DNA of 42,728 nucleotides from Microcoleus sp. GA_180221_E-2-1-MAG-45_12 (GTDB lineage Bacteria > Cyanobacteriota > Cyanobacteriia > Cyanobacteriales > JAAUUE01). Of the stretch, positions 1 to 42,728 are shown piece after piece. Each line of letters starts with the position of its first letter. Position 1 is the stretch's first letter. The position numbers were made by a program, and so were the translations under genes. Under the pieces are notes generated by a model. That model saw nothing but the letters and a program-made list of their open reading frames with translations. It was not told where the DNA came from and did no database searches. Location of the stretch: assembly GCA_020692245.1 (NCBI GenBank), contig JAIMKT010000005.1, positions 43,945 to 86,672 on the forward strand, written 5' to 3'.

Positions 1-101
1 CTTGGATTGAGTTAGATAAGTCTCTACCTCTGTCCAAGTGCTTAAATGTAATAACATACAAAAAAAATTGCTTAAAAGGATTCTTTTAGTGTAGATCTAG
101 A

Positions 102-116
102 TGTAGAAACTCTACA
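102..116. promoter_or_regulatory. Inverted repeat upstream of sphR
   Basis: TGTAGA, AAC, TCTACA forms a perfect 6-bp inverted repeat 28 bases before the sphR start codon. A second small palindrome, TAGATCTA, lies just upstream at 92-99. The position suits an operator or a 5'-UTR hairpin, but no known factor is recognised, so the role is inference. Confidence 0.3.
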
Positions 117-144
117 AATAATCTTTGACAATTTTTATAATTTT

Positions 145-909
145 ATGCTTAGCCTAGAATTGCCTAGAAGCAGACCAACTGTGTCTACGGGATTGAAGAA
201 CCGAGTGTTGGTGGTGGAAGATGAAGAGCTAATTCGGGAAATGGTGGCTTTGGCTCTGCGGGAAGAAGGCTATGAAGTAGCAACAATTAACGATGGGAAT
301 CAGGCTCTGGGGATTCTCCAACCTGACTATCAAGGAAAACTGGTTGATTTTGCTGAAGCTGCCTTTGATCTCGTGATCCTAGATATTATGCTGCCACAGA
401 TCAATGGTCTAGATTTGTGTCGGTTGTTACGTTACCAAGGAAATCAAGTGCCAATTTTGATTTTGAGTGCTAGGGGGAGTGAAGGCGATCGAGTCTTGGG
501 CTTCGAGGTTGGAGCCGATGATTACCTTGCCAAACCCTTTAGTATGCAAGAATTGGTAGCTCGTTGCCGGGCGCTTCTCCGTCGTCAACGCCTGACTACC
601 CCAGAACAATTTCCCATCCTCCAGTTCAAAGATGTCACCCTCTCCCCACGGGAATGCCGGGTCAGTATCCGGGGCGAGGAAGTTAGTCTTTCGCCGAAGG
701 AGTTTAAGCTGTTGGAATTATTTATGAGCTATCCCCGCCGAGTTTGGTCACGGGAGCAGTTAATTGAGCAGGTATGGGGGGCAGATTTCATGGGCGACAC
801 CAAAACCGTGGATGTGCATATCCGGTGGCTCCGAGAAAAGCTAGAATTAGACCCCAGCCAACCCCAGTATGTTGTAACTGTCCGGGGCTTTGGTTATCGG
901 TTTGGTTAG
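145..909 (+). CDS. sphR: OmpR-family response regulator SphR (phosphate response)
   Basis: This 254-residue response regulator has an N-terminal receiver domain (about residues 18-135) and a C-terminal OmpR/PhoB winged-helix DNA-binding domain (about 160-253). The acidic pocket E25/D26, the phosphoacceptor D80 in LVILDIMLP and the conserved K130 in LAKPF are all visible. A stretch of about 12 residues before D80 is longer than in PhoB, and similar insertions occur in cyanobacterial SphR. The PAS-containing histidine kinase directly downstream and the phoU gene after it point to the SphS-SphR phosphate-starvation system, which activates alkaline phosphatase and phosphate-uptake genes when phosphate is low. 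The family is certain. The specific name rests on this context and could be wrong if the pair senses something else. Confidence 0.85.
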   Translation: MLSLELPRSRPTVSTGLKNRVLVVEDEELIREMVALALREEGYEVATINDGNQALGILQPDYQGKLVDFAEAAFDLVILDIMLPQINGLDLCRLLRYQGNQVPILILSARGSEGDRVLGFEVGADDYLAKPFSMQELVARCRALLRRQRLTTPEQFPILQFKDVTLSPRECRVSIRGEEVSLSPKEFKLLELFMSYPRRVWSREQLIEQVWGADFMGDTKTVDVHIRWLREKLELDPSQPQYVVTVRGFGYRFG

Positions 910-957
910 TCGTGATTTTTCTGGCTTTCTAACTTTTTAAACTTCTTTCTAAATTTA

Positions 958-2406
958 ATGTGGCAATTTCTTCTAGGAATAGCGATCGCCTCTAGTTTTT
1001 TTCTTTGGTATCAATATAAACAAACTCAGAAAATCATTCAGTTGGTTTCTGATCTCCAAAATGTTGATAGCGATGATATTATCTCTTTTTCTCTGATGTC
1101 TAGGTTCCGGCGAGCCATTCACCAAAGTTTGCGCTACCAAGAGAAATTAGCTCACAATCTAAAAATTAATGAAGAATTACTCATGGCTGCCCCCGTGGGT
1201 TATTTGCAGGTGGATGAGGAAGACCGCCTAATTTTTTGTAATCAGCAGGCTCTAGAAATCCTCAATATTCAGCGCTGGCAACCCACTAGACCGAGATTAA
1301 TCCTTGAGTTAGTCCATTCCTACGAGCTAGACCAGTTAATTGTCCAGACCCGCGATCGCCAATCCCCAGAAGTAAAAGAGTGGGTATTTCATCCCGTTTG
1401 TTTGGAAGGATCCCAGATGCGAGAGGTACGATCGATCCTCTGTTGTGCCTCTAGTCTGCCTCTACCAAATGGTCAAGTCGGTGTCTTTCTCCAAAATCAA
1501 CAAACTCTCCGGGAACTCCGGCAATCCCGCAATCAATGGTTTAGTGACCTTGCCCACGAACTCCGCACGCCTTTAACATCCATTCATCTGGTGACCGAAT
1601 TTCTGGTCGATCGCATCCCCGCTGTCGAGCAACGCTGGCTCCAACAAATGTCCCAGCAGACTAAACGCCTCATTGACCTAGTGCAGAACTGGTTAGAACT
1701 CAGTCAGCTCGAAAAAGATCCCTTGCAAACTCTCCAACTCCAAAGTGTAGAAATCGGTAGCCTCGCCCACAATATCTGGCAGAGTATTTCCCCTCTGGTG
1801 CAAACAAAAGGGATTACCCTCCAAGTCGATATCCCTGAGCCTGTTTATATAAAAGTGGATCCCACCCGGCTAGAGCAGGTATTTCTCAATCTTTTCCACA
1901 ACAGTATTAAGCACAGCCCCGCCAATAGCGAAATTTGTCTAGAGATCAAAACTAAGCATCTATCCCCCAGCAGAACCGACCCTACTTTGTCTTTATCTCC
2001 AGAATTACCAGAATTCACTAGTTCAACTGGGTTAACAGACGCAACTAGCACCCAGAACTTAACTGATCTAACAGAGAAAATTGGCTCAAAGCGATCGCCA
2101 GAATTACTAATAGGCTCTAGAGGAACAGATTATCCAGAGGTCACAGATTATATTGAGATTAATATTATTGATTCTGGTCAAGGTTTTGATGAAACTGATA
2201 TTCCGTACATTTTTGAAAGATTTTATCGGGGGGATAGCTCCCGTAAACGTCATAGTTCTGCCGAAGAATTGGGGGGCAGTGGCTTGGGGCTTGCGATCGT
2301 CCAACAAATTATTCTGGCTCACGGGGGGGCGATCGCGGCTCGAAATCATCCCTTAACTGGCGGTGCTTGGCTCCAGATTACCCTGCCCAAATTTAGTGAA
2401 CTATAA
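958..2406 (+). CDS. sphS: PAS-containing sensor histidine kinase SphS
   Basis: This 482-residue sensor kinase starts with one hydrophobic segment (about residues 2-17), followed by a PAS-like region (about 70-180), a HisKA domain with phosphoacceptor H200 in LAHELRTPLT, and a HATPase domain. The N box (LNLFHNSIKHS), the DSGQG motif, the F box and the GGSGLGLAI box are present. A single N-terminal membrane segment plus PAS is the architecture known for SphS, where the N-terminal part is needed for phosphate sensing and negative control by PhoU. Residues about 336-396 form a low-complexity Ser/Thr/Leu insertion between the N box and the DSGQG motif. The gene lies 48 bases after sphR and is probably co-transcribed with it. 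Confidence 0.85.
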   Translation: MWQFLLGIAIASSFFLWYQYKQTQKIIQLVSDLQNVDSDDIISFSLMSRFRRAIHQSLRYQEKLAHNLKINEELLMAAPVGYLQVDEEDRLIFCNQQALEILNIQRWQPTRPRLILELVHSYELDQLIVQTRDRQSPEVKEWVFHPVCLEGSQMREVRSILCCASSLPLPNGQVGVFLQNQQTLRELRQSRNQWFSDLAHELRTPLTSIHLVTEFLVDRIPAVEQRWLQQMSQQTKRLIDLVQNWLELSQLEKDPLQTLQLQSVEIGSLAHNIWQSISPLVQTKGITLQVDIPEPVYIKVDPTRLEQVFLNLFHNSIKHSPANSEICLEIKTKHLSPSRTDPTLSLSPELPEFTSSTGLTDATSTQNLTDLTEKIGSKRSPELLIGSRGTDYPEVTDYIEINIIDSGQGFDETDIPYIFERFYRGDSSRKRHSSAEELGGSGLGLAIVQQIILAHGGAIAARNHPLTGGAWLQITLPKFSEL

Positions 2407-2782
2407 TTAGAAAATTAATCAAGAAACGAATCAAGAAATCATAATCTTTCGATTTTCCTTAACTTGTCTTAACCAAGAACCTGTAAATTTAATTAAATTC
2501 AGATAAATTTTAGTCTAGAGATATTGCGAAGAGTGGATCGTTGGGTTTCTTGATAGAAAAATAAATTTGCTGGTAATCTCTAGCTGGCAATGGTTCGTAG
2601 TATCTATTAAATCTATACAAGTTATTTCTAAATGAACTCCAAATCCTCATCACAAAATTATTAAAAATTTATTAACCCAGCTATTAAGCAAATTTATTAA
2701 GCAAATTTATTCAACTATTCACAAAATCATTCAATCCTCGCCAATCTGCCTCTAAACAGTTGCGACTGATATTTTAATTATT
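2407..2782. other. 376-base intergenic region, sphS to phoU
   Basis: No gene is seen here. The region is A+T-rich. It contains the paired CTTAAC octamers at 2458-2475 and two copies of AAGCAAATTTATT at about 2697-2721. It probably carries a separate phoU promoter. Confidence 0.6.
2458..2475 (+). promoter_or_regulatory. Candidate PHO box (two SphR-type octamers)
   Basis: CTTAACTT and CTTAACCA are spaced 10 bases start to start. Each fits the PyTTAAPyPy(T/A) octamer described for SphR binding in Synechocystis. Known boxes usually have three units and a clear third is missing here. The placement between sphS and phoU makes autoregulation plausible; this is inference from motif and context. Confidence 0.45.
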
Positions 2783-3451
2783 ATGAGCTTATCTTTTTCT
2801 AATTTTGGGACGGAAGCTACCCAGTTTAAGCGATCGCTGCGACGACTAGAGCAGGATGTGTTGAGAATGGGGACTCTTGTGGAAAATTCCTTTCGCCTCA
2901 GCCACGAAGCCCTCTTTCACCGGAATCTCAGTGTGATCAAAGAAATAAGTGATCTAGATGACCAAGTAGACCAGTATTACCGCCAGATAGAATTGGAGTG
3001 TGCTAATTTAATTACTAAACAGGGGCCAGCCGCCCAAGATTTACGGTTACTTAGTGCGTTTATGCAGTTGGTGCGAGATATCGAACGAATTGGCGACTAT
3101 GCTGAGGATTTAGCCGAAATTGCTGTTAAACTATTTCCCTATCCTGTCCCTAGTTACATGGCAGAGGTAGAAGAAATGTCCCATAATGCTCAGGCGATGT
3201 TGGCAAAAAGTTTGGTAGCCTTGGGGGATCTGGATGCAACTACTGGTAGTGAGATCAAAAATCTTGATGATGCGGTGGATGATGCCCACGATCGTCTCTA
3301 TCAAATCTTGGCTTTTCAAAGAGATGTCCCCGGTGTCGTCGAACCCATTCTGCTCCTTGCCCTAGTGATTCGCCACCTAGAGCGCATGGCAGACCACGCC
3401 ACCAACATTGGACAGCGAGTTGCCTACATTGTCACGGGGCATCGAGATTAG
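2783..3451 (+). CDS. phoU: Phosphate signalling protein PhoU (SphU)
   Basis: This 222-residue all-helical protein has two PhoU repeats. The second carries the family signature with RHLERMADHATNIGQRV near the C-terminus, and the first has RDIERIGDYAEDLAEIA. PhoU proteins are cytoplasmic, bind metals through these E/D-rich motifs, and repress the phosphate sensor kinase when phosphate is plentiful. In cyanobacteria the homologue SphU inhibits SphS. Its place after sphR and sphS supports that role. A 376-base gap before it suggests its own promoter. Length is normal for the family and nothing appears broken. Confidence 0.92.
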   Translation: MSLSFSNFGTEATQFKRSLRRLEQDVLRMGTLVENSFRLSHEALFHRNLSVIKEISDLDDQVDQYYRQIELECANLITKQGPAAQDLRLLSAFMQLVRDIERIGDYAEDLAEIAVKLFPYPVPSYMAEVEEMSHNAQAMLAKSLVALGDLDATTGSEIKNLDDAVDDAHDRLYQILAFQRDVPGVVEPILLLALVIRHLERMADHATNIGQRVAYIVTGHRD

Positions 3452-3484
3452 GTCAACAAGATTGATTAGGTTTGAGAATTCTTC

Positions 3485-3491
3485 GGGAGGT
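3485..3491 (+). promoter_or_regulatory. Shine-Dalgarno that sets the hybrid kinase start
   Basis: GGGAGGT ends 4 bases before the ATG at 3496. It lies inside the longer reading frame that would begin at TTG 3472, so it favours ATG 3496 as the true start. Confidence 0.7.
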
Positions 3492-3495
3492 AACA

Positions 3496-6400
3496 ATGGT
3501 ACAGGATATCGCTAACTATACGATCAAGCAGAAAATATCTGAAAACAACAACTCCCTTGTCTATCGAGCCACCAGAACTGAGGATCAACTTCCGGTTATC
3601 CTCAAACTACCCAAAGCTGAATATCCTACCGCCAAACAAATTCTCCACTATCAACGGGAATATCACCTCACTAGCCAAATCCATCTAGAGGGAGTGATCA
3701 AATCCTACGAACTCCAGAAAAAACAGCGGCAACCAGTCCTAGTCCTCGAAGATTTTGGGGGAGAATCCCTGAAGTATTGGTCAAAGCAGCGAGAATTTTC
3801 TGTCTTACAAGTCCTAGAAATTGCTATTAAAGTCATTGATATTGTCGGCAAAATTCATCGCAAAGATATTATTCATAAAGACCTTACCACCTCGAATATT
3901 GTCTATAATCCCGACACTGAACAGCTAAAATTAATTGATTTTGGCATTGCGACAGTTCTGTCTCGCCAGAACCCCAACCTCTCTAGCCCGGAGGTATTGG
4001 AGGGAACCTTGACCCACATTTCCCCAGAGCAAACTGGCAGAATGAACCGCCCCCTAGATTACCGGACGGACTTTTATTCCTTTGGAGTCACCCTCTACCA
4101 ACTCTTGACCCAGCAATTGCCCTTCACTTCCCCAGAGCCGATCAAACTCATTCATTGCCATCTAGCCAAACAGCCCCGCCCGCCCCAAGAACTAAACTCC
4201 AAAATTCCTCCGGCGCTGAACAATATTGTGATGAAACTGATGGCGAAGAATGTGGAATCTCGCTATCAAAGTGCGGTGGGCATCCGGGCAGACCTCGAAA
4301 GATGCTTGGTGGAGTTAGTTCGGGGGGAGATTTCAGATTTTCCCTTGGCAACGGCCGATCGAGCCGATCGAGTCCCCATCTCTCAACAACTCTACAACCT
4401 CGCTACAGAATCTCAAGCTCAAACGGGCGAAACTGACTTTGAGGCGGAAGAGCTATTCACAGGCACAATTAATACTTCGACGGGGAGTAGTATTGCCGAA
4501 ATCTTGGATATGGGAACTGTCCTCAAGGCAGCGAAGGCGATCGGGGCGGAGATTGAACTGGATAAACTCCTGATCACCTTTATGCGGATCCTGATCGAAA
4601 GTGCTGGGGCGCAGACGGGTTATCTATTGCTGGAATCTGAGGGGCAGTGGTTAATTGAGGCGGCGGGGATTGGTGAAGAGGTGGAGGTGTTGCAGTCTCT
4701 GTCGATAGAAGGTTTAGTGTCAGAGTCGATCATCAACCATGTCCTGCAAACCAGAAAAAATGTGGTGGAAAACAATGCCTGTGTCCAAGGTAATTTTACT
4801 CAAGACCTCTACATTCAACGCCGACAGGTAAAATCGCTCCTCTGCGCCCCCCTGATCCATCAAGGCAAACTCATGGGGATCATTTACCTAGAAAATAGCT
4901 TGGCAAGGGGAATTTTTGACAATCAGCGCCTTGCCATTCTCAAAGTCCTCTCCAGTCAGGCAGTGATGTCTATTACCAATGCCAAACTTTTCTTGGAACT
5001 CAAAAAGCGAGAAAACCAACTCAAGCAATTCCTTGATGCCATGCCTGTAGGGGTATCTGTCCATGATCCCCACGGGAAGATTTCCTATATCAACCCCATC
5101 GGTCAAGTCTTGATCCCCCCGGATCCAGAGGATTTAGAGAGAGATGACTATAGTATTCAGAAGGCGGATCTGGCGGCGACTTATCAAGTGTACGTAGCTG
5201 GGACCGATCGCCTTTATCCTCAAGCAGAAATGCCTCTTATTCGAGCTTTGCAGGGGGAAACCGTAGCCGCCGACGACCTAGAAGTCCGCCATCCCCTCGC
5301 TGATGGATTTCGATCGATTCCTTTGGAGGTAAATTCCACGCCGATTTTTGATGAGCAGGGGCGGGTGCTCTATGCCATCAACACCTTCATGGATATTAGC
5401 CAGCGCAAGCAAGCCGAAAAAATCCTGATGGATTATAGCTATACCCTAGAACAGCAGGTTGCCGAACGCACGGCAGAATTGGAAGCGGAGATTGTGGAAC
5501 GCCAGCGCACAGAGTTTGCCCTCCGCCAGAGTGAGGCTCAGAATCGAGCGATCCTCCAAGCTATTCCTGACCTGATGTTCCGAGTCAGTGAAGCGGGAGT
5601 TTATTTGGGCTATGCCACTTCGACAAAATTGGTGGATTTAATCTTTGATCAGGAAGGCTCTGTAGGCAAGCATATGACAGAATATCTGCCCCCAGAGATT
5701 TATCAAAGGCAAATGCACTATCTAACTCAGGCGTTGGCGACGGGACAAATTCAGAATTATGAGCAGGAAGTCGTTTTTGAGGACAAAGTTCAGTACGAAG
5801 AAGTGCGGGTCGTACCTGTGGAGGGGAAGGACGAAGTTTTGTTTATGATCCGGGATGTGAGCGATCGCAAACAAGCAGAAATGGCTCTAGCAGAGAGTGA
5901 AGCCAAAAATCGGGCTATTCTCCAAGCTATTCCAGATATCATGTTCCGGGTTGATGCTCAGGGAACTTATCTGGGATTTGTAACTTCCTCCAAGCTCCAA
6001 AATCTTGTGAGTGAGACGAATCAAGCAGTAGGGAAAACTATGGAGGAACTAGCAACCGATACTCCCCCCGAAGTACATCAACGCCATCTTCATCATCTCC
6101 AGCTTGCCTTGAAAACAAGAGAGACACAAATCTATGAGCAGGAATTAGTAGTGGGGGGACAAGTCCAGCAAGAAGAAGTCCGCGTCGTCCCCATTGAGGA
6201 TAAAGAAGAAGCCTTATTTATGATCCGGGATATCAGCGATCGTAAACAAGCCGAACTAGCTCTTGCTGCCAGTGAAGCTCAAAATCGAGCTATCCTCCAA
6301 GCTATTCCTGATCTGATGTTCCGGATCAATGCCCAAGAGATTTATCTAGGGTTTGTGACCTCTTCTAATCTCCTATCTTGGGTGCCAGAAAACAGCTTTA

Positions 6401-7725
6401 GCAGAGGCAGACATTTACAAGAAGGCATTCCTCCCGAAGTTTATCAGCGTCATCGTCAGCACTTACATCTAGCCCTAGAGACCAGAAAAGCCCAAATCTA
6501 TGAGCAGGAGGTGAACGTTGATGGCAAGACCCAACAGGAAGAGGTGCGGGTTGTCCCCATTGAAGGCACAGATGAAGCATTGTTTATGATCCGGGATGTG
6601 AGCGATCGCAAACAAGCGGAAATTGCCCTCAAACAAAGAAATGACGAACTTGCCAATACCCTCGCCGAACTCCAACAAACCCAAAACGAGCTGATCCAAT
6701 CCGAAAAAATGGCAGCCCTAGGACAATTGGTGGCAGGAGTTGCCCACGAAATCAATAACCCCTTGGGAGCGATCAGTTCCTCGGTGGAAAATATCAGCGA
6801 CTTTTTTAGCCGCACGTTGACAGAGTTACCCAGTTTTTTCCAGAGCCTCTCCCTCCCAGAACAAGAAGCCTTTTTTACACTGCTCCGGCACACTGCCGCC
6901 CAAAAGGGGAACCTTTCTAGTAAAGAAAAGCGCCAACTCCGTCGGGTTTTAACCAAAGAACTAGAAACCTTGGGTATTGAAGACGGGGACTCGATCGCCG
7001 ATACCTTAGTAGATATTGGAGTCCATGACCAATTAGAAATATTTTTGCCGATTTTCCAGAGTCCCAACTGTTCAGAAATTCTCAAGGTTGCCTACCAACT
7101 CGCCACCCTCAAAACTAGTAGTGACACGATCAAAATGGCAAGTAGTCGGGCTGCCAAAATTGTCTTTGCCCTGAAGAATTATGCTCGCTACGACCAATCT
7201 GGTAATAAATCTCCCGCTAATATTATCGATGGCATCGAAACCGTCCTCACCCTCTACCAAAACCAGATTAAACAGGGAGTAGATATTCTCCGCAACTATC
7301 CCCCAGATATTCCCGTGATTCTCTGTTATCCTGATGAACTGAATCAAGTGTGGACAAATTTAGTTCATAATGCTTTACAAGCAATGAATAATCGGGGTAT
7401 TCTCACTATTACAGTGCAGCTACAGAAAAAGCACATCTGTGTGGAGATTACGGATAGTGGGCAGGGAATTCCGCCAGAAATACTCCCCCAAATTTTTGAG
7501 CCATTTTTTACTACTAAACCCACGGGGGAAGGTAGTGGTTTGGGCTTAAATATTGTTAGAAAAATCATTGATAAGCACGACGGGACGATTTCTGTCCGCA
7601 GTGTTCCCACAGTGACTACTTTTACAATTTATATTCCTTTGATCTTGCCGACAGCCCTTTCCGGAGCGACTGAGCAAACCATCGTTGGTGTAGCCTCCCC
7701 TTTGGGGAATCGAAGCACTGATTAA
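3496..7725 (+). CDS. Hybrid Ser/Thr kinase - GAF - PAS - histidine kinase
   Basis: This is a 1409-residue signalling protein. In order it has a eukaryotic-type protein kinase domain (about residues 8-275; catalytic loop IIHKDLTTSNIV, metal-binding DFG in LIDFGIA), a GAF domain (about 340-500), one PAS (about 511-640), a short coiled coil, three very similar PAS units (starting near 679, 801 and 926), and a histidine kinase module with H1084 in GVAHEINNP and a HATPase domain with DSGQG and GSGLGLN motifs. Cyanobacterial relatives of this class normally carry a large AAA-type ATPase and helical-repeat segment between kinase and GAF. Here the kinase tail ISQQLYN passes almost directly into the pre-GAF region. 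The TTG at 3472 gives a longer frame, but ATG 3496 has the better ribosome site. The ligand is unknown. The extreme C-terminus is encoded by a dispersed palindromic repeat. Confidence 0.88.
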   Translation: MVQDIANYTIKQKISENNNSLVYRATRTEDQLPVILKLPKAEYPTAKQILHYQREYHLTSQIHLEGVIKSYELQKKQRQPVLVLEDFGGESLKYWSKQREFSVLQVLEIAIKVIDIVGKIHRKDIIHKDLTTSNIVYNPDTEQLKLIDFGIATVLSRQNPNLSSPEVLEGTLTHISPEQTGRMNRPLDYRTDFYSFGVTLYQLLTQQLPFTSPEPIKLIHCHLAKQPRPPQELNSKIPPALNNIVMKLMAKNVESRYQSAVGIRADLERCLVELVRGEISDFPLATADRADRVPISQQLYNLATESQAQTGETDFEAEELFTGTINTSTGSSIAEILDMGTVLKAAKAIGAEIELDKLLITFMRILIESAGAQTGYLLLESEGQWLIEAAGIGEEVEVLQSLSIEGLVSESIINHVLQTRKNVVENNACVQGNFTQDLYIQRRQVKSLLCAPLIHQGKLMGIIYLENSLARGIFDNQRLAILKVLSSQAVMSITNAKLFLELKKRENQLKQFLDAMPVGVSVHDPHGKISYINPIGQVLIPPDPEDLERDDYSIQKADLAATYQVYVAGTDRLYPQAEMPLIRALQGETVAADDLEVRHPLADGFRSIPLEVNSTPIFDEQGRVLYAINTFMDISQRKQAEKILMDYSYTLEQQVAERTAELEAEIVERQRTEFALRQSEAQNRAILQAIPDLMFRVSEAGVYLGYATSTKLVDLIFDQEGSVGKHMTEYLPPEIYQRQMHYLTQALATGQIQNYEQEVVFEDKVQYEEVRVVPVEGKDEVLFMIRDVSDRKQAEMALAESEAKNRAILQAIPDIMFRVDAQGTYLGFVTSSKLQNLVSETNQAVGKTMEELATDTPPEVHQRHLHHLQLALKTRETQIYEQELVVGGQVQQEEVRVVPIEDKEEALFMIRDISDRKQAELALAASEAQNRAILQAIPDLMFRINAQEIYLGFVTSSNLLSWVPENSFSRGRHLQEGIPPEVYQRHRQHLHLALETRKAQIYEQEVNVDGKTQQEEVRVVPIEGTDEALFMIRDVSDRKQAEIALKQRNDELANTLAELQQTQNELIQSEKMAALGQLVAGVAHEINNPLGAISSSVENISDFFSRTLTELPSFFQSLSLPEQEAFFTLLRHTAAQKGNLSSKEKRQLRRVLTKELETLGIEDGDSIADTLVDIGVHDQLEIFLPIFQSPNCSEILKVAYQLATLKTSSDTIKMASSRAAKIVFALKNYARYDQSGNKSPANIIDGIETVLTLYQNQIKQGVDILRNYPPDIPVILCYPDELNQVWTNLVHNALQAMNNRGILTITVQLQKKHICVEITDSGQGIPPEILPQIFEPFFTTKPTGEGSGLGLNIVRKIIDKHDGTISVRSVPTVTTFTIYIPLILPTALSGATEQTIVGVASPLGNRSTD
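7691..7714 (+). repeat. Dispersed palindromic repeat, copy 1 (end of hybrid kinase gene)
   Basis: This 24-base unit has the self-complementary core CCCCTTTGGGG. A perfect inverted copy lies at 8861-8884. It is inside the last codons of the hybrid kinase gene, 11 bases before its stop codon. Confidence 0.85.
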
Positions 7726-7834
7726 ACCCCAGAGCCAGCTCATGATCAAACCCCACAGCAATATCCAGATCAAACTCCAGATCGGACTTCAGATTCAACT
7801 ATCAATTAATTTATAAATGTAGCCGCTCGACGGA

Positions 7835-7878
7835 TTGACTGAGGCTTGACTGAGGCTTGACTGAGACTTGACTGAGCT
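7835..7878 (+). repeat. Tandem 11-bp repeat, four copies
   Basis: TTGACTGAGGC occurs twice, followed by TTGACTGAGAC and TTGACTGAGCT. The array lies in the 240-base gap between the hybrid kinase and the glycosyltransferases. No function is evident. Confidence 0.9.
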
Positions 7879-7965
7879 TTGCCTAATGTCTGGGCTTTTG
7901 CCAAACATCTATTGATACTCCGGGCTTGATAGCTCAGGTTTTTAAGGGAATTTCCATAAATACTA

Positions 7966-8907
7966 ATGACTTTAGTTTCAATTATTCTAGTTAACTATAA
8001 TGGCAATAAAATCATTAAAGACTGTTTGCAATCTTTACGACAGTTTAACCAAACTATTCTTTCAGAAATAATTGTTGTAGATAATGCCTCAAATGATGGT
8101 AGCCCAGAGCTAATTTGTGAGCATTTTCCAGAAGTGAAATTAATTCGAGAAACGGTTAATCATGGCTTTGGAAAGGGCAACAATATCGGGGCAAAGATTG
8201 CCTTGGGTGACTATATTTTATTTCTGAATACAGATACAATTTTAACCTGTGATTTTCTGCCCCAGTTGCTAACCGTGATGATCGAAAATCCTCAAGTGGG
8301 AATTGTTGCCCCAAAATTGCTAAATCAGGATGGAAGTTTGCAAATATCTACTTCTCCAGCCCTCGGAGTGTGGGGAGAATTTCTGGCGCAGAGGCGATCG
8401 AGTCGCTATCACCGGGGACAAAATAAAGAATATATTGATCAAAAATTTGCCTATCAGCAAGAAGTGGATCTAGTGGTGGGGGCGGCTTTGTTGATTAGGC
8501 GAAAACTATTTGAGCAGTTGCGGGGGTTTGATGAAAACTTTTTCATGTATTTTGAAGAGGCAGATCTATGCCAGCGCGCGCAGTATCTAGGCTGGAAAGT
8601 TGTTTATGAACCCGGAGTTTCTCTAATTCATCTCCACGGAGCCTCAACCAAACAACTGCCCCAGCAAATGCTCCTTGAATATCGGCGTAGTCAAGTTTAT
8701 TATTATCAAAAACATCGCCCCCTTTGGGAACAGAAATTCTTGCAACTTTATTTAGTAATTAAATTTGGTTATTTATGGCTGACTTCTGGATTACCAAATC
8801 AGCAATTAGATAAAAATACCGCCTATCAGGTAATATTAACGGCGTGGTCAAATACCCCAGTTCGATTCCCCAAAGGGGAGGCTAAGCCAACGCTGCCCTA
8901 TTCATGA
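7966..8907 (+). CDS. Family 2 glycosyltransferase (rhamnosyltransferase-like)
   Basis: This 313-residue GT-A fold glycosyltransferase resembles WbbL/RfbF-type rhamnosyltransferases. The N-terminus VSIILVNYNG, the nucleotide-binding stretch IIVVDNASNDGS and the DxD-type metal site FLNTDT are present, followed by the family 2 signature GFDENFFMYFEEADLCQR, which holds the general-base acidic residues. It should transfer a nucleotide-activated sugar to a cell-surface glycan at the cytoplasmic face of the membrane. Its stop codon overlaps the start of the next glycosyltransferase gene (ATGA), which implies translational coupling. The last residues (about FPKGEAKPTLPYS) are encoded by an inverted dispersed repeat, so the natural C-terminus may have been altered. 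Donor and acceptor cannot be read from the sequence. Confidence 0.88.
   Translation: MTLVSIILVNYNGNKIIKDCLQSLRQFNQTILSEIIVVDNASNDGSPELICEHFPEVKLIRETVNHGFGKGNNIGAKIALGDYILFLNTDTILTCDFLPQLLTVMIENPQVGIVAPKLLNQDGSLQISTSPALGVWGEFLAQRRSSRYHRGQNKEYIDQKFAYQQEVDLVVGAALLIRRKLFEQLRGFDENFFMYFEEADLCQRAQYLGWKVVYEPGVSLIHLHGASTKQLPQQMLLEYRRSQVYYYQKHRPLWEQKFLQLYLVIKFGYLWLTSGLPNQQLDKNTAYQVILTAWSNTPVRFPKGEAKPTLPYS
8861..8884 (-). repeat. Dispersed palindromic repeat, copy 2 (end of GT2 gene)
   Basis: This is an exact inverted copy of the 24-base unit at 7691-7714, with core CCCCAAAGGGG on this strand. It is read as the C-terminal codons of the family 2 glycosyltransferase. The match continues imperfectly beyond the 24 bases on the GGCTAAGCCAAC side. 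Confidence 0.85.
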
Positions 8908-9977
8908 ATATTCTCGTTAATTTAGTCTTTGTTCCCCAAGAACCAACGGGTTTAGCGAACTATAGTTTGAATTTATTGCACCATCTTCAGGCTTTATCAA
9001 TTACGCCCCAGAATTTACTTCCCCAGAATTTACACATAATCGATCGCCATCAGTATCCTCGCTTAACTAACGATTTTGGGATCCGGGGACATCTGCGGCG
9101 TTTGGCTTGGACTCAATGGCAGTTACCCCAGATCTACCAACAGCAACGGGCAGATTTGATTTTTTCACCGATTCCTGAAGCTCCCCTGTTTAGCAAATGT
9201 CGATCGATCGTCACCATTCATGACCTAATTCCCCTCCGGTTTCCCCAATGGTTTTCCCAAGGACAAAAATCCTACTGCCGTTACTACGTCCAACAAGTCC
9301 TCCAGCAAGCCAACCACGTGTTGTGCAATTCCCAAACTACAGCGATCGACGTCCAGCGGTTTTTTCATATTTCCCCTGCCAAATTAACCATCACGCCCCT
9401 AGCCTGCAATCACGATCAGTTCCGGTTTCTTGATCTACCCCCTAGCAATTATTTTCTGTATCTCGGCAGGAGCAATCCCCATAAAAATGTCGGGAGGTTA
9501 ATTAGAGCTTTTGCCCAACTTCCCCAAGGTGAGGATTATGAACTATGGATTGCCGGATCCAGCGATCGACGTTATACCCCAGATTTAATCCAGTTAGCAG
9601 CAAGTTTGGGAGTCAGCCACCGAGTTAAATTCCTCAATTATGTCCCGGATGCCGAGTTGCCAGAAATGATCAATCGCTCGATCGCCCTTGTATTTCCCAG
9701 CTTGTGGGAGGGTTTTGGGCTACCAATCCTCGAAGCCATGGCGTGCGGAACTCCAGTAATTACCTCCAATCTTTCTGCCCTCAAGGAAGTCGCAGGAGAT
9801 GCAGCCCTACTGGTGGATCCCTACCAAGTTACAGATATTGCTGGAGCCATGCATGAAATTATTCAAGATTCGGGGTTGCGATCGCACCTCCGCCGTCTAG
9901 GGTTAGCAAGGGCAGCAAAATTTACTTGGCAACAAACTGCTGCGGCGACTCAAGCAGTTATTGGGGGAAGGAGGTAA
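8904..9977 (+). CDS. Family 4 glycosyltransferase
   Basis: This 357-residue protein has the two-Rossmann-domain layout of GT-B enzymes. The N-terminal half contains the acceptor-side motif TIHDLIPLRFP. The C-terminal half has the donor-binding FLYLGRSNPHKN segment and the EX7E region within PSLWEGFGLPILEAMACG. These are hallmarks of family 4 retaining transferases, often mannosyl- or glucosyl-transferases in polysaccharide assembly. The start overlaps the stop of the preceding family 2 gene by four bases, so the two probably act on the same glycan. The stop codon lies in the first unit of a 10-bp tandem repeat (GAGGTAnnGG). Sugar specificity is unknown. Confidence 0.9.
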   Translation: MNILVNLVFVPQEPTGLANYSLNLLHHLQALSITPQNLLPQNLHIIDRHQYPRLTNDFGIRGHLRRLAWTQWQLPQIYQQQRADLIFSPIPEAPLFSKCRSIVTIHDLIPLRFPQWFSQGQKSYCRYYVQQVLQQANHVLCNSQTTAIDVQRFFHISPAKLTITPLACNHDQFRFLDLPPSNYFLYLGRSNPHKNVGRLIRAFAQLPQGEDYELWIAGSSDRRYTPDLIQLAASLGVSHRVKFLNYVPDAELPEMINRSIALVFPSLWEGFGLPILEAMACGTPVITSNLSALKEVAGDAALLVDPYQVTDIAGAMHEIIQDSGLRSHLRRLGLARAAKFTWQQTAAATQAVIGGRR

Positions 9978-10010
9978 AGGGAGGTATTGGGAGGTACAGG
10001 GAGGTATGGG
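9971..10010 (+). repeat. Tandem 10-bp repeat GAGGTAnnGG, four copies
   Basis: The units GAGGTAAAGG, GAGGTATTGG, GAGGTACAGG and GAGGTATGGG follow one another without gaps. The first contains the TAA stop of the family 4 glycosyltransferase. The 17-base stretch at 9990-10006 recurs as a perfect inverted copy at 12310-12326. Confidence 0.9.
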
Positions 10011-10060
10011 GAGAGTTATTTGTATTGAGTAGTTCGATCGGCTTACCATAAAACGTTGTC

Positions 10061-10086
10061 GAAGTATCAGGGAGAAGTATCAGGGA
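10061..10086 (+). repeat. Tandem 13-bp duplication
   Basis: GAAGTATCAGGGA occurs twice in direct succession upstream of the FAD oxidoreductase gene. It may lie in the promoter region of that gene; no regulator is recognised. Confidence 0.85.
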
Positions 10087-10185
10087 ATAGTTGCCAGAAT
10101 CTGTTTTGCTTATGATAATCTGTAATGAAATTAACGATTTGGTTAACGTTTTGTTAAAATTCATGAGCATTTTTCAAGATTACCT

Positions 10186-12195
10186 GTGAAAAGCCGCAAA
10201 AGAGTTAGACGAGTTAAAAAAATCAGAAGAATTGCAAATACTAACAGCAGAGCTTATTACAGAAACCAAATGAAGCGTCGGCGTTTTTTCTCGATCGTGG
10301 CTTTTTTTCTTGCCCTGAGTTTGGCTTTCCTAATCCCCCGCTTGATGGGTGGACAAACCGCAGCGACTAGGCAATCTGTTAATCAACAAAACACCGTAGA
10401 AGTTAGCACCAGCAATGCTGCCAACCCTATTCCCAAGACTAATGCTGGATTTCCGGTGATGGATTTTCTGCCCCGGCCCAAGGAAGTTTGGGAATGTGAA
10501 GTAGCAGTGGTGGGTGGTTCCTTTGGGGGAATTGCGGCGGCTAGTCAGGCTATGCAAGCGGGAGTTCAAACCTGCACGATCGAGCTTACCCCTTGGTTAG
10601 GGGGACAAATTAGCTCTCAAGCTGTGTCTGCCCTTGATAAATCTCATTCCATGCTTGCCCTCAGCAACTTCTCGGAAAATTGGGATCGATTTAAAGCTCT
10701 GCTGCAACAACAAACCGTTAACCTGCCTGCTTGGACGAAAGTGCCTGCCGGAACCAAAGTCGCCGATATCAATGGTTGCTGGGTAGGGGCGCTGTGTTTT
10801 CCTCCCGAAGCCGGAGCCAGAGCGGCAGCCCAACTCCTCGAACAGGCAGCCAGCAAATCTCCCCAGAGTCGGTGGGGAACGGAGATTGCTTTCAAGGGAG
10901 CCGAATTTGATTCCGAAGGTAAAAATATCACCGCCATCTACGCCGTTAAACGCATCCCCAAAGATCCTAACTACCGTCCCCAGGGCAGACTCTCTCAAGA
11001 TATTGTCCCCTGGTATTACTGGACGAGCGATGATCTCTACGAAAAAATCCCCATCAAACTCCAAGCTCCGGCGGGGAAAAAGATGATTGTGATTGATGCC
11101 ACCGACACGGCAGAAGTTGTAGCTTGGGCGGGGCTGCCCTACCGTTTAGGTTCCGAGAGCAATGCTACCACCGGAGAAGTTAACGGCGCCCCTCAAGATA
11201 ATCCTGAATGTACCCAGGCTTTTACCTTTCCCTTTGCTTTGGCAATTCATGACGATCGAGGCAAAGCCCTAGGGGAAGTGAAAAAGATCAAACCCGGCTG
11301 GTCAAGGGAACTGCATCGGACTATGTACGATCTAGAAGGTTTCCCGATGTTCGAGGGTCGGAGTGTGTTTAACTACCGCCGGATTGTCAATGCCACGGGG
11401 AGCGATCGCTTTACTGGTACACCGGGGCTGGGGGATATTTCCATGATTAACTGGAATAAAGGCAACGATTGGGGGATCATGAACCCGCCCTTGATCATGA
11501 CCGAGGAAGTTCTCCAAAAATCTAAACAGCGCCAGAACTGGATGGGAGGATTTAACTACAACGCTCTCAAGGATGGAGAAAATCATGCCCTCCTCTTTGC
11601 CGAATGGTTGATGGAAACCCAATCCCGTCCCGAATTTCCCCTCAGTCTTCTTCAAGGAGCCGAATCTCCCATGGGAACCGAATCTGGACTGAGTATGTAT
11701 CCTTATATTCGAGAAGGTCGGCGGATTTTGGGCAGGGCAGCCTACGGGCAGCAGGAGTTTCAGATGAAAGAGCAGGATATCCGTGCAGATATGAGCGGGG
11801 GCAGAGATTTCCGAGCTTCGGCGATCGCCCTGACTCACTATGATGTGGATATGCACGGCTGTCGTTATATGAACTGGGAACCGTCTAATTCTGCGGAGGA
11901 TGCGCCCACCTTTTCTAATAATGTCCTACCTGTATATATTCCTTTGGAGGCTTTAATTCCCCAGAAAATTGATAATTTACTCATCGGCGGTAAGGGAATT
12001 GCCGTGTCCCATATTGTCAATGCCGTAACCCGGATCCATAATGGGGAGTGGGGAGTAGGAACTGGAGCCGGAACAGTGGCAGCATGGTTACTCCGGGAAG
12101 CACCCCCCGGCACAAAACCCGCCGATATTCCAAATGGCATGATGCCCCAACTCCAAATCTATCTCCGCCAACAGGGAATTAGTTTTGAATGGTAA
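10186..12195 (+). CDS. Membrane-anchored FAD-dependent oxidoreductase
   Basis: This 669-residue protein belongs to the FAD_oxidored type. Its N-terminus is very basic (about residues 1-33), followed by a hydrophobic segment (about 34-50) that looks like an uncleaved signal anchor. The dinucleotide-binding motif VVGGSFGGIAAASQA starts near residue 107, and the segment LLIGGKGIAVSHIVNA near the C-terminus fits the closing FAD-contact region. The substrate is unknown; relatives are annotated only as FAD-dependent oxidoreductases. The start used is GTG 10186. The ATG at 10270 (residue 29) is an alternative that would still keep the membrane segment. The gene stands alone, flanked by repeat clusters that share a 17-base inverted repeat (9990-10006 and 12310-12326). 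Confidence 0.8.
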   Translation: MKSRKRVRRVKKIRRIANTNSRAYYRNQMKRRRFFSIVAFFLALSLAFLIPRLMGGQTAATRQSVNQQNTVEVSTSNAANPIPKTNAGFPVMDFLPRPKEVWECEVAVVGGSFGGIAAASQAMQAGVQTCTIELTPWLGGQISSQAVSALDKSHSMLALSNFSENWDRFKALLQQQTVNLPAWTKVPAGTKVADINGCWVGALCFPPEAGARAAAQLLEQAASKSPQSRWGTEIAFKGAEFDSEGKNITAIYAVKRIPKDPNYRPQGRLSQDIVPWYYWTSDDLYEKIPIKLQAPAGKKMIVIDATDTAEVVAWAGLPYRLGSESNATTGEVNGAPQDNPECTQAFTFPFALAIHDDRGKALGEVKKIKPGWSRELHRTMYDLEGFPMFEGRSVFNYRRIVNATGSDRFTGTPGLGDISMINWNKGNDWGIMNPPLIMTEEVLQKSKQRQNWMGGFNYNALKDGENHALLFAEWLMETQSRPEFPLSLLQGAESPMGTESGLSMYPYIREGRRILGRAAYGQQEFQMKEQDIRADMSGGRDFRASAIALTHYDVDMHGCRYMNWEPSNSAEDAPTFSNNVLPVYIPLEALIPQKIDNLLIGGKGIAVSHIVNAVTRIHNGEWGVGTGAGTVAAWLLREAPPGTKPADIPNGMMPQLQIYLRQQGISFEW

Positions 12196-12201
12196 TTATT
12201 T

Positions 12202-12229
12202 CAGTGAACAGTAAACAGTGAACAGTAAG
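12202..12229 (+). repeat. Heptamer array CAGTRAA, four copies
   Basis: CAGTGAA, CAGTAAA, CAGTGAA and CAGTAAG follow in tandem just after the FAD oxidoreductase gene. On the other strand these read TTCACTG/TTTACTG, the same class of heptamer as in the array at 12331-12386 and the cluster at 30971-31011. This resembles the short tandemly repeated repetitive (STRR) sequences known from cyanobacteria. Confidence 0.85.
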
Positions 12230-12309
12230 AGCTGATAACTGATACTTCGGTAAGTCCTACATTGATTCTACTGAACTACTTAGTACAAGTAACTGCTAAC
12301 TCTCTCTTT

Positions 12310-12326
12310 TACCTCCCTGTACCTCC
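12310..12326 (-). repeat. Inverted copy of the GGAGGTACAGGGAGGTA unit
   Basis: TACCTCCCTGTACCTCC is the exact reverse complement of the unit at 9990-10006. A shorter relative, TGTACCTCCTG, recurs at about 30957-30967, again next to heptamers. Confidence 0.85.
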
Positions 12327-12330
12327 TGAC

Positions 12331-12386
12331 AACTGATAACTGATAACTGATAACTGATAACTGATAACTGATAACTGATAACTGAA
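12331..12386 (+). repeat. Heptamer array AACTGAT, seven copies, abutting cobO
   Basis: Seven perfect AACTGAT units run from 12331 to 12379 and are followed by AACTGAA, which joins directly to the ATG of cobO at 12387. No Shine-Dalgarno sequence remains between the array and the start codon. Confidence 0.95.
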
Positions 12387-13019
12387 ATGACTCAACTCGA
12401 CTCTGACCAATATAAGCAGAAAATGCAACGCCGGAAGGAAGTCCAAACCCAGCGTCTTGCTCAAGCATCCCAAGAAAAGGGGCTAATTATTGTCAATACT
12501 GGAAACGGTAAGGGTAAGACTACGGCAGCTTTGGGGATGGTGTTGCGATCGCTGGGGCATGGTTATCGAGTTGCCATTATTCAATTTATTAAAGGAGCAT
12601 GGGAACCCGCCGAGAAAGCTGTTTTTCAACCTTGGACGATCGCCCCCGATCCCGAAACTCCTGCTCAGTTAGTTTTTGAAGCGATGGGAGAAGGCTTTAC
12701 TTGGGAAACTCAAGACCGGGAGCGAGATATTGCCAAAGCAGCCACCGCTTGGGAAACTGCCCTAACTTTCCTGCACAATCCCGAATTTAAGCTCGTCCTC
12801 CTTGATGAAGTCAATGTTGCCCTCAAACTCGGCTATCTCGACCCAGCTCAAGTAGTTTCTGGAATTATGGCTAAACCCCCCAGCACCCATGTGATCCTCA
12901 CGGGCAGAGGCGCACCCCCAGAGTTGATTGCACAGGCAGACCTCGTAACGGAAATGACTCTAGTTAAACATCCCTTCCGAGAGCAGGGAGTAAAAGCCCA
13001 GCCGGGGATTGAGTTTTAA
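12387..13019 (+). CDS. cobO: Corrinoid (cob(I)alamin) adenosyltransferase
   Basis: This 210-residue CobA/CobO/BtuR-type enzyme transfers the adenosyl group of ATP to cob(I)alamin or its precursors, forming the Co-C bond of adenosylcobamides in the cytoplasm. The P-loop NTGNGKGKTTAALGM begins near residue 37, and the conserved VVLRSLGHG-type helix and LLDEVN (Walker-B-like) segment follow. The N-terminus (DQYKQKMQRRKEVQ) matches the usual cyanobacterial form of the family, which supports ATG 12387 as the start. Unusually, the start codon is immediately preceded by an array of seven identical heptamers and has no visible ribosome-binding site. The gene is monocistronic by layout and converges on the transporter gene. 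Confidence 0.92.
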   Translation: MTQLDSDQYKQKMQRRKEVQTQRLAQASQEKGLIIVNTGNGKGKTTAALGMVLRSLGHGYRVAIIQFIKGAWEPAEKAVFQPWTIAPDPETPAQLVFEAMGEGFTWETQDRERDIAKAATAWETALTFLHNPEFKLVLLDEVNVALKLGYLDPAQVVSGIMAKPPSTHVILTGRGAPPELIAQADLVTEMTLVKHPFREQGVKAQPGIEF

Positions 13020-13094
13020 ACATTGGCAGGGCTAAATAAATAAGCTTCCGAAAATTATTATCTGATTGCGGACTAGTTAGGATTAGTTCAGAAA

Positions 13095-13556
13095 TTAAGG
13101 TGAAGATTTGCCGTAGGCAACTAGGGACACGCCCAAAACTACCAAGACAACTCCAGTGATGCGGGTAGGACTAGCCACGTATCTCGTTAATCCCAAGGCT
13201 CCGTAATGATCTAAGAAAAGGGCCGCAATCATTTGTCCGGCGATCGTCAAGGCGAGGGCAAGGGAGGCTCCAATCCGGGGGGTAGTGAAAATCGTCGCCC
13301 ACACATACATGGTGCCTAAGCAGCCGCCAATCCACATCCACCAAGAAGTCTGGGTCAAAGCAGAAGCCGTTGGTAAGGGATATCGGGCGACAAGGCAAAT
13401 CCCTAGAGATGTCAAAGTTCCCACTAGGTAAGAAATAAAGGTCACTTGCATCGGTTCGCCAATGTAGCGTCTTAACAAGGTGTTGAGGGCAACTTGGACT
13501 GGCACAATTGCCCCACCGATCAGGGCTGCTAACAGAAAAATTGTCCGTTCGTTCAT
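13095..13556 (-). CDS. Small DMT-type membrane transporter (DUF606/YdcZ-like)
   Basis: This 153-residue protein has about five membrane helices and matches the DUF606/YdcZ branch of the drug/metabolite transporter superfamily: N-terminal FLLAALIGGAIVPVQVALN, then LVGTLTSLGICLV and the C-terminal GVVLVVLGVSLVAYG. A longer frame opens at 13712, but its first 52 residues are A+T-rich and low-complexity and lie across the divergent regulator region. I therefore take the ATG at 13556, which has GGAG upstream. At about half the size of EamA-type transporters, it would have to dimerise. It is divergent from a MarR regulator, which suggests a regulated efflux function. The substrate is unknown. Confidence 0.8.
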   Translation of the reverse strand: MNERTIFLLAALIGGAIVPVQVALNTLLRRYIGEPMQVTFISYLVGTLTSLGICLVARYPLPTASALTQTSWWMWIGGCLGTMYVWATIFTTPRIGASLALALTIAGQMIAALFLDHYGALGLTRYVASPTRITGVVLVVLGVSLVAYGKSSP

Positions 13557-13626
13557 GAGGGCAACTCCAAGATAGTTGAGATAGTTTAGTTCGAGCTTAA
13601 TATTCTTAGTAGTAATATATTTGATA

Positions 13627-13686
13627 TCAAGATACTTGACCAAGATTATAGCAGCTATCTTGATGTTAAGATAATTGATGTTAAGA
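13627..13686. promoter_or_regulatory. Candidate MarR operator region
   Basis: The 157-base divergent region holds a perfect inverted repeat TCAAG-ATA-CTTGA at 13627-13639, an ATCTT/AAGAT inverted pair at about 13658-13673, and two direct copies of TTGATGTTAAGA at 13660-13671 and 13675-13686. Palindromes of this size between a MarR gene and the divergent gene it would control are typical operators. The assignment is inference. Confidence 0.5.
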
Positions 13687-13713
13687 ATTTGAGTTGGACA
13701 AGGATAAAACAAA

Positions 13714-14217
13714 ATGCAAGAGGATGCGGTGGATCAGATTTTGGAGCAATGGCATCTAGAGCGCCCCGACTTGGATGTGTCTCCGATGGGTGTGATTGGC
13801 AGGATGGGAAGGCTTGCTAAACATCTCGATCGATCTATTCAAGAAACAATTTCTGAGTTTGGGCTAAATCTAGGTGAATTTGATGTCTTAGCAACTTTGC
13901 TACGCTCCGGCTCTCCCTACCAACTTTCGCCAACGGATTTATTTAACGCTCTCATGGTTACTTCTGGCACAATGACTAACCGGATTGATCAGCTAGAACG
14001 GGCAGACTTGGTGCAGCGGAATCCCGATCCCCACGATCGCCGGGGAACTTTGATTGCCTTGACAGAGAAGGGGCAGTATCTTATTGGGCAAGCGATCGAG
14101 GCGCATGTGGCTAATCTTCACCGCCTAGTTAATGTCCTCGAAGAGTCGGAGCGGCAATCCTTGGCTCTACTATTACGGAAACTAGTGCTATCTTTTGAGG
14201 AAAAATCACAAGGCTAG
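13714..14217 (+). CDS. MarR-family transcriptional regulator
   Basis: This 167-residue protein has the MarR winged-helix fold: dimerisation helices at both ends and a central wHTH (about residues 60-115), including the recognition region MVTSGTMTNRIDQLERADLVQR and the wing with DPHDRRGTLIALTEKG. MarR proteins are dimeric, usually repress their own gene and a neighbouring transporter, and release DNA on binding a small phenolic or similar ligand. The divergent DMT-type transporter and the palindromes between the two genes fit that model. Ligand and regulon are not readable from sequence. It is followed by upp with a 65-base gap. Confidence 0.9.
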   Translation: MQEDAVDQILEQWHLERPDLDVSPMGVIGRMGRLAKHLDRSIQETISEFGLNLGEFDVLATLLRSGSPYQLSPTDLFNALMVTSGTMTNRIDQLERADLVQRNPDPHDRRGTLIALTEKGQYLIGQAIEAHVANLHRLVNVLEESERQSLALLLRKLVLSFEEKSQG

Positions 14218-14282
14218 ATAGAAGATAATTGCTTTGCTTAGAAAGTTTTGCTAGGGTGTTATCTATTCATTTACTAAAAATC

Positions 14283-14999
14283 ATGACCAGTCAGCCCATC
14301 GAAAATCCTATTGCCAATGTGTTGCCAGAACTGCCAGAAGAAGGCGATCGAGAAATTATCTCCCCAACTCCCCAACTACACATCATCAACCATCCCCTAG
14401 TCCAGCACAAACTTACTCTCGTCCGCCAAGCAGAGACCCATACCCAAGATTTTCGGCGTTTGCTTAAAGAAATTTCGATGCTCCTTGCCTACGAAGTCAC
14501 GAGGGATTTACCCCTACGTTATGAGCAGATCAAGACTCCCTTGGCAGAAATGACGGCTCCCATGGTGGGGACAGATAAAAATATGGTAATTGTGCCGATT
14601 ATGCGGGCGGGACAGGGCTTGCTAGATGGGATGTTGGAACTGATCCCTACGGCGAAAGTCGGGCATATTGGCTTGTATCGGGAACCCACAACCCTGATGG
14701 TGGTGGAGTATTATCTAAAATTACCAAGGGATGTGCAGGAGCGGGATATGTTGGTAGTAGACCCCATGTTAGCCTCTGGTCATTCGGCGGTGGCGGCGGT
14801 CGATCGACTCAAGGAAGCCAGCCCGAAATCTATCAAGTTTGTCTGTCTCTTGGCGGCTCCAGAAGGAGTTGCCTATTTTCATGAAATTCATCCCGATGTG
14901 CCAATCTATACAGCGGCGGTAGATCAGGGTTTAGATGAACATGGTTATATTATTCCGGGCATGGGAGATGCAGGCGATCGCCTATTCGGTACCAAGTAG
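14283..14999 (+). CDS. upp: Uracil phosphoribosyltransferase
   Basis: This 238-residue enzyme makes UMP from uracil and PRPP in pyrimidine salvage. The PRPP loop is visible as [17 protein letters not shown], the uracil-binding C-terminal signature as [11 protein letters not shown], and the core as [17 protein letters not shown] longer frame begins at 14229, but the residues it adds do not look like the family, so I take ATG 14283. Even so, the protein has an N-terminal extension of about 30 residues (rich in Pro/Glu/Ile) before the usual HPLVQHKL start. It may be co-transcribed with the MarR gene. Confidence 0.92.
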
Positions 15000-15088
15000 C
15001 CCGCTCCTATTTTGATCCTTAATTATCCCAAGGGGCGAGCAAATAAAACCATATTATCAAGATACATTTGTAGAAACAGACATATCTA

Positions 15089-15424
15089 CTAAGCCACCGC
15101 AAACTCAGTATATTTCCTCATTTCTGGGGAGCGAAATCCAAGAACAATCTTATCTTTAGGAATCCCCGCCCTAAGAAACTCGTTAGCAATTCCATCTTCT
15201 GTACCATCTCGATGAATCCAAATTTTTTCATCCATAATTTCTATATGAATTAAACAACCATGAACCTGTTTTGTTTCTTCCCAGCCAAGAATCATTAACA
15301 AATAGCGATCACTCTTAATATCAAACACTGTATGGCGTTGAATATCTCCATAAGAGTAGGGGATTTCTGCATATTCAGTAATCACAGAACAGATAAGCTG
15401 ACGGTAATGCTCTAAGTTATCCAT
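15089..15424 (-). CDS. xisI: XisI family protein
   Basis: This 111-residue protein matches XisI (fdxN element excision controlling factor), with the conserved start MDNLEHYRQLICSVI and the C-terminal GIPKDKIVLGFRSPEMRKYT. In Anabaena, XisI and XisH are accessory factors needed for excision of the fdxN element, but the pair is widespread in cyanobacteria that lack such elements. It has one of the strongest ribosome sites in the window (AAGGAGGT at 15434-15441) and overlaps the end of the xisH reading frame by 13 bases. Its partner here is 5'-truncated, so the pair is probably not functional as a unit. Confidence 0.88.
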   Translation of the reverse strand: MDNLEHYRQLICSVITEYAEIPYSYGDIQRHTVFDIKSDRYLLMILGWEETKQVHGCLIHIEIMDEKIWIHRDGTEDGIANEFLRAGIPKDKIVLGFRSPEMRKYTEFAVA

Positions 15425-15696
15425 TGTAGTATTACCTCCTTTTGGGGTTGAAAAACTATGAGTTTGATGCGATTATTTTTGAGTAATAAATTTCCAATTG
15501 GTTCTTTAAATAATCCTGTATAAATTTCATCATGAACGGCAAGATAAAGTTCTCGTTCTGGTTGAGTTTCTGCTAGAACATCATGGTATACAATATACTG
15601 ACCAATAGCTTTTTCTAGCTCGTTCATTTCTGATGCACCTACAAAACTTTTGATTTCTACAGCAATTTTAGATTCAGAATTCTTTCTATTTTTGTT
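15412..15696 (-). pseudogene. xisH: xisH, N-terminus missing
   Basis: The frame encodes the C-terminal two-thirds of XisH. It includes KIAVEIKSFVGASE, which holds the E-x-K half of a PD-(D/E)xK-like nuclease core, and continues to PQKEVILQW. The homology starts upstream of the first ATG (15627): residues back to about 15693 still look like XisH, then an in-frame TGA stands at 15697-15699. The usual first 45 or so residues, including the leading catalytic acidic residue, are absent. I see a 5' deletion rather than a single frameshift, because nothing XisH-like is visible between 15700 and the end of leuA. Confidence 0.75.
15434..15441 (-). promoter_or_regulatory. Strong Shine-Dalgarno of xisI
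   Basis: AAGGAGGT on the minus strand, 9 bases before the xisI ATG. It lies inside the end of the xisH reading frame, so xisI can be translated independently of the broken partner. Confidence 0.7.
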
Positions 15697-15749
15697 TCAA
15701 GAGGCGATCGACCTGCCAGTTTTAGCTGATAATCGCCCCTTTAGCTGAC

Positions 15750-17378
15750 CTAAACTTGAGCCACGATCGCTTCTCTTGCTTGACTACCGGGTTTTTGCAT
15801 GGCGGCAGATAAACGGTTGAGGGCGTTGATGTAGGCAAGGGCAGAGGCAACGACGATATCTGTGTTGGCAGAGTGACCAGAGTAGATTCGTCCCTGTGGA
15901 TCCCGGAGGCGGATGGTGACTTCCCCGATCGCATCGATCCCGGCGGTGACAGACTGGACAGAGAACTCAATTAACTCATTAGGAACTTGAACAACTCGGT
16001 TAATCGCCTTGTAGATGGCATCCACGGGACCAGTGCCAATGGCAGCATCCATCAATTCTTCCCCAGAAGGAACCCGCACGGTGACAGTGGCGGTGGGTTG
16101 GGCGTTGCTGCCGCAGGAAACTTGGACAAGTTCGAGCTTGAAGAGTTCGGGAGCCTGTTGAATTTCATCATTGACGATCGCTTCCAAATCCCAATCGGTA
16201 ATTTCCTTTTTCTTGTCGGCAAAATCCTTAAACCGCAAAAAGGCATGATTGAGTTCATTATCTCCAAGTTCAAAGCCCAAATCCTTGAGCCGAGTCCGAA
16301 AGGCATTGCGTCCCGAATGTTTCCCCAAGACGATTTGATTGTCATGCAAACCAATGGATTGAGCATCCATGATTTCGTAGGTGAGCTTGTTTTTGAGAAC
16401 TCCATCTTGGTGAATCCCGGACTCGTGAGCAAAGGCATTAGCCCCCACGATCGCCTTATTCGGCTGCACCAACATCCCGGTTAAGTTAGACACTAAGCGC
16501 GAAGTTTTATAAATTTGCTTCGTATCAATATTGGTTAAAGATGCATCAGAGTCTACCGGACGACCCAAGAAAGGATTAAAATATTGCCGCCGCACATGGA
16601 GAGCCATAACCAATTCTTCTAAGGCTGCATTCCCTGCCCGTTCGCCGATGCCGTTGATGGTACACTCCAACTGCCGTGCGCCATTTTTTACCGCCTCAAG
16701 GAAATTCGCCACTGCCAAACCCAAGTCATTGTGACCGTGGACAGAAATAATCGCTCGATCGATATTGGGGACATTTTCCGCAATACCTTTAATCAAAGCT
16801 CCAAACTCGTTGGGAGTTGTATAGCCCACGGTGTCAGGAATATTGACGGTAGTTGCTCCGGCATTAATTGCTGCCTCTAAAACTTCATACAAATATTCAG
16901 GATCAGTCCGCACCGCATCCATGGGCGAAAATTCCACATCATCCATGAAGCTCTTGGCGTAGGCAACCATTTCTTGAGCAATCTGCAAAACTTCCTTGCG
17001 GGTTTTCTTGAGTTGGTATTCCAAATGAATATCCGAGGTGGAAATAAAAGTATGAATCCGTCCTTTGACCGCAGGTTTGAGAGCTTTGGCTGCGGCTTCA
17101 ATGTCTGCCTTAATGGCTCGGGCTAAACTACAGATCACCGGGCCATCGGCTGTCCCCACCGTAGCGGCAATTTTCTCTACTGCTTCAAAATCTCCCGGAC
17201 TCGCAAAGGCAAACCCCGCCTCGATCACGTCTACTCCTAAACGAGCCAACTGCCGAGCAATGCTCAATTTTTCATCCACATTCAAAGTTGCACCGGGGCA
17301 TTGTTCCCCATCCCGGAGGGTCGTATCGAAAATAATAATTCGGTCAGATTGATTAGATTGATTAGATTGACTAGTCAT
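15750..17378 (-). CDS. leuA: 2-Isopropylmalate synthase
   Basis: This 542-residue enzyme catalyses the first committed step of leucine biosynthesis, condensing acetyl-CoA with 2-oxoisovalerate. The TIM-barrel signature [12 protein letters not shown] near residue 18 and the metal-binding [12 protein letters not shown] segment are present. A full C-terminal LeuA dimer/regulatory domain follows from about residue 395, so leucine feedback inhibition is likely. The start is supported by GAGGAGA 5 bases upstream. The first residues ([10 protein letters not shown]) come from a 9-bp micro-repeat just after the start codon. A 505-base non-coding region precedes the gene. Confidence 0.96.
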
Positions 17379-17883
17379 TGTGTCTCCTCAGAGATTAGTT
17401 TAGTTATTTGAAAATTTGTGGTCGGTTAAGTAAAACCTGGGGAGTGATAACTTACATAAGCCCATAAAAATAAGCTCATAAAAATTTGCGGGTATACCTA
17501 GATAGGGACTCCATCTATAGAGGCTCGATCGAACTCAGGCTGAAAGCTAGTCTCAAACTTAGTCCTGAACTTAGCCTTACAAGTTAAGCGGATTATAGAA
17601 AATTAAAAATGGCAAAAAACTATAGAGGGCGGCGGCCGCCCAGTCGGAACTGAAAACCAAGGATGAAGGGTGTTGTAATCTGGATAACCATGAGTTGATT
17701 ATTTATTGATTATCGAAAAATTATCGGAAAATATTTAGGATAATTCTAGAAGTTTTTGGAAGTATTTTGTAATTATGTATAAATATTGAGAAAACTTGGT
17801 CGAAATATTGGGGAAATAGAAAAAATAGTTTTAGATAGATTAGATAGTTTATGTAGATTAAATAGATATTAGATAAATAATCT
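17379..17883. other. 505-base intergenic region upstream of leuA
   Basis: No gene is seen here. It should contain the leuA promoter and a long leader. A G+C-rich self-complementary patch at 17627-17641, with core GGCGGCCGCC, stands out in otherwise A+T-rich DNA. The part nearest the NYN gene is rich in short A/T words such as TAGAT and TAGATTA. Confidence 0.6.
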
Positions 17884-18390
17884 TTAGTAATCAGTCTTCT
17901 CAATTTTATCACGGACATCATTGAGATCGATGTAGCGATCGGTTACATTTCGCAATTCTCTGGCAATCATGCCCTCCGTTGATACTACTGTAATATGGGT
18001 ATCTTTGGATCTGAGGAGTTCGATCGCCCGCTCAAAATCCCCATCCCCACTGAATAAAATCACTCGATCGTACTGATTCACCGTATTAAACATATCTACC
18101 ACAATTTCTATATCTAGATTTGCTTTTTGAGAATAGCGCCCAGATTCATTATCGTAATATTCCTTAAGAATCTTCGTTCTCACGGTATAACCAAGACTGA
18201 TGAGGGCATCTCGAAATCCTCGCTGGTCTTGAGGATCTTTTAATCCGGTATACCAAAAAGCATTTACTAAACTAACAGTTGGATCATTAGTAAAGTGATC
18301 TAGAACTTTTCTTGGATCAAAAAACCAACCATTTTTTTGTTGAGCGTAGAACATATTGTTCCCGTCTACAAATATCGAAAGACGGTTCAT
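17884..18390 (-). CDS. NYN domain protein (PIN-like nuclease fold)
   Basis: This protein of about 168 residues starts MNRLSIFVDGNNMFYAQ and has the NYN/LabA-like fold. The acidic residues expected to bind metal are visible as D9 in VDGNN, D98 and D102 in KANLDIEIVVDM, and D120 and D122 in FSGDGDFE. NYN proteins are predicted or shown ribonucleases acting on structured RNA, so the same is likely here, but the target is unknown. An in-frame ATG at 18402 would add four residues (MPCG). I prefer 18390 because the conserved family sequence begins there. It stands alone between long non-coding regions. Confidence 0.85.
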   Translation of the reverse strand: MNRLSIFVDGNNMFYAQQKNGWFFDPRKVLDHFTNDPTVSLVNAFWYTGLKDPQDQRGFRDALISLGYTVRTKILKEYYDNESGRYSQKANLDIEIVVDMFNTVNQYDRVILFSGDGDFERAIELLRSKDTHITVVSTEGMIARELRNVTDRYIDLNDVRDKIEKTDY

Positions 18391-18402
18391 CCCACAGGGC
18401 AT

Positions 18403-19041
18403 AGAACTTAAACCTATAGATTTTTATAATATTAATTGTAGCTATTTTAATTAGCTATTGACTTGTAATATAACTATCCTTAACTACTAAGTGTAGCCGG
18501 ACTAAATTTAGCTTATTTATGAGTTTGATTACCAACTTAACTACAAGTTAAACTGTTAATTCAATTATTAGTCTAGCGGTGTAATTGTTGGTGTAATGAT
18601 AATTTATAGAAATGCGATCGCTATTATAGCTACCGGGAAACAATTGGACGGCAGTATGTCTACCCCATAGATTTGTTATTAACCTAGATAGCTATAGCCA
18701 TAATTACCAGAGAGCAGAAACTCTCCAAAGAATTGGGGATACAAATCCAATAACTTAGACCAGAAACTTTGGATATGATTTCTAAAGTTTTGAATAGCTT
18801 TTATATAGTTTTTAGTGATTCTCAATAATTTTTAATAATTTTCAGTAATTTATAATAAACATTATACTTAGGCATAATATTGCCTTAGTCAACAATTATA
18901 TACAAAGTGCTAAGAGAAAAGTAGCATAAGTAGCAAATAGAAATTAAGATTAGGCTAAAGATTGTTTTTTTAGGAATGTATTAGTATTAGTTATTGTTTT
19001 TTAGGAATCCTCAGGAATAGTTAGTATTATTTTAATTTTAG
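18403..19041. other. 639-base A+T-rich intergenic region
   Basis: No gene is seen on either strand. The region contains A/T-rich stutters such as AATAATTTTTAATAATTTT near 18822. It also has an imperfect direct repeat of about 30 bases between 18961 and 19024, each copy beginning TTGTTTTTTAGGAAT or a one-base variant. It should include the promoter of the NYN gene. Confidence 0.6.
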
Positions 19042-19965
19042 TTAAAAATAAGAACACCAGTCACTCCAGCTTCCAGCGTATAATTTGCCAGTTTTCAGAC
19101 CAGCTATCTCTAAGGATAGGAGATTGACGCAGGCAGTGACCCCTGAACCACAATACACCATAATCTCGGTTGTTTCCTGTAGTCTTTCCCACCTTTGCTG
19201 ATGAATTCCTAGGGGTTGGAGATAGCCTTGGGCATCGGTTACTTCTTGCCAAGGGTAGTTCAAAGCTCCCGGAATGCACCCAGCTACGGGATCAATAGGT
19301 TCCTTCTCCCCTCGATAGCGCTCTGGTTCCCTCGAATCTACCAAGGCTGTCTGGACTTGACGAGCTTTGACCTGTTGAATATCCACCAGCATTTCTGGGC
19401 GTAATTGGGGAATGAATTTACCAATCTTAGATGGAGTAGGAATTTCTGGGGTGAGGGGATAACCTTGATTTTGCCAGCCGGAGAAACCACCATCAAGGAG
19501 GGTGATGAGATCGTGTCCCAGATAGCGCAATAACCACCAGAGACGGGCAGCAAAGGCAAACCGGGAATCATCGTAGGCTACGACAAGGGTTTCTCCTAGG
19601 GTAATTCCCAAAGCTGCTAATTTTGCGGCTAACTGCTCCAAATTGGGGAGAGGATGGCGACCACCATGCTTTTGTACAGGACTAGAGAGGTCTTGATTGA
19701 GGTCTAGGTAATAGGCTCCGGGGAGATGATTTGCTTGGTATTGCTTTCTGCCTAAGTCTGGATCGGCGAGGGAAAACCGACAGTCGATAATTACTATATC
19801 CTGCGGTTCTGGACTTTGTTCTGGGCTTTGCTCTAGCTTTGCTTTTAACCAAGGGGCAGTGATAACCGGGGAATTAATGAGGCAATCGATCGAGGCATCA
19901 ATTGAGGCATCAATCGGCACATCAACGGGAGCATTAATAGGAGAATCCATGGGGGAAATGGTCAT
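19042..19965 (-). CDS. Thiosulfate/3-mercaptopyruvate sulfurtransferase
   Basis: This 307-residue protein has two rhodanese domains, with the active-site loop in the C-terminal one: C272 in VYCGSGVTAC. That loop resembles CGSGVTA of 3-mercaptopyruvate sulfurtransferases, while the N-terminal domain (about residues 36-165) is inactive, as usual. It moves sulfane sulfur from thiosulfate or mercaptopyruvate to cyanide or thiol acceptors. The first 35 residues are an unusual Asp/Pro/Ile repeat (SPINAPVDVPIDASIDASID) that is not part of the fold. An internal start is possible, but none is clearly better. Confidence 0.9.
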   Translation of the reverse strand: MTISPMDSPINAPVDVPIDASIDASIDCLINSPVITAPWLKAKLEQSPEQSPEPQDIVIIDCRFSLADPDLGRKQYQANHLPGAYYLDLNQDLSSPVQKHGGRHPLPNLEQLAAKLAALGITLGETLVVAYDDSRFAFAARLWWLLRYLGHDLITLLDGGFSGWQNQGYPLTPEIPTPSKIGKFIPQLRPEMLVDIQQVKARQVQTALVDSREPERYRGEKEPIDPVAGCIPGALNYPWQEVTDAQGYLQPLGIHQQRWERLQETTEIMVYCGSGVTACVNLLSLEIAGLKTGKLYAGSWSDWCSYF

Positions 19966-20061
19966 GAAAGAATATTTTGCTAATTTGTAAGTGCTAACTC
20001 ATAAAATTTTAGGGGAAAACCTTAGAAAAAATCTTGGGGAAAATCTTGTAAATCTTTCCCT

Positions 20062-21012
20062 TTAGCTATGAGCAAAAATAACTTGGTTTCTGCCTGCGGA
20101 TTTGGCTTGGTAGAGGGCTTGATCGGCGGCAGCAAGAAGAGCTAGAGGGGATTTGTTTTCTTGGGCAATCATCACTGCTGCCCCAAAACTCAGAGTAATA
20201 TGATGGGAAATCGCCGATAGTTTGTGGGGAATCTCTAGGTCATTCACCGTCGATCGCACTGCCTCGGCAACTTTGACAATATCCACAGCATTAATACCCG
20301 GCAGGAGAATCACAAACTCTTCCCCACCGTAACGAACTAAGAGATGTTTATGGGCTTGGAGACTATCCTGCATCGCTTCGGATACCTGCTGGAGACAAAA
20401 ATCCCCCGCTAAATGACCATAGACATCGTTATAGCTCTTAAAAAAATCAATATCACAGAGGATTGCCCCCAAGGATTGCTGAGTATTGGTCGATCGCTCC
20501 CATTCTTTTTCTAGATACTCATTCATGTAGCGACGGTTGGCTATTCCTGTCAAACTATCTTCCCGGGCGAGGCGAGCTAGTTCTTGGTTAGCGGCTTCCA
20601 GTTCTTGGTAGAGACGGCATTGTTGAATTAAGCGCTTGACCCGTTGCAAAAGCACTGGCCAGTGAATAGGTTTAGTCACAAAATCCGCAGCTCCGGCACT
20701 AAAGGCTCGATCGACCGAAGTTTCATCATCTAGCCCCGTGATCATCAACACTGGACTCACAAAGGGATTTTCAATCAAAGCCCGGAGTTGCCGACAGCAC
20801 TCAAACCCATCCATCTTGGGCATAATCGCATCTAGGAGGATAATATCTGGCTTCACCTGTGGGTAAAGCTCTAAGCATTGATCCCCAGTGCTGGCTTCAA
20901 TAATCTTGTAACCCTCGGTGCGTAAATTGCGCCGAATCATTTGTCTAGTGGTTGTATCATCATCCACTGTCAAAATTACTGGAGTACCAGAGATGGGATC
21001 AAACAGTTTCAT
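20062..21012 (-). CDS. Response regulator with GGDEF output (diguanylate cyclase)
   Basis: This 316-residue protein joins a receiver domain (acidic cluster D17-D19, phosphoacceptor D61, K114 in TKP) to a GGDEF domain whose signature GGEEF is at residues 229-233. A short coiled coil (about 130-150) links them, as in PleD/WspR-type proteins, where phosphorylation drives dimerisation and c-di-GMP synthesis. The catalytic signature is intact. The RxxD allosteric I-site expected five residues before GGEEF is missing (residues there are AHKH), so product inhibition is probably lost. No cognate kinase is adjacent. C-di-GMP would affect motility or adhesion, but targets are unknown. Confidence 0.93.
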   Translation of the reverse strand: MKLFDPISGTPVILTVDDDTTTRQMIRRNLRTEGYKIIEASTGDQCLELYPQVKPDIILLDAIMPKMDGFECCRQLRALIENPFVSPVLMITGLDDETSVDRAFSAGAADFVTKPIHWPVLLQRVKRLIQQCRLYQELEAANQELARLAREDSLTGIANRRYMNEYLEKEWERSTNTQQSLGAILCDIDFFKSYNDVYGHLAGDFCLQQVSEAMQDSLQAHKHLLVRYGGEEFVILLPGINAVDIVKVAEAVRSTVNDLEIPHKLSAISHHITLSFGAAVMIAQENKSPLALLAAADQALYQAKSAGRNQVIFAHS

Positions 21013-21469
21013 GATTATCAGAAGTTAGTTAATATTGATGGATTATTAATGGAGGGAAATCGTGTAAGTAGTTTACAGTTTAGGCTCCGAATTTGCCCAA
21101 GGATGTGCGGGGATCCCATCGGTTTCTGTGATCTCAAGTATCCAACAGCTTGTGATCTGAGTTATTTGGCTGAATTGAGCTAATTGATCTATAAATTTTC
21201 CAAAAATCATGGATAATGGGATGCGTGTCAATCATGGGTTAATCACAAGTTAATCACAGACTAATCCTAGATAGATTCTTGCCTTAGTTACCACTCAACC
21301 TAGTCTCCAAACTCCTAAGATTATCAATCTAACCCTTAATCTAGTTATCACTTCAGTTGCTATTGAGGATGATTAATTAAGATAATTAAGATAATTAAAC
21401 TATTGTCAGATATTATCAAATTCTATCGCCAAGCTCCTTCCCTCTATTTTTAATCTATACAAATCTCCC
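21013..21469. other. 457-base divergent intergenic region
   Basis: No gene is seen. It lies between the divergent GGDEF and thioredoxin genes and should hold both promoters. Short direct repeats of GATAATTAA are at 21371-21398, and several TTAATCAC-type words lie near 21238-21262. Confidence 0.6.
21371..21398 (+). repeat. Tandem GAT(T)AATTAA repeat, three units
   Basis: GATTAATTAA is followed by two copies of GATAATTAA, about 70 bases before the thioredoxin start. It may be a promoter-region direct repeat; no factor is recognised. Confidence 0.6.
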
Positions 21470-21793
21470 ATGCCTAAGCCTTCAGTGATCACAGACCCAG
21501 ATTTTGAACAGGAAGTATTGCAATCTAGCCAACCAGTATTGGTATATTTTTGGGCAGATTGGTGTGGGCCCTGCCGCTTGGTGTCGCCCACGGTGGATTT
21601 CCTCGCTACGGAATATGCCGATCGACTCAAGGTAGTAAAAATGGCGATCGATCCCAACCCCAACACTGTATCAGCCTACAAAGTAGAAGGTGTACCTGCC
21701 CTGCGCCTATTTAAATCTGGTAAGTTGGAGTATGCCCACGAGGGAGCGATCGGCAAACAAACCCTAATTGCTACCCTAGATAGTTATCTCTAA
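21470..21793 (+). CDS. Thioredoxin
   Basis: This 107-residue thioredoxin has the redox site WCGPC (C32 and C35), the buried aspartate D30 just before it, and the conserved cis-proline in GVPALRLF. It reduces protein disulfides in the cytoplasm, fed by thioredoxin reductase. The sequence is more divergent than the main photosynthetic m-type thioredoxin: it lacks the KIDTDENP-type stretch and has MAIDPNPN in its place. It is therefore probably an accessory form with its own partners. A pyridoxal-phosphate aminotransferase gene follows after 41 bases and may be co-transcribed. Confidence 0.93.
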   Translation: MPKPSVITDPDFEQEVLQSSQPVLVYFWADWCGPCRLVSPTVDFLATEYADRLKVVKMAIDPNPNTVSAYKVEGVPALRLFKSGKLEYAHEGAIGKQTLIATLDSYL

Positions 21794-21834
21794 CTTGATT
21801 AGCTTGATTAAATAGCCTGATTAAATTTCTGAAA

Positions 21835-23001
21835 ATGCAGATAGCCCAACGTCTCCAGCCCTTGCAAGCCAATGTTTTTGCTGATATGGATCGAGCCAAA
21901 GCTCAAGCACGAGCAGCAGGGCAAACAATTATTGATCTCTCCTTGGGTTCCTCTGATCTGCCCACTCCCCCCCACGTCACCGGGGCGATCGCCCAAGCCC
22001 TCCAAGACCCGGATACCCACGGCTATCTCCTTTTTCATGGCACACGGGAATTTCGGCAAGCGGCGGCTCAATGGTATGAACAGAAATTTGGATTGGCGGT
22101 GGATCCAGAGACGGAAGTGCTACCCCTGATCGGTTCCCAAGAAGGGACAGCTCACCTGCCCTTAGCCGTGTTGAATCCGGGAGATTTTGCCCTATTGCAG
22201 GATCCCGGCTACCCTTCCCATGCGGGGGGCGTGTATCTGGCGGGGGGACAAGTTTATCCCATGCCCCTAGTAGCGGAGCATAATTATTTACCTGTATTTG
22301 CCGATATTCCGGCTCCGGTCTTGGCTCAGGCAAAAATGATGGTGTTGAGCTATCCCCACAACCCCACCACAGCGATCGCTCCCCTCAAATTTTTCCAAGA
22401 AGCGGTGGATTTTTGTCGTCAGCATGGCATTGTTCTTGTCCACGATTTCCCCTACGTCGATTTAATATTTCAAGGGCAGGCTCCTTCGGTGCTGCAAGCC
22501 GATCGCCAGAAAGAAGTCTCCATTGAGTTTTTCACTTTTTCCAAGTCCTACAACATGGGGGGATTTCGGTTGGGTTACGCCATTGGCAACTCTCGCCTGA
22601 TTGCGGCACTACGTCAAGTTAAAGCAGTGGTGGATTTCAATCAATACTTAGGGATTCTCCGGGGTGGGACTGTGGCACTGTTGGGGGATCAAAGCAGTGT
22701 GGCTCAAGCTGTCGCTACCTTCCAGAGTCGCCGGGATGCTTTTATGGCTGCATTGCAAAAAATCCAGTGGCAAGTTCCCCAGCCAGAGGCAACTATGTAT
22801 ATCTGGGCAAAGTTACCAGAGGTTTGGGCAGGAAGCTCGATCGAGTTTTGTACTCAACTAGTGGCGGCGACAGGGGTGGCTGCTGCCCCCGGTGCTGGTT
22901 TTGGCAAATGTGGAGAAGGATATGTCCGTTTTGCCCTTGTCCAAGACCCCGCTACCCTAGATTTAGCTGTCACCAAGATCGGCGAATTCCTCAACCTTTA
23001 A
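21835..23001 (+). CDS. Class I/II PLP-dependent aminotransferase
   Basis: This 388-residue fold-type I aminotransferase has the cofactor lysine K237 in FSKSYNMGGFRLGY, the SYPHNPTTAIA motif that binds the pyridoxal ring and substrate carboxylate, and the C-terminal substrate arginine in GYVRFALV. It resembles aspartate and LL-diaminopimelate-type aminotransferases. Candidate reactions are transamination of aspartate, alanine or a lysine-pathway intermediate; the sequence alone does not separate these. It is placed directly after a thioredoxin gene, probably as an operon. Length and motifs are complete. Confidence 0.9.
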   Translation: MQIAQRLQPLQANVFADMDRAKAQARAAGQTIIDLSLGSSDLPTPPHVTGAIAQALQDPDTHGYLLFHGTREFRQAAAQWYEQKFGLAVDPETEVLPLIGSQEGTAHLPLAVLNPGDFALLQDPGYPSHAGGVYLAGGQVYPMPLVAEHNYLPVFADIPAPVLAQAKMMVLSYPHNPTTAIAPLKFFQEAVDFCRQHGIVLVHDFPYVDLIFQGQAPSVLQADRQKEVSIEFFTFSKSYNMGGFRLGYAIGNSRLIAALRQVKAVVDFNQYLGILRGGTVALLGDQSSVAQAVATFQSRRDAFMAALQKIQWQVPQPEATMYIWAKLPEVWAGSSIEFCTQLVAATGVAAAPGAGFGKCGEGYVRFALVQDPATLDLAVTKIGEFLNL

Positions 23002-23094
23002 CAACCTCACTTAATACATCTTCAATATCCTGATATAAATGGTGGAGCGATCGACCCTAGCAGTGAGCTACAATTGAAAAATTTAAATAGGAAA

Positions 23095-23337
23095 CTAGTT
23101 ATGGACTAATTCTAGTTCATTAATGAGGCGTAAAAGTTTCATAGATTCTATAGTTTCCATGGCGAAGGTATTACCTTGACTATCAGTAAAATCAATTAAA
23201 TATGCTGTGCTATCAAAAGACATTAATACCGTTCCCAGTTGCCCCCGGCGGAGGAGAATTGGTTGCTTAGTAATTTTATGGGTAGCATTGGTATCTTCTG
23301 TGAGGGCAACAAGATCGTATTCTTGAATTTCATTCAT
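23095..23337 (-). CDS. DUF4926 family protein (possible antitoxin partner)
   Basis: This 80-residue protein fits DUF4926: a short SH3-like beta protein with DLVALTEDTN at the start, a GQLGTVLMSF turn and a hydrophobic TAYLIDFTD strand. The function of the family is not established. The gene begins 2 bases after the stop of the DUF6883 gene, so the two are one operon. Such a tight two-gene unit of small proteins resembles a toxin-antitoxin module. The C-terminal SMKLLRLINELELVHN may form the contact helix. The family call is fairly sure, the role is inference. Confidence 0.7.
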   Translation of the reverse strand: MNEIQEYDLVALTEDTNATHKITKQPILLRRGQLGTVLMSFDSTAYLIDFTDSQGNTFAMETIESMKLLRLINELELVHN

Positions 23338-23339
23338 GG

Positions 23340-23672
23340 TTAGTTAATAGGATAGGTATTAGTAAGGCGGGGAAAATCTTCATTAAATCTGACGATCCAA
23401 CAACTAAGGATCATAGATTCGCCAATATCGGTATGAAGCAAAAATTCGACATCATAATGAGTGCCATATTGATCGATTTTGTAGAGTTTGGCTTCACCTC
23501 CAAATGCAATTTCTCGTAGAGCAAGTTCTAAAATTTCTTTGTTAGCTAGGGCAATGCCGAGACGTTTCTTAAATAGAAGAGCTTTATGTTTACCTTTTGG
23601 ATGTTCGGTATTGAGAGAGTAGCGATCGAGTTTGTCTCCTAGTTCGGCTCTGTCCCCGTTGGGAAGTTTCAT
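23340..23672 (-). CDS. DUF6883 family protein (possible toxin)
   Basis: This 110-residue protein fits DUF6883: start KLPNGDRAELGDKLDRYSLN, then EHPKGKHKALLFKKRLG, and ending with CWIVRFNEDFPRLTNTYPI. The conserved His/Lys/Arg residues (HPKGKHKA and WIVR..EDFPRLT) suggest a small nuclease-like or nucleic-acid-binding fold, but no biochemistry is known to me. It is the first gene of a two-gene operon with DUF4926. It is divergent from the EACC1-like gene 91 bases away, at the edge of the accessory island. Confidence 0.7.
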   Translation of the reverse strand: MKLPNGDRAELGDKLDRYSLNTEHPKGKHKALLFKKRLGIALANKEILELALREIAFGGEAKLYKIDQYGTHYDVEFLLHTDIGESMILSCWIVRFNEDFPRLTNTYPIN

Positions 23673-23763
23673 CAGTTTGAGGTTATGGAGTTCCTGTTAG
23701 TCTAACAATCTTAATACTTTGATGAGATAGAATACTGAAAAATCCCTTAAATTGCCCAAAGCT

Positions 23764-24168
23764 ATGTCCTCTGAAAATAATCTTAGTAACATTGCCCTCA
23801 CAGTTACTTTTACTGATCCCGAATTGACTGCCGAAGAACGCAATGAGCAGGCGGTGTGGTTGCTGGAAGAGTTGCAGGATAATCCCGATATTGACAAGGT
23901 AGAGCGGGTGCGTGACCCCCATCCCCCAGAGGGAAATAAGAGCGCTGGCGGTTTTCTGGTGGGGGTGCTGACGGCAGAGATTAGTGGCATGTGTTTTCAG
24001 AAGGTATTGCAGTCTCTGCATAGCAGACTAAGTAAGAAAGTTCTCTCGATTAAGGTGGAGGTGGATGGGGTGAAGATGGAAGTGGAGGCGAGTAGTCCTC
24101 AAGAGCTAATGGCTTGTTTGCAAGAGGCGGAGGCGTTTATTGAGCGCCACAAAAGGAGTGCTAACTAG
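23764..24168 (+). CDS. EACC1-like (effector-associated constant component 1) protein
   Basis: This protein of about 134 residues has the layout of EACC1, a small domain found next to effector genes in NTP-dependent conflict systems. It starts with a beta strand (IALTVTFTD), continues with a helix containing WLLEELQD and a charged turn near VERVRDPHPPEG, then a Gly/Ala-rich helix (SAGGFLVGVLTAEIS). It ends with VLSIKVEVDGVKMEVEASSPQELMACLQEAEAFI. EACC1 is not an effector itself and is thought to be a constant partner. The gene ends 11 bases before the caspase-like gene, so the two are surely co-expressed. A longer frame opens at TTG 23752; ATG 23764 is preferred. Confidence 0.72.
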   Translation: MSSENNLSNIALTVTFTDPELTAEERNEQAVWLLEELQDNPDIDKVERVRDPHPPEGNKSAGGFLVGVLTAEISGMCFQKVLQSLHSRLSKKVLSIKVEVDGVKMEVEASSPQELMACLQEAEAFIERHKRSAN

Positions 24169-24179
24169 AGAAATTAACT

Positions 24180-26192
<2,013 letters not shown>

Positions 26193-26380
26193 CCCTTTAT
26201 CCTCTTTACCTTTTTCCCTCTGCGCTCCTCTCTTTATCCTTCCCCTTCGCCGTCAGACGTTGGTGTTAGCCTTGCAAAGCAAATCAATTTTTTCAGATCA
26301 CCTCAATTCAGAGCTACACTAGGGCAACTTACTTTAATTATCTAAAATATAGTTGTTGGCATCAATACTGAGATGGAAAT

Positions 26381-26680
26381 ATGAATACAGTAAGACAGCT
26401 TATTACCCACAAACTAGAGCATTTAGAGGCTATATCTGCCCCTGTTCTACAAGAAGTCTTAGACTTTATAAATAATTTAGAATTGCGCCTAGAGACAGAT
26501 AAACAACTAAATCCAACCCCCAACTTGGCTCAAGAAATATTACAAACAGAAGATACAAGTTCTTTTTTATTAGGAATTGCCGAATCTTTTGCAGATGATT
26601 TAACCGAAGAAGACTTAAACTATTTACCAACCGATGGAGCAGTCCAACACGATCTTTATCTCTACAATGTGCCAAGATGA
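26381..26680 (+). CDS. Putative antitoxin of a PIN-domain toxin
   Basis: This 99-residue protein has no recognised family. Its N-terminus MNTVRQLITHKLEHLEAI and the segment VLQEVLDFINNLELRLE are helical and resemble the DNA-binding/dimerising helices of small cyanobacterial antitoxins. The C-terminal half is acidic, with DDLTEEDLNYLPTDGA. Its last four bases overlap the start of a PIN-domain gene (ATGA), the usual arrangement for a VapBC-type module with the antitoxin first. The first codons recur almost exactly at 27127-27204 downstream of the toxin gene, indicating partial duplication. Confidence 0.65.
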   Translation: MNTVRQLITHKLEHLEAISAPVLQEVLDFINNLELRLETDKQLNPTPNLAQEILQTEDTSSFLLGIAESFADDLTEEDLNYLPTDGAVQHDLYLYNVPR

Positions 26681-27105
26681 ATGAACTAATTTTTGCTGAT
26701 ACATTCTATTGGATATCTCTTCTTAGCCCTCGTGATATTTTCCATAGCAGAGCGATCGAACTCACACAAGAATTAGATAAAGCAAAAATTATTACCACTG
26801 ATGAAATCCTCATAGAAGTTCTCAATTTCTTCTCCGGTGGTAGTAAAAACTTGCGTAAACAGGTAGCGAATACAGTTAGACAACTACTCAAGACAGATAC
26901 AGAAAAAATAACAGTATTATCTCAATCTCATGAAACATTTTTGAGCGGATTAAATTTATATGAAAAGCGATTAGACAAGGGATACAGCCTTACTGATTGT
27001 ATTTCCATGACTATAATGCAGCAAATGGATATTGATCTTGTCCTAACCCATGATCATCATTTTACTCAAGAGGGTTTTACAATTCTCTTTCCCCACGATC
27101 GCTAA
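26677..27105 (+). CDS. PIN-domain toxin (VapC-like)
   Basis: This 142-residue PIN-domain protein carries the acidic metal-binding residues expected of a VapC-type ribonuclease: D8 in LIFADTFYW, D41/E42 in TTDEILIEVLN, an Asp in YSLTDCISM and the late Asp in LVLTHDHHF. VapC toxins cleave tRNA or rRNA and are neutralised by the co-translated antitoxin. It overlaps the antitoxin gene by four bases. The ORF is full length with no lesion. Target RNA is unknown. Confidence 0.85.
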   Translation: MNELIFADTFYWISLLSPRDIFHSRAIELTQELDKAKIITTDEILIEVLNFFSGGSKNLRKQVANTVRQLLKTDTEKITVLSQSHETFLSGLNLYEKRLDKGYSLTDCISMTIMQQMDIDLVLTHDHHFTQEGFTILFPHDR

Positions 27106-27126
27106 TTAGCTTTAATCACCTAAAAT

Positions 27127-27204
27127 ATGAATACAGTAAGACAACTTATTATCAACAAACTAGAGCATTTAACCGATAAAGATTTAGAATACATACAAGA
27201 TTAA
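27127..27204 (+). pseudogene. Truncated duplicate of the antitoxin N-terminus
   Basis: ATG to TAA encodes 25 residues beginning MNTVRQLIINKLEHL, nearly identical to the start of the antitoxin at 26381. The upstream CTAAAATAT word is shared as well. After KLEHL the match is lost and a stop follows. It is a fragment left by a duplication or recombination, and the peptide is unlikely to be functional. Confidence 0.75.
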
Positions 27205-27223
27205 TTATCTATGACCATTTGTT

Positions 27224-27418
27224 ATGAATACCAAAGAAATCTTGTCCCGTGAAATTAAACAAGCCCCCGAACCATTATTAGAACAATTACTAGAATTTTT
27301 ATTATCTCTTAAATCTAAACACCTCCAAGAAAAACTAGAGATTACAATGATGAGCGAATCATCCTTAGCAAAAGATTGGCTAAACCCAGAGGAAGACGGA
27401 GCATGGCAAGACTTGTAA
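27224..27418 (+). CDS. DUF2281-like antitoxin
   Basis: This 64-residue protein, from MNTKEILSREIKQAPEPLLE to LAKDWLNPEEDGAWQDL, fits the DUF2281-type antitoxins of cyanobacteria. A helical N-terminal half is followed by a C-terminal tail ending in the conserved W-x-x-PEED-x-AW motif that usually binds a MazF/PemK-type toxin. The expected toxin gene begins at 27403, overlapping this gene as normal, but is lost after eight codons. The antitoxin therefore appears orphaned. Confidence 0.7.
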   Translation: MNTKEILSREIKQAPEPLLEQLLEFLLSLKSKHLQEKLEITMMSESSLAKDWLNPEEDGAWQDL

Positions 27419-27426
27419 AAGGTGAT
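27403..27426 (+). pseudogene. mazF: Start-codon fragment of a MazF/PemK-type toxin gene
   Basis: Eight codons read MARLVKGD, the usual opening of MazF-type toxins that follow DUF2281 antitoxins in cyanobacteria, in the usual overlapping position. Directly after GD the homology stops and the frame runs into the next antitoxin-like gene. The remnant is short, so the call is tentative. Confidence 0.35.
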
Positions 27427-27438
27427 AAGGATCAAAAA

Positions 27439-27723
27439 ATGCTTACTAGTGACCCTACTATATCCGCCGAAGAATTAGCCAAAGAATTGGAAAAAGTCCC
27501 TGAACAATATTGGGCAAATCTTCTGCAAATCATTCGTTTGTTCCGAGAAAGTGTCGCCCCAACTCCAGAGAATCATGATCAGAACTTAGCCATCAGCGAA
27601 GCAATGGAAGATATTGGTCTTGTTCATGCCATGCAAGCAGTCAAAGATGAAATACCTCTTAGTCTCCAAGAAGCCTTAGTAGAGATGGAAAAGGTTAGGA
27701 AAATGCCTATCGAATCAAAGTAG
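27439..27723 (+). CDS. Antitoxin-like protein of a broken relBE-type pair
   Basis: This protein of about 94 residues starts at ATG 27439 behind AAGGA (27427-27431). The N-terminal half (SAEELAKELEKVPEQYWANLLQIIRLF) is a helical segment like those at the start of cyanobacterial antitoxins. The C-terminal half (ISEAMEDIGLVHAMQAVKDE and SLQEALVEME) looks like the toxin-binding tail of RelB/StbD-type antitoxins. Its end runs into a remnant of a RelE/ParE toxin in another frame, so it probably once preceded an intact toxin gene. Earlier in-frame starts at 27376 (TTG) and 27403 (ATG) belong to the overlapping toxin remnant. Confidence 0.55.
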   Translation: MLTSDPTISAEELAKELEKVPEQYWANLLQIIRLFRESVAPTPENHDQNLAISEAMEDIGLVHAMQAVKDEIPLSLQEALVEMEKVRKMPIESK

Positions 27724-27824
27724 GCAATTATCGAATTGGTATAATCTATCAAGGCGAAACCATCACATTCTGGCGAGTCTTGCATCGCAAAGAAATCTAT
27801 CGGTATTTTCCACCAAAGAACTAA
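27708..27824 (+). pseudogene. C-terminal remnant of a RelE/ParE-type toxin
   Basis: The frame encodes 38 residues from YRIKVGNYRIGIIYQG to FWRVLHRKEIYRYFPPKN, ending in TAA. This is the conserved C-terminal half of RelE/ParE toxins (the RxRxGxYR strand followed by the VxHRxxIYRYFP end). A TAG stands 9 bases upstream in the same frame and the toxin's N-terminal half is absent. The stop codon overlaps the start codon of fmt (TAATG). Confidence 0.7.
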
Positions 27825-28825
27825 TGAAAATCATCTTTTTTGGCACTCCAGACTTTGCAGTTCCTACCCTAAAGCAATTACTAAATACACCCTCCATTGA
27901 GATTCTTGGAGTCGTAACTCAGCCCGATCGACGGCGGGGGCGGGGTAGCCAATTATCCCCTTCACCAGTTAAAACCCTAGCCCTAGAGCATCAACTCCCA
28001 GTGTGGCAACCAGAAAAAATCAAGAAAGATAAGGAGGCGATCGAGCAGTTAAAAGCCCTGAATGCTGATGTTTTTGTGGTCATTGCCTACGGACAGATTC
28101 TTTCCCAAGAAATTCTTGATTTACCCAAGCTCGGTTGCATAAATGTCCATGGTTCCTTGTTGCCAAAATATCGAGGAGCCGCCCCGATTCAATGGTGTTT
28201 ATACAACGGGGAAAAAGTTACCGGAATTACTACCATGATGATGGATGCGGGCATGGATACCGGAGCCATGCTGCTCAAGAAAAGTATTGAGATTAGCCTA
28301 GAAACTAACGCCCCAGAATTAGCGATCGATCTGGCAAACCTAGGGGCAGAGCTACTCCTCGAAACCCTCGAAAATCTATCAACAATTACCCCCATTCCCC
28401 AAGATGCCGACACAGCTACCTACGCACCTTTGATCAAAAAAGAAAATTATCTCCTCGATTGGCAACGGAATGCGATCGACCTCCACAACCAAATCCGGGG
28501 CTTTGCTCCCCACTGCTACACCATCTACCAAGGGCAACCCCTAAAAATCACCGCCTCCCTGCCCCTAGCCTCAGAATATTCTCCCTACCTATCCCCTGAA
28601 AACCAATCCCTCCAAGAAAATATCCAGAAACTTTTAACTAGTAACACCCCAGATGCTCCCCCCGGCACGGCGATCGCCCTCCCCAAAAATCTCGGCATCG
28701 TCATGCAAACAGGCTCTGGGCTACTCCTCATCACCAAAGTCCAACCCCCCGGTAAAAGTATCCAAGCCGCAGGGGATTTCGCCAACGGTAACCGCTTACA
28801 AGTAGGCACAAAACTAGGAGATTAA
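27824..28825 (+). CDS. fmt: Methionyl-tRNA formyltransferase
   Basis: This 333-residue enzyme formylates initiator Met-tRNA using 10-formyltetrahydrofolate. It starts MKIIFFGTPDFAVPTL, has the SQPDRR-type loop as TQPDRRRGRG, and carries the catalytic Asn/His region in INVHGSLLPKYRGAAPIQW. The C-terminal OB-like domain is complete. The ATG overlaps the TAA of a decayed toxin gene and no Shine-Dalgarno is visible, so its translation may rely on that upstream frame or on leader-independent initiation. It ends next to a hairpin repeat and converges with the following minus-strand gene. Confidence 0.96.
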   Translation: MKIIFFGTPDFAVPTLKQLLNTPSIEILGVVTQPDRRRGRGSQLSPSPVKTLALEHQLPVWQPEKIKKDKEAIEQLKALNADVFVVIAYGQILSQEILDLPKLGCINVHGSLLPKYRGAAPIQWCLYNGEKVTGITTMMMDAGMDTGAMLLKKSIEISLETNAPELAIDLANLGAELLLETLENLSTITPIPQDADTATYAPLIKKENYLLDWQRNAIDLHNQIRGFAPHCYTIYQGQPLKITASLPLASEYSPYLSPENQSLQENIQKLLTSNTPDAPPGTAIALPKNLGIVMQTGSGLLLITKVQPPGKSIQAAGDFANGNRLQVGTKLGD

Positions 28826-28842
28826 AGCCGTAGACTCTGTAA

Positions 28843-28864
28843 TTGTAGTAGCGACTTTAGTCGC
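28843..28864. repeat. Hairpin repeat between convergent genes, copy 1
   Basis: The unit contains GCGACTTTAGTCGC, which can fold into a six-pair stem. A 22-base version of the whole unit recurs inverted with one mismatch at 30906-30927. Here it lies between fmt and the convergent minus-strand gene, a position that suits a bidirectional transcription terminator. Confidence 0.75.
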
Positions 28865-28881
28865 CAGAAACCCTATAAGAA

Positions 28882-29895
28882 CTAGGATTGACTTTCTAAA
28901 TATTCCAGAAAATCAAAAAGCTCCTCATCAGACAACAACGTTCTCGCCCGTTTACCGTAGCGCTGCAACAGAAAATTCCTTCCCTGCTGGGTCGTCCAAC
29001 CAAGACGGCGAATTTCGATCTCAGTTTTTGCCATCACATCTTTGATATCAGGCATCGTTTCTGGGGTTGCCTTCACTTTTTCAGGTTTCGCAGGAGCAGT
29101 TTCCTCTGGCATTTCTAGGGTAGCCACAGAATGCTCAGAGTGGTCTTGGTCAACTTGAGGAGTGGAGCCATTGGTGACAACGTGGAGAGGGACAACTTTT
29201 TCTGATTTCTCAGGTTTTTCAGGCTTCTCAGGCTTTTCAAGGCTAGGAATCTCTGGGGCAACGGTAAGGATGGGAGCCTCAGGGTAGTCTTGAATTACTG
29301 GGGCAGGAATTTCGGCAGGTTCTGCCTTGACAACCTCAAGTTTTGATACTTCCGGCTTTGGTTCTTCTACCTTTGGCTCTTCTACCTTAGCCATCTCTGG
29401 TTCTTGAATTTGGGTGATGTGAGTCTTTAGCCCCTGAAACTCCGCCTTTTGAGCCTCAGTTTCTTGGATTTCTGGAGTTTTAGCCTTGACACTTGGATAA
29501 GATTCAGTAACCAATTTAGGCACTTCCCGTTGAGGAGTTGCATGATCTGGAATATCAGACTCTGGAGTTTTTAGCTGAGGTTTCCCTAACTCTGAAGACA
29601 CAATTTCTGGCAAGACAGGCGCAGCAGCAATAGATGAAGGGGCGGTGAGAACTGAGGGAGAGACAACAGGAGAAACAGGAACAGACGAATTAACTCCCGA
29701 ACCAACTACAGCTAAAACTCTTTCTCTCGCTCGGTCTTCGGCAAGCTCGATCGTCTCTGCCGCCCCCATACTCGTAGCAATAGTTAACCCCGCCATGCGA
29801 ACTTCAGCCTTGACCACATACTTACCATGTTTGATCATCAGCAGTTCAGTAATTAGGCAGCTATCGGGGTATTGGATTCGGAGTTGAGCAAGCAT
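28882..29895 (-). CDS. Cyanobacterial protein of unknown function with P/E-rich linker
   Basis: This is a 337-residue protein without a recognised enzymatic family. The N-terminal region (about residues 1-67, LAQLRIQYPDSCLITELLMI to LAEDRARERVLAVVG) looks like a small alpha-beta module with a dsRBD-like helix end. A long Pro/Glu/Lys-rich linker (about 70-275), including four EKP/EKS repeats, follows. The C-terminal domain (about 280-337, TEIEIRRLGWTTQQGRNFLL and ELFDFLEYLESQ) is a compact helical motif. The two ends resemble a protein conserved among cyanobacteria, but I know of no demonstrated function. The linker is disordered by composition. Nucleic-acid binding by the N-terminal module is only a guess. 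Confidence 0.7.
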   Translation of the reverse strand: MLAQLRIQYPDSCLITELLMIKHGKYVVKAEVRMAGLTIATSMGAAETIELAEDRARERVLAVVGSGVNSSVPVSPVVSPSVLTAPSSIAAAPVLPEIVSSELGKPQLKTPESDIPDHATPQREVPKLVTESYPSVKAKTPEIQETEAQKAEFQGLKTHITQIQEPEMAKVEEPKVEEPKPEVSKLEVVKAEPAEIPAPVIQDYPEAPILTVAPEIPSLEKPEKPEKPEKSEKVVPLHVVTNGSTPQVDQDHSEHSVATLEMPEETAPAKPEKVKATPETMPDIKDVMAKTEIEIRRLGWTTQQGRNFLLQRYGKRARTLLSDEELFDFLEYLESQS

Positions 29896-30081
29896 AGGAA
29901 ATTTCTACCGGAAAGGAAAATATATCGTTAATCTAGTTATTAATCTAAGTCTAGTTACCAATCAATAACAGATTATAGGCTAGCATTCAATGGCTACCTT
30001 CTTCAGTATATCTGTTCTGGTACATTTTTACTGATCCTAATAATATTGTAATTCATAATAAATCTAGAAGGATTGATAAAT

Positions 30082-30843
30082 ATGGAAAGTGCGATCGCAC
30101 CAGAAATTATTTACCCTGTGGAGGATGGTGAACCCTTGGCAGAGTCCTACGAACATTTGCGGGCAATCTTTAATATATTTTCTGCCCTAACTCAATACCT
30201 GATGGGACAGCAAGCCCTAGTATTATCCAATCAATTTTTGTTCTACAGTCAAGGATATCCCAAGCTGCGAGTAGCCCCGGATGTGATGGTGATTTTTGAT
30301 GTGGCTCCGGGGGGCAGACCCAACTACAAAATTTGGGAAGAAAGACAAATCCCTAGGGTAATTTTTGAGATCACTTCCCCCAGCACTCGCCGCCAAGATC
30401 AGGGGCTGAAATACGACCTCTACGAACAATTGGGAATAACGGAGTACTGGTTATTTGACCCCAAGGGAGAATGGATCCCAGAGCAACTTCAGGGCTATCA
30501 ATTACACAGAGGAACCTATGAATTAATTGAGGATAATATCAGTCAAGTTCTGCAATTGGAACTCAGAATAGAGGGGCAATATATTGGTTTCTATAGATTA
30601 GATAATCATGCCAAACTCCTCGCCCCCGATGAACTATTTACAGCTTTTCAGGGGGAGAAACAAGCAAGGTTAGAGGCAGATTTCCGGGCAGAGCAAGCCC
30701 AAGCGCAGGTAGAACAGGAAAGGCTGAGGATTCAACAAGCAATTCCTCGCTTCCGGGAACTAGGTTTAAGCGATGAGACGATCGCCGAAACCCTTGGGCT
30801 GAGTGTAGAGGTGGTCAGGAATGCAGAAAAAGAGGATATCTAA
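30082..30843 (+). CDS. Uma2-family endonuclease-like protein (DUF820)
   Basis: This 253-residue protein has the Uma2/DUF820 domain (about residues 15-180), a PD-(D/E)xK fold recognised by VAPDVMVIFD, VIFEITSPSTRRQD and the conserved KYDLYEQLGITEYWLFDP. The family is hugely expanded in cyanobacteria and its substrate is unknown. A coiled-coil tail (about 190-220) and a small helix-turn-helix-like end (IPRFRELGLSDETIAETLGL) follow, a common C-terminus in this family. The start at ATG 30082 has AAGGA 10 bases upstream; the TTG at 30073 would be too close to that site. Confidence 0.9.
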   Translation: MESAIAPEIIYPVEDGEPLAESYEHLRAIFNIFSALTQYLMGQQALVLSNQFLFYSQGYPKLRVAPDVMVIFDVAPGGRPNYKIWEERQIPRVIFEITSPSTRRQDQGLKYDLYEQLGITEYWLFDPKGEWIPEQLQGYQLHRGTYELIEDNISQVLQLELRIEGQYIGFYRLDNHAKLLAPDELFTAFQGEKQARLEADFRAEQAQAQVEQERLRIQQAIPRFRELGLSDETIAETLGLSVEVVRNAEKEDI

Positions 30844-30905
30844 ATTTCTCGATCGATCTTTCCTGTTCTCTAAGAGGATATCTGAAAAGTTTTTAGCAAC
30901 TAAAA

Positions 30906-30927
30906 GCGACTAAAGTCGTTACTACAA
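30906..30927. repeat. Hairpin repeat between convergent genes, copy 2
   Basis: This is an inverted 22-base copy, with one mismatch, of the unit at 28843-28864, again located between two convergent genes (Uma2 and the PlsY/PEP-synthase fusion). Confidence 0.75.
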
Positions 30928-30970
30928 AAGCCTACTTTACCAGCATCAAAATAACTGTACCTCCTGTCCC

Positions 30971-31011
30971 CTGATAACTGAGTAACTGTTCACTGTTCCC
31001 TGATAACTGTT
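30971..31011. repeat. Heptamer cluster overlapping the end of the fusion gene
   Basis: Heptamers of the form nnnnCTG (ATAACTG, TTCACTG, TTCCCTG, ATAACTG) run through this segment with one 8-base interruption. They are the same class as the arrays near cobO. On the minus strand they are read as the last codons and the stop codon of the PlsY/PEP-synthase-like gene. Confidence 0.8.
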
Positions 31012-34007
31012 TCCACAATTCCCCGTGTGCCATCAAGGCGGACTTGCTGCCCATCCCGTAAGAGTTGCATGGCTTGACTCACATCCATCACCGCCGGAAT
31101 TTGGTACTCTCTGGCAATAATGGCTCCGTGGGACAACCTGCCGCCGACTTCGGCAATAATCCCACCAGCACGGGAAAGAGCGATCGACCAGCCAGAATCC
31201 GTGTAGGGAACTACCAAAATAGTCTCTTTATCAATTCCCTGAGCATCGGTTAATCTGCGAAGAATTTTAATCTTACCAATTTTTATCCCCGGACTAGCGG
31301 CAATCCCTTGGAGAAATTTCCCCTGAATCGGTGGGGCGATCGAGCTTAGGGGTGGATTATTGCCAAAGACCAGAGATGGAATATTTTCAAGAGATTGATC
31401 TGTTTGGAATTGGATTTTTCTTTGGGTAATTAATTGAGAAATTTGACTTTTTATCTCAGAATTAGGTTCAGTAATTAGTTCTTGTATCTCCGAAAATTCT
31501 AAATAGAAAATATCTCCGTTAGTATCTAGTAATTCACTAGCAAGCCACAGGTCTTCTAAATGCAGAAATTGATATCTTAATTGAGCTAATAGTTGACTAT
31601 AAATAGTTGTTACTCGCCCTTTAAGCTGGAGTCTTTTTTGAACTTGTTTTTGTTGCCAACTAAGGGATTTAGGCATAGTTAGCGATTGCTGGGCAGGAGT
31701 TTGTAGAAATTGCTGAAACATTGCTTGTAAGGGTTGGGGAGATTCTTGCCATGTGGCGATCGAGATATCTGTACCGACTTCGCTGAGATAGCCGTAGGTT
31801 TGCAGCCATTGTTGAAACTGGGTAAGCACTTCCTGCCCTACAGGATTAGTAGCTAAATAATTAAATAATTCCTCTGGATTTAGTTGCAACACTTCCGGCG
31901 GTAATTGATTTCTGGCTCGATCGGCAATGATGGAGAGCGATCGCACCGCCCCGATTTCTGGGGTAGAACTATTATCTAATTCGCCTTCGGGAACTTTGAA
32001 TAAACCCTGTCTGATGGCAAAACTCAAGGGGGAAAAAATACTGTAATAGGTAGCTTTTTTGAGAGTTGCTAAAATCCGATTAATTCTCTCTAAAATCTCC
32101 TGTGGTTCTTGGGGAATATCACTTGCCAACTCCTGAAGAATCGGTGCAAAATACTGGCGATCGTCCCGCTCAAAATCCTTAGCTAATTGCAATTCTCGCT
32201 GACCCAAACGCAGTAATCCGGGTAGACTTTGCAGGGTAGAACTCAAGGGCGGCTTACTAAATTTTGCACCTCTAGTAAGAAACTCTAAACTTTCTGGTGG
32301 TAGCCCCATTCTCAGGAAAATATTCCCCAAGAGCGTAGCATTAAAATAGGCGTGGGCATTATGGAGTGTTGCCGTAGCCGTGAAATCTAAATCCTGAGCT
32401 TTTTCACCGAGGACGATCGAGAAAATTTCTCCCCACACCCCACAGGTCAAAGGGCGATTAATAGACCAAGGCAGGGGACGAATGGCTCCCGGAATCACCT
32501 CAGCAGCGATTTTTCTTGTCCAGATGGGCAGCAGGGTCGTGATGGGGCGGGATTGCAACACCCAAAGCTGGTGTCCGTCATAGGTCCATTCCACATCTTG
32601 GGGGATCCCATGGTAGGTGGCTTCAATTTTCCTGACTAGGTAAGCAACTTGCTGGATTAACTGTTCTGGCACATCACTGGAACGATCGGGTTGAGCATTA
32701 ATCACGGTCAGGTCTAAATCTTCAGGTAAACGCCAATCAGTACTGGCTTCTAGGTCAAGATTATTAACTAAAACTTGATATCTTTCAGGAGTAAACTGCC
32801 CAGAGACAACCCCTGTGGCACTCCCCGGCAGGGCTTCGATCGCCACTCCTTCCCCCGCCAGAGGATCCCGACTAAAGGCAACCCCAGAGAACACTCCAGC
32901 AATTTGTTTCTGGATTAACACAGCCATGCCCAGATCAGCATCGGAATTAGTTTCTGAATTAGTCCCTGAATTAGTATTTGAATCATTAGCAGAGTTGGAA
33001 GACTTGAGAGATCGATCGAGACGATAACGCACTGCCCCCGGTCGCTGATAGCTGGCTAAACAATCAATAATCGCCTGTTGCAACTGGAGCTTACTCCCCA
33101 CACCTAAAACGCTCAAGTACTGCCCCGCTGCCGTCGCTGTTTCTGTGTCTTCCCCCCGTGCCGAGGAACGCACTGCCAAAGGCTGATCACTACTGGGTTG
33201 GAGGTAATTAATCAATACATCTATGTCATCTCCCGGCAACAAAATCCAGCCCTCTGGTACCGGATAGCCTGCTTGACACAATTGCGCCAAATTCGCTGCC
33301 TTACTGCCGACTTTAGCCCCAAGGAGTTGCTGAGAATTCCTCGCTTGATCGACACCAAGGGTATGCAGGGTCATGATTCCCTGTTCGCCCCGAAAGAAAT
33401 TAAACATAGGTCTTGAGTCCGATCGCCCCTGATCCGCAGGTAAATTTAAATCATCTGGAATTTTAGTATAGATCCAGCCCAGCAGAGAACTAAGCGCCGT
33501 AGCTGCCCCAATTCTAGCGGTTTGAGCAGGATGGAAGAGGGCAAGGAGCAGAGGGAAGAGTACCAACACGCCGTATTTACTGAGAATGCGATCGCGACTC
33601 AGGGTAAACCCTACCCCTGCCATCAAGAAACCAATCCCCGCCACCACCGGATCATGGACAAGGATACCCCACACCACATTCGTCGTCCCAGCTCCCTTAC
33701 TGCCCACATAGCGCCCAAATACCAGAGCAATGAGAGCGATCAATTCCCACACAGAACCCGCCGGAAAAAATAGCCTTGCCAGCAATACCCCAAGGATTCC
33801 CTTCCCCGCCTCGGAGCAGACTGCCAATATCCCCGTCACCTTGCCGCCATGATAAAACGCCGCCGACACCGACTCATTCCCGCCCCCTAAGCGTCGCAAA
33901 TCTTGCCCATGTCTCAGGGAGAAAATCATCTGGACGATCGGTAACGCCCCCAGCAAGGGACAGAGAATGAAAATTAGGAATACTCCCCCCAACTGTGTCA
34001 AGTTCAT
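30990..34007 (-). CDS. PlsY-like membrane domain fused to PEP-synthase/rifampicin-phosphotransferase-like enzyme
   Basis: This is a 1005-residue fusion. Residues about 1-190 have five or six membrane helices and resemble PlsY acylphosphate:glycerol-3-phosphate acyltransferase, but key motifs are altered: RRLGGGNESVSAAFYHGGK replaces the usual GSGNxGATN block, CSEAGKG replaces D-x2-KG, and the GHxFP-type His is not seen. Residues about 215-490 are the ATP-grasp PEP/pyruvate-binding domain (KAANLAQLCQAG, AVRSSARGED, LWVLQSRPIT). Residues about 500-870 resemble the middle domain of rifampicin phosphotransferases. Residues about 900-1005 are the swivelling His domain with H960 in RLSHGAIIARE. The enzyme part should move phosphate from ATP through His960 to a small acceptor; which one is unknown. 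The last codons come from a heptamer repeat. Confidence 0.82.
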   Translation of the reverse strand: MNLTQLGGVFLIFILCPLLGALPIVQMIFSLRHGQDLRRLGGGNESVSAAFYHGGKVTGILAVCSEAGKGILGVLLARLFFPAGSVWELIALIALVFGRYVGSKGAGTTNVVWGILVHDPVVAGIGFLMAGVGFTLSRDRILSKYGVLVLFPLLLALFHPAQTARIGAATALSSLLGWIYTKIPDDLNLPADQGRSDSRPMFNFFRGEQGIMTLHTLGVDQARNSQQLLGAKVGSKAANLAQLCQAGYPVPEGWILLPGDDIDVLINYLQPSSDQPLAVRSSARGEDTETATAAGQYLSVLGVGSKLQLQQAIIDCLASYQRPGAVRYRLDRSLKSSNSANDSNTNSGTNSETNSDADLGMAVLIQKQIAGVFSGVAFSRDPLAGEGVAIEALPGSATGVVSGQFTPERYQVLVNNLDLEASTDWRLPEDLDLTVINAQPDRSSDVPEQLIQQVAYLVRKIEATYHGIPQDVEWTYDGHQLWVLQSRPITTLLPIWTRKIAAEVIPGAIRPLPWSINRPLTCGVWGEIFSIVLGEKAQDLDFTATATLHNAHAYFNATLLGNIFLRMGLPPESLEFLTRGAKFSKPPLSSTLQSLPGLLRLGQRELQLAKDFERDDRQYFAPILQELASDIPQEPQEILERINRILATLKKATYYSIFSPLSFAIRQGLFKVPEGELDNSSTPEIGAVRSLSIIADRARNQLPPEVLQLNPEELFNYLATNPVGQEVLTQFQQWLQTYGYLSEVGTDISIATWQESPQPLQAMFQQFLQTPAQQSLTMPKSLSWQQKQVQKRLQLKGRVTTIYSQLLAQLRYQFLHLEDLWLASELLDTNGDIFYLEFSEIQELITEPNSEIKSQISQLITQRKIQFQTDQSLENIPSLVFGNNPPLSSIAPPIQGKFLQGIAASPGIKIGKIKILRRLTDAQGIDKETILVVPYTDSGWSIALSRAGGIIAEVGGRLSHGAIIAREYQIPAVMDVSQAMQLLRDGQQVRLDGTRGIVETVIREQ

Positions 34008-34152
34008 AAGCTAGTTTTTAGTTAAGATTTTTGGTTAAGATTTGGGGTTTAAGATTCTGTATTTATCTGTATTTATAACTATGCCTAGATTCTAGACTAG
34101 AGATTCTTGGGCTTTGTGTTTTAGAATAAAGTTAAAAATTCGGTATCCTTTG

Positions 34153-34689
34153 ATGTCAGTATCTAATGTAACTCTAGAAATAGCTCAAGAAATTACTCCC
34201 GACCTGAATCTCTCTGAAAATCTGGGTAAAAGTCTCTACGAAACTGATTTTTATGCCTGGACTCAAGCCCAAGTTGAGCTGCTTCGGGAGCAGGAGTGGA
34301 GCCATCTAGATGTATTGAATTTAATTGAGGAAATTGAGTCTTGGGGGAAGCAGCAACGCCAAGAGCTACGGAATAGATTAAGTATTTTAATTGGATATCT
34401 CCTGAAATGGCAATATCAACCAGAACACCGCAGCCGGATTTGGTTGGCAACATTACGAGTTCAACGTCTAGATATGCTCGAACTCCTAGAAGACAATCCT
34501 AGCCTCAAATCTGATCTTGTGGAAATGCTAAATAAAGGGTACTTGAAGGCGATCGCCCTAGCAGTAAAATCAACTAACCTGCCTCCCCAGACCTTCCCAA
34601 AAAGTTGCCCTTACAGCCTAGCAGAGACTCTTGACAACAATTTCTATCCCGGTGAACCTAGTAGTTTAATATCAGAGCTAGACCATTAA
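34153..34689 (+). CDS. DUF29 family protein
   Basis: This 178-residue all-alpha protein belongs to DUF29, with the defining start LYETDFYAWTQAQVELLR, then LDVLNLIEEIESWGKQQRQELRNRL and LIGYLLKWQYQPEHRSRIW. The family is abundant in cyanobacteria and proteobacteria, and its function is not known. ATG 34153 is taken as the start; a longer frame from TTG 34114 adds residues unlike the family. It sits just before the first adenylate cyclase gene. Confidence 0.88.
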   Translation: MSVSNVTLEIAQEITPDLNLSENLGKSLYETDFYAWTQAQVELLREQEWSHLDVLNLIEEIESWGKQQRQELRNRLSILIGYLLKWQYQPEHRSRIWLATLRVQRLDMLELLEDNPSLKSDLVEMLNKGYLKAIALAVKSTNLPPQTFPKSCPYSLAETLDNNFYPGEPSSLISELDH

Positions 34690-34705
34690 CAATGTGGTGC
34701 AATCC

Positions 34706-35959
34706 ATGAAGATCAACCCTCTGACCCTCAATTTCATCAATCCAGATTTAGAGAAAGAATTCCGCCGCCACTATTTTCAAGTATTTCTCAAACAAATTAG
34801 ATTTGCCCTGATTTTAGCCATTATTGTTTATACAATTCTTGGGCTTGTTGATCTTCAGTTTGCGCCAGATATCAGAGATAAATTATTATTTATTCGTTTT
34901 GGGGTAGTCTTGCCAGTATGTGTCACTATTCTGGGTTTAAGTTTTTCTGCTTACTTCCCCAAGATCATGCAACCATCTATTAGTTTAGCCATTATGGTGG
35001 CGGCGATCGCTGCACCCGTGGTAGCAATTCTCATCCCTGCTCTAGGAGTGAACTACATTGGTTTAACTAGTTTGTTAATGTATAACTACACGGCAATCAA
35101 ACTCAGATTTGTAGCTGCAAGCATTACAGGATTTCTCATTTTTGCAATCTATAATATTCTCGATTTGCTATTTATAAAAACTGATATTGGAAAACTAATT
35201 GAAGTTGATTTTTATTTAGCTGCTACGATCGCTGTAGGGATGTTTGCTTGCTATCAAATGGAATTTTATCTGCGGCAAGATCATGTGAAAAATATTCTGC
35301 TGCGGGAGGAACAAGAAAAGGTTGATAAACTATTACTCAATGTCCTGCCAGCCTCGATCGCTACTCGCCTCAAGGATGGGGATAAAGTCATTGCCGAAAG
35401 TTTTCCTGATGTGACGATTTTGTTTGCCGATTTAGTCAACTTCACCCAATTATCTGCCAACATTTCCCCCGAAGAATTGGTAAATATTCTCAATGAAATT
35501 TTCTCGGAGTTCGATCGCCTCGCTGAGAAACATGGCTTAGAAAAAATTAAGACGATCGGCGATGCTTACATGGTAGTTGGTGGTTTGCCCATTCATCGAG
35601 TAGACCATGCCCAAGCCGTTGCGGATATGGCTCTGGATATGCGCCGAGAAATTCAACGGATTAGTAGTCTAAGTCTTGTCCCCATGAAAATTAGAATCGG
35701 GATCAATACCGGCCCTGTGGTCGCCGGGGTAATTGGGATCAAGAAATTTATCTATGATCTCTGGGGAGATACGGTTAATGTAGCTAGCCGCATGGAATCC
35801 CAAGGCATCCCCGACCAAATCCACGTCACCGCCGAAACCTATCAAGCTCTCCAGCATGGGTATCTCCTCCAAGAGCGTGGTAAAATTCAAGTGAAGGGCA
35901 AGGGGGAAATGCAGACTTATTTATTAATGGATAAAGTCAGTCATCCTATTGTTAGATGA
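34706..35959 (+). CDS. Class III adenylate cyclase with N-terminal membrane domain (first paralogue)
   Basis: This is a cyclase of about 417 residues. The N-terminal half (about residues 30-195) has six hydrophobic segments. The C-terminal half is a class III catalytic domain with the metal-binding ILFADLVNFTQLS, the adenine-selecting lysine in LEKIKTIGDAYMVVGG, and D plus the NxxxR motif in YDLWGDTVNVASRMES, the residue set of adenylate rather than guanylate cyclases. It should make cAMP as a homodimer at the cytoplasmic membrane. The start at ATG 34706 is chosen by alignment with the paralogue at 36587; the GTG at 34694 is in frame. The two paralogues share the same topology. Confidence 0.9.
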   Translation: MKINPLTLNFINPDLEKEFRRHYFQVFLKQIRFALILAIIVYTILGLVDLQFAPDIRDKLLFIRFGVVLPVCVTILGLSFSAYFPKIMQPSISLAIMVAAIAAPVVAILIPALGVNYIGLTSLLMYNYTAIKLRFVAASITGFLIFAIYNILDLLFIKTDIGKLIEVDFYLAATIAVGMFACYQMEFYLRQDHVKNILLREEQEKVDKLLLNVLPASIATRLKDGDKVIAESFPDVTILFADLVNFTQLSANISPEELVNILNEIFSEFDRLAEKHGLEKIKTIGDAYMVVGGLPIHRVDHAQAVADMALDMRREIQRISSLSLVPMKIRIGINTGPVVAGVIGIKKFIYDLWGDTVNVASRMESQGIPDQIHVTAETYQALQHGYLLQERGKIQVKGKGEMQTYLLMDKVSHPIVR

Positions 35960-36005
35960 AAACCATGAGATAAAAACTAAAATCAACTTATTCCTAGATT
36001 AAAAT

Positions 36006-36497
36006 ATGAAATTTATCAAGCTATTCTTCATCCTATTGGTCTTAGTTTTTTGTGTAGAAATTACCCCAGTCATAGCAGCCCAATATCCAGCTCCATTATC
36101 CTTTAGTAATGCTCAACTCAAGGGCAAAGATTTTTCGGGACAAGAGTTGCGATCGGCCGAATTTTCTAACACGAACCTAGAGGGAACCAACTTTACCAAT
36201 GCTGACCTGCGGGGAGCAGTAATTAGTGCTTCTACCCTCACAGGAACCATCCTGAACGGTGCTGATCTGACCTATGCCATGGTAGATCAAGTAAATTTTA
36301 ATAAGGCTGATCTGAGAGATGCCGTATTTGTGGAAGCGCTATTATTACGCTCTACTTTTAAGGATGTCGATATCACGGGTGCAGATTTTACCGATGCTCT
36401 TTTGGGCAAAATTCAAGTACAACAACTTTGTCAACAGGCGGCGGGAGTAAACCCCAAAACTGGTGTAGCTACGGCAGATTCTTTAGGGTGTTCGTAA
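36006..36497 (+). CDS. Exported pentapeptide-repeat protein (lumenal type)
   Basis: This 163-residue protein has a clear signal peptide (residues 1-24, hydrophobic FFILLVLVFCV, likely cleavage after VIAA). About 16 pentapeptide A(D/N)LxX units follow, giving a right-handed beta helix. The C-terminus (LCQQAAGVNPKTGVATADSL followed by GC) carries two cysteines that probably form a disulfide. This layout matches thylakoid-lumen or periplasmic pentapeptide proteins of cyanobacteria and plants, whose function is unknown. It lies between two adenylate cyclase paralogues. Confidence 0.9.
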   Translation: MKFIKLFFILLVLVFCVEITPVIAAQYPAPLSFSNAQLKGKDFSGQELRSAEFSNTNLEGTNFTNADLRGAVISASTLTGTILNGADLTYAMVDQVNFNKADLRDAVFVEALLLRSTFKDVDITGADFTDALLGKIQVQQLCQQAAGVNPKTGVATADSLGCS

Positions 36498-36586
36498 GAA
36501 TTTTTAAGATTTTTTAGTAGGGTTTCTAGGAATAGTTCAATATATTTCTAGGAATTTTCTAAAGCTATAAACTAATCAAATTAACT

Positions 36587-37906
36587 ATGGATATTAATCC
36601 TGTTACTCTAAATTACTGTGATCGTCAACTTGAAGAAAACTTTAGACAAGATTATGCTAAAAAATCAATTAGACAGATAAGATTTGCTATTTTTATGCCG
36701 ATCTTAGTTTATTTCTTGGTAGCAATTCTAAATTACACGGATATAGAAAATGAATTCTCTAGTCGTGAATATATGAATGCTAGTTTGCTTATGGAATTTG
36801 GTATTTTTACCCCACTTTCTCTAGTTATTCTTTTGTTTACCTATAGAAAAAACTTTGCTCAATTGACTCAAACAGCTTTGATAGTTGGAAGCATCGCATC
36901 ATCAATCGGCTTTACGATTATTATTGGCTTAGAAATTTTTCTCAGCAAAGTACCTGTGATTGCAGCTAATTATAACTTCAACTATGATTATATATTAATG
37001 AATATCAATACTGCCTTAGTTCTAGTGACCGTAAATAACTATGCTGCCACAAGACTTCTATTTACTAATGCGATCTTCTCATCTTTACTTACTTTCATTA
37101 TTTATAACATAACATGCTTTTACTTTATTCATCCAACGTCTGTGCGTATCATTATTTCTAGTGACTTTCAACTACTAGTTGCTAATTTAATTGGCGGCTC
37201 TGCTGGCTATTTGATGGAAATTTATTTAAGACGGGATTTTTCTAATAATGCTTTACTGGAGATTGAGCGAGAGAAATCTGAACAATTACTTTTAAACATT
37301 TTGCCTGAGTCGATCGCCTCCCGACTCAAAGAAAGCAATAAGACGATCGCTGATAGCTTTGCCTCTGTAACTATCCTTTTTGCAGATATTGTCGGGTTTA
37401 CAAAATTATCTAGCCAAGTCTCCCCAGTAGAATTAGTAGAACTCCTCAACCAGATATTTTCCGCATTTGATGAGTTGGCAGACAAGCATCAACTAGAAAA
37501 AATCAAAACCATTGGTGATGCCTATATGGTTGTAGGGGGAATTCCAGAACCGAGAGTAGATCATGCGGAAGCGATCGCAGAAATGGCTTTGGATATGCAG
37601 GCGGAAATTTTCAAAATCAGTCAAGAATCTCAACAAGATTTCGCCATTCGGATTGGCATCAATTCTGGAGAAGTCGTAGCGGGAGTGATCGGCAAAAAGA
37701 AATTTATTTATGATCTATGGGGAGATGCGGTGAATACGGCGAGTCGGATGGAATCTCACGGAATTCCCAATACTATTCATGTGACGATCGACACCTATAA
37801 TTTACTAGCTGATAAATATTTATTTGAAGAAAGAGGAATAATTGATGTTAAAGGTAAAGGAGAAATGCAGACTTATATCTTAAAAGATAAATTAGCTATT
37901 AATTAA
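36587..37906 (+). CDS. Class III adenylate cyclase with N-terminal membrane domain (second paralogue)
   Basis: This 439-residue paralogue of the cyclase at 34706 has the same layout: MDINPVTLNY at the start, six hydrophobic segments, then a class III domain with ILFADIVGFTKLS, LEKIKTIGDAYMVVGG and YDLWGDAVNTASRMES. The lysine and aspartate that select adenine are both kept, so it should also make cAMP. The membrane halves are much less alike than the catalytic halves, which suggests different inputs. Its catalytic loop has VGF where the first copy has VNF. It is followed by purK after 37 bases. Confidence 0.9.
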   Translation: MDINPVTLNYCDRQLEENFRQDYAKKSIRQIRFAIFMPILVYFLVAILNYTDIENEFSSREYMNASLLMEFGIFTPLSLVILLFTYRKNFAQLTQTALIVGSIASSIGFTIIIGLEIFLSKVPVIAANYNFNYDYILMNINTALVLVTVNNYAATRLLFTNAIFSSLLTFIIYNITCFYFIHPTSVRIIISSDFQLLVANLIGGSAGYLMEIYLRRDFSNNALLEIEREKSEQLLLNILPESIASRLKESNKTIADSFASVTILFADIVGFTKLSSQVSPVELVELLNQIFSAFDELADKHQLEKIKTIGDAYMVVGGIPEPRVDHAEAIAEMALDMQAEIFKISQESQQDFAIRIGINSGEVVAGVIGKKKFIYDLWGDAVNTASRMESHGIPNTIHVTIDTYNLLADKYLFEERGIIDVKGKGEMQTYILKDKLAIN

Positions 37907-37943
37907 AATGTTTGAATGTTGATAATACTTGTAATGATTAAAA

Positions 37944-39086
37944 ATGCAAATTAGAAAAATAGGGATTATTGGTGGTGGTCAGTTGGCGTGGATGATGGGG
38001 GAACCCGCCCAGAAATTGGGGCTAGAGTTAATCATTCAAACTCCTCATTCTGAAGACCCTGCCGTTACCATTGCCAAGGAAGTAGTTTATGCAGAAGTCG
38101 GGGATGCGATCGCCACTTCTCGCCTCGCTGCCCAGTGTGATGTTATTGGTTTTGAAAATGAATTTGTAGATTTACCAACCCTAAGCTTAATCCCCAATCA
38201 AGAAAATTTATTTCATCCGAGTTTGCAATCCCTAGAGCCATTATTAGATAAATATAATCAGCGTTGTTATCTACAAGAATTAGGGCTGCCCAATCCTCAA
38301 TTTTGGTTATTAGAAGATGCCAACCAAGATAATTATAATTTTTCCTATCCCCTAGTTCTCAAAGCGAGAAGGCACGGTTATGATGGTCAGGGAACGATCG
38401 TAGTTAAAGATAAATTCCAGTTAATTCCTGCTTGGCAGAGTATGGGTGGTGGCTCAGTTTTAGCAGAAGAATTTATTCCTTTTGTTAAAGAATTAGCTGT
38501 AATTGCTGCCCGGAATATTACTGGAGAAATTCGCATTTATCCAATTTTTGAAACGCAGCAAGAAGACCAAGTATGTCGGCGAGTTTTTGCCCCCGCAGCA
38601 GTTAATCAGGAAGTAGTTTTATTAGCTGAGAAAATTATTACAACTATCCTAGAAAGCACTCAAGTAGTTGGCTTATTTGCGGTGGAATTATTCTTAACAG
38701 AAACTGGAGAACTATTAGTTAATGAAATTGCGCCTCGTACTCACAATTCTGGACATTTAACCATCGATGCTTGCCCTACTTCCCAATTTGAGCAGTACCT
38801 CCGGGCGATCGCCGAGCAACCCCTAGGAGAGGTCAATCTGCAAACGGCGGGGGCAGTAATGGTAAATTTACTTGGTCATGCCGGAATTGATCAAGACAAT
38901 TATCTAGCTAAAAAACAACTCCTAGAGCAAATTCCCCACAGCCATTTTTATTGGTATGGCAAAAGTCCCAGACCGGGGCGGAAGCTAGGGCATATGACGG
39001 TACTCATCCCCGAAGGAACTTCCCCAGCAGTACAAGAAAAAATGCCCTCGATCGCCCACCAAGTAGAAGCCATCTGGTATGGTTAA
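37944..39086 (+). CDS. purK: 5-(Carboxyamino)imidazole ribonucleotide synthase
   Basis: This 380-residue ATP-grasp enzyme of purine biosynthesis carboxylates AIR with bicarbonate to N5-CAIR. The start MQIRKIGIIGGGQLAWMM, the ATP-grasp loop ARRHGYDGQGT, and the metal/ATP site with NEIAPRTHNSGH are all typical. Length is normal and no lesion is visible. In several cyanobacteria the 6S RNA gene lies beside purK; here only 37 bases precede the gene and 119 follow it. Confidence 0.95.
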   Translation: MQIRKIGIIGGGQLAWMMGEPAQKLGLELIIQTPHSEDPAVTIAKEVVYAEVGDAIATSRLAAQCDVIGFENEFVDLPTLSLIPNQENLFHPSLQSLEPLLDKYNQRCYLQELGLPNPQFWLLEDANQDNYNFSYPLVLKARRHGYDGQGTIVVKDKFQLIPAWQSMGGGSVLAEEFIPFVKELAVIAARNITGEIRIYPIFETQQEDQVCRRVFAPAAVNQEVVLLAEKIITTILESTQVVGLFAVELFLTETGELLVNEIAPRTHNSGHLTIDACPTSQFEQYLRAIAEQPLGEVNLQTAGAVMVNLLGHAGIDQDNYLAKKQLLEQIPHSHFYWYGKSPRPGRKLGHMTVLIPEGTSPAVQEKMPSIAHQVEAIWYG

Positions 39087-39205
39087 GGGTCTTCAATTAC
39101 CGTGATAGTTTCCTGTCTGCTCCTGAGTTGAAATTTTCTAGGGTAAAGTAGAAGAACTACCAGACTGAAATATAGAAACTTTTATTTTTATTAATTGACG
39201 ACTAC

Positions 39206-40651
39206 ATGGCTACGCCTACAACTATGCTAACAACTGAGACTAAGACTGATCGTAAAATTGACACGAAGGCTGCCCCTCGCCACTATCACATCACCACCTT
39301 TGGCTGCCAGATGAACAAAGCCGACTCCGAGCGCATGGCAGGAATTTTGGAGCATATGGGGTTCCAGTGGGCAGAAAATCCCGATGAAGCGGATCTAATT
39401 CTCTACAACACCTGCACTATCCGGGATAATGCCGAGCAGCGAGTTTATTCGCACTTGGGGAAACAAGCAATTCGCAAACAGGAAAAACCAGATTTGACAC
39501 TGATCATGGCGGGATGTGTTGCCCAGCAAGAAGGCGAGGCTCTACTCCGGCGAGTTCCAGAACTGGATTTAATTATGGGGCCCCAGCACGCCAATCGTTT
39601 AGAAGACCTGCTCAACGAAGTCTTTCAAGGCTCCCAAGTTGTTGCTACAGAATCCGTGGAGATCATGGAGGATATCACCAAAGCCCGCCGGGATAGCTCG
39701 GTGACGGCGTGGGTAAACGTGATCTATGGTTGCAATGAGCGCTGTACCTACTGTGTGGTGCCGGGAGTCCGGGGGGTGGAGCAGTCTCGGCTGCCAGAGG
39801 CGATTCGGGCAGAAATGGTGGAATTGGGCAAGCAAGGTTACAAGGAAGTTACCCTCTTGGGGCAGAATATCGATGCCTACGGACGAGATTTACCCGGAAC
39901 AACTCCCGAAGGCAGACACCAGCACACCCTCACAGATTTGTTGTACTACATTCATGATGTACCGGGGATTGAACGGATTCGCTTTGCCACCAGCCATCCC
40001 CGCTATTTTACTGAGCGCCTGATTAAAGCCTGTGCGGAACTACCCAAGGTCTGCGAACTATTCCATATTCCTTTCCAGTCGGGGGATAATGACATCTTGA
40101 AGGCGATGGCAAGGGGCTACACTCATCAAAAGTATCGGCGGATTATTGAGATGATTCGTACCTATATGCCCGATGCGAGTATTAGTGCAGATGCGATCGT
40201 GGGCTTTCCGGGAGAGACGGAGGAACAATTCGATCGCACCATGGAATTAGTAGCTGATATTGGCTTTGATCATGTAAACACTGCTGCCTATTCCCCCCGC
40301 CCCAACACTCCAGCAGCCTTGTGGGAAAATCAACTCAGTGAGGAAGTGAAGAGCGATCGACTGCAACGGTTAAATCATTTGGTGAATACGAAGGTGGCGG
40401 AGCGATCGCAGCGCTATCTGGGCAGGATCGAAGAAGTCCTTGTTGAAGAAAAAAATCCTAAATATCCCCATCAAGTCATGGGCAGAACCAGAGGGAATCG
40501 TCTCACCTTTTTCCCCGGCGACATTGACCAACTCAAGGGCAAATTAGTCCAAGTAAAAATCACGGCAGCTAGGGCTTTTAGCCTAACAGGGGGAAGCCTT
40601 GATGTAGTATCGGGACTCCGTAAAGCGATCGACCTGAGCAGGTTTGAGTAA
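39206..40651 (+). CDS. miaB: tRNA-2-methylthio-N6-dimethylallyladenosine synthase
   Basis: This 481-residue radical-SAM methylthiotransferase adds the 2-methylthio group to i6A37 of tRNAs. The N-terminal UPF0004 domain has the three cluster cysteines in [23 protein letters not shown] and [10 protein letters not shown]. The radical-SAM CxxxCxxC motif is in [19 protein letters not shown]-terminal TRAM domain (about residues 385-460) ends with [11 protein letters not shown]. The short leading extension (residues 1-25) is Thr/Lys-rich. It is followed by the second toxin-antitoxin cluster. Confidence 0.96.
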
Positions 40652-40703
40652 CCCCAACTCATCATCGTGACGCAACATTCACCCAGAAACCTGTCCCAAC
40701 TGA

Positions 40704-40844
40704 CTACACAGATAAACTGAGGATAGGTAAATCTAAAGTTTGGAGATCGATCGCATCTACATTTTTAGAACAGTTATCTAGGGTGATAGCGACAATTTTA
40801 CCCGCAGTATCATAGTCCAAAATCAGATCGTCACCTCGCTGTTG
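40704..40844 (-). pseudogene. C-terminal remnant of a DUF2283 gene
   Basis: An open frame of 46 residues without a start codon reads GDDLILDYDTAGKIVAITLD and continues to LPILSLSV before TAG. This matches the conserved end of DUF2283 proteins (ILDYD-x-GxxVxIxxxxxS). A TGA stands directly upstream (40845-40847) and the N-terminal half is missing. It explains most of the 201-base gap between miaB and hicB. Confidence 0.65.
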
Positions 40845-40852
40845 TCATTAAT

Positions 40853-41068
40853 TTAAGCAACTTGGAAGAATTTCTTGGGTATAGGTAGGGGTTGACCTGC
40901 TTCTAGGGCGGATTCGACCAAAAGCTCTAGGACTTCTTGGGCATGGTGAAATGCTTCTGGGTAGGTTTCCCCGTGGGTAACGGGTTGCATCACATCTTCA
41001 AATTCTGGTAGGAATACCACAAAGCAATTATCTTCTTCTGACCATTGAATAATAATTGTATATTTCAT
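40853..41068 (-). CDS. hicB: HicB-family antitoxin
   Basis: This 71-residue protein has the degraded RNase H fold of HicB antitoxins: start MKYTIIIQWSEEDNCFVVFLPEF, then the GETYPEAFHHAQEVLELLVE helix and a short PLPIPKKF end. It should bind and block HicA and repress the operon. The ATG overlaps the end of hicA by four bases, so translation is coupled. It lacks an extra C-terminal DNA-binding domain, as do many short HicB proteins. Confidence 0.9.
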   Translation of the reverse strand: MKYTIIIQWSEEDNCFVVFLPEFEDVMQPVTHGETYPEAFHHAQEVLELLVESALEAGQPLPIPKKFFQVA

Positions 41069-41280
41069 TCTTCCGACTCCTCCAGCTTTTTTAGGTTGGC
41101 AAGGGCTTCGTTAACTTGCTTTTCTAGATAGGATTTAGCATCACTACCATCTTTTCCGGGAATAATGATGGATTGAGGCAGGCGGGGATGGAACCATTTA
41201 GTATGGCTGCCCTTAGCAGGCTTGTACATAAATCCTGCCTTCAATAATAGACTTTTTAACTCCCTAATTTTTCTGGGCAT
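41065..41280 (-). CDS. hicA: HicA-family mRNA interferase toxin
   Basis: This 71-residue dsRBD-like toxin has the conserved start PRKIRELKSLLLKAGFMYKPAKGSH followed by TKWFHP and the IIIPGKDGSDAKSYLEKQ end. The catalytic histidine is H26 in AKGSH. HicA cleaves mRNA independently of ribosomes and is blocked by HicB. The toxin gene comes first, as is usual for hicAB. Both genes are complete, so this is the only visibly intact module in the second toxin-antitoxin cluster. Confidence 0.92.
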   Translation of the reverse strand: MPRKIRELKSLLLKAGFMYKPAKGSHTKWFHPRLPQSIIIPGKDGSDAKSYLEKQVNEALANLKKLEESEE

Positions 41281-41371
41281 TTTCTATCTACAATATATTT
41301 TTCTTGGGGAAAATTCATAGCTACTCCACTAAACCAAATTGACCTAATTCGACGCTCACGCTGTCAAAACG

Positions 41372-41548
41372 CTAATCTCCGGGATGGTAGGAGAGAATTT
41401 CTAGTCCGATCGCTTCCCCAGTCCTGGAGTCTTTAATCAAAATTACCCCATCTCCTAGTTCGGTGCTGATTTGTTCTTTCCTTGGGTTTTGCCAAAATAC
41501 CGTTAATAATTCGGTTTCTGGCTCATAAAAAACCTTTACCTGGGCCAT
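41372..41548 (-). CDS. DUF2283 family small protein
   Basis: This 58-residue protein reads MAQVKVFYEPETELLTVFW at the start and VILIKDSRTGEAIGLEILS near the end, which is the whole of the DUF2283 fold (a small beta protein). Members are often paired with a small toxin-like gene, so it may be an antitoxin; no function is proven. The start overlaps by 13 bases the end of an upstream toxin-like remnant on the same strand. It is too short for routine ORF calling but is complete. Confidence 0.75.
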   Translation of the reverse strand: MAQVKVFYEPETELLTVFWQNPRKEQISTELGDGVILIKDSRTGEAIGLEILSYHPGD

Positions 41549-41670
41549 AGTGGTTCACCTTCTTTGATTGCATTGGTTTGGTAAGCTGTGATCAAGAATC
41601 CATCTCCATTTAAGCGCCTAGCAACTGCTACAACCCATCTACTTTCTTTGCGGATTACATAACCCAGTTT
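41536..41670 (-). pseudogene. C-terminal remnant of a toxin-like gene paired with DUF2283
   Basis: An open frame of 44 residues without a start codon reads KLGYVIRKESRWVVAVARRL, then NGDGFLITAYQTNAIKEGE and ends LWPR before TAA. It overlaps the DUF2283 start by 13 bases. The pattern (R-W-x-V-V-V-x-R-x-L-NG-x-GF-x-I-T-A-Y) is like the end of small DUF4258/RelE-fold proteins that precede DUF2283. The beginning of that gene appears to have been replaced by the end of the vapC gene. Confidence 0.5.
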
Positions 41671-41699
41671 TTAATGATTAGTCCCGGAATACGTGACAA

Positions 41700-42056
41700 T
41701 TATCTAACATTGTTTGTTACTAAACATAACTCCAAACTTATAGCCTGAGATGCGATCAACAGATCTAATGCACCAACCACAATACCTTGCTGTTCTAAAT
41801 CGGCTCGAATTTGCCCATAGATTTCAGTGGTTCTGGAGTCAAAGGGAATAATGGTTAGAGAGGTAATAAATTGTTTTAAGGCGATACGATTCTGCTCCTG
41901 TCTTTGGCTTTTGAATACACCATACTCAAGTTCTGCGAGGGTAATGGATGAGATACCTACTTCGGCTGGGGCAACGGTCTTAAATTTCTCGATTACTTGA
42001 GGTGGTTTTTGTTTGATGATGTAAATACAAGTATTGGTATCGAGCAGAAATCTCAT
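41700..42056 (-). CDS. vapC: VapC-like PIN-domain toxin, C-terminus cut by a nonsense codon
   Basis: The 118-residue frame has the PIN-domain acidic residues D6 in LLDTNTCIY, the E in LAELEYG and the D in ALDLLIASQA, so it is a VapC-type ribonuclease. The family normally ends VTNNxREFxRIPGLxxENWV. Here VTNNVR is followed by TAA, and the same frame then continues LSRIPGLIIKNWVM to a second stop at 41655-41657. A GAA-to-TAA change at residue 119 would explain this. The 14 lost residues form a late strand and helix of the PIN fold, so the toxin may be inactive. Its start overlaps the antitoxin end by four bases. Confidence 0.85.
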   Translation of the reverse strand: MRFLLDTNTCIYIIKQKPPQVIEKFKTVAPAEVGISSITLAELEYGVFKSQRQEQNRIALKQFITSLTIIPFDSRTTEIYGQIRADLEQQGIVVGALDLLIASQAISLELCLVTNNVR

Positions 42057-42265
42057 TCTAGGGACTCCCGAAGCTCTAGTTCTGGTTGGTTTCTGGTTTC
42101 CATGAAGTCATCAGAAAACAGGGAAAGGCTATCAATTAGGGGTTGCCAACTAAGTTGTGGGGTTTGGTCTTGAAATTTAATAAAGGCAATGAATTCTGCT
42201 ACTCGCTCAAGCTGATCTTCCCGGAGATAATCAACCTCTTGTTTTACTAGTTCTCGGCTTACCAT
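42053..42265 (-). CDS. VapB-like antitoxin
   Basis: This 70-residue protein precedes and overlaps (ATGA) a VapC-type toxin gene. The N-terminal half (LVKQEVDYLREDQLERVAEFIAF) is helical, of the sort seen in cyanobacterial antitoxins of the DUF2281/VapB group, and the C-terminal half is acidic (LSLFSDDFMETRNQPELELR). A TAGGAG ribosome site lies upstream. It appears intact, while its toxin partner is truncated. Confidence 0.75.
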   Translation of the reverse strand: MVSRELVKQEVDYLREDQLERVAEFIAFIKFQDQTPQLSWQPLIDSLSLFSDDFMETRNQPELELRESLE

Positions 42266-42292
42266 ATTCTGTAATCTCCTAGCTGTGATGCC

Positions 42293-42728
42293 TTAATTAT
42301 CAGTTGTTAATTGTGCATTTTCAATCTTTAATAGCAGCGCCTCGCACTCTGCCGCTAGGGGAATCCCCAACTCTGTCGCCAGCGCCAACCCCTGCTGACA
42401 ATACTGCCGGGCAACCTCCACCTCACCCAGAGATTGATGTACTTCTGCCAAATTCTTGAGGACTTCAGCTACAACTGCTTGATCGCCAATTTCTTGAAAA
42501 ATTACTAATGCCGTTTGACTATTAGTTAATGACTCTGAATATTGCTTTAGCTTGAGTTGAGTTACGCCTAGATTACCTATAGCCGCACCTTCGCCCCAAC
42601 GATCGCCTATCTCCCGTGCAATGGTCAGGTATTGCTGATGGAAGTTGATGGCTTGATCGTACTGCCCCAGACTGTTGTAGGCATTCCCCAGATTGCCTAG
42701 GTCTTGACCTTCACCCTGACGAGCACCA
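42293..42728 (-). CDS. Tetratricopeptide-repeat protein, 3' part
   Basis: The frame is open from the right edge of the window to TAA at 42293 and encodes the last 144 residues of a TPR protein. Three repeats of about 40 residues are visible, for example LGNLGNAYNSLGQYDQAINF, IGNLGVTQLKLKQYSESL and LKNLAEVHQSLGEVEVARQY. These belong to the TPR_12 type common in cyanobacterial proteins joined to CHAT or NB-ARC domains; the N-terminal domain lies outside the window. The C-terminal codons LTTDN include one AACTGAT heptamer. TPRs serve as protein-binding scaffolds. Confidence 0.85.
   Translation of the reverse strand, partial: GARQGEGQDLGNLGNAYNSLGQYDQAINFHQQYLTIAREIGDRWGEGAAIGNLGVTQLKLKQYSESLTNSQTALVIFQEIGDQAVVAEVLKNLAEVHQSLGEVEVARQYCQQGLALATELGIPLAAECEALLLKIENAQLTTDN

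Follow-up and report, generated by a model that had tools for sequence, protein, structure and literature searches.

The protein encoded at positions 30990..34007 (minus strand) of the window, that is, of the whole 42,728-nucleotide stretch of cyanobacterial DNA analysed here, joins a membrane domain predicted to have the fold of the glycerol-3-phosphate (G3P) acyltransferase PlsY to a dikinase of the type of the rifampicin phosphotransferase RPH. We propose, with moderate confidence, that it is a membrane-embedded RPH-type dikinase with a repurposed PlsY as its N-terminal domain, and that it probably acts on a lipid substrate. Both halves are of known kinds. Searches of open-access full text (PMC) turned up no earlier description of a PlsY-dikinase fusion, so that the joining of the two and the altered PlsY site appear to be undescribed there.

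The gene is one intact open reading frame (ORF) with an ATG start, encoding 1005 amino acids, in a source genome of 4.21 Mb. Both genes flanking it in the window lie on the opposite strand. Pfam places G3P_acyltransf at residues 16-168 (48.0 bits, cut-off 24.1), PPDK_N at residues 273-492 (136.6 bits) and PEP-utilizers at residues 926-996 (76.7 bits), while among the 25 of 33 NCBIfam matches listed none reached its own cut-off. Among named relatives the closest is a Coleofasciculaceae (cyanobacterial) MAG, with 88% identity in the best segment. The layout is identical in 80 of 80 loci, each with one intact ORF (the best 80 of 583 genome-contig matches), and the recurrence of the fusion across the order shows that it is real rather than a chance joining. 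In a model of the full-length protein the interface between the domains is unreliable (pTM 0.50).

The membrane domain (residues 1-190; 33438..34007, minus strand) was predicted with AlphaFold2 as part of residues 1-203, using a 43-row alignment, with pLDDT 87 and pTM 0.85. The model contains helices at residues 3-21, 47-80, 85-103, 108-118, 120-136, 140-158 and 163-182, and superimposes on PlsY 5xj7 with Z 18.3 at 2.5 A over 178 residues. Among the PDB folds that VIA lists, only PlsY chains match strongly, with Z 17.7-18.3 across 176-186 residues (the next entry has Z 6.7), Foldseek agrees in matching the domain to PlsY, and hhalign of the fusion family against true PlsY gives a probability of 96.5%. 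These structural and profile matches indicate that residues 1-190 are, as modelled, a genuine PlsY fold, the short fourth helix (108-118) included, and they bear out the PlsY likeness that the earlier note had noticed from the letters of the sequence.

The active site of this domain has been changed in a consistent manner. In the account of the PlsY crystal structure (PMC5700162), Ser35, Arg45, Lys104 and Asn180 form the clamp for the G3P phosphate, Ser142 and His177 contact the G3P hydroxyl, the acyl-phosphate is bound by loop 3 amides and His92 and its carbonyl by Thr41, and Asn37 is the proposed oxyanion stabiliser; changes at Arg45, His177 and Asn180 of aaPlsY mostly cause more than 90% loss of activity (PMC5700162). 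For the fusion family, 148 distinct rows were aligned: 140 intact, seven degenerate, and one that is the dikinase half of a frameshifted gene, leaving 147 two-domain rows. Intact rows were defined by four strict loop markers (139 rows, plus one with a trivial A50S change), with His960 present. In the protein studied here LGGGNESVSAAF stands at the position of PlsY GSGNxGATN and SEAGKG at that of D-x-x-KG, and both departures from the PlsY motifs that had been pointed out before are present in the sequence. The second of them is a family trait, because E66 replaces the PlsY Asp in 140 of 140 intact rows, but the GGGNES form of the first is a local variant confined to the source genome and its nearest relative (G42 and E45 each in 2/140 rows). 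Motif 1 (residues 41-55; 33843..33887, minus strand; hhalign register against true PlsY) reads GGGNESVSAAFYHGG here and GTGN(I/V)(S/G)VSAAFYHGG in the family of 140 intact rows, in which PlsY Ser35 has become T42 (137/140), Asn37 is kept as N44 (140/140), Thr41 has become S48 (133/140) and Arg45 has become Tyr52 (135/140). In motif 2, or loop 3 (residues 98-114, GRY...[KR]GAGTTNVVWG; 33666..33716, minus strand; hhalign and row counts), R99 takes the place of His92 and N110 is identical, each in all 140 rows. The equivalent of Lys104 depends on the alignment, since hhalign and MAFFT disagree there by three residues: in the hhalign register it is residue 104 (K 73, R 59, Q 5, G 2 and I 1 among 140 rows), in the MAFFT register Gly107 (G in 140/140). 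The alignment of motif 3 is likewise uncertain; a search of residues 170-190 in the 140 intact rows for equivalents of His177 and Asn180 found no conserved His or Asn, so motif 3 (RHRxNI in PlsY) is gone in either register. Near its place, at the end of the membrane domain, lies PDDL (residues 184-187; 33447..33458, minus strand; row counts), in which D185 and D186 are each Asp in 139 of 140 rows.

As a set, then, the G3P phosphate clamp and motif 3 (Ser35, Arg45, Lys104, Asn180, His177) are not retained by the fusion family, and judged from the alignment the acyl-phosphate/oxyanion side (Asn, Ser for Thr, the glycines, and Arg for His) appears better preserved than the side that binds G3P. 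Within the membrane domain, conservation among the 140 rows is highest in the altered loops. Mean conservation is 0.91 at 38 positions (loop 1, loop 3, E66/K69/G70 and P184-D186) against 0.66 in the rest of residues 1-189, and in 20000 random draws of 38 positions this level was never reached, a descriptive figure given that the positions were picked after viewing the alignment. This pattern of conservation points to an altered PlsY site that is under selection.

The remainder of the protein was described earlier as resembling PEP synthase or rifampicin phosphotransferase, and it is the latter resemblance that holds. A profile of the dikinase half (46 rows) matches RPH 5fbs in one continuous stretch from the ATP-grasp to the swivel domain (E 3.5e-78), whereas full-length PEP synthases match it in two stretches, and PEP synthase was rejected since no PEP/pyruvate-binding C-terminal domain was found in the fusion by Pfam at E up to 1. 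A separate PPDK_N protein (822 codons, 416 bits) is encoded in the same genome. The order of domains, i.e., ATP-grasp, acceptor domain and C-terminal swivel, is that of RPH-type dikinases, and structural comparison of the dikinase part puts RPH chains closest. The ATP-grasp domain (residues 208-492; 32532..33386, minus strand; PPDK_N) matches the RPH ATP domain 5hv6 in VIA with Z 20.9 at 2.9 A over 230 residues. It is followed by the middle, or acceptor, domain in RPH layout (residues 493-895; 31323..32531, minus strand; profile match to 5fbs and block conservation) and by the phosphohistidine swivel domain (residues 896-1000; 31008..31322, minus strand; PEP-utilizers), which in VIA matches the pyruvate kinase C-domain 2e28 with Z 19.2 at 1.7 A over 109 residues. 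The catalytic residues reported for RPH are Lys22, Arg117, Thr136 and Glu297 in the ATP site and the phosphohistidine His825 (PMC4844700). Their equivalents in the fusion family are K236 (assigned by motif), R280, S/T299, E473 and H960, each in 140 of 140 rows, so that ATP-site residues and phosphohistidine are both those of the RPH type; the predicted phosphohistidine, His960, lies at 31128..31130 (minus strand) and was placed by profile alignment. Residues 476-525, at the start of the acceptor domain, are the best conserved stretch of the protein (mean 0.89-0.94), and this conservation suggests that the acceptor is probably a single compound across the fusion family.

The fusion is an old cyanobacterial family. 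Querying with the fusion matched 120 of 386 genomes in the phylum at 1e-20, and the listed matches from outside the class were limited to the swivel or ATP-grasp parts; a divergent member used as query gave matches at 1e-60 in 336 of 388 genomes of the order and in 134 of its 149 genera. No fusion match was found in the four listed genomes of one genus with small genomes (g5), and one relative (L048), which belongs to a different class of the phylum, is a dikinase alone, lacking the PlsY part. Beyond the phylum, coverage comes from a single genome-contig scan, in which the best 80 of 583 confirmed matches are cyanobacterial by title except for one contig labelled Tatlockia, which is probably mis-binned because it is placed among Aliterella sequences in the tree.

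Seven of the 147 two-domain rows are degenerate, and in all seven both halves are altered; no row among the 147 has lost only one site. In the four rows of clade f10, loop 1 is deleted, loop 3 is changed, the ATP-grasp motif is broken and the His is replaced by Gln, and a fifth member of the clade (L044) shows the same decay. The loops are changed and His is replaced by Gln in L185; in L034 the loops are changed and the ATP-grasp motif broken with His kept; in the short paralogue L046 the loops and ATP-grasp are changed and the middle domain is missing, again with His kept. In a tree of 77 rows, built by a quick method and including one unrelated ORF, the degenerate rows fall into three groups: clade f10, the pair L185/L034, and L046. 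Such joint decay favours a single coupled reaction over passive anchoring, though the same picture would arise if selection on the entire protein had relaxed; such events are also few in number, and two of the rows are sisters. Some role may remain to the degenerate ORFs, since they are full-length. In one genome (G215, row L047) the two halves lie in separate ORFs, and because the DDLDL linker runs on in another frame the split is a frameshift, real or due to sequencing; natural splitting of the gene was rejected on this ground.

Around the fusion the commonest neighbours in 80 loci are a divergent GDSL/SGNH hydrolase (31/80) and a cupin directly downstream (20/80), and a YegS-type lipid kinase adjoins it in 6/80. 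By record title, the hydrolase and cupin neighbours occur mostly in heterocyst-forming cyanobacteria. The hydrolase is present in 76 of 120 genomes of the order and absent from many that have the fusion, it occurs in three genomes (G386, G405 and G129) where the family profile gives only 82-87-bit matches, and the cupin is present in 22 of the 120. Both were rejected as functional partners, being lineage-confined and not co-occurring with the fusion, and the neighbourhood (80 loci, 120 genomes of the order) gave no hint of a lipid substrate.

In the reaction that we infer from the dikinase family, ATP would be used in the ATP-grasp domain to form phospho-His960 with release of AMP and Pi, and the swivel domain would then pass the phosphate on to an acceptor lying between the middle and membrane domains. 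The PlsY-like domain would serve as the membrane-side substrate site, devoid of the G3P clamp and retaining the acyl-phosphate/oxyanion features of PlsY (Asn44, Ser48, the glycine-rich loop, and a positive Arg99 for His92). Since these features appear to be kept and the clamp is lost, the substrate is most likely a non-G3P lipid or a lipid acyl group, and a lipid-related acceptor, one of two that the earlier note had raised, is possible and the leading reading.

Our explanation divides into two forms of unequal share. The larger share, still a tentative one, goes to phosphorylation of a membrane alcohol (an isoprenoid, a quinol or a glycolipid head group), with the PlsY-derived domain only binding and orienting the lipid. 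RPH-type dikinases are described as phosphorylating hydroxyls, those of rifampin (PMC4844700) and of phenolics (PMC12167813), and the PlsY fold provides both a groove for lipid and a site that faces the cytoplasm (PMC5700162); the kept oxyanion Asn is, however, not accounted for by this form alone. In the second form, which we hold to be rather unlikely, a fatty acid would be converted to acyl-phosphate via phospho-His960 and the PlsY-like half would acylate an acceptor other than G3P. The part of the PlsY site that appears retained is the acyl-phosphate/oxyanion side, with S48 for Thr41 and the glycine loop kept, and N44 is invariant in the fusion although Ser occupies this position in 14 of 14 canonical cyanobacterial PlsY sequences (alignment A4). 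The source genome encodes PlsX and gave no match to a FakA-type fatty acid kinase, so the Fak-type route to acyl-phosphate was not seen there, which only leaves room for such a self-charging enzyme. Against it, no dikinase of this family is known to us to phosphorylate a carboxylate as a step towards acyl transfer, nor do we know an acceptor, and the residue conservation may be structural.

Outside this explanation stands the suggestion, already made in the earlier note, that the PlsY-like domain is a mere membrane anchor or sensor for a phosphotransferase of soluble substrates. Loss of the G3P site would agree with it, but conservation in the membrane domain peaks in the altered loops, for which an anchor has no need, and these loops decay together with the dikinase site; we regard this as unlikely, and residue conservation favours a working site in the PlsY-derived domain. 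An ordinary G3P acyltransferase fused to an unrelated enzyme would explain the PlsY fold and the weak Pfam match, and is very improbable. The separate complete plsY for which the genome was to be checked exists: a canonical plsY on another contig scores 175.5 bits against PF02660, versus 52.5 for the fusion. Two PF02660 matches are present in 98 of 120 genomes of the order, one in 21 and none in 1; all 32 of the second matches listed lie in ORFs of 972-1024 codons, and one of the 21 single-match genomes (G417, 71% complete) has the fusion only. With this separate gene, and with the equivalents of Arg45, His177 and Asn180 gone, an ordinary PlsY was rejected and that reading is largely refuted already, the combination of a kept PlsY active site and no other plsY not having been found. 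A rifamycin-inactivating enzyme or an antibiotic-like acceptor is hardly credible, even though the dikinase part finds its best structural matches in RPH chains, because the family is near-universal in the order, the score against the rifamycin phosphotransferase model NF041857 is 196.7 bits (cut-off 999 bits), and Arg666-Glu667, on which rifampin transfer by RPH is reported to depend (PMC4844700), are not kept, aligning in a weakly aligned region to residues 801-802 (E in 119/140 and V in 98/140); simple antibiotic resistance was rejected for these reasons.

A membrane-embedded dikinase with a repurposed PlsY domain, if confirmed, would extend the PlsY fold to a different substrate, for the first time to our knowledge, and would place an RPH-type dikinase in the membrane. 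The gene, which most genomes of a large cyanobacterial order retain, would represent a neglected element of membrane biochemistry in cyanobacteria, and in its self-charging form it would constitute an acyl-phosphate pathway apart from PlsX/PlsY across most of that order. Direct tests are made feasible by the invariant residues and by natural homologues in which both halves are dead.

Compared with known systems, the fusion has in common with PlsY (PF02660; 5xj5-5xj9) the seven-helix fold with a short fourth helix, the placing of the motifs in loops 1 and 3, Asn37, a hydroxyl group where PlsY has Thr41, and the glycine loop; it differs in the loss of Arg45, His177 and Asn180, in an invariant Arg for His92, in its own motif GTGN[IV]SVSAAFYHGG...GAGTTNVVWG, and in the attached dikinase. 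The FakA/FakB system, in which a kinase makes acyl-phosphate for PlsY, is described (PMC9136124) and provides a precedent for a kinase feeding PlsY, although its kinase is of a different family from the dikinase of the fusion. PEP synthase and PPDK share the ATP-grasp and swivel domains with the fusion, which unlike them carries its His near the C-terminus. The two-component phenolic dikinases HpeHI, CreHI and PpsAB, as described (PMC12167813), share RPH-type small-molecule dikinase chemistry, but they consist of two proteins and act on aromatic substrates, whereas the fusion is one chain with a membrane domain. RPH itself (5fbs, 5hv1; NF041857) has the same domain order and the same Lys22/Arg117/Thr136/Glu297 and His825 equivalents, and the fusion departs from it in the acceptor-site Arg666-Glu667, in a score far under the family cut-off, and in the added membrane domain.

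In the f10 clade, the fusion genes (L043, 5411-8152; L044, 5458-8157; L174, 1375-4131; L175, 1471-4170; and L176, 1471-4368, all loci from other genomes) are full length, with the ATP-grasp/His site destroyed along with the PlsY loops. The gene, apparently a double pseudoenzyme, is retained in each of the five f10 genomes in which its sequence was inspected. Genome G170 carries as a second copy a short paralogue of 591 aa (locus L046, 5332-7104) that is without the middle acceptor domain; its swivel His is retained and its PlsY loops are altered. Another cyanobacterial fusion gene (L147, 1726-4548) lies on a contig filed under Tatlockia (Legionellaceae); the gene groups inside Aliterella sequences, and the contig is probably mis-binned.

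In the window's own fusion, an Asn/Ser/Thr-rich low-complexity insertion (window 32937-33008, residues about 334-357) is found within the ATP-grasp domain; the structure model has low confidence at this insertion, whose length differs in the nearest relative, L070. Elsewhere in the window, two genes for class III adenylyl/guanylyl cyclases are located near each other (34694-35959 and 36587-37906, both on the plus strand) with one pentapeptide-repeat-like ORF between them (repeat judged by eye); both cyclases have an extended N-terminal region. An FGE-sulfatase-type domain is joined to a caspase-like (Peptidase_C14) domain in one fusion at 24180-26192.

When canonical cyanobacterial PlsY sequences were aligned (alignment A4; L001 1462-2094 and 13 further plsY loci), all 14 of the 14 carried Ser (GSGS) at the position of the proposed oxyanion residue Asn37, whereas the fusion family has Asn there.
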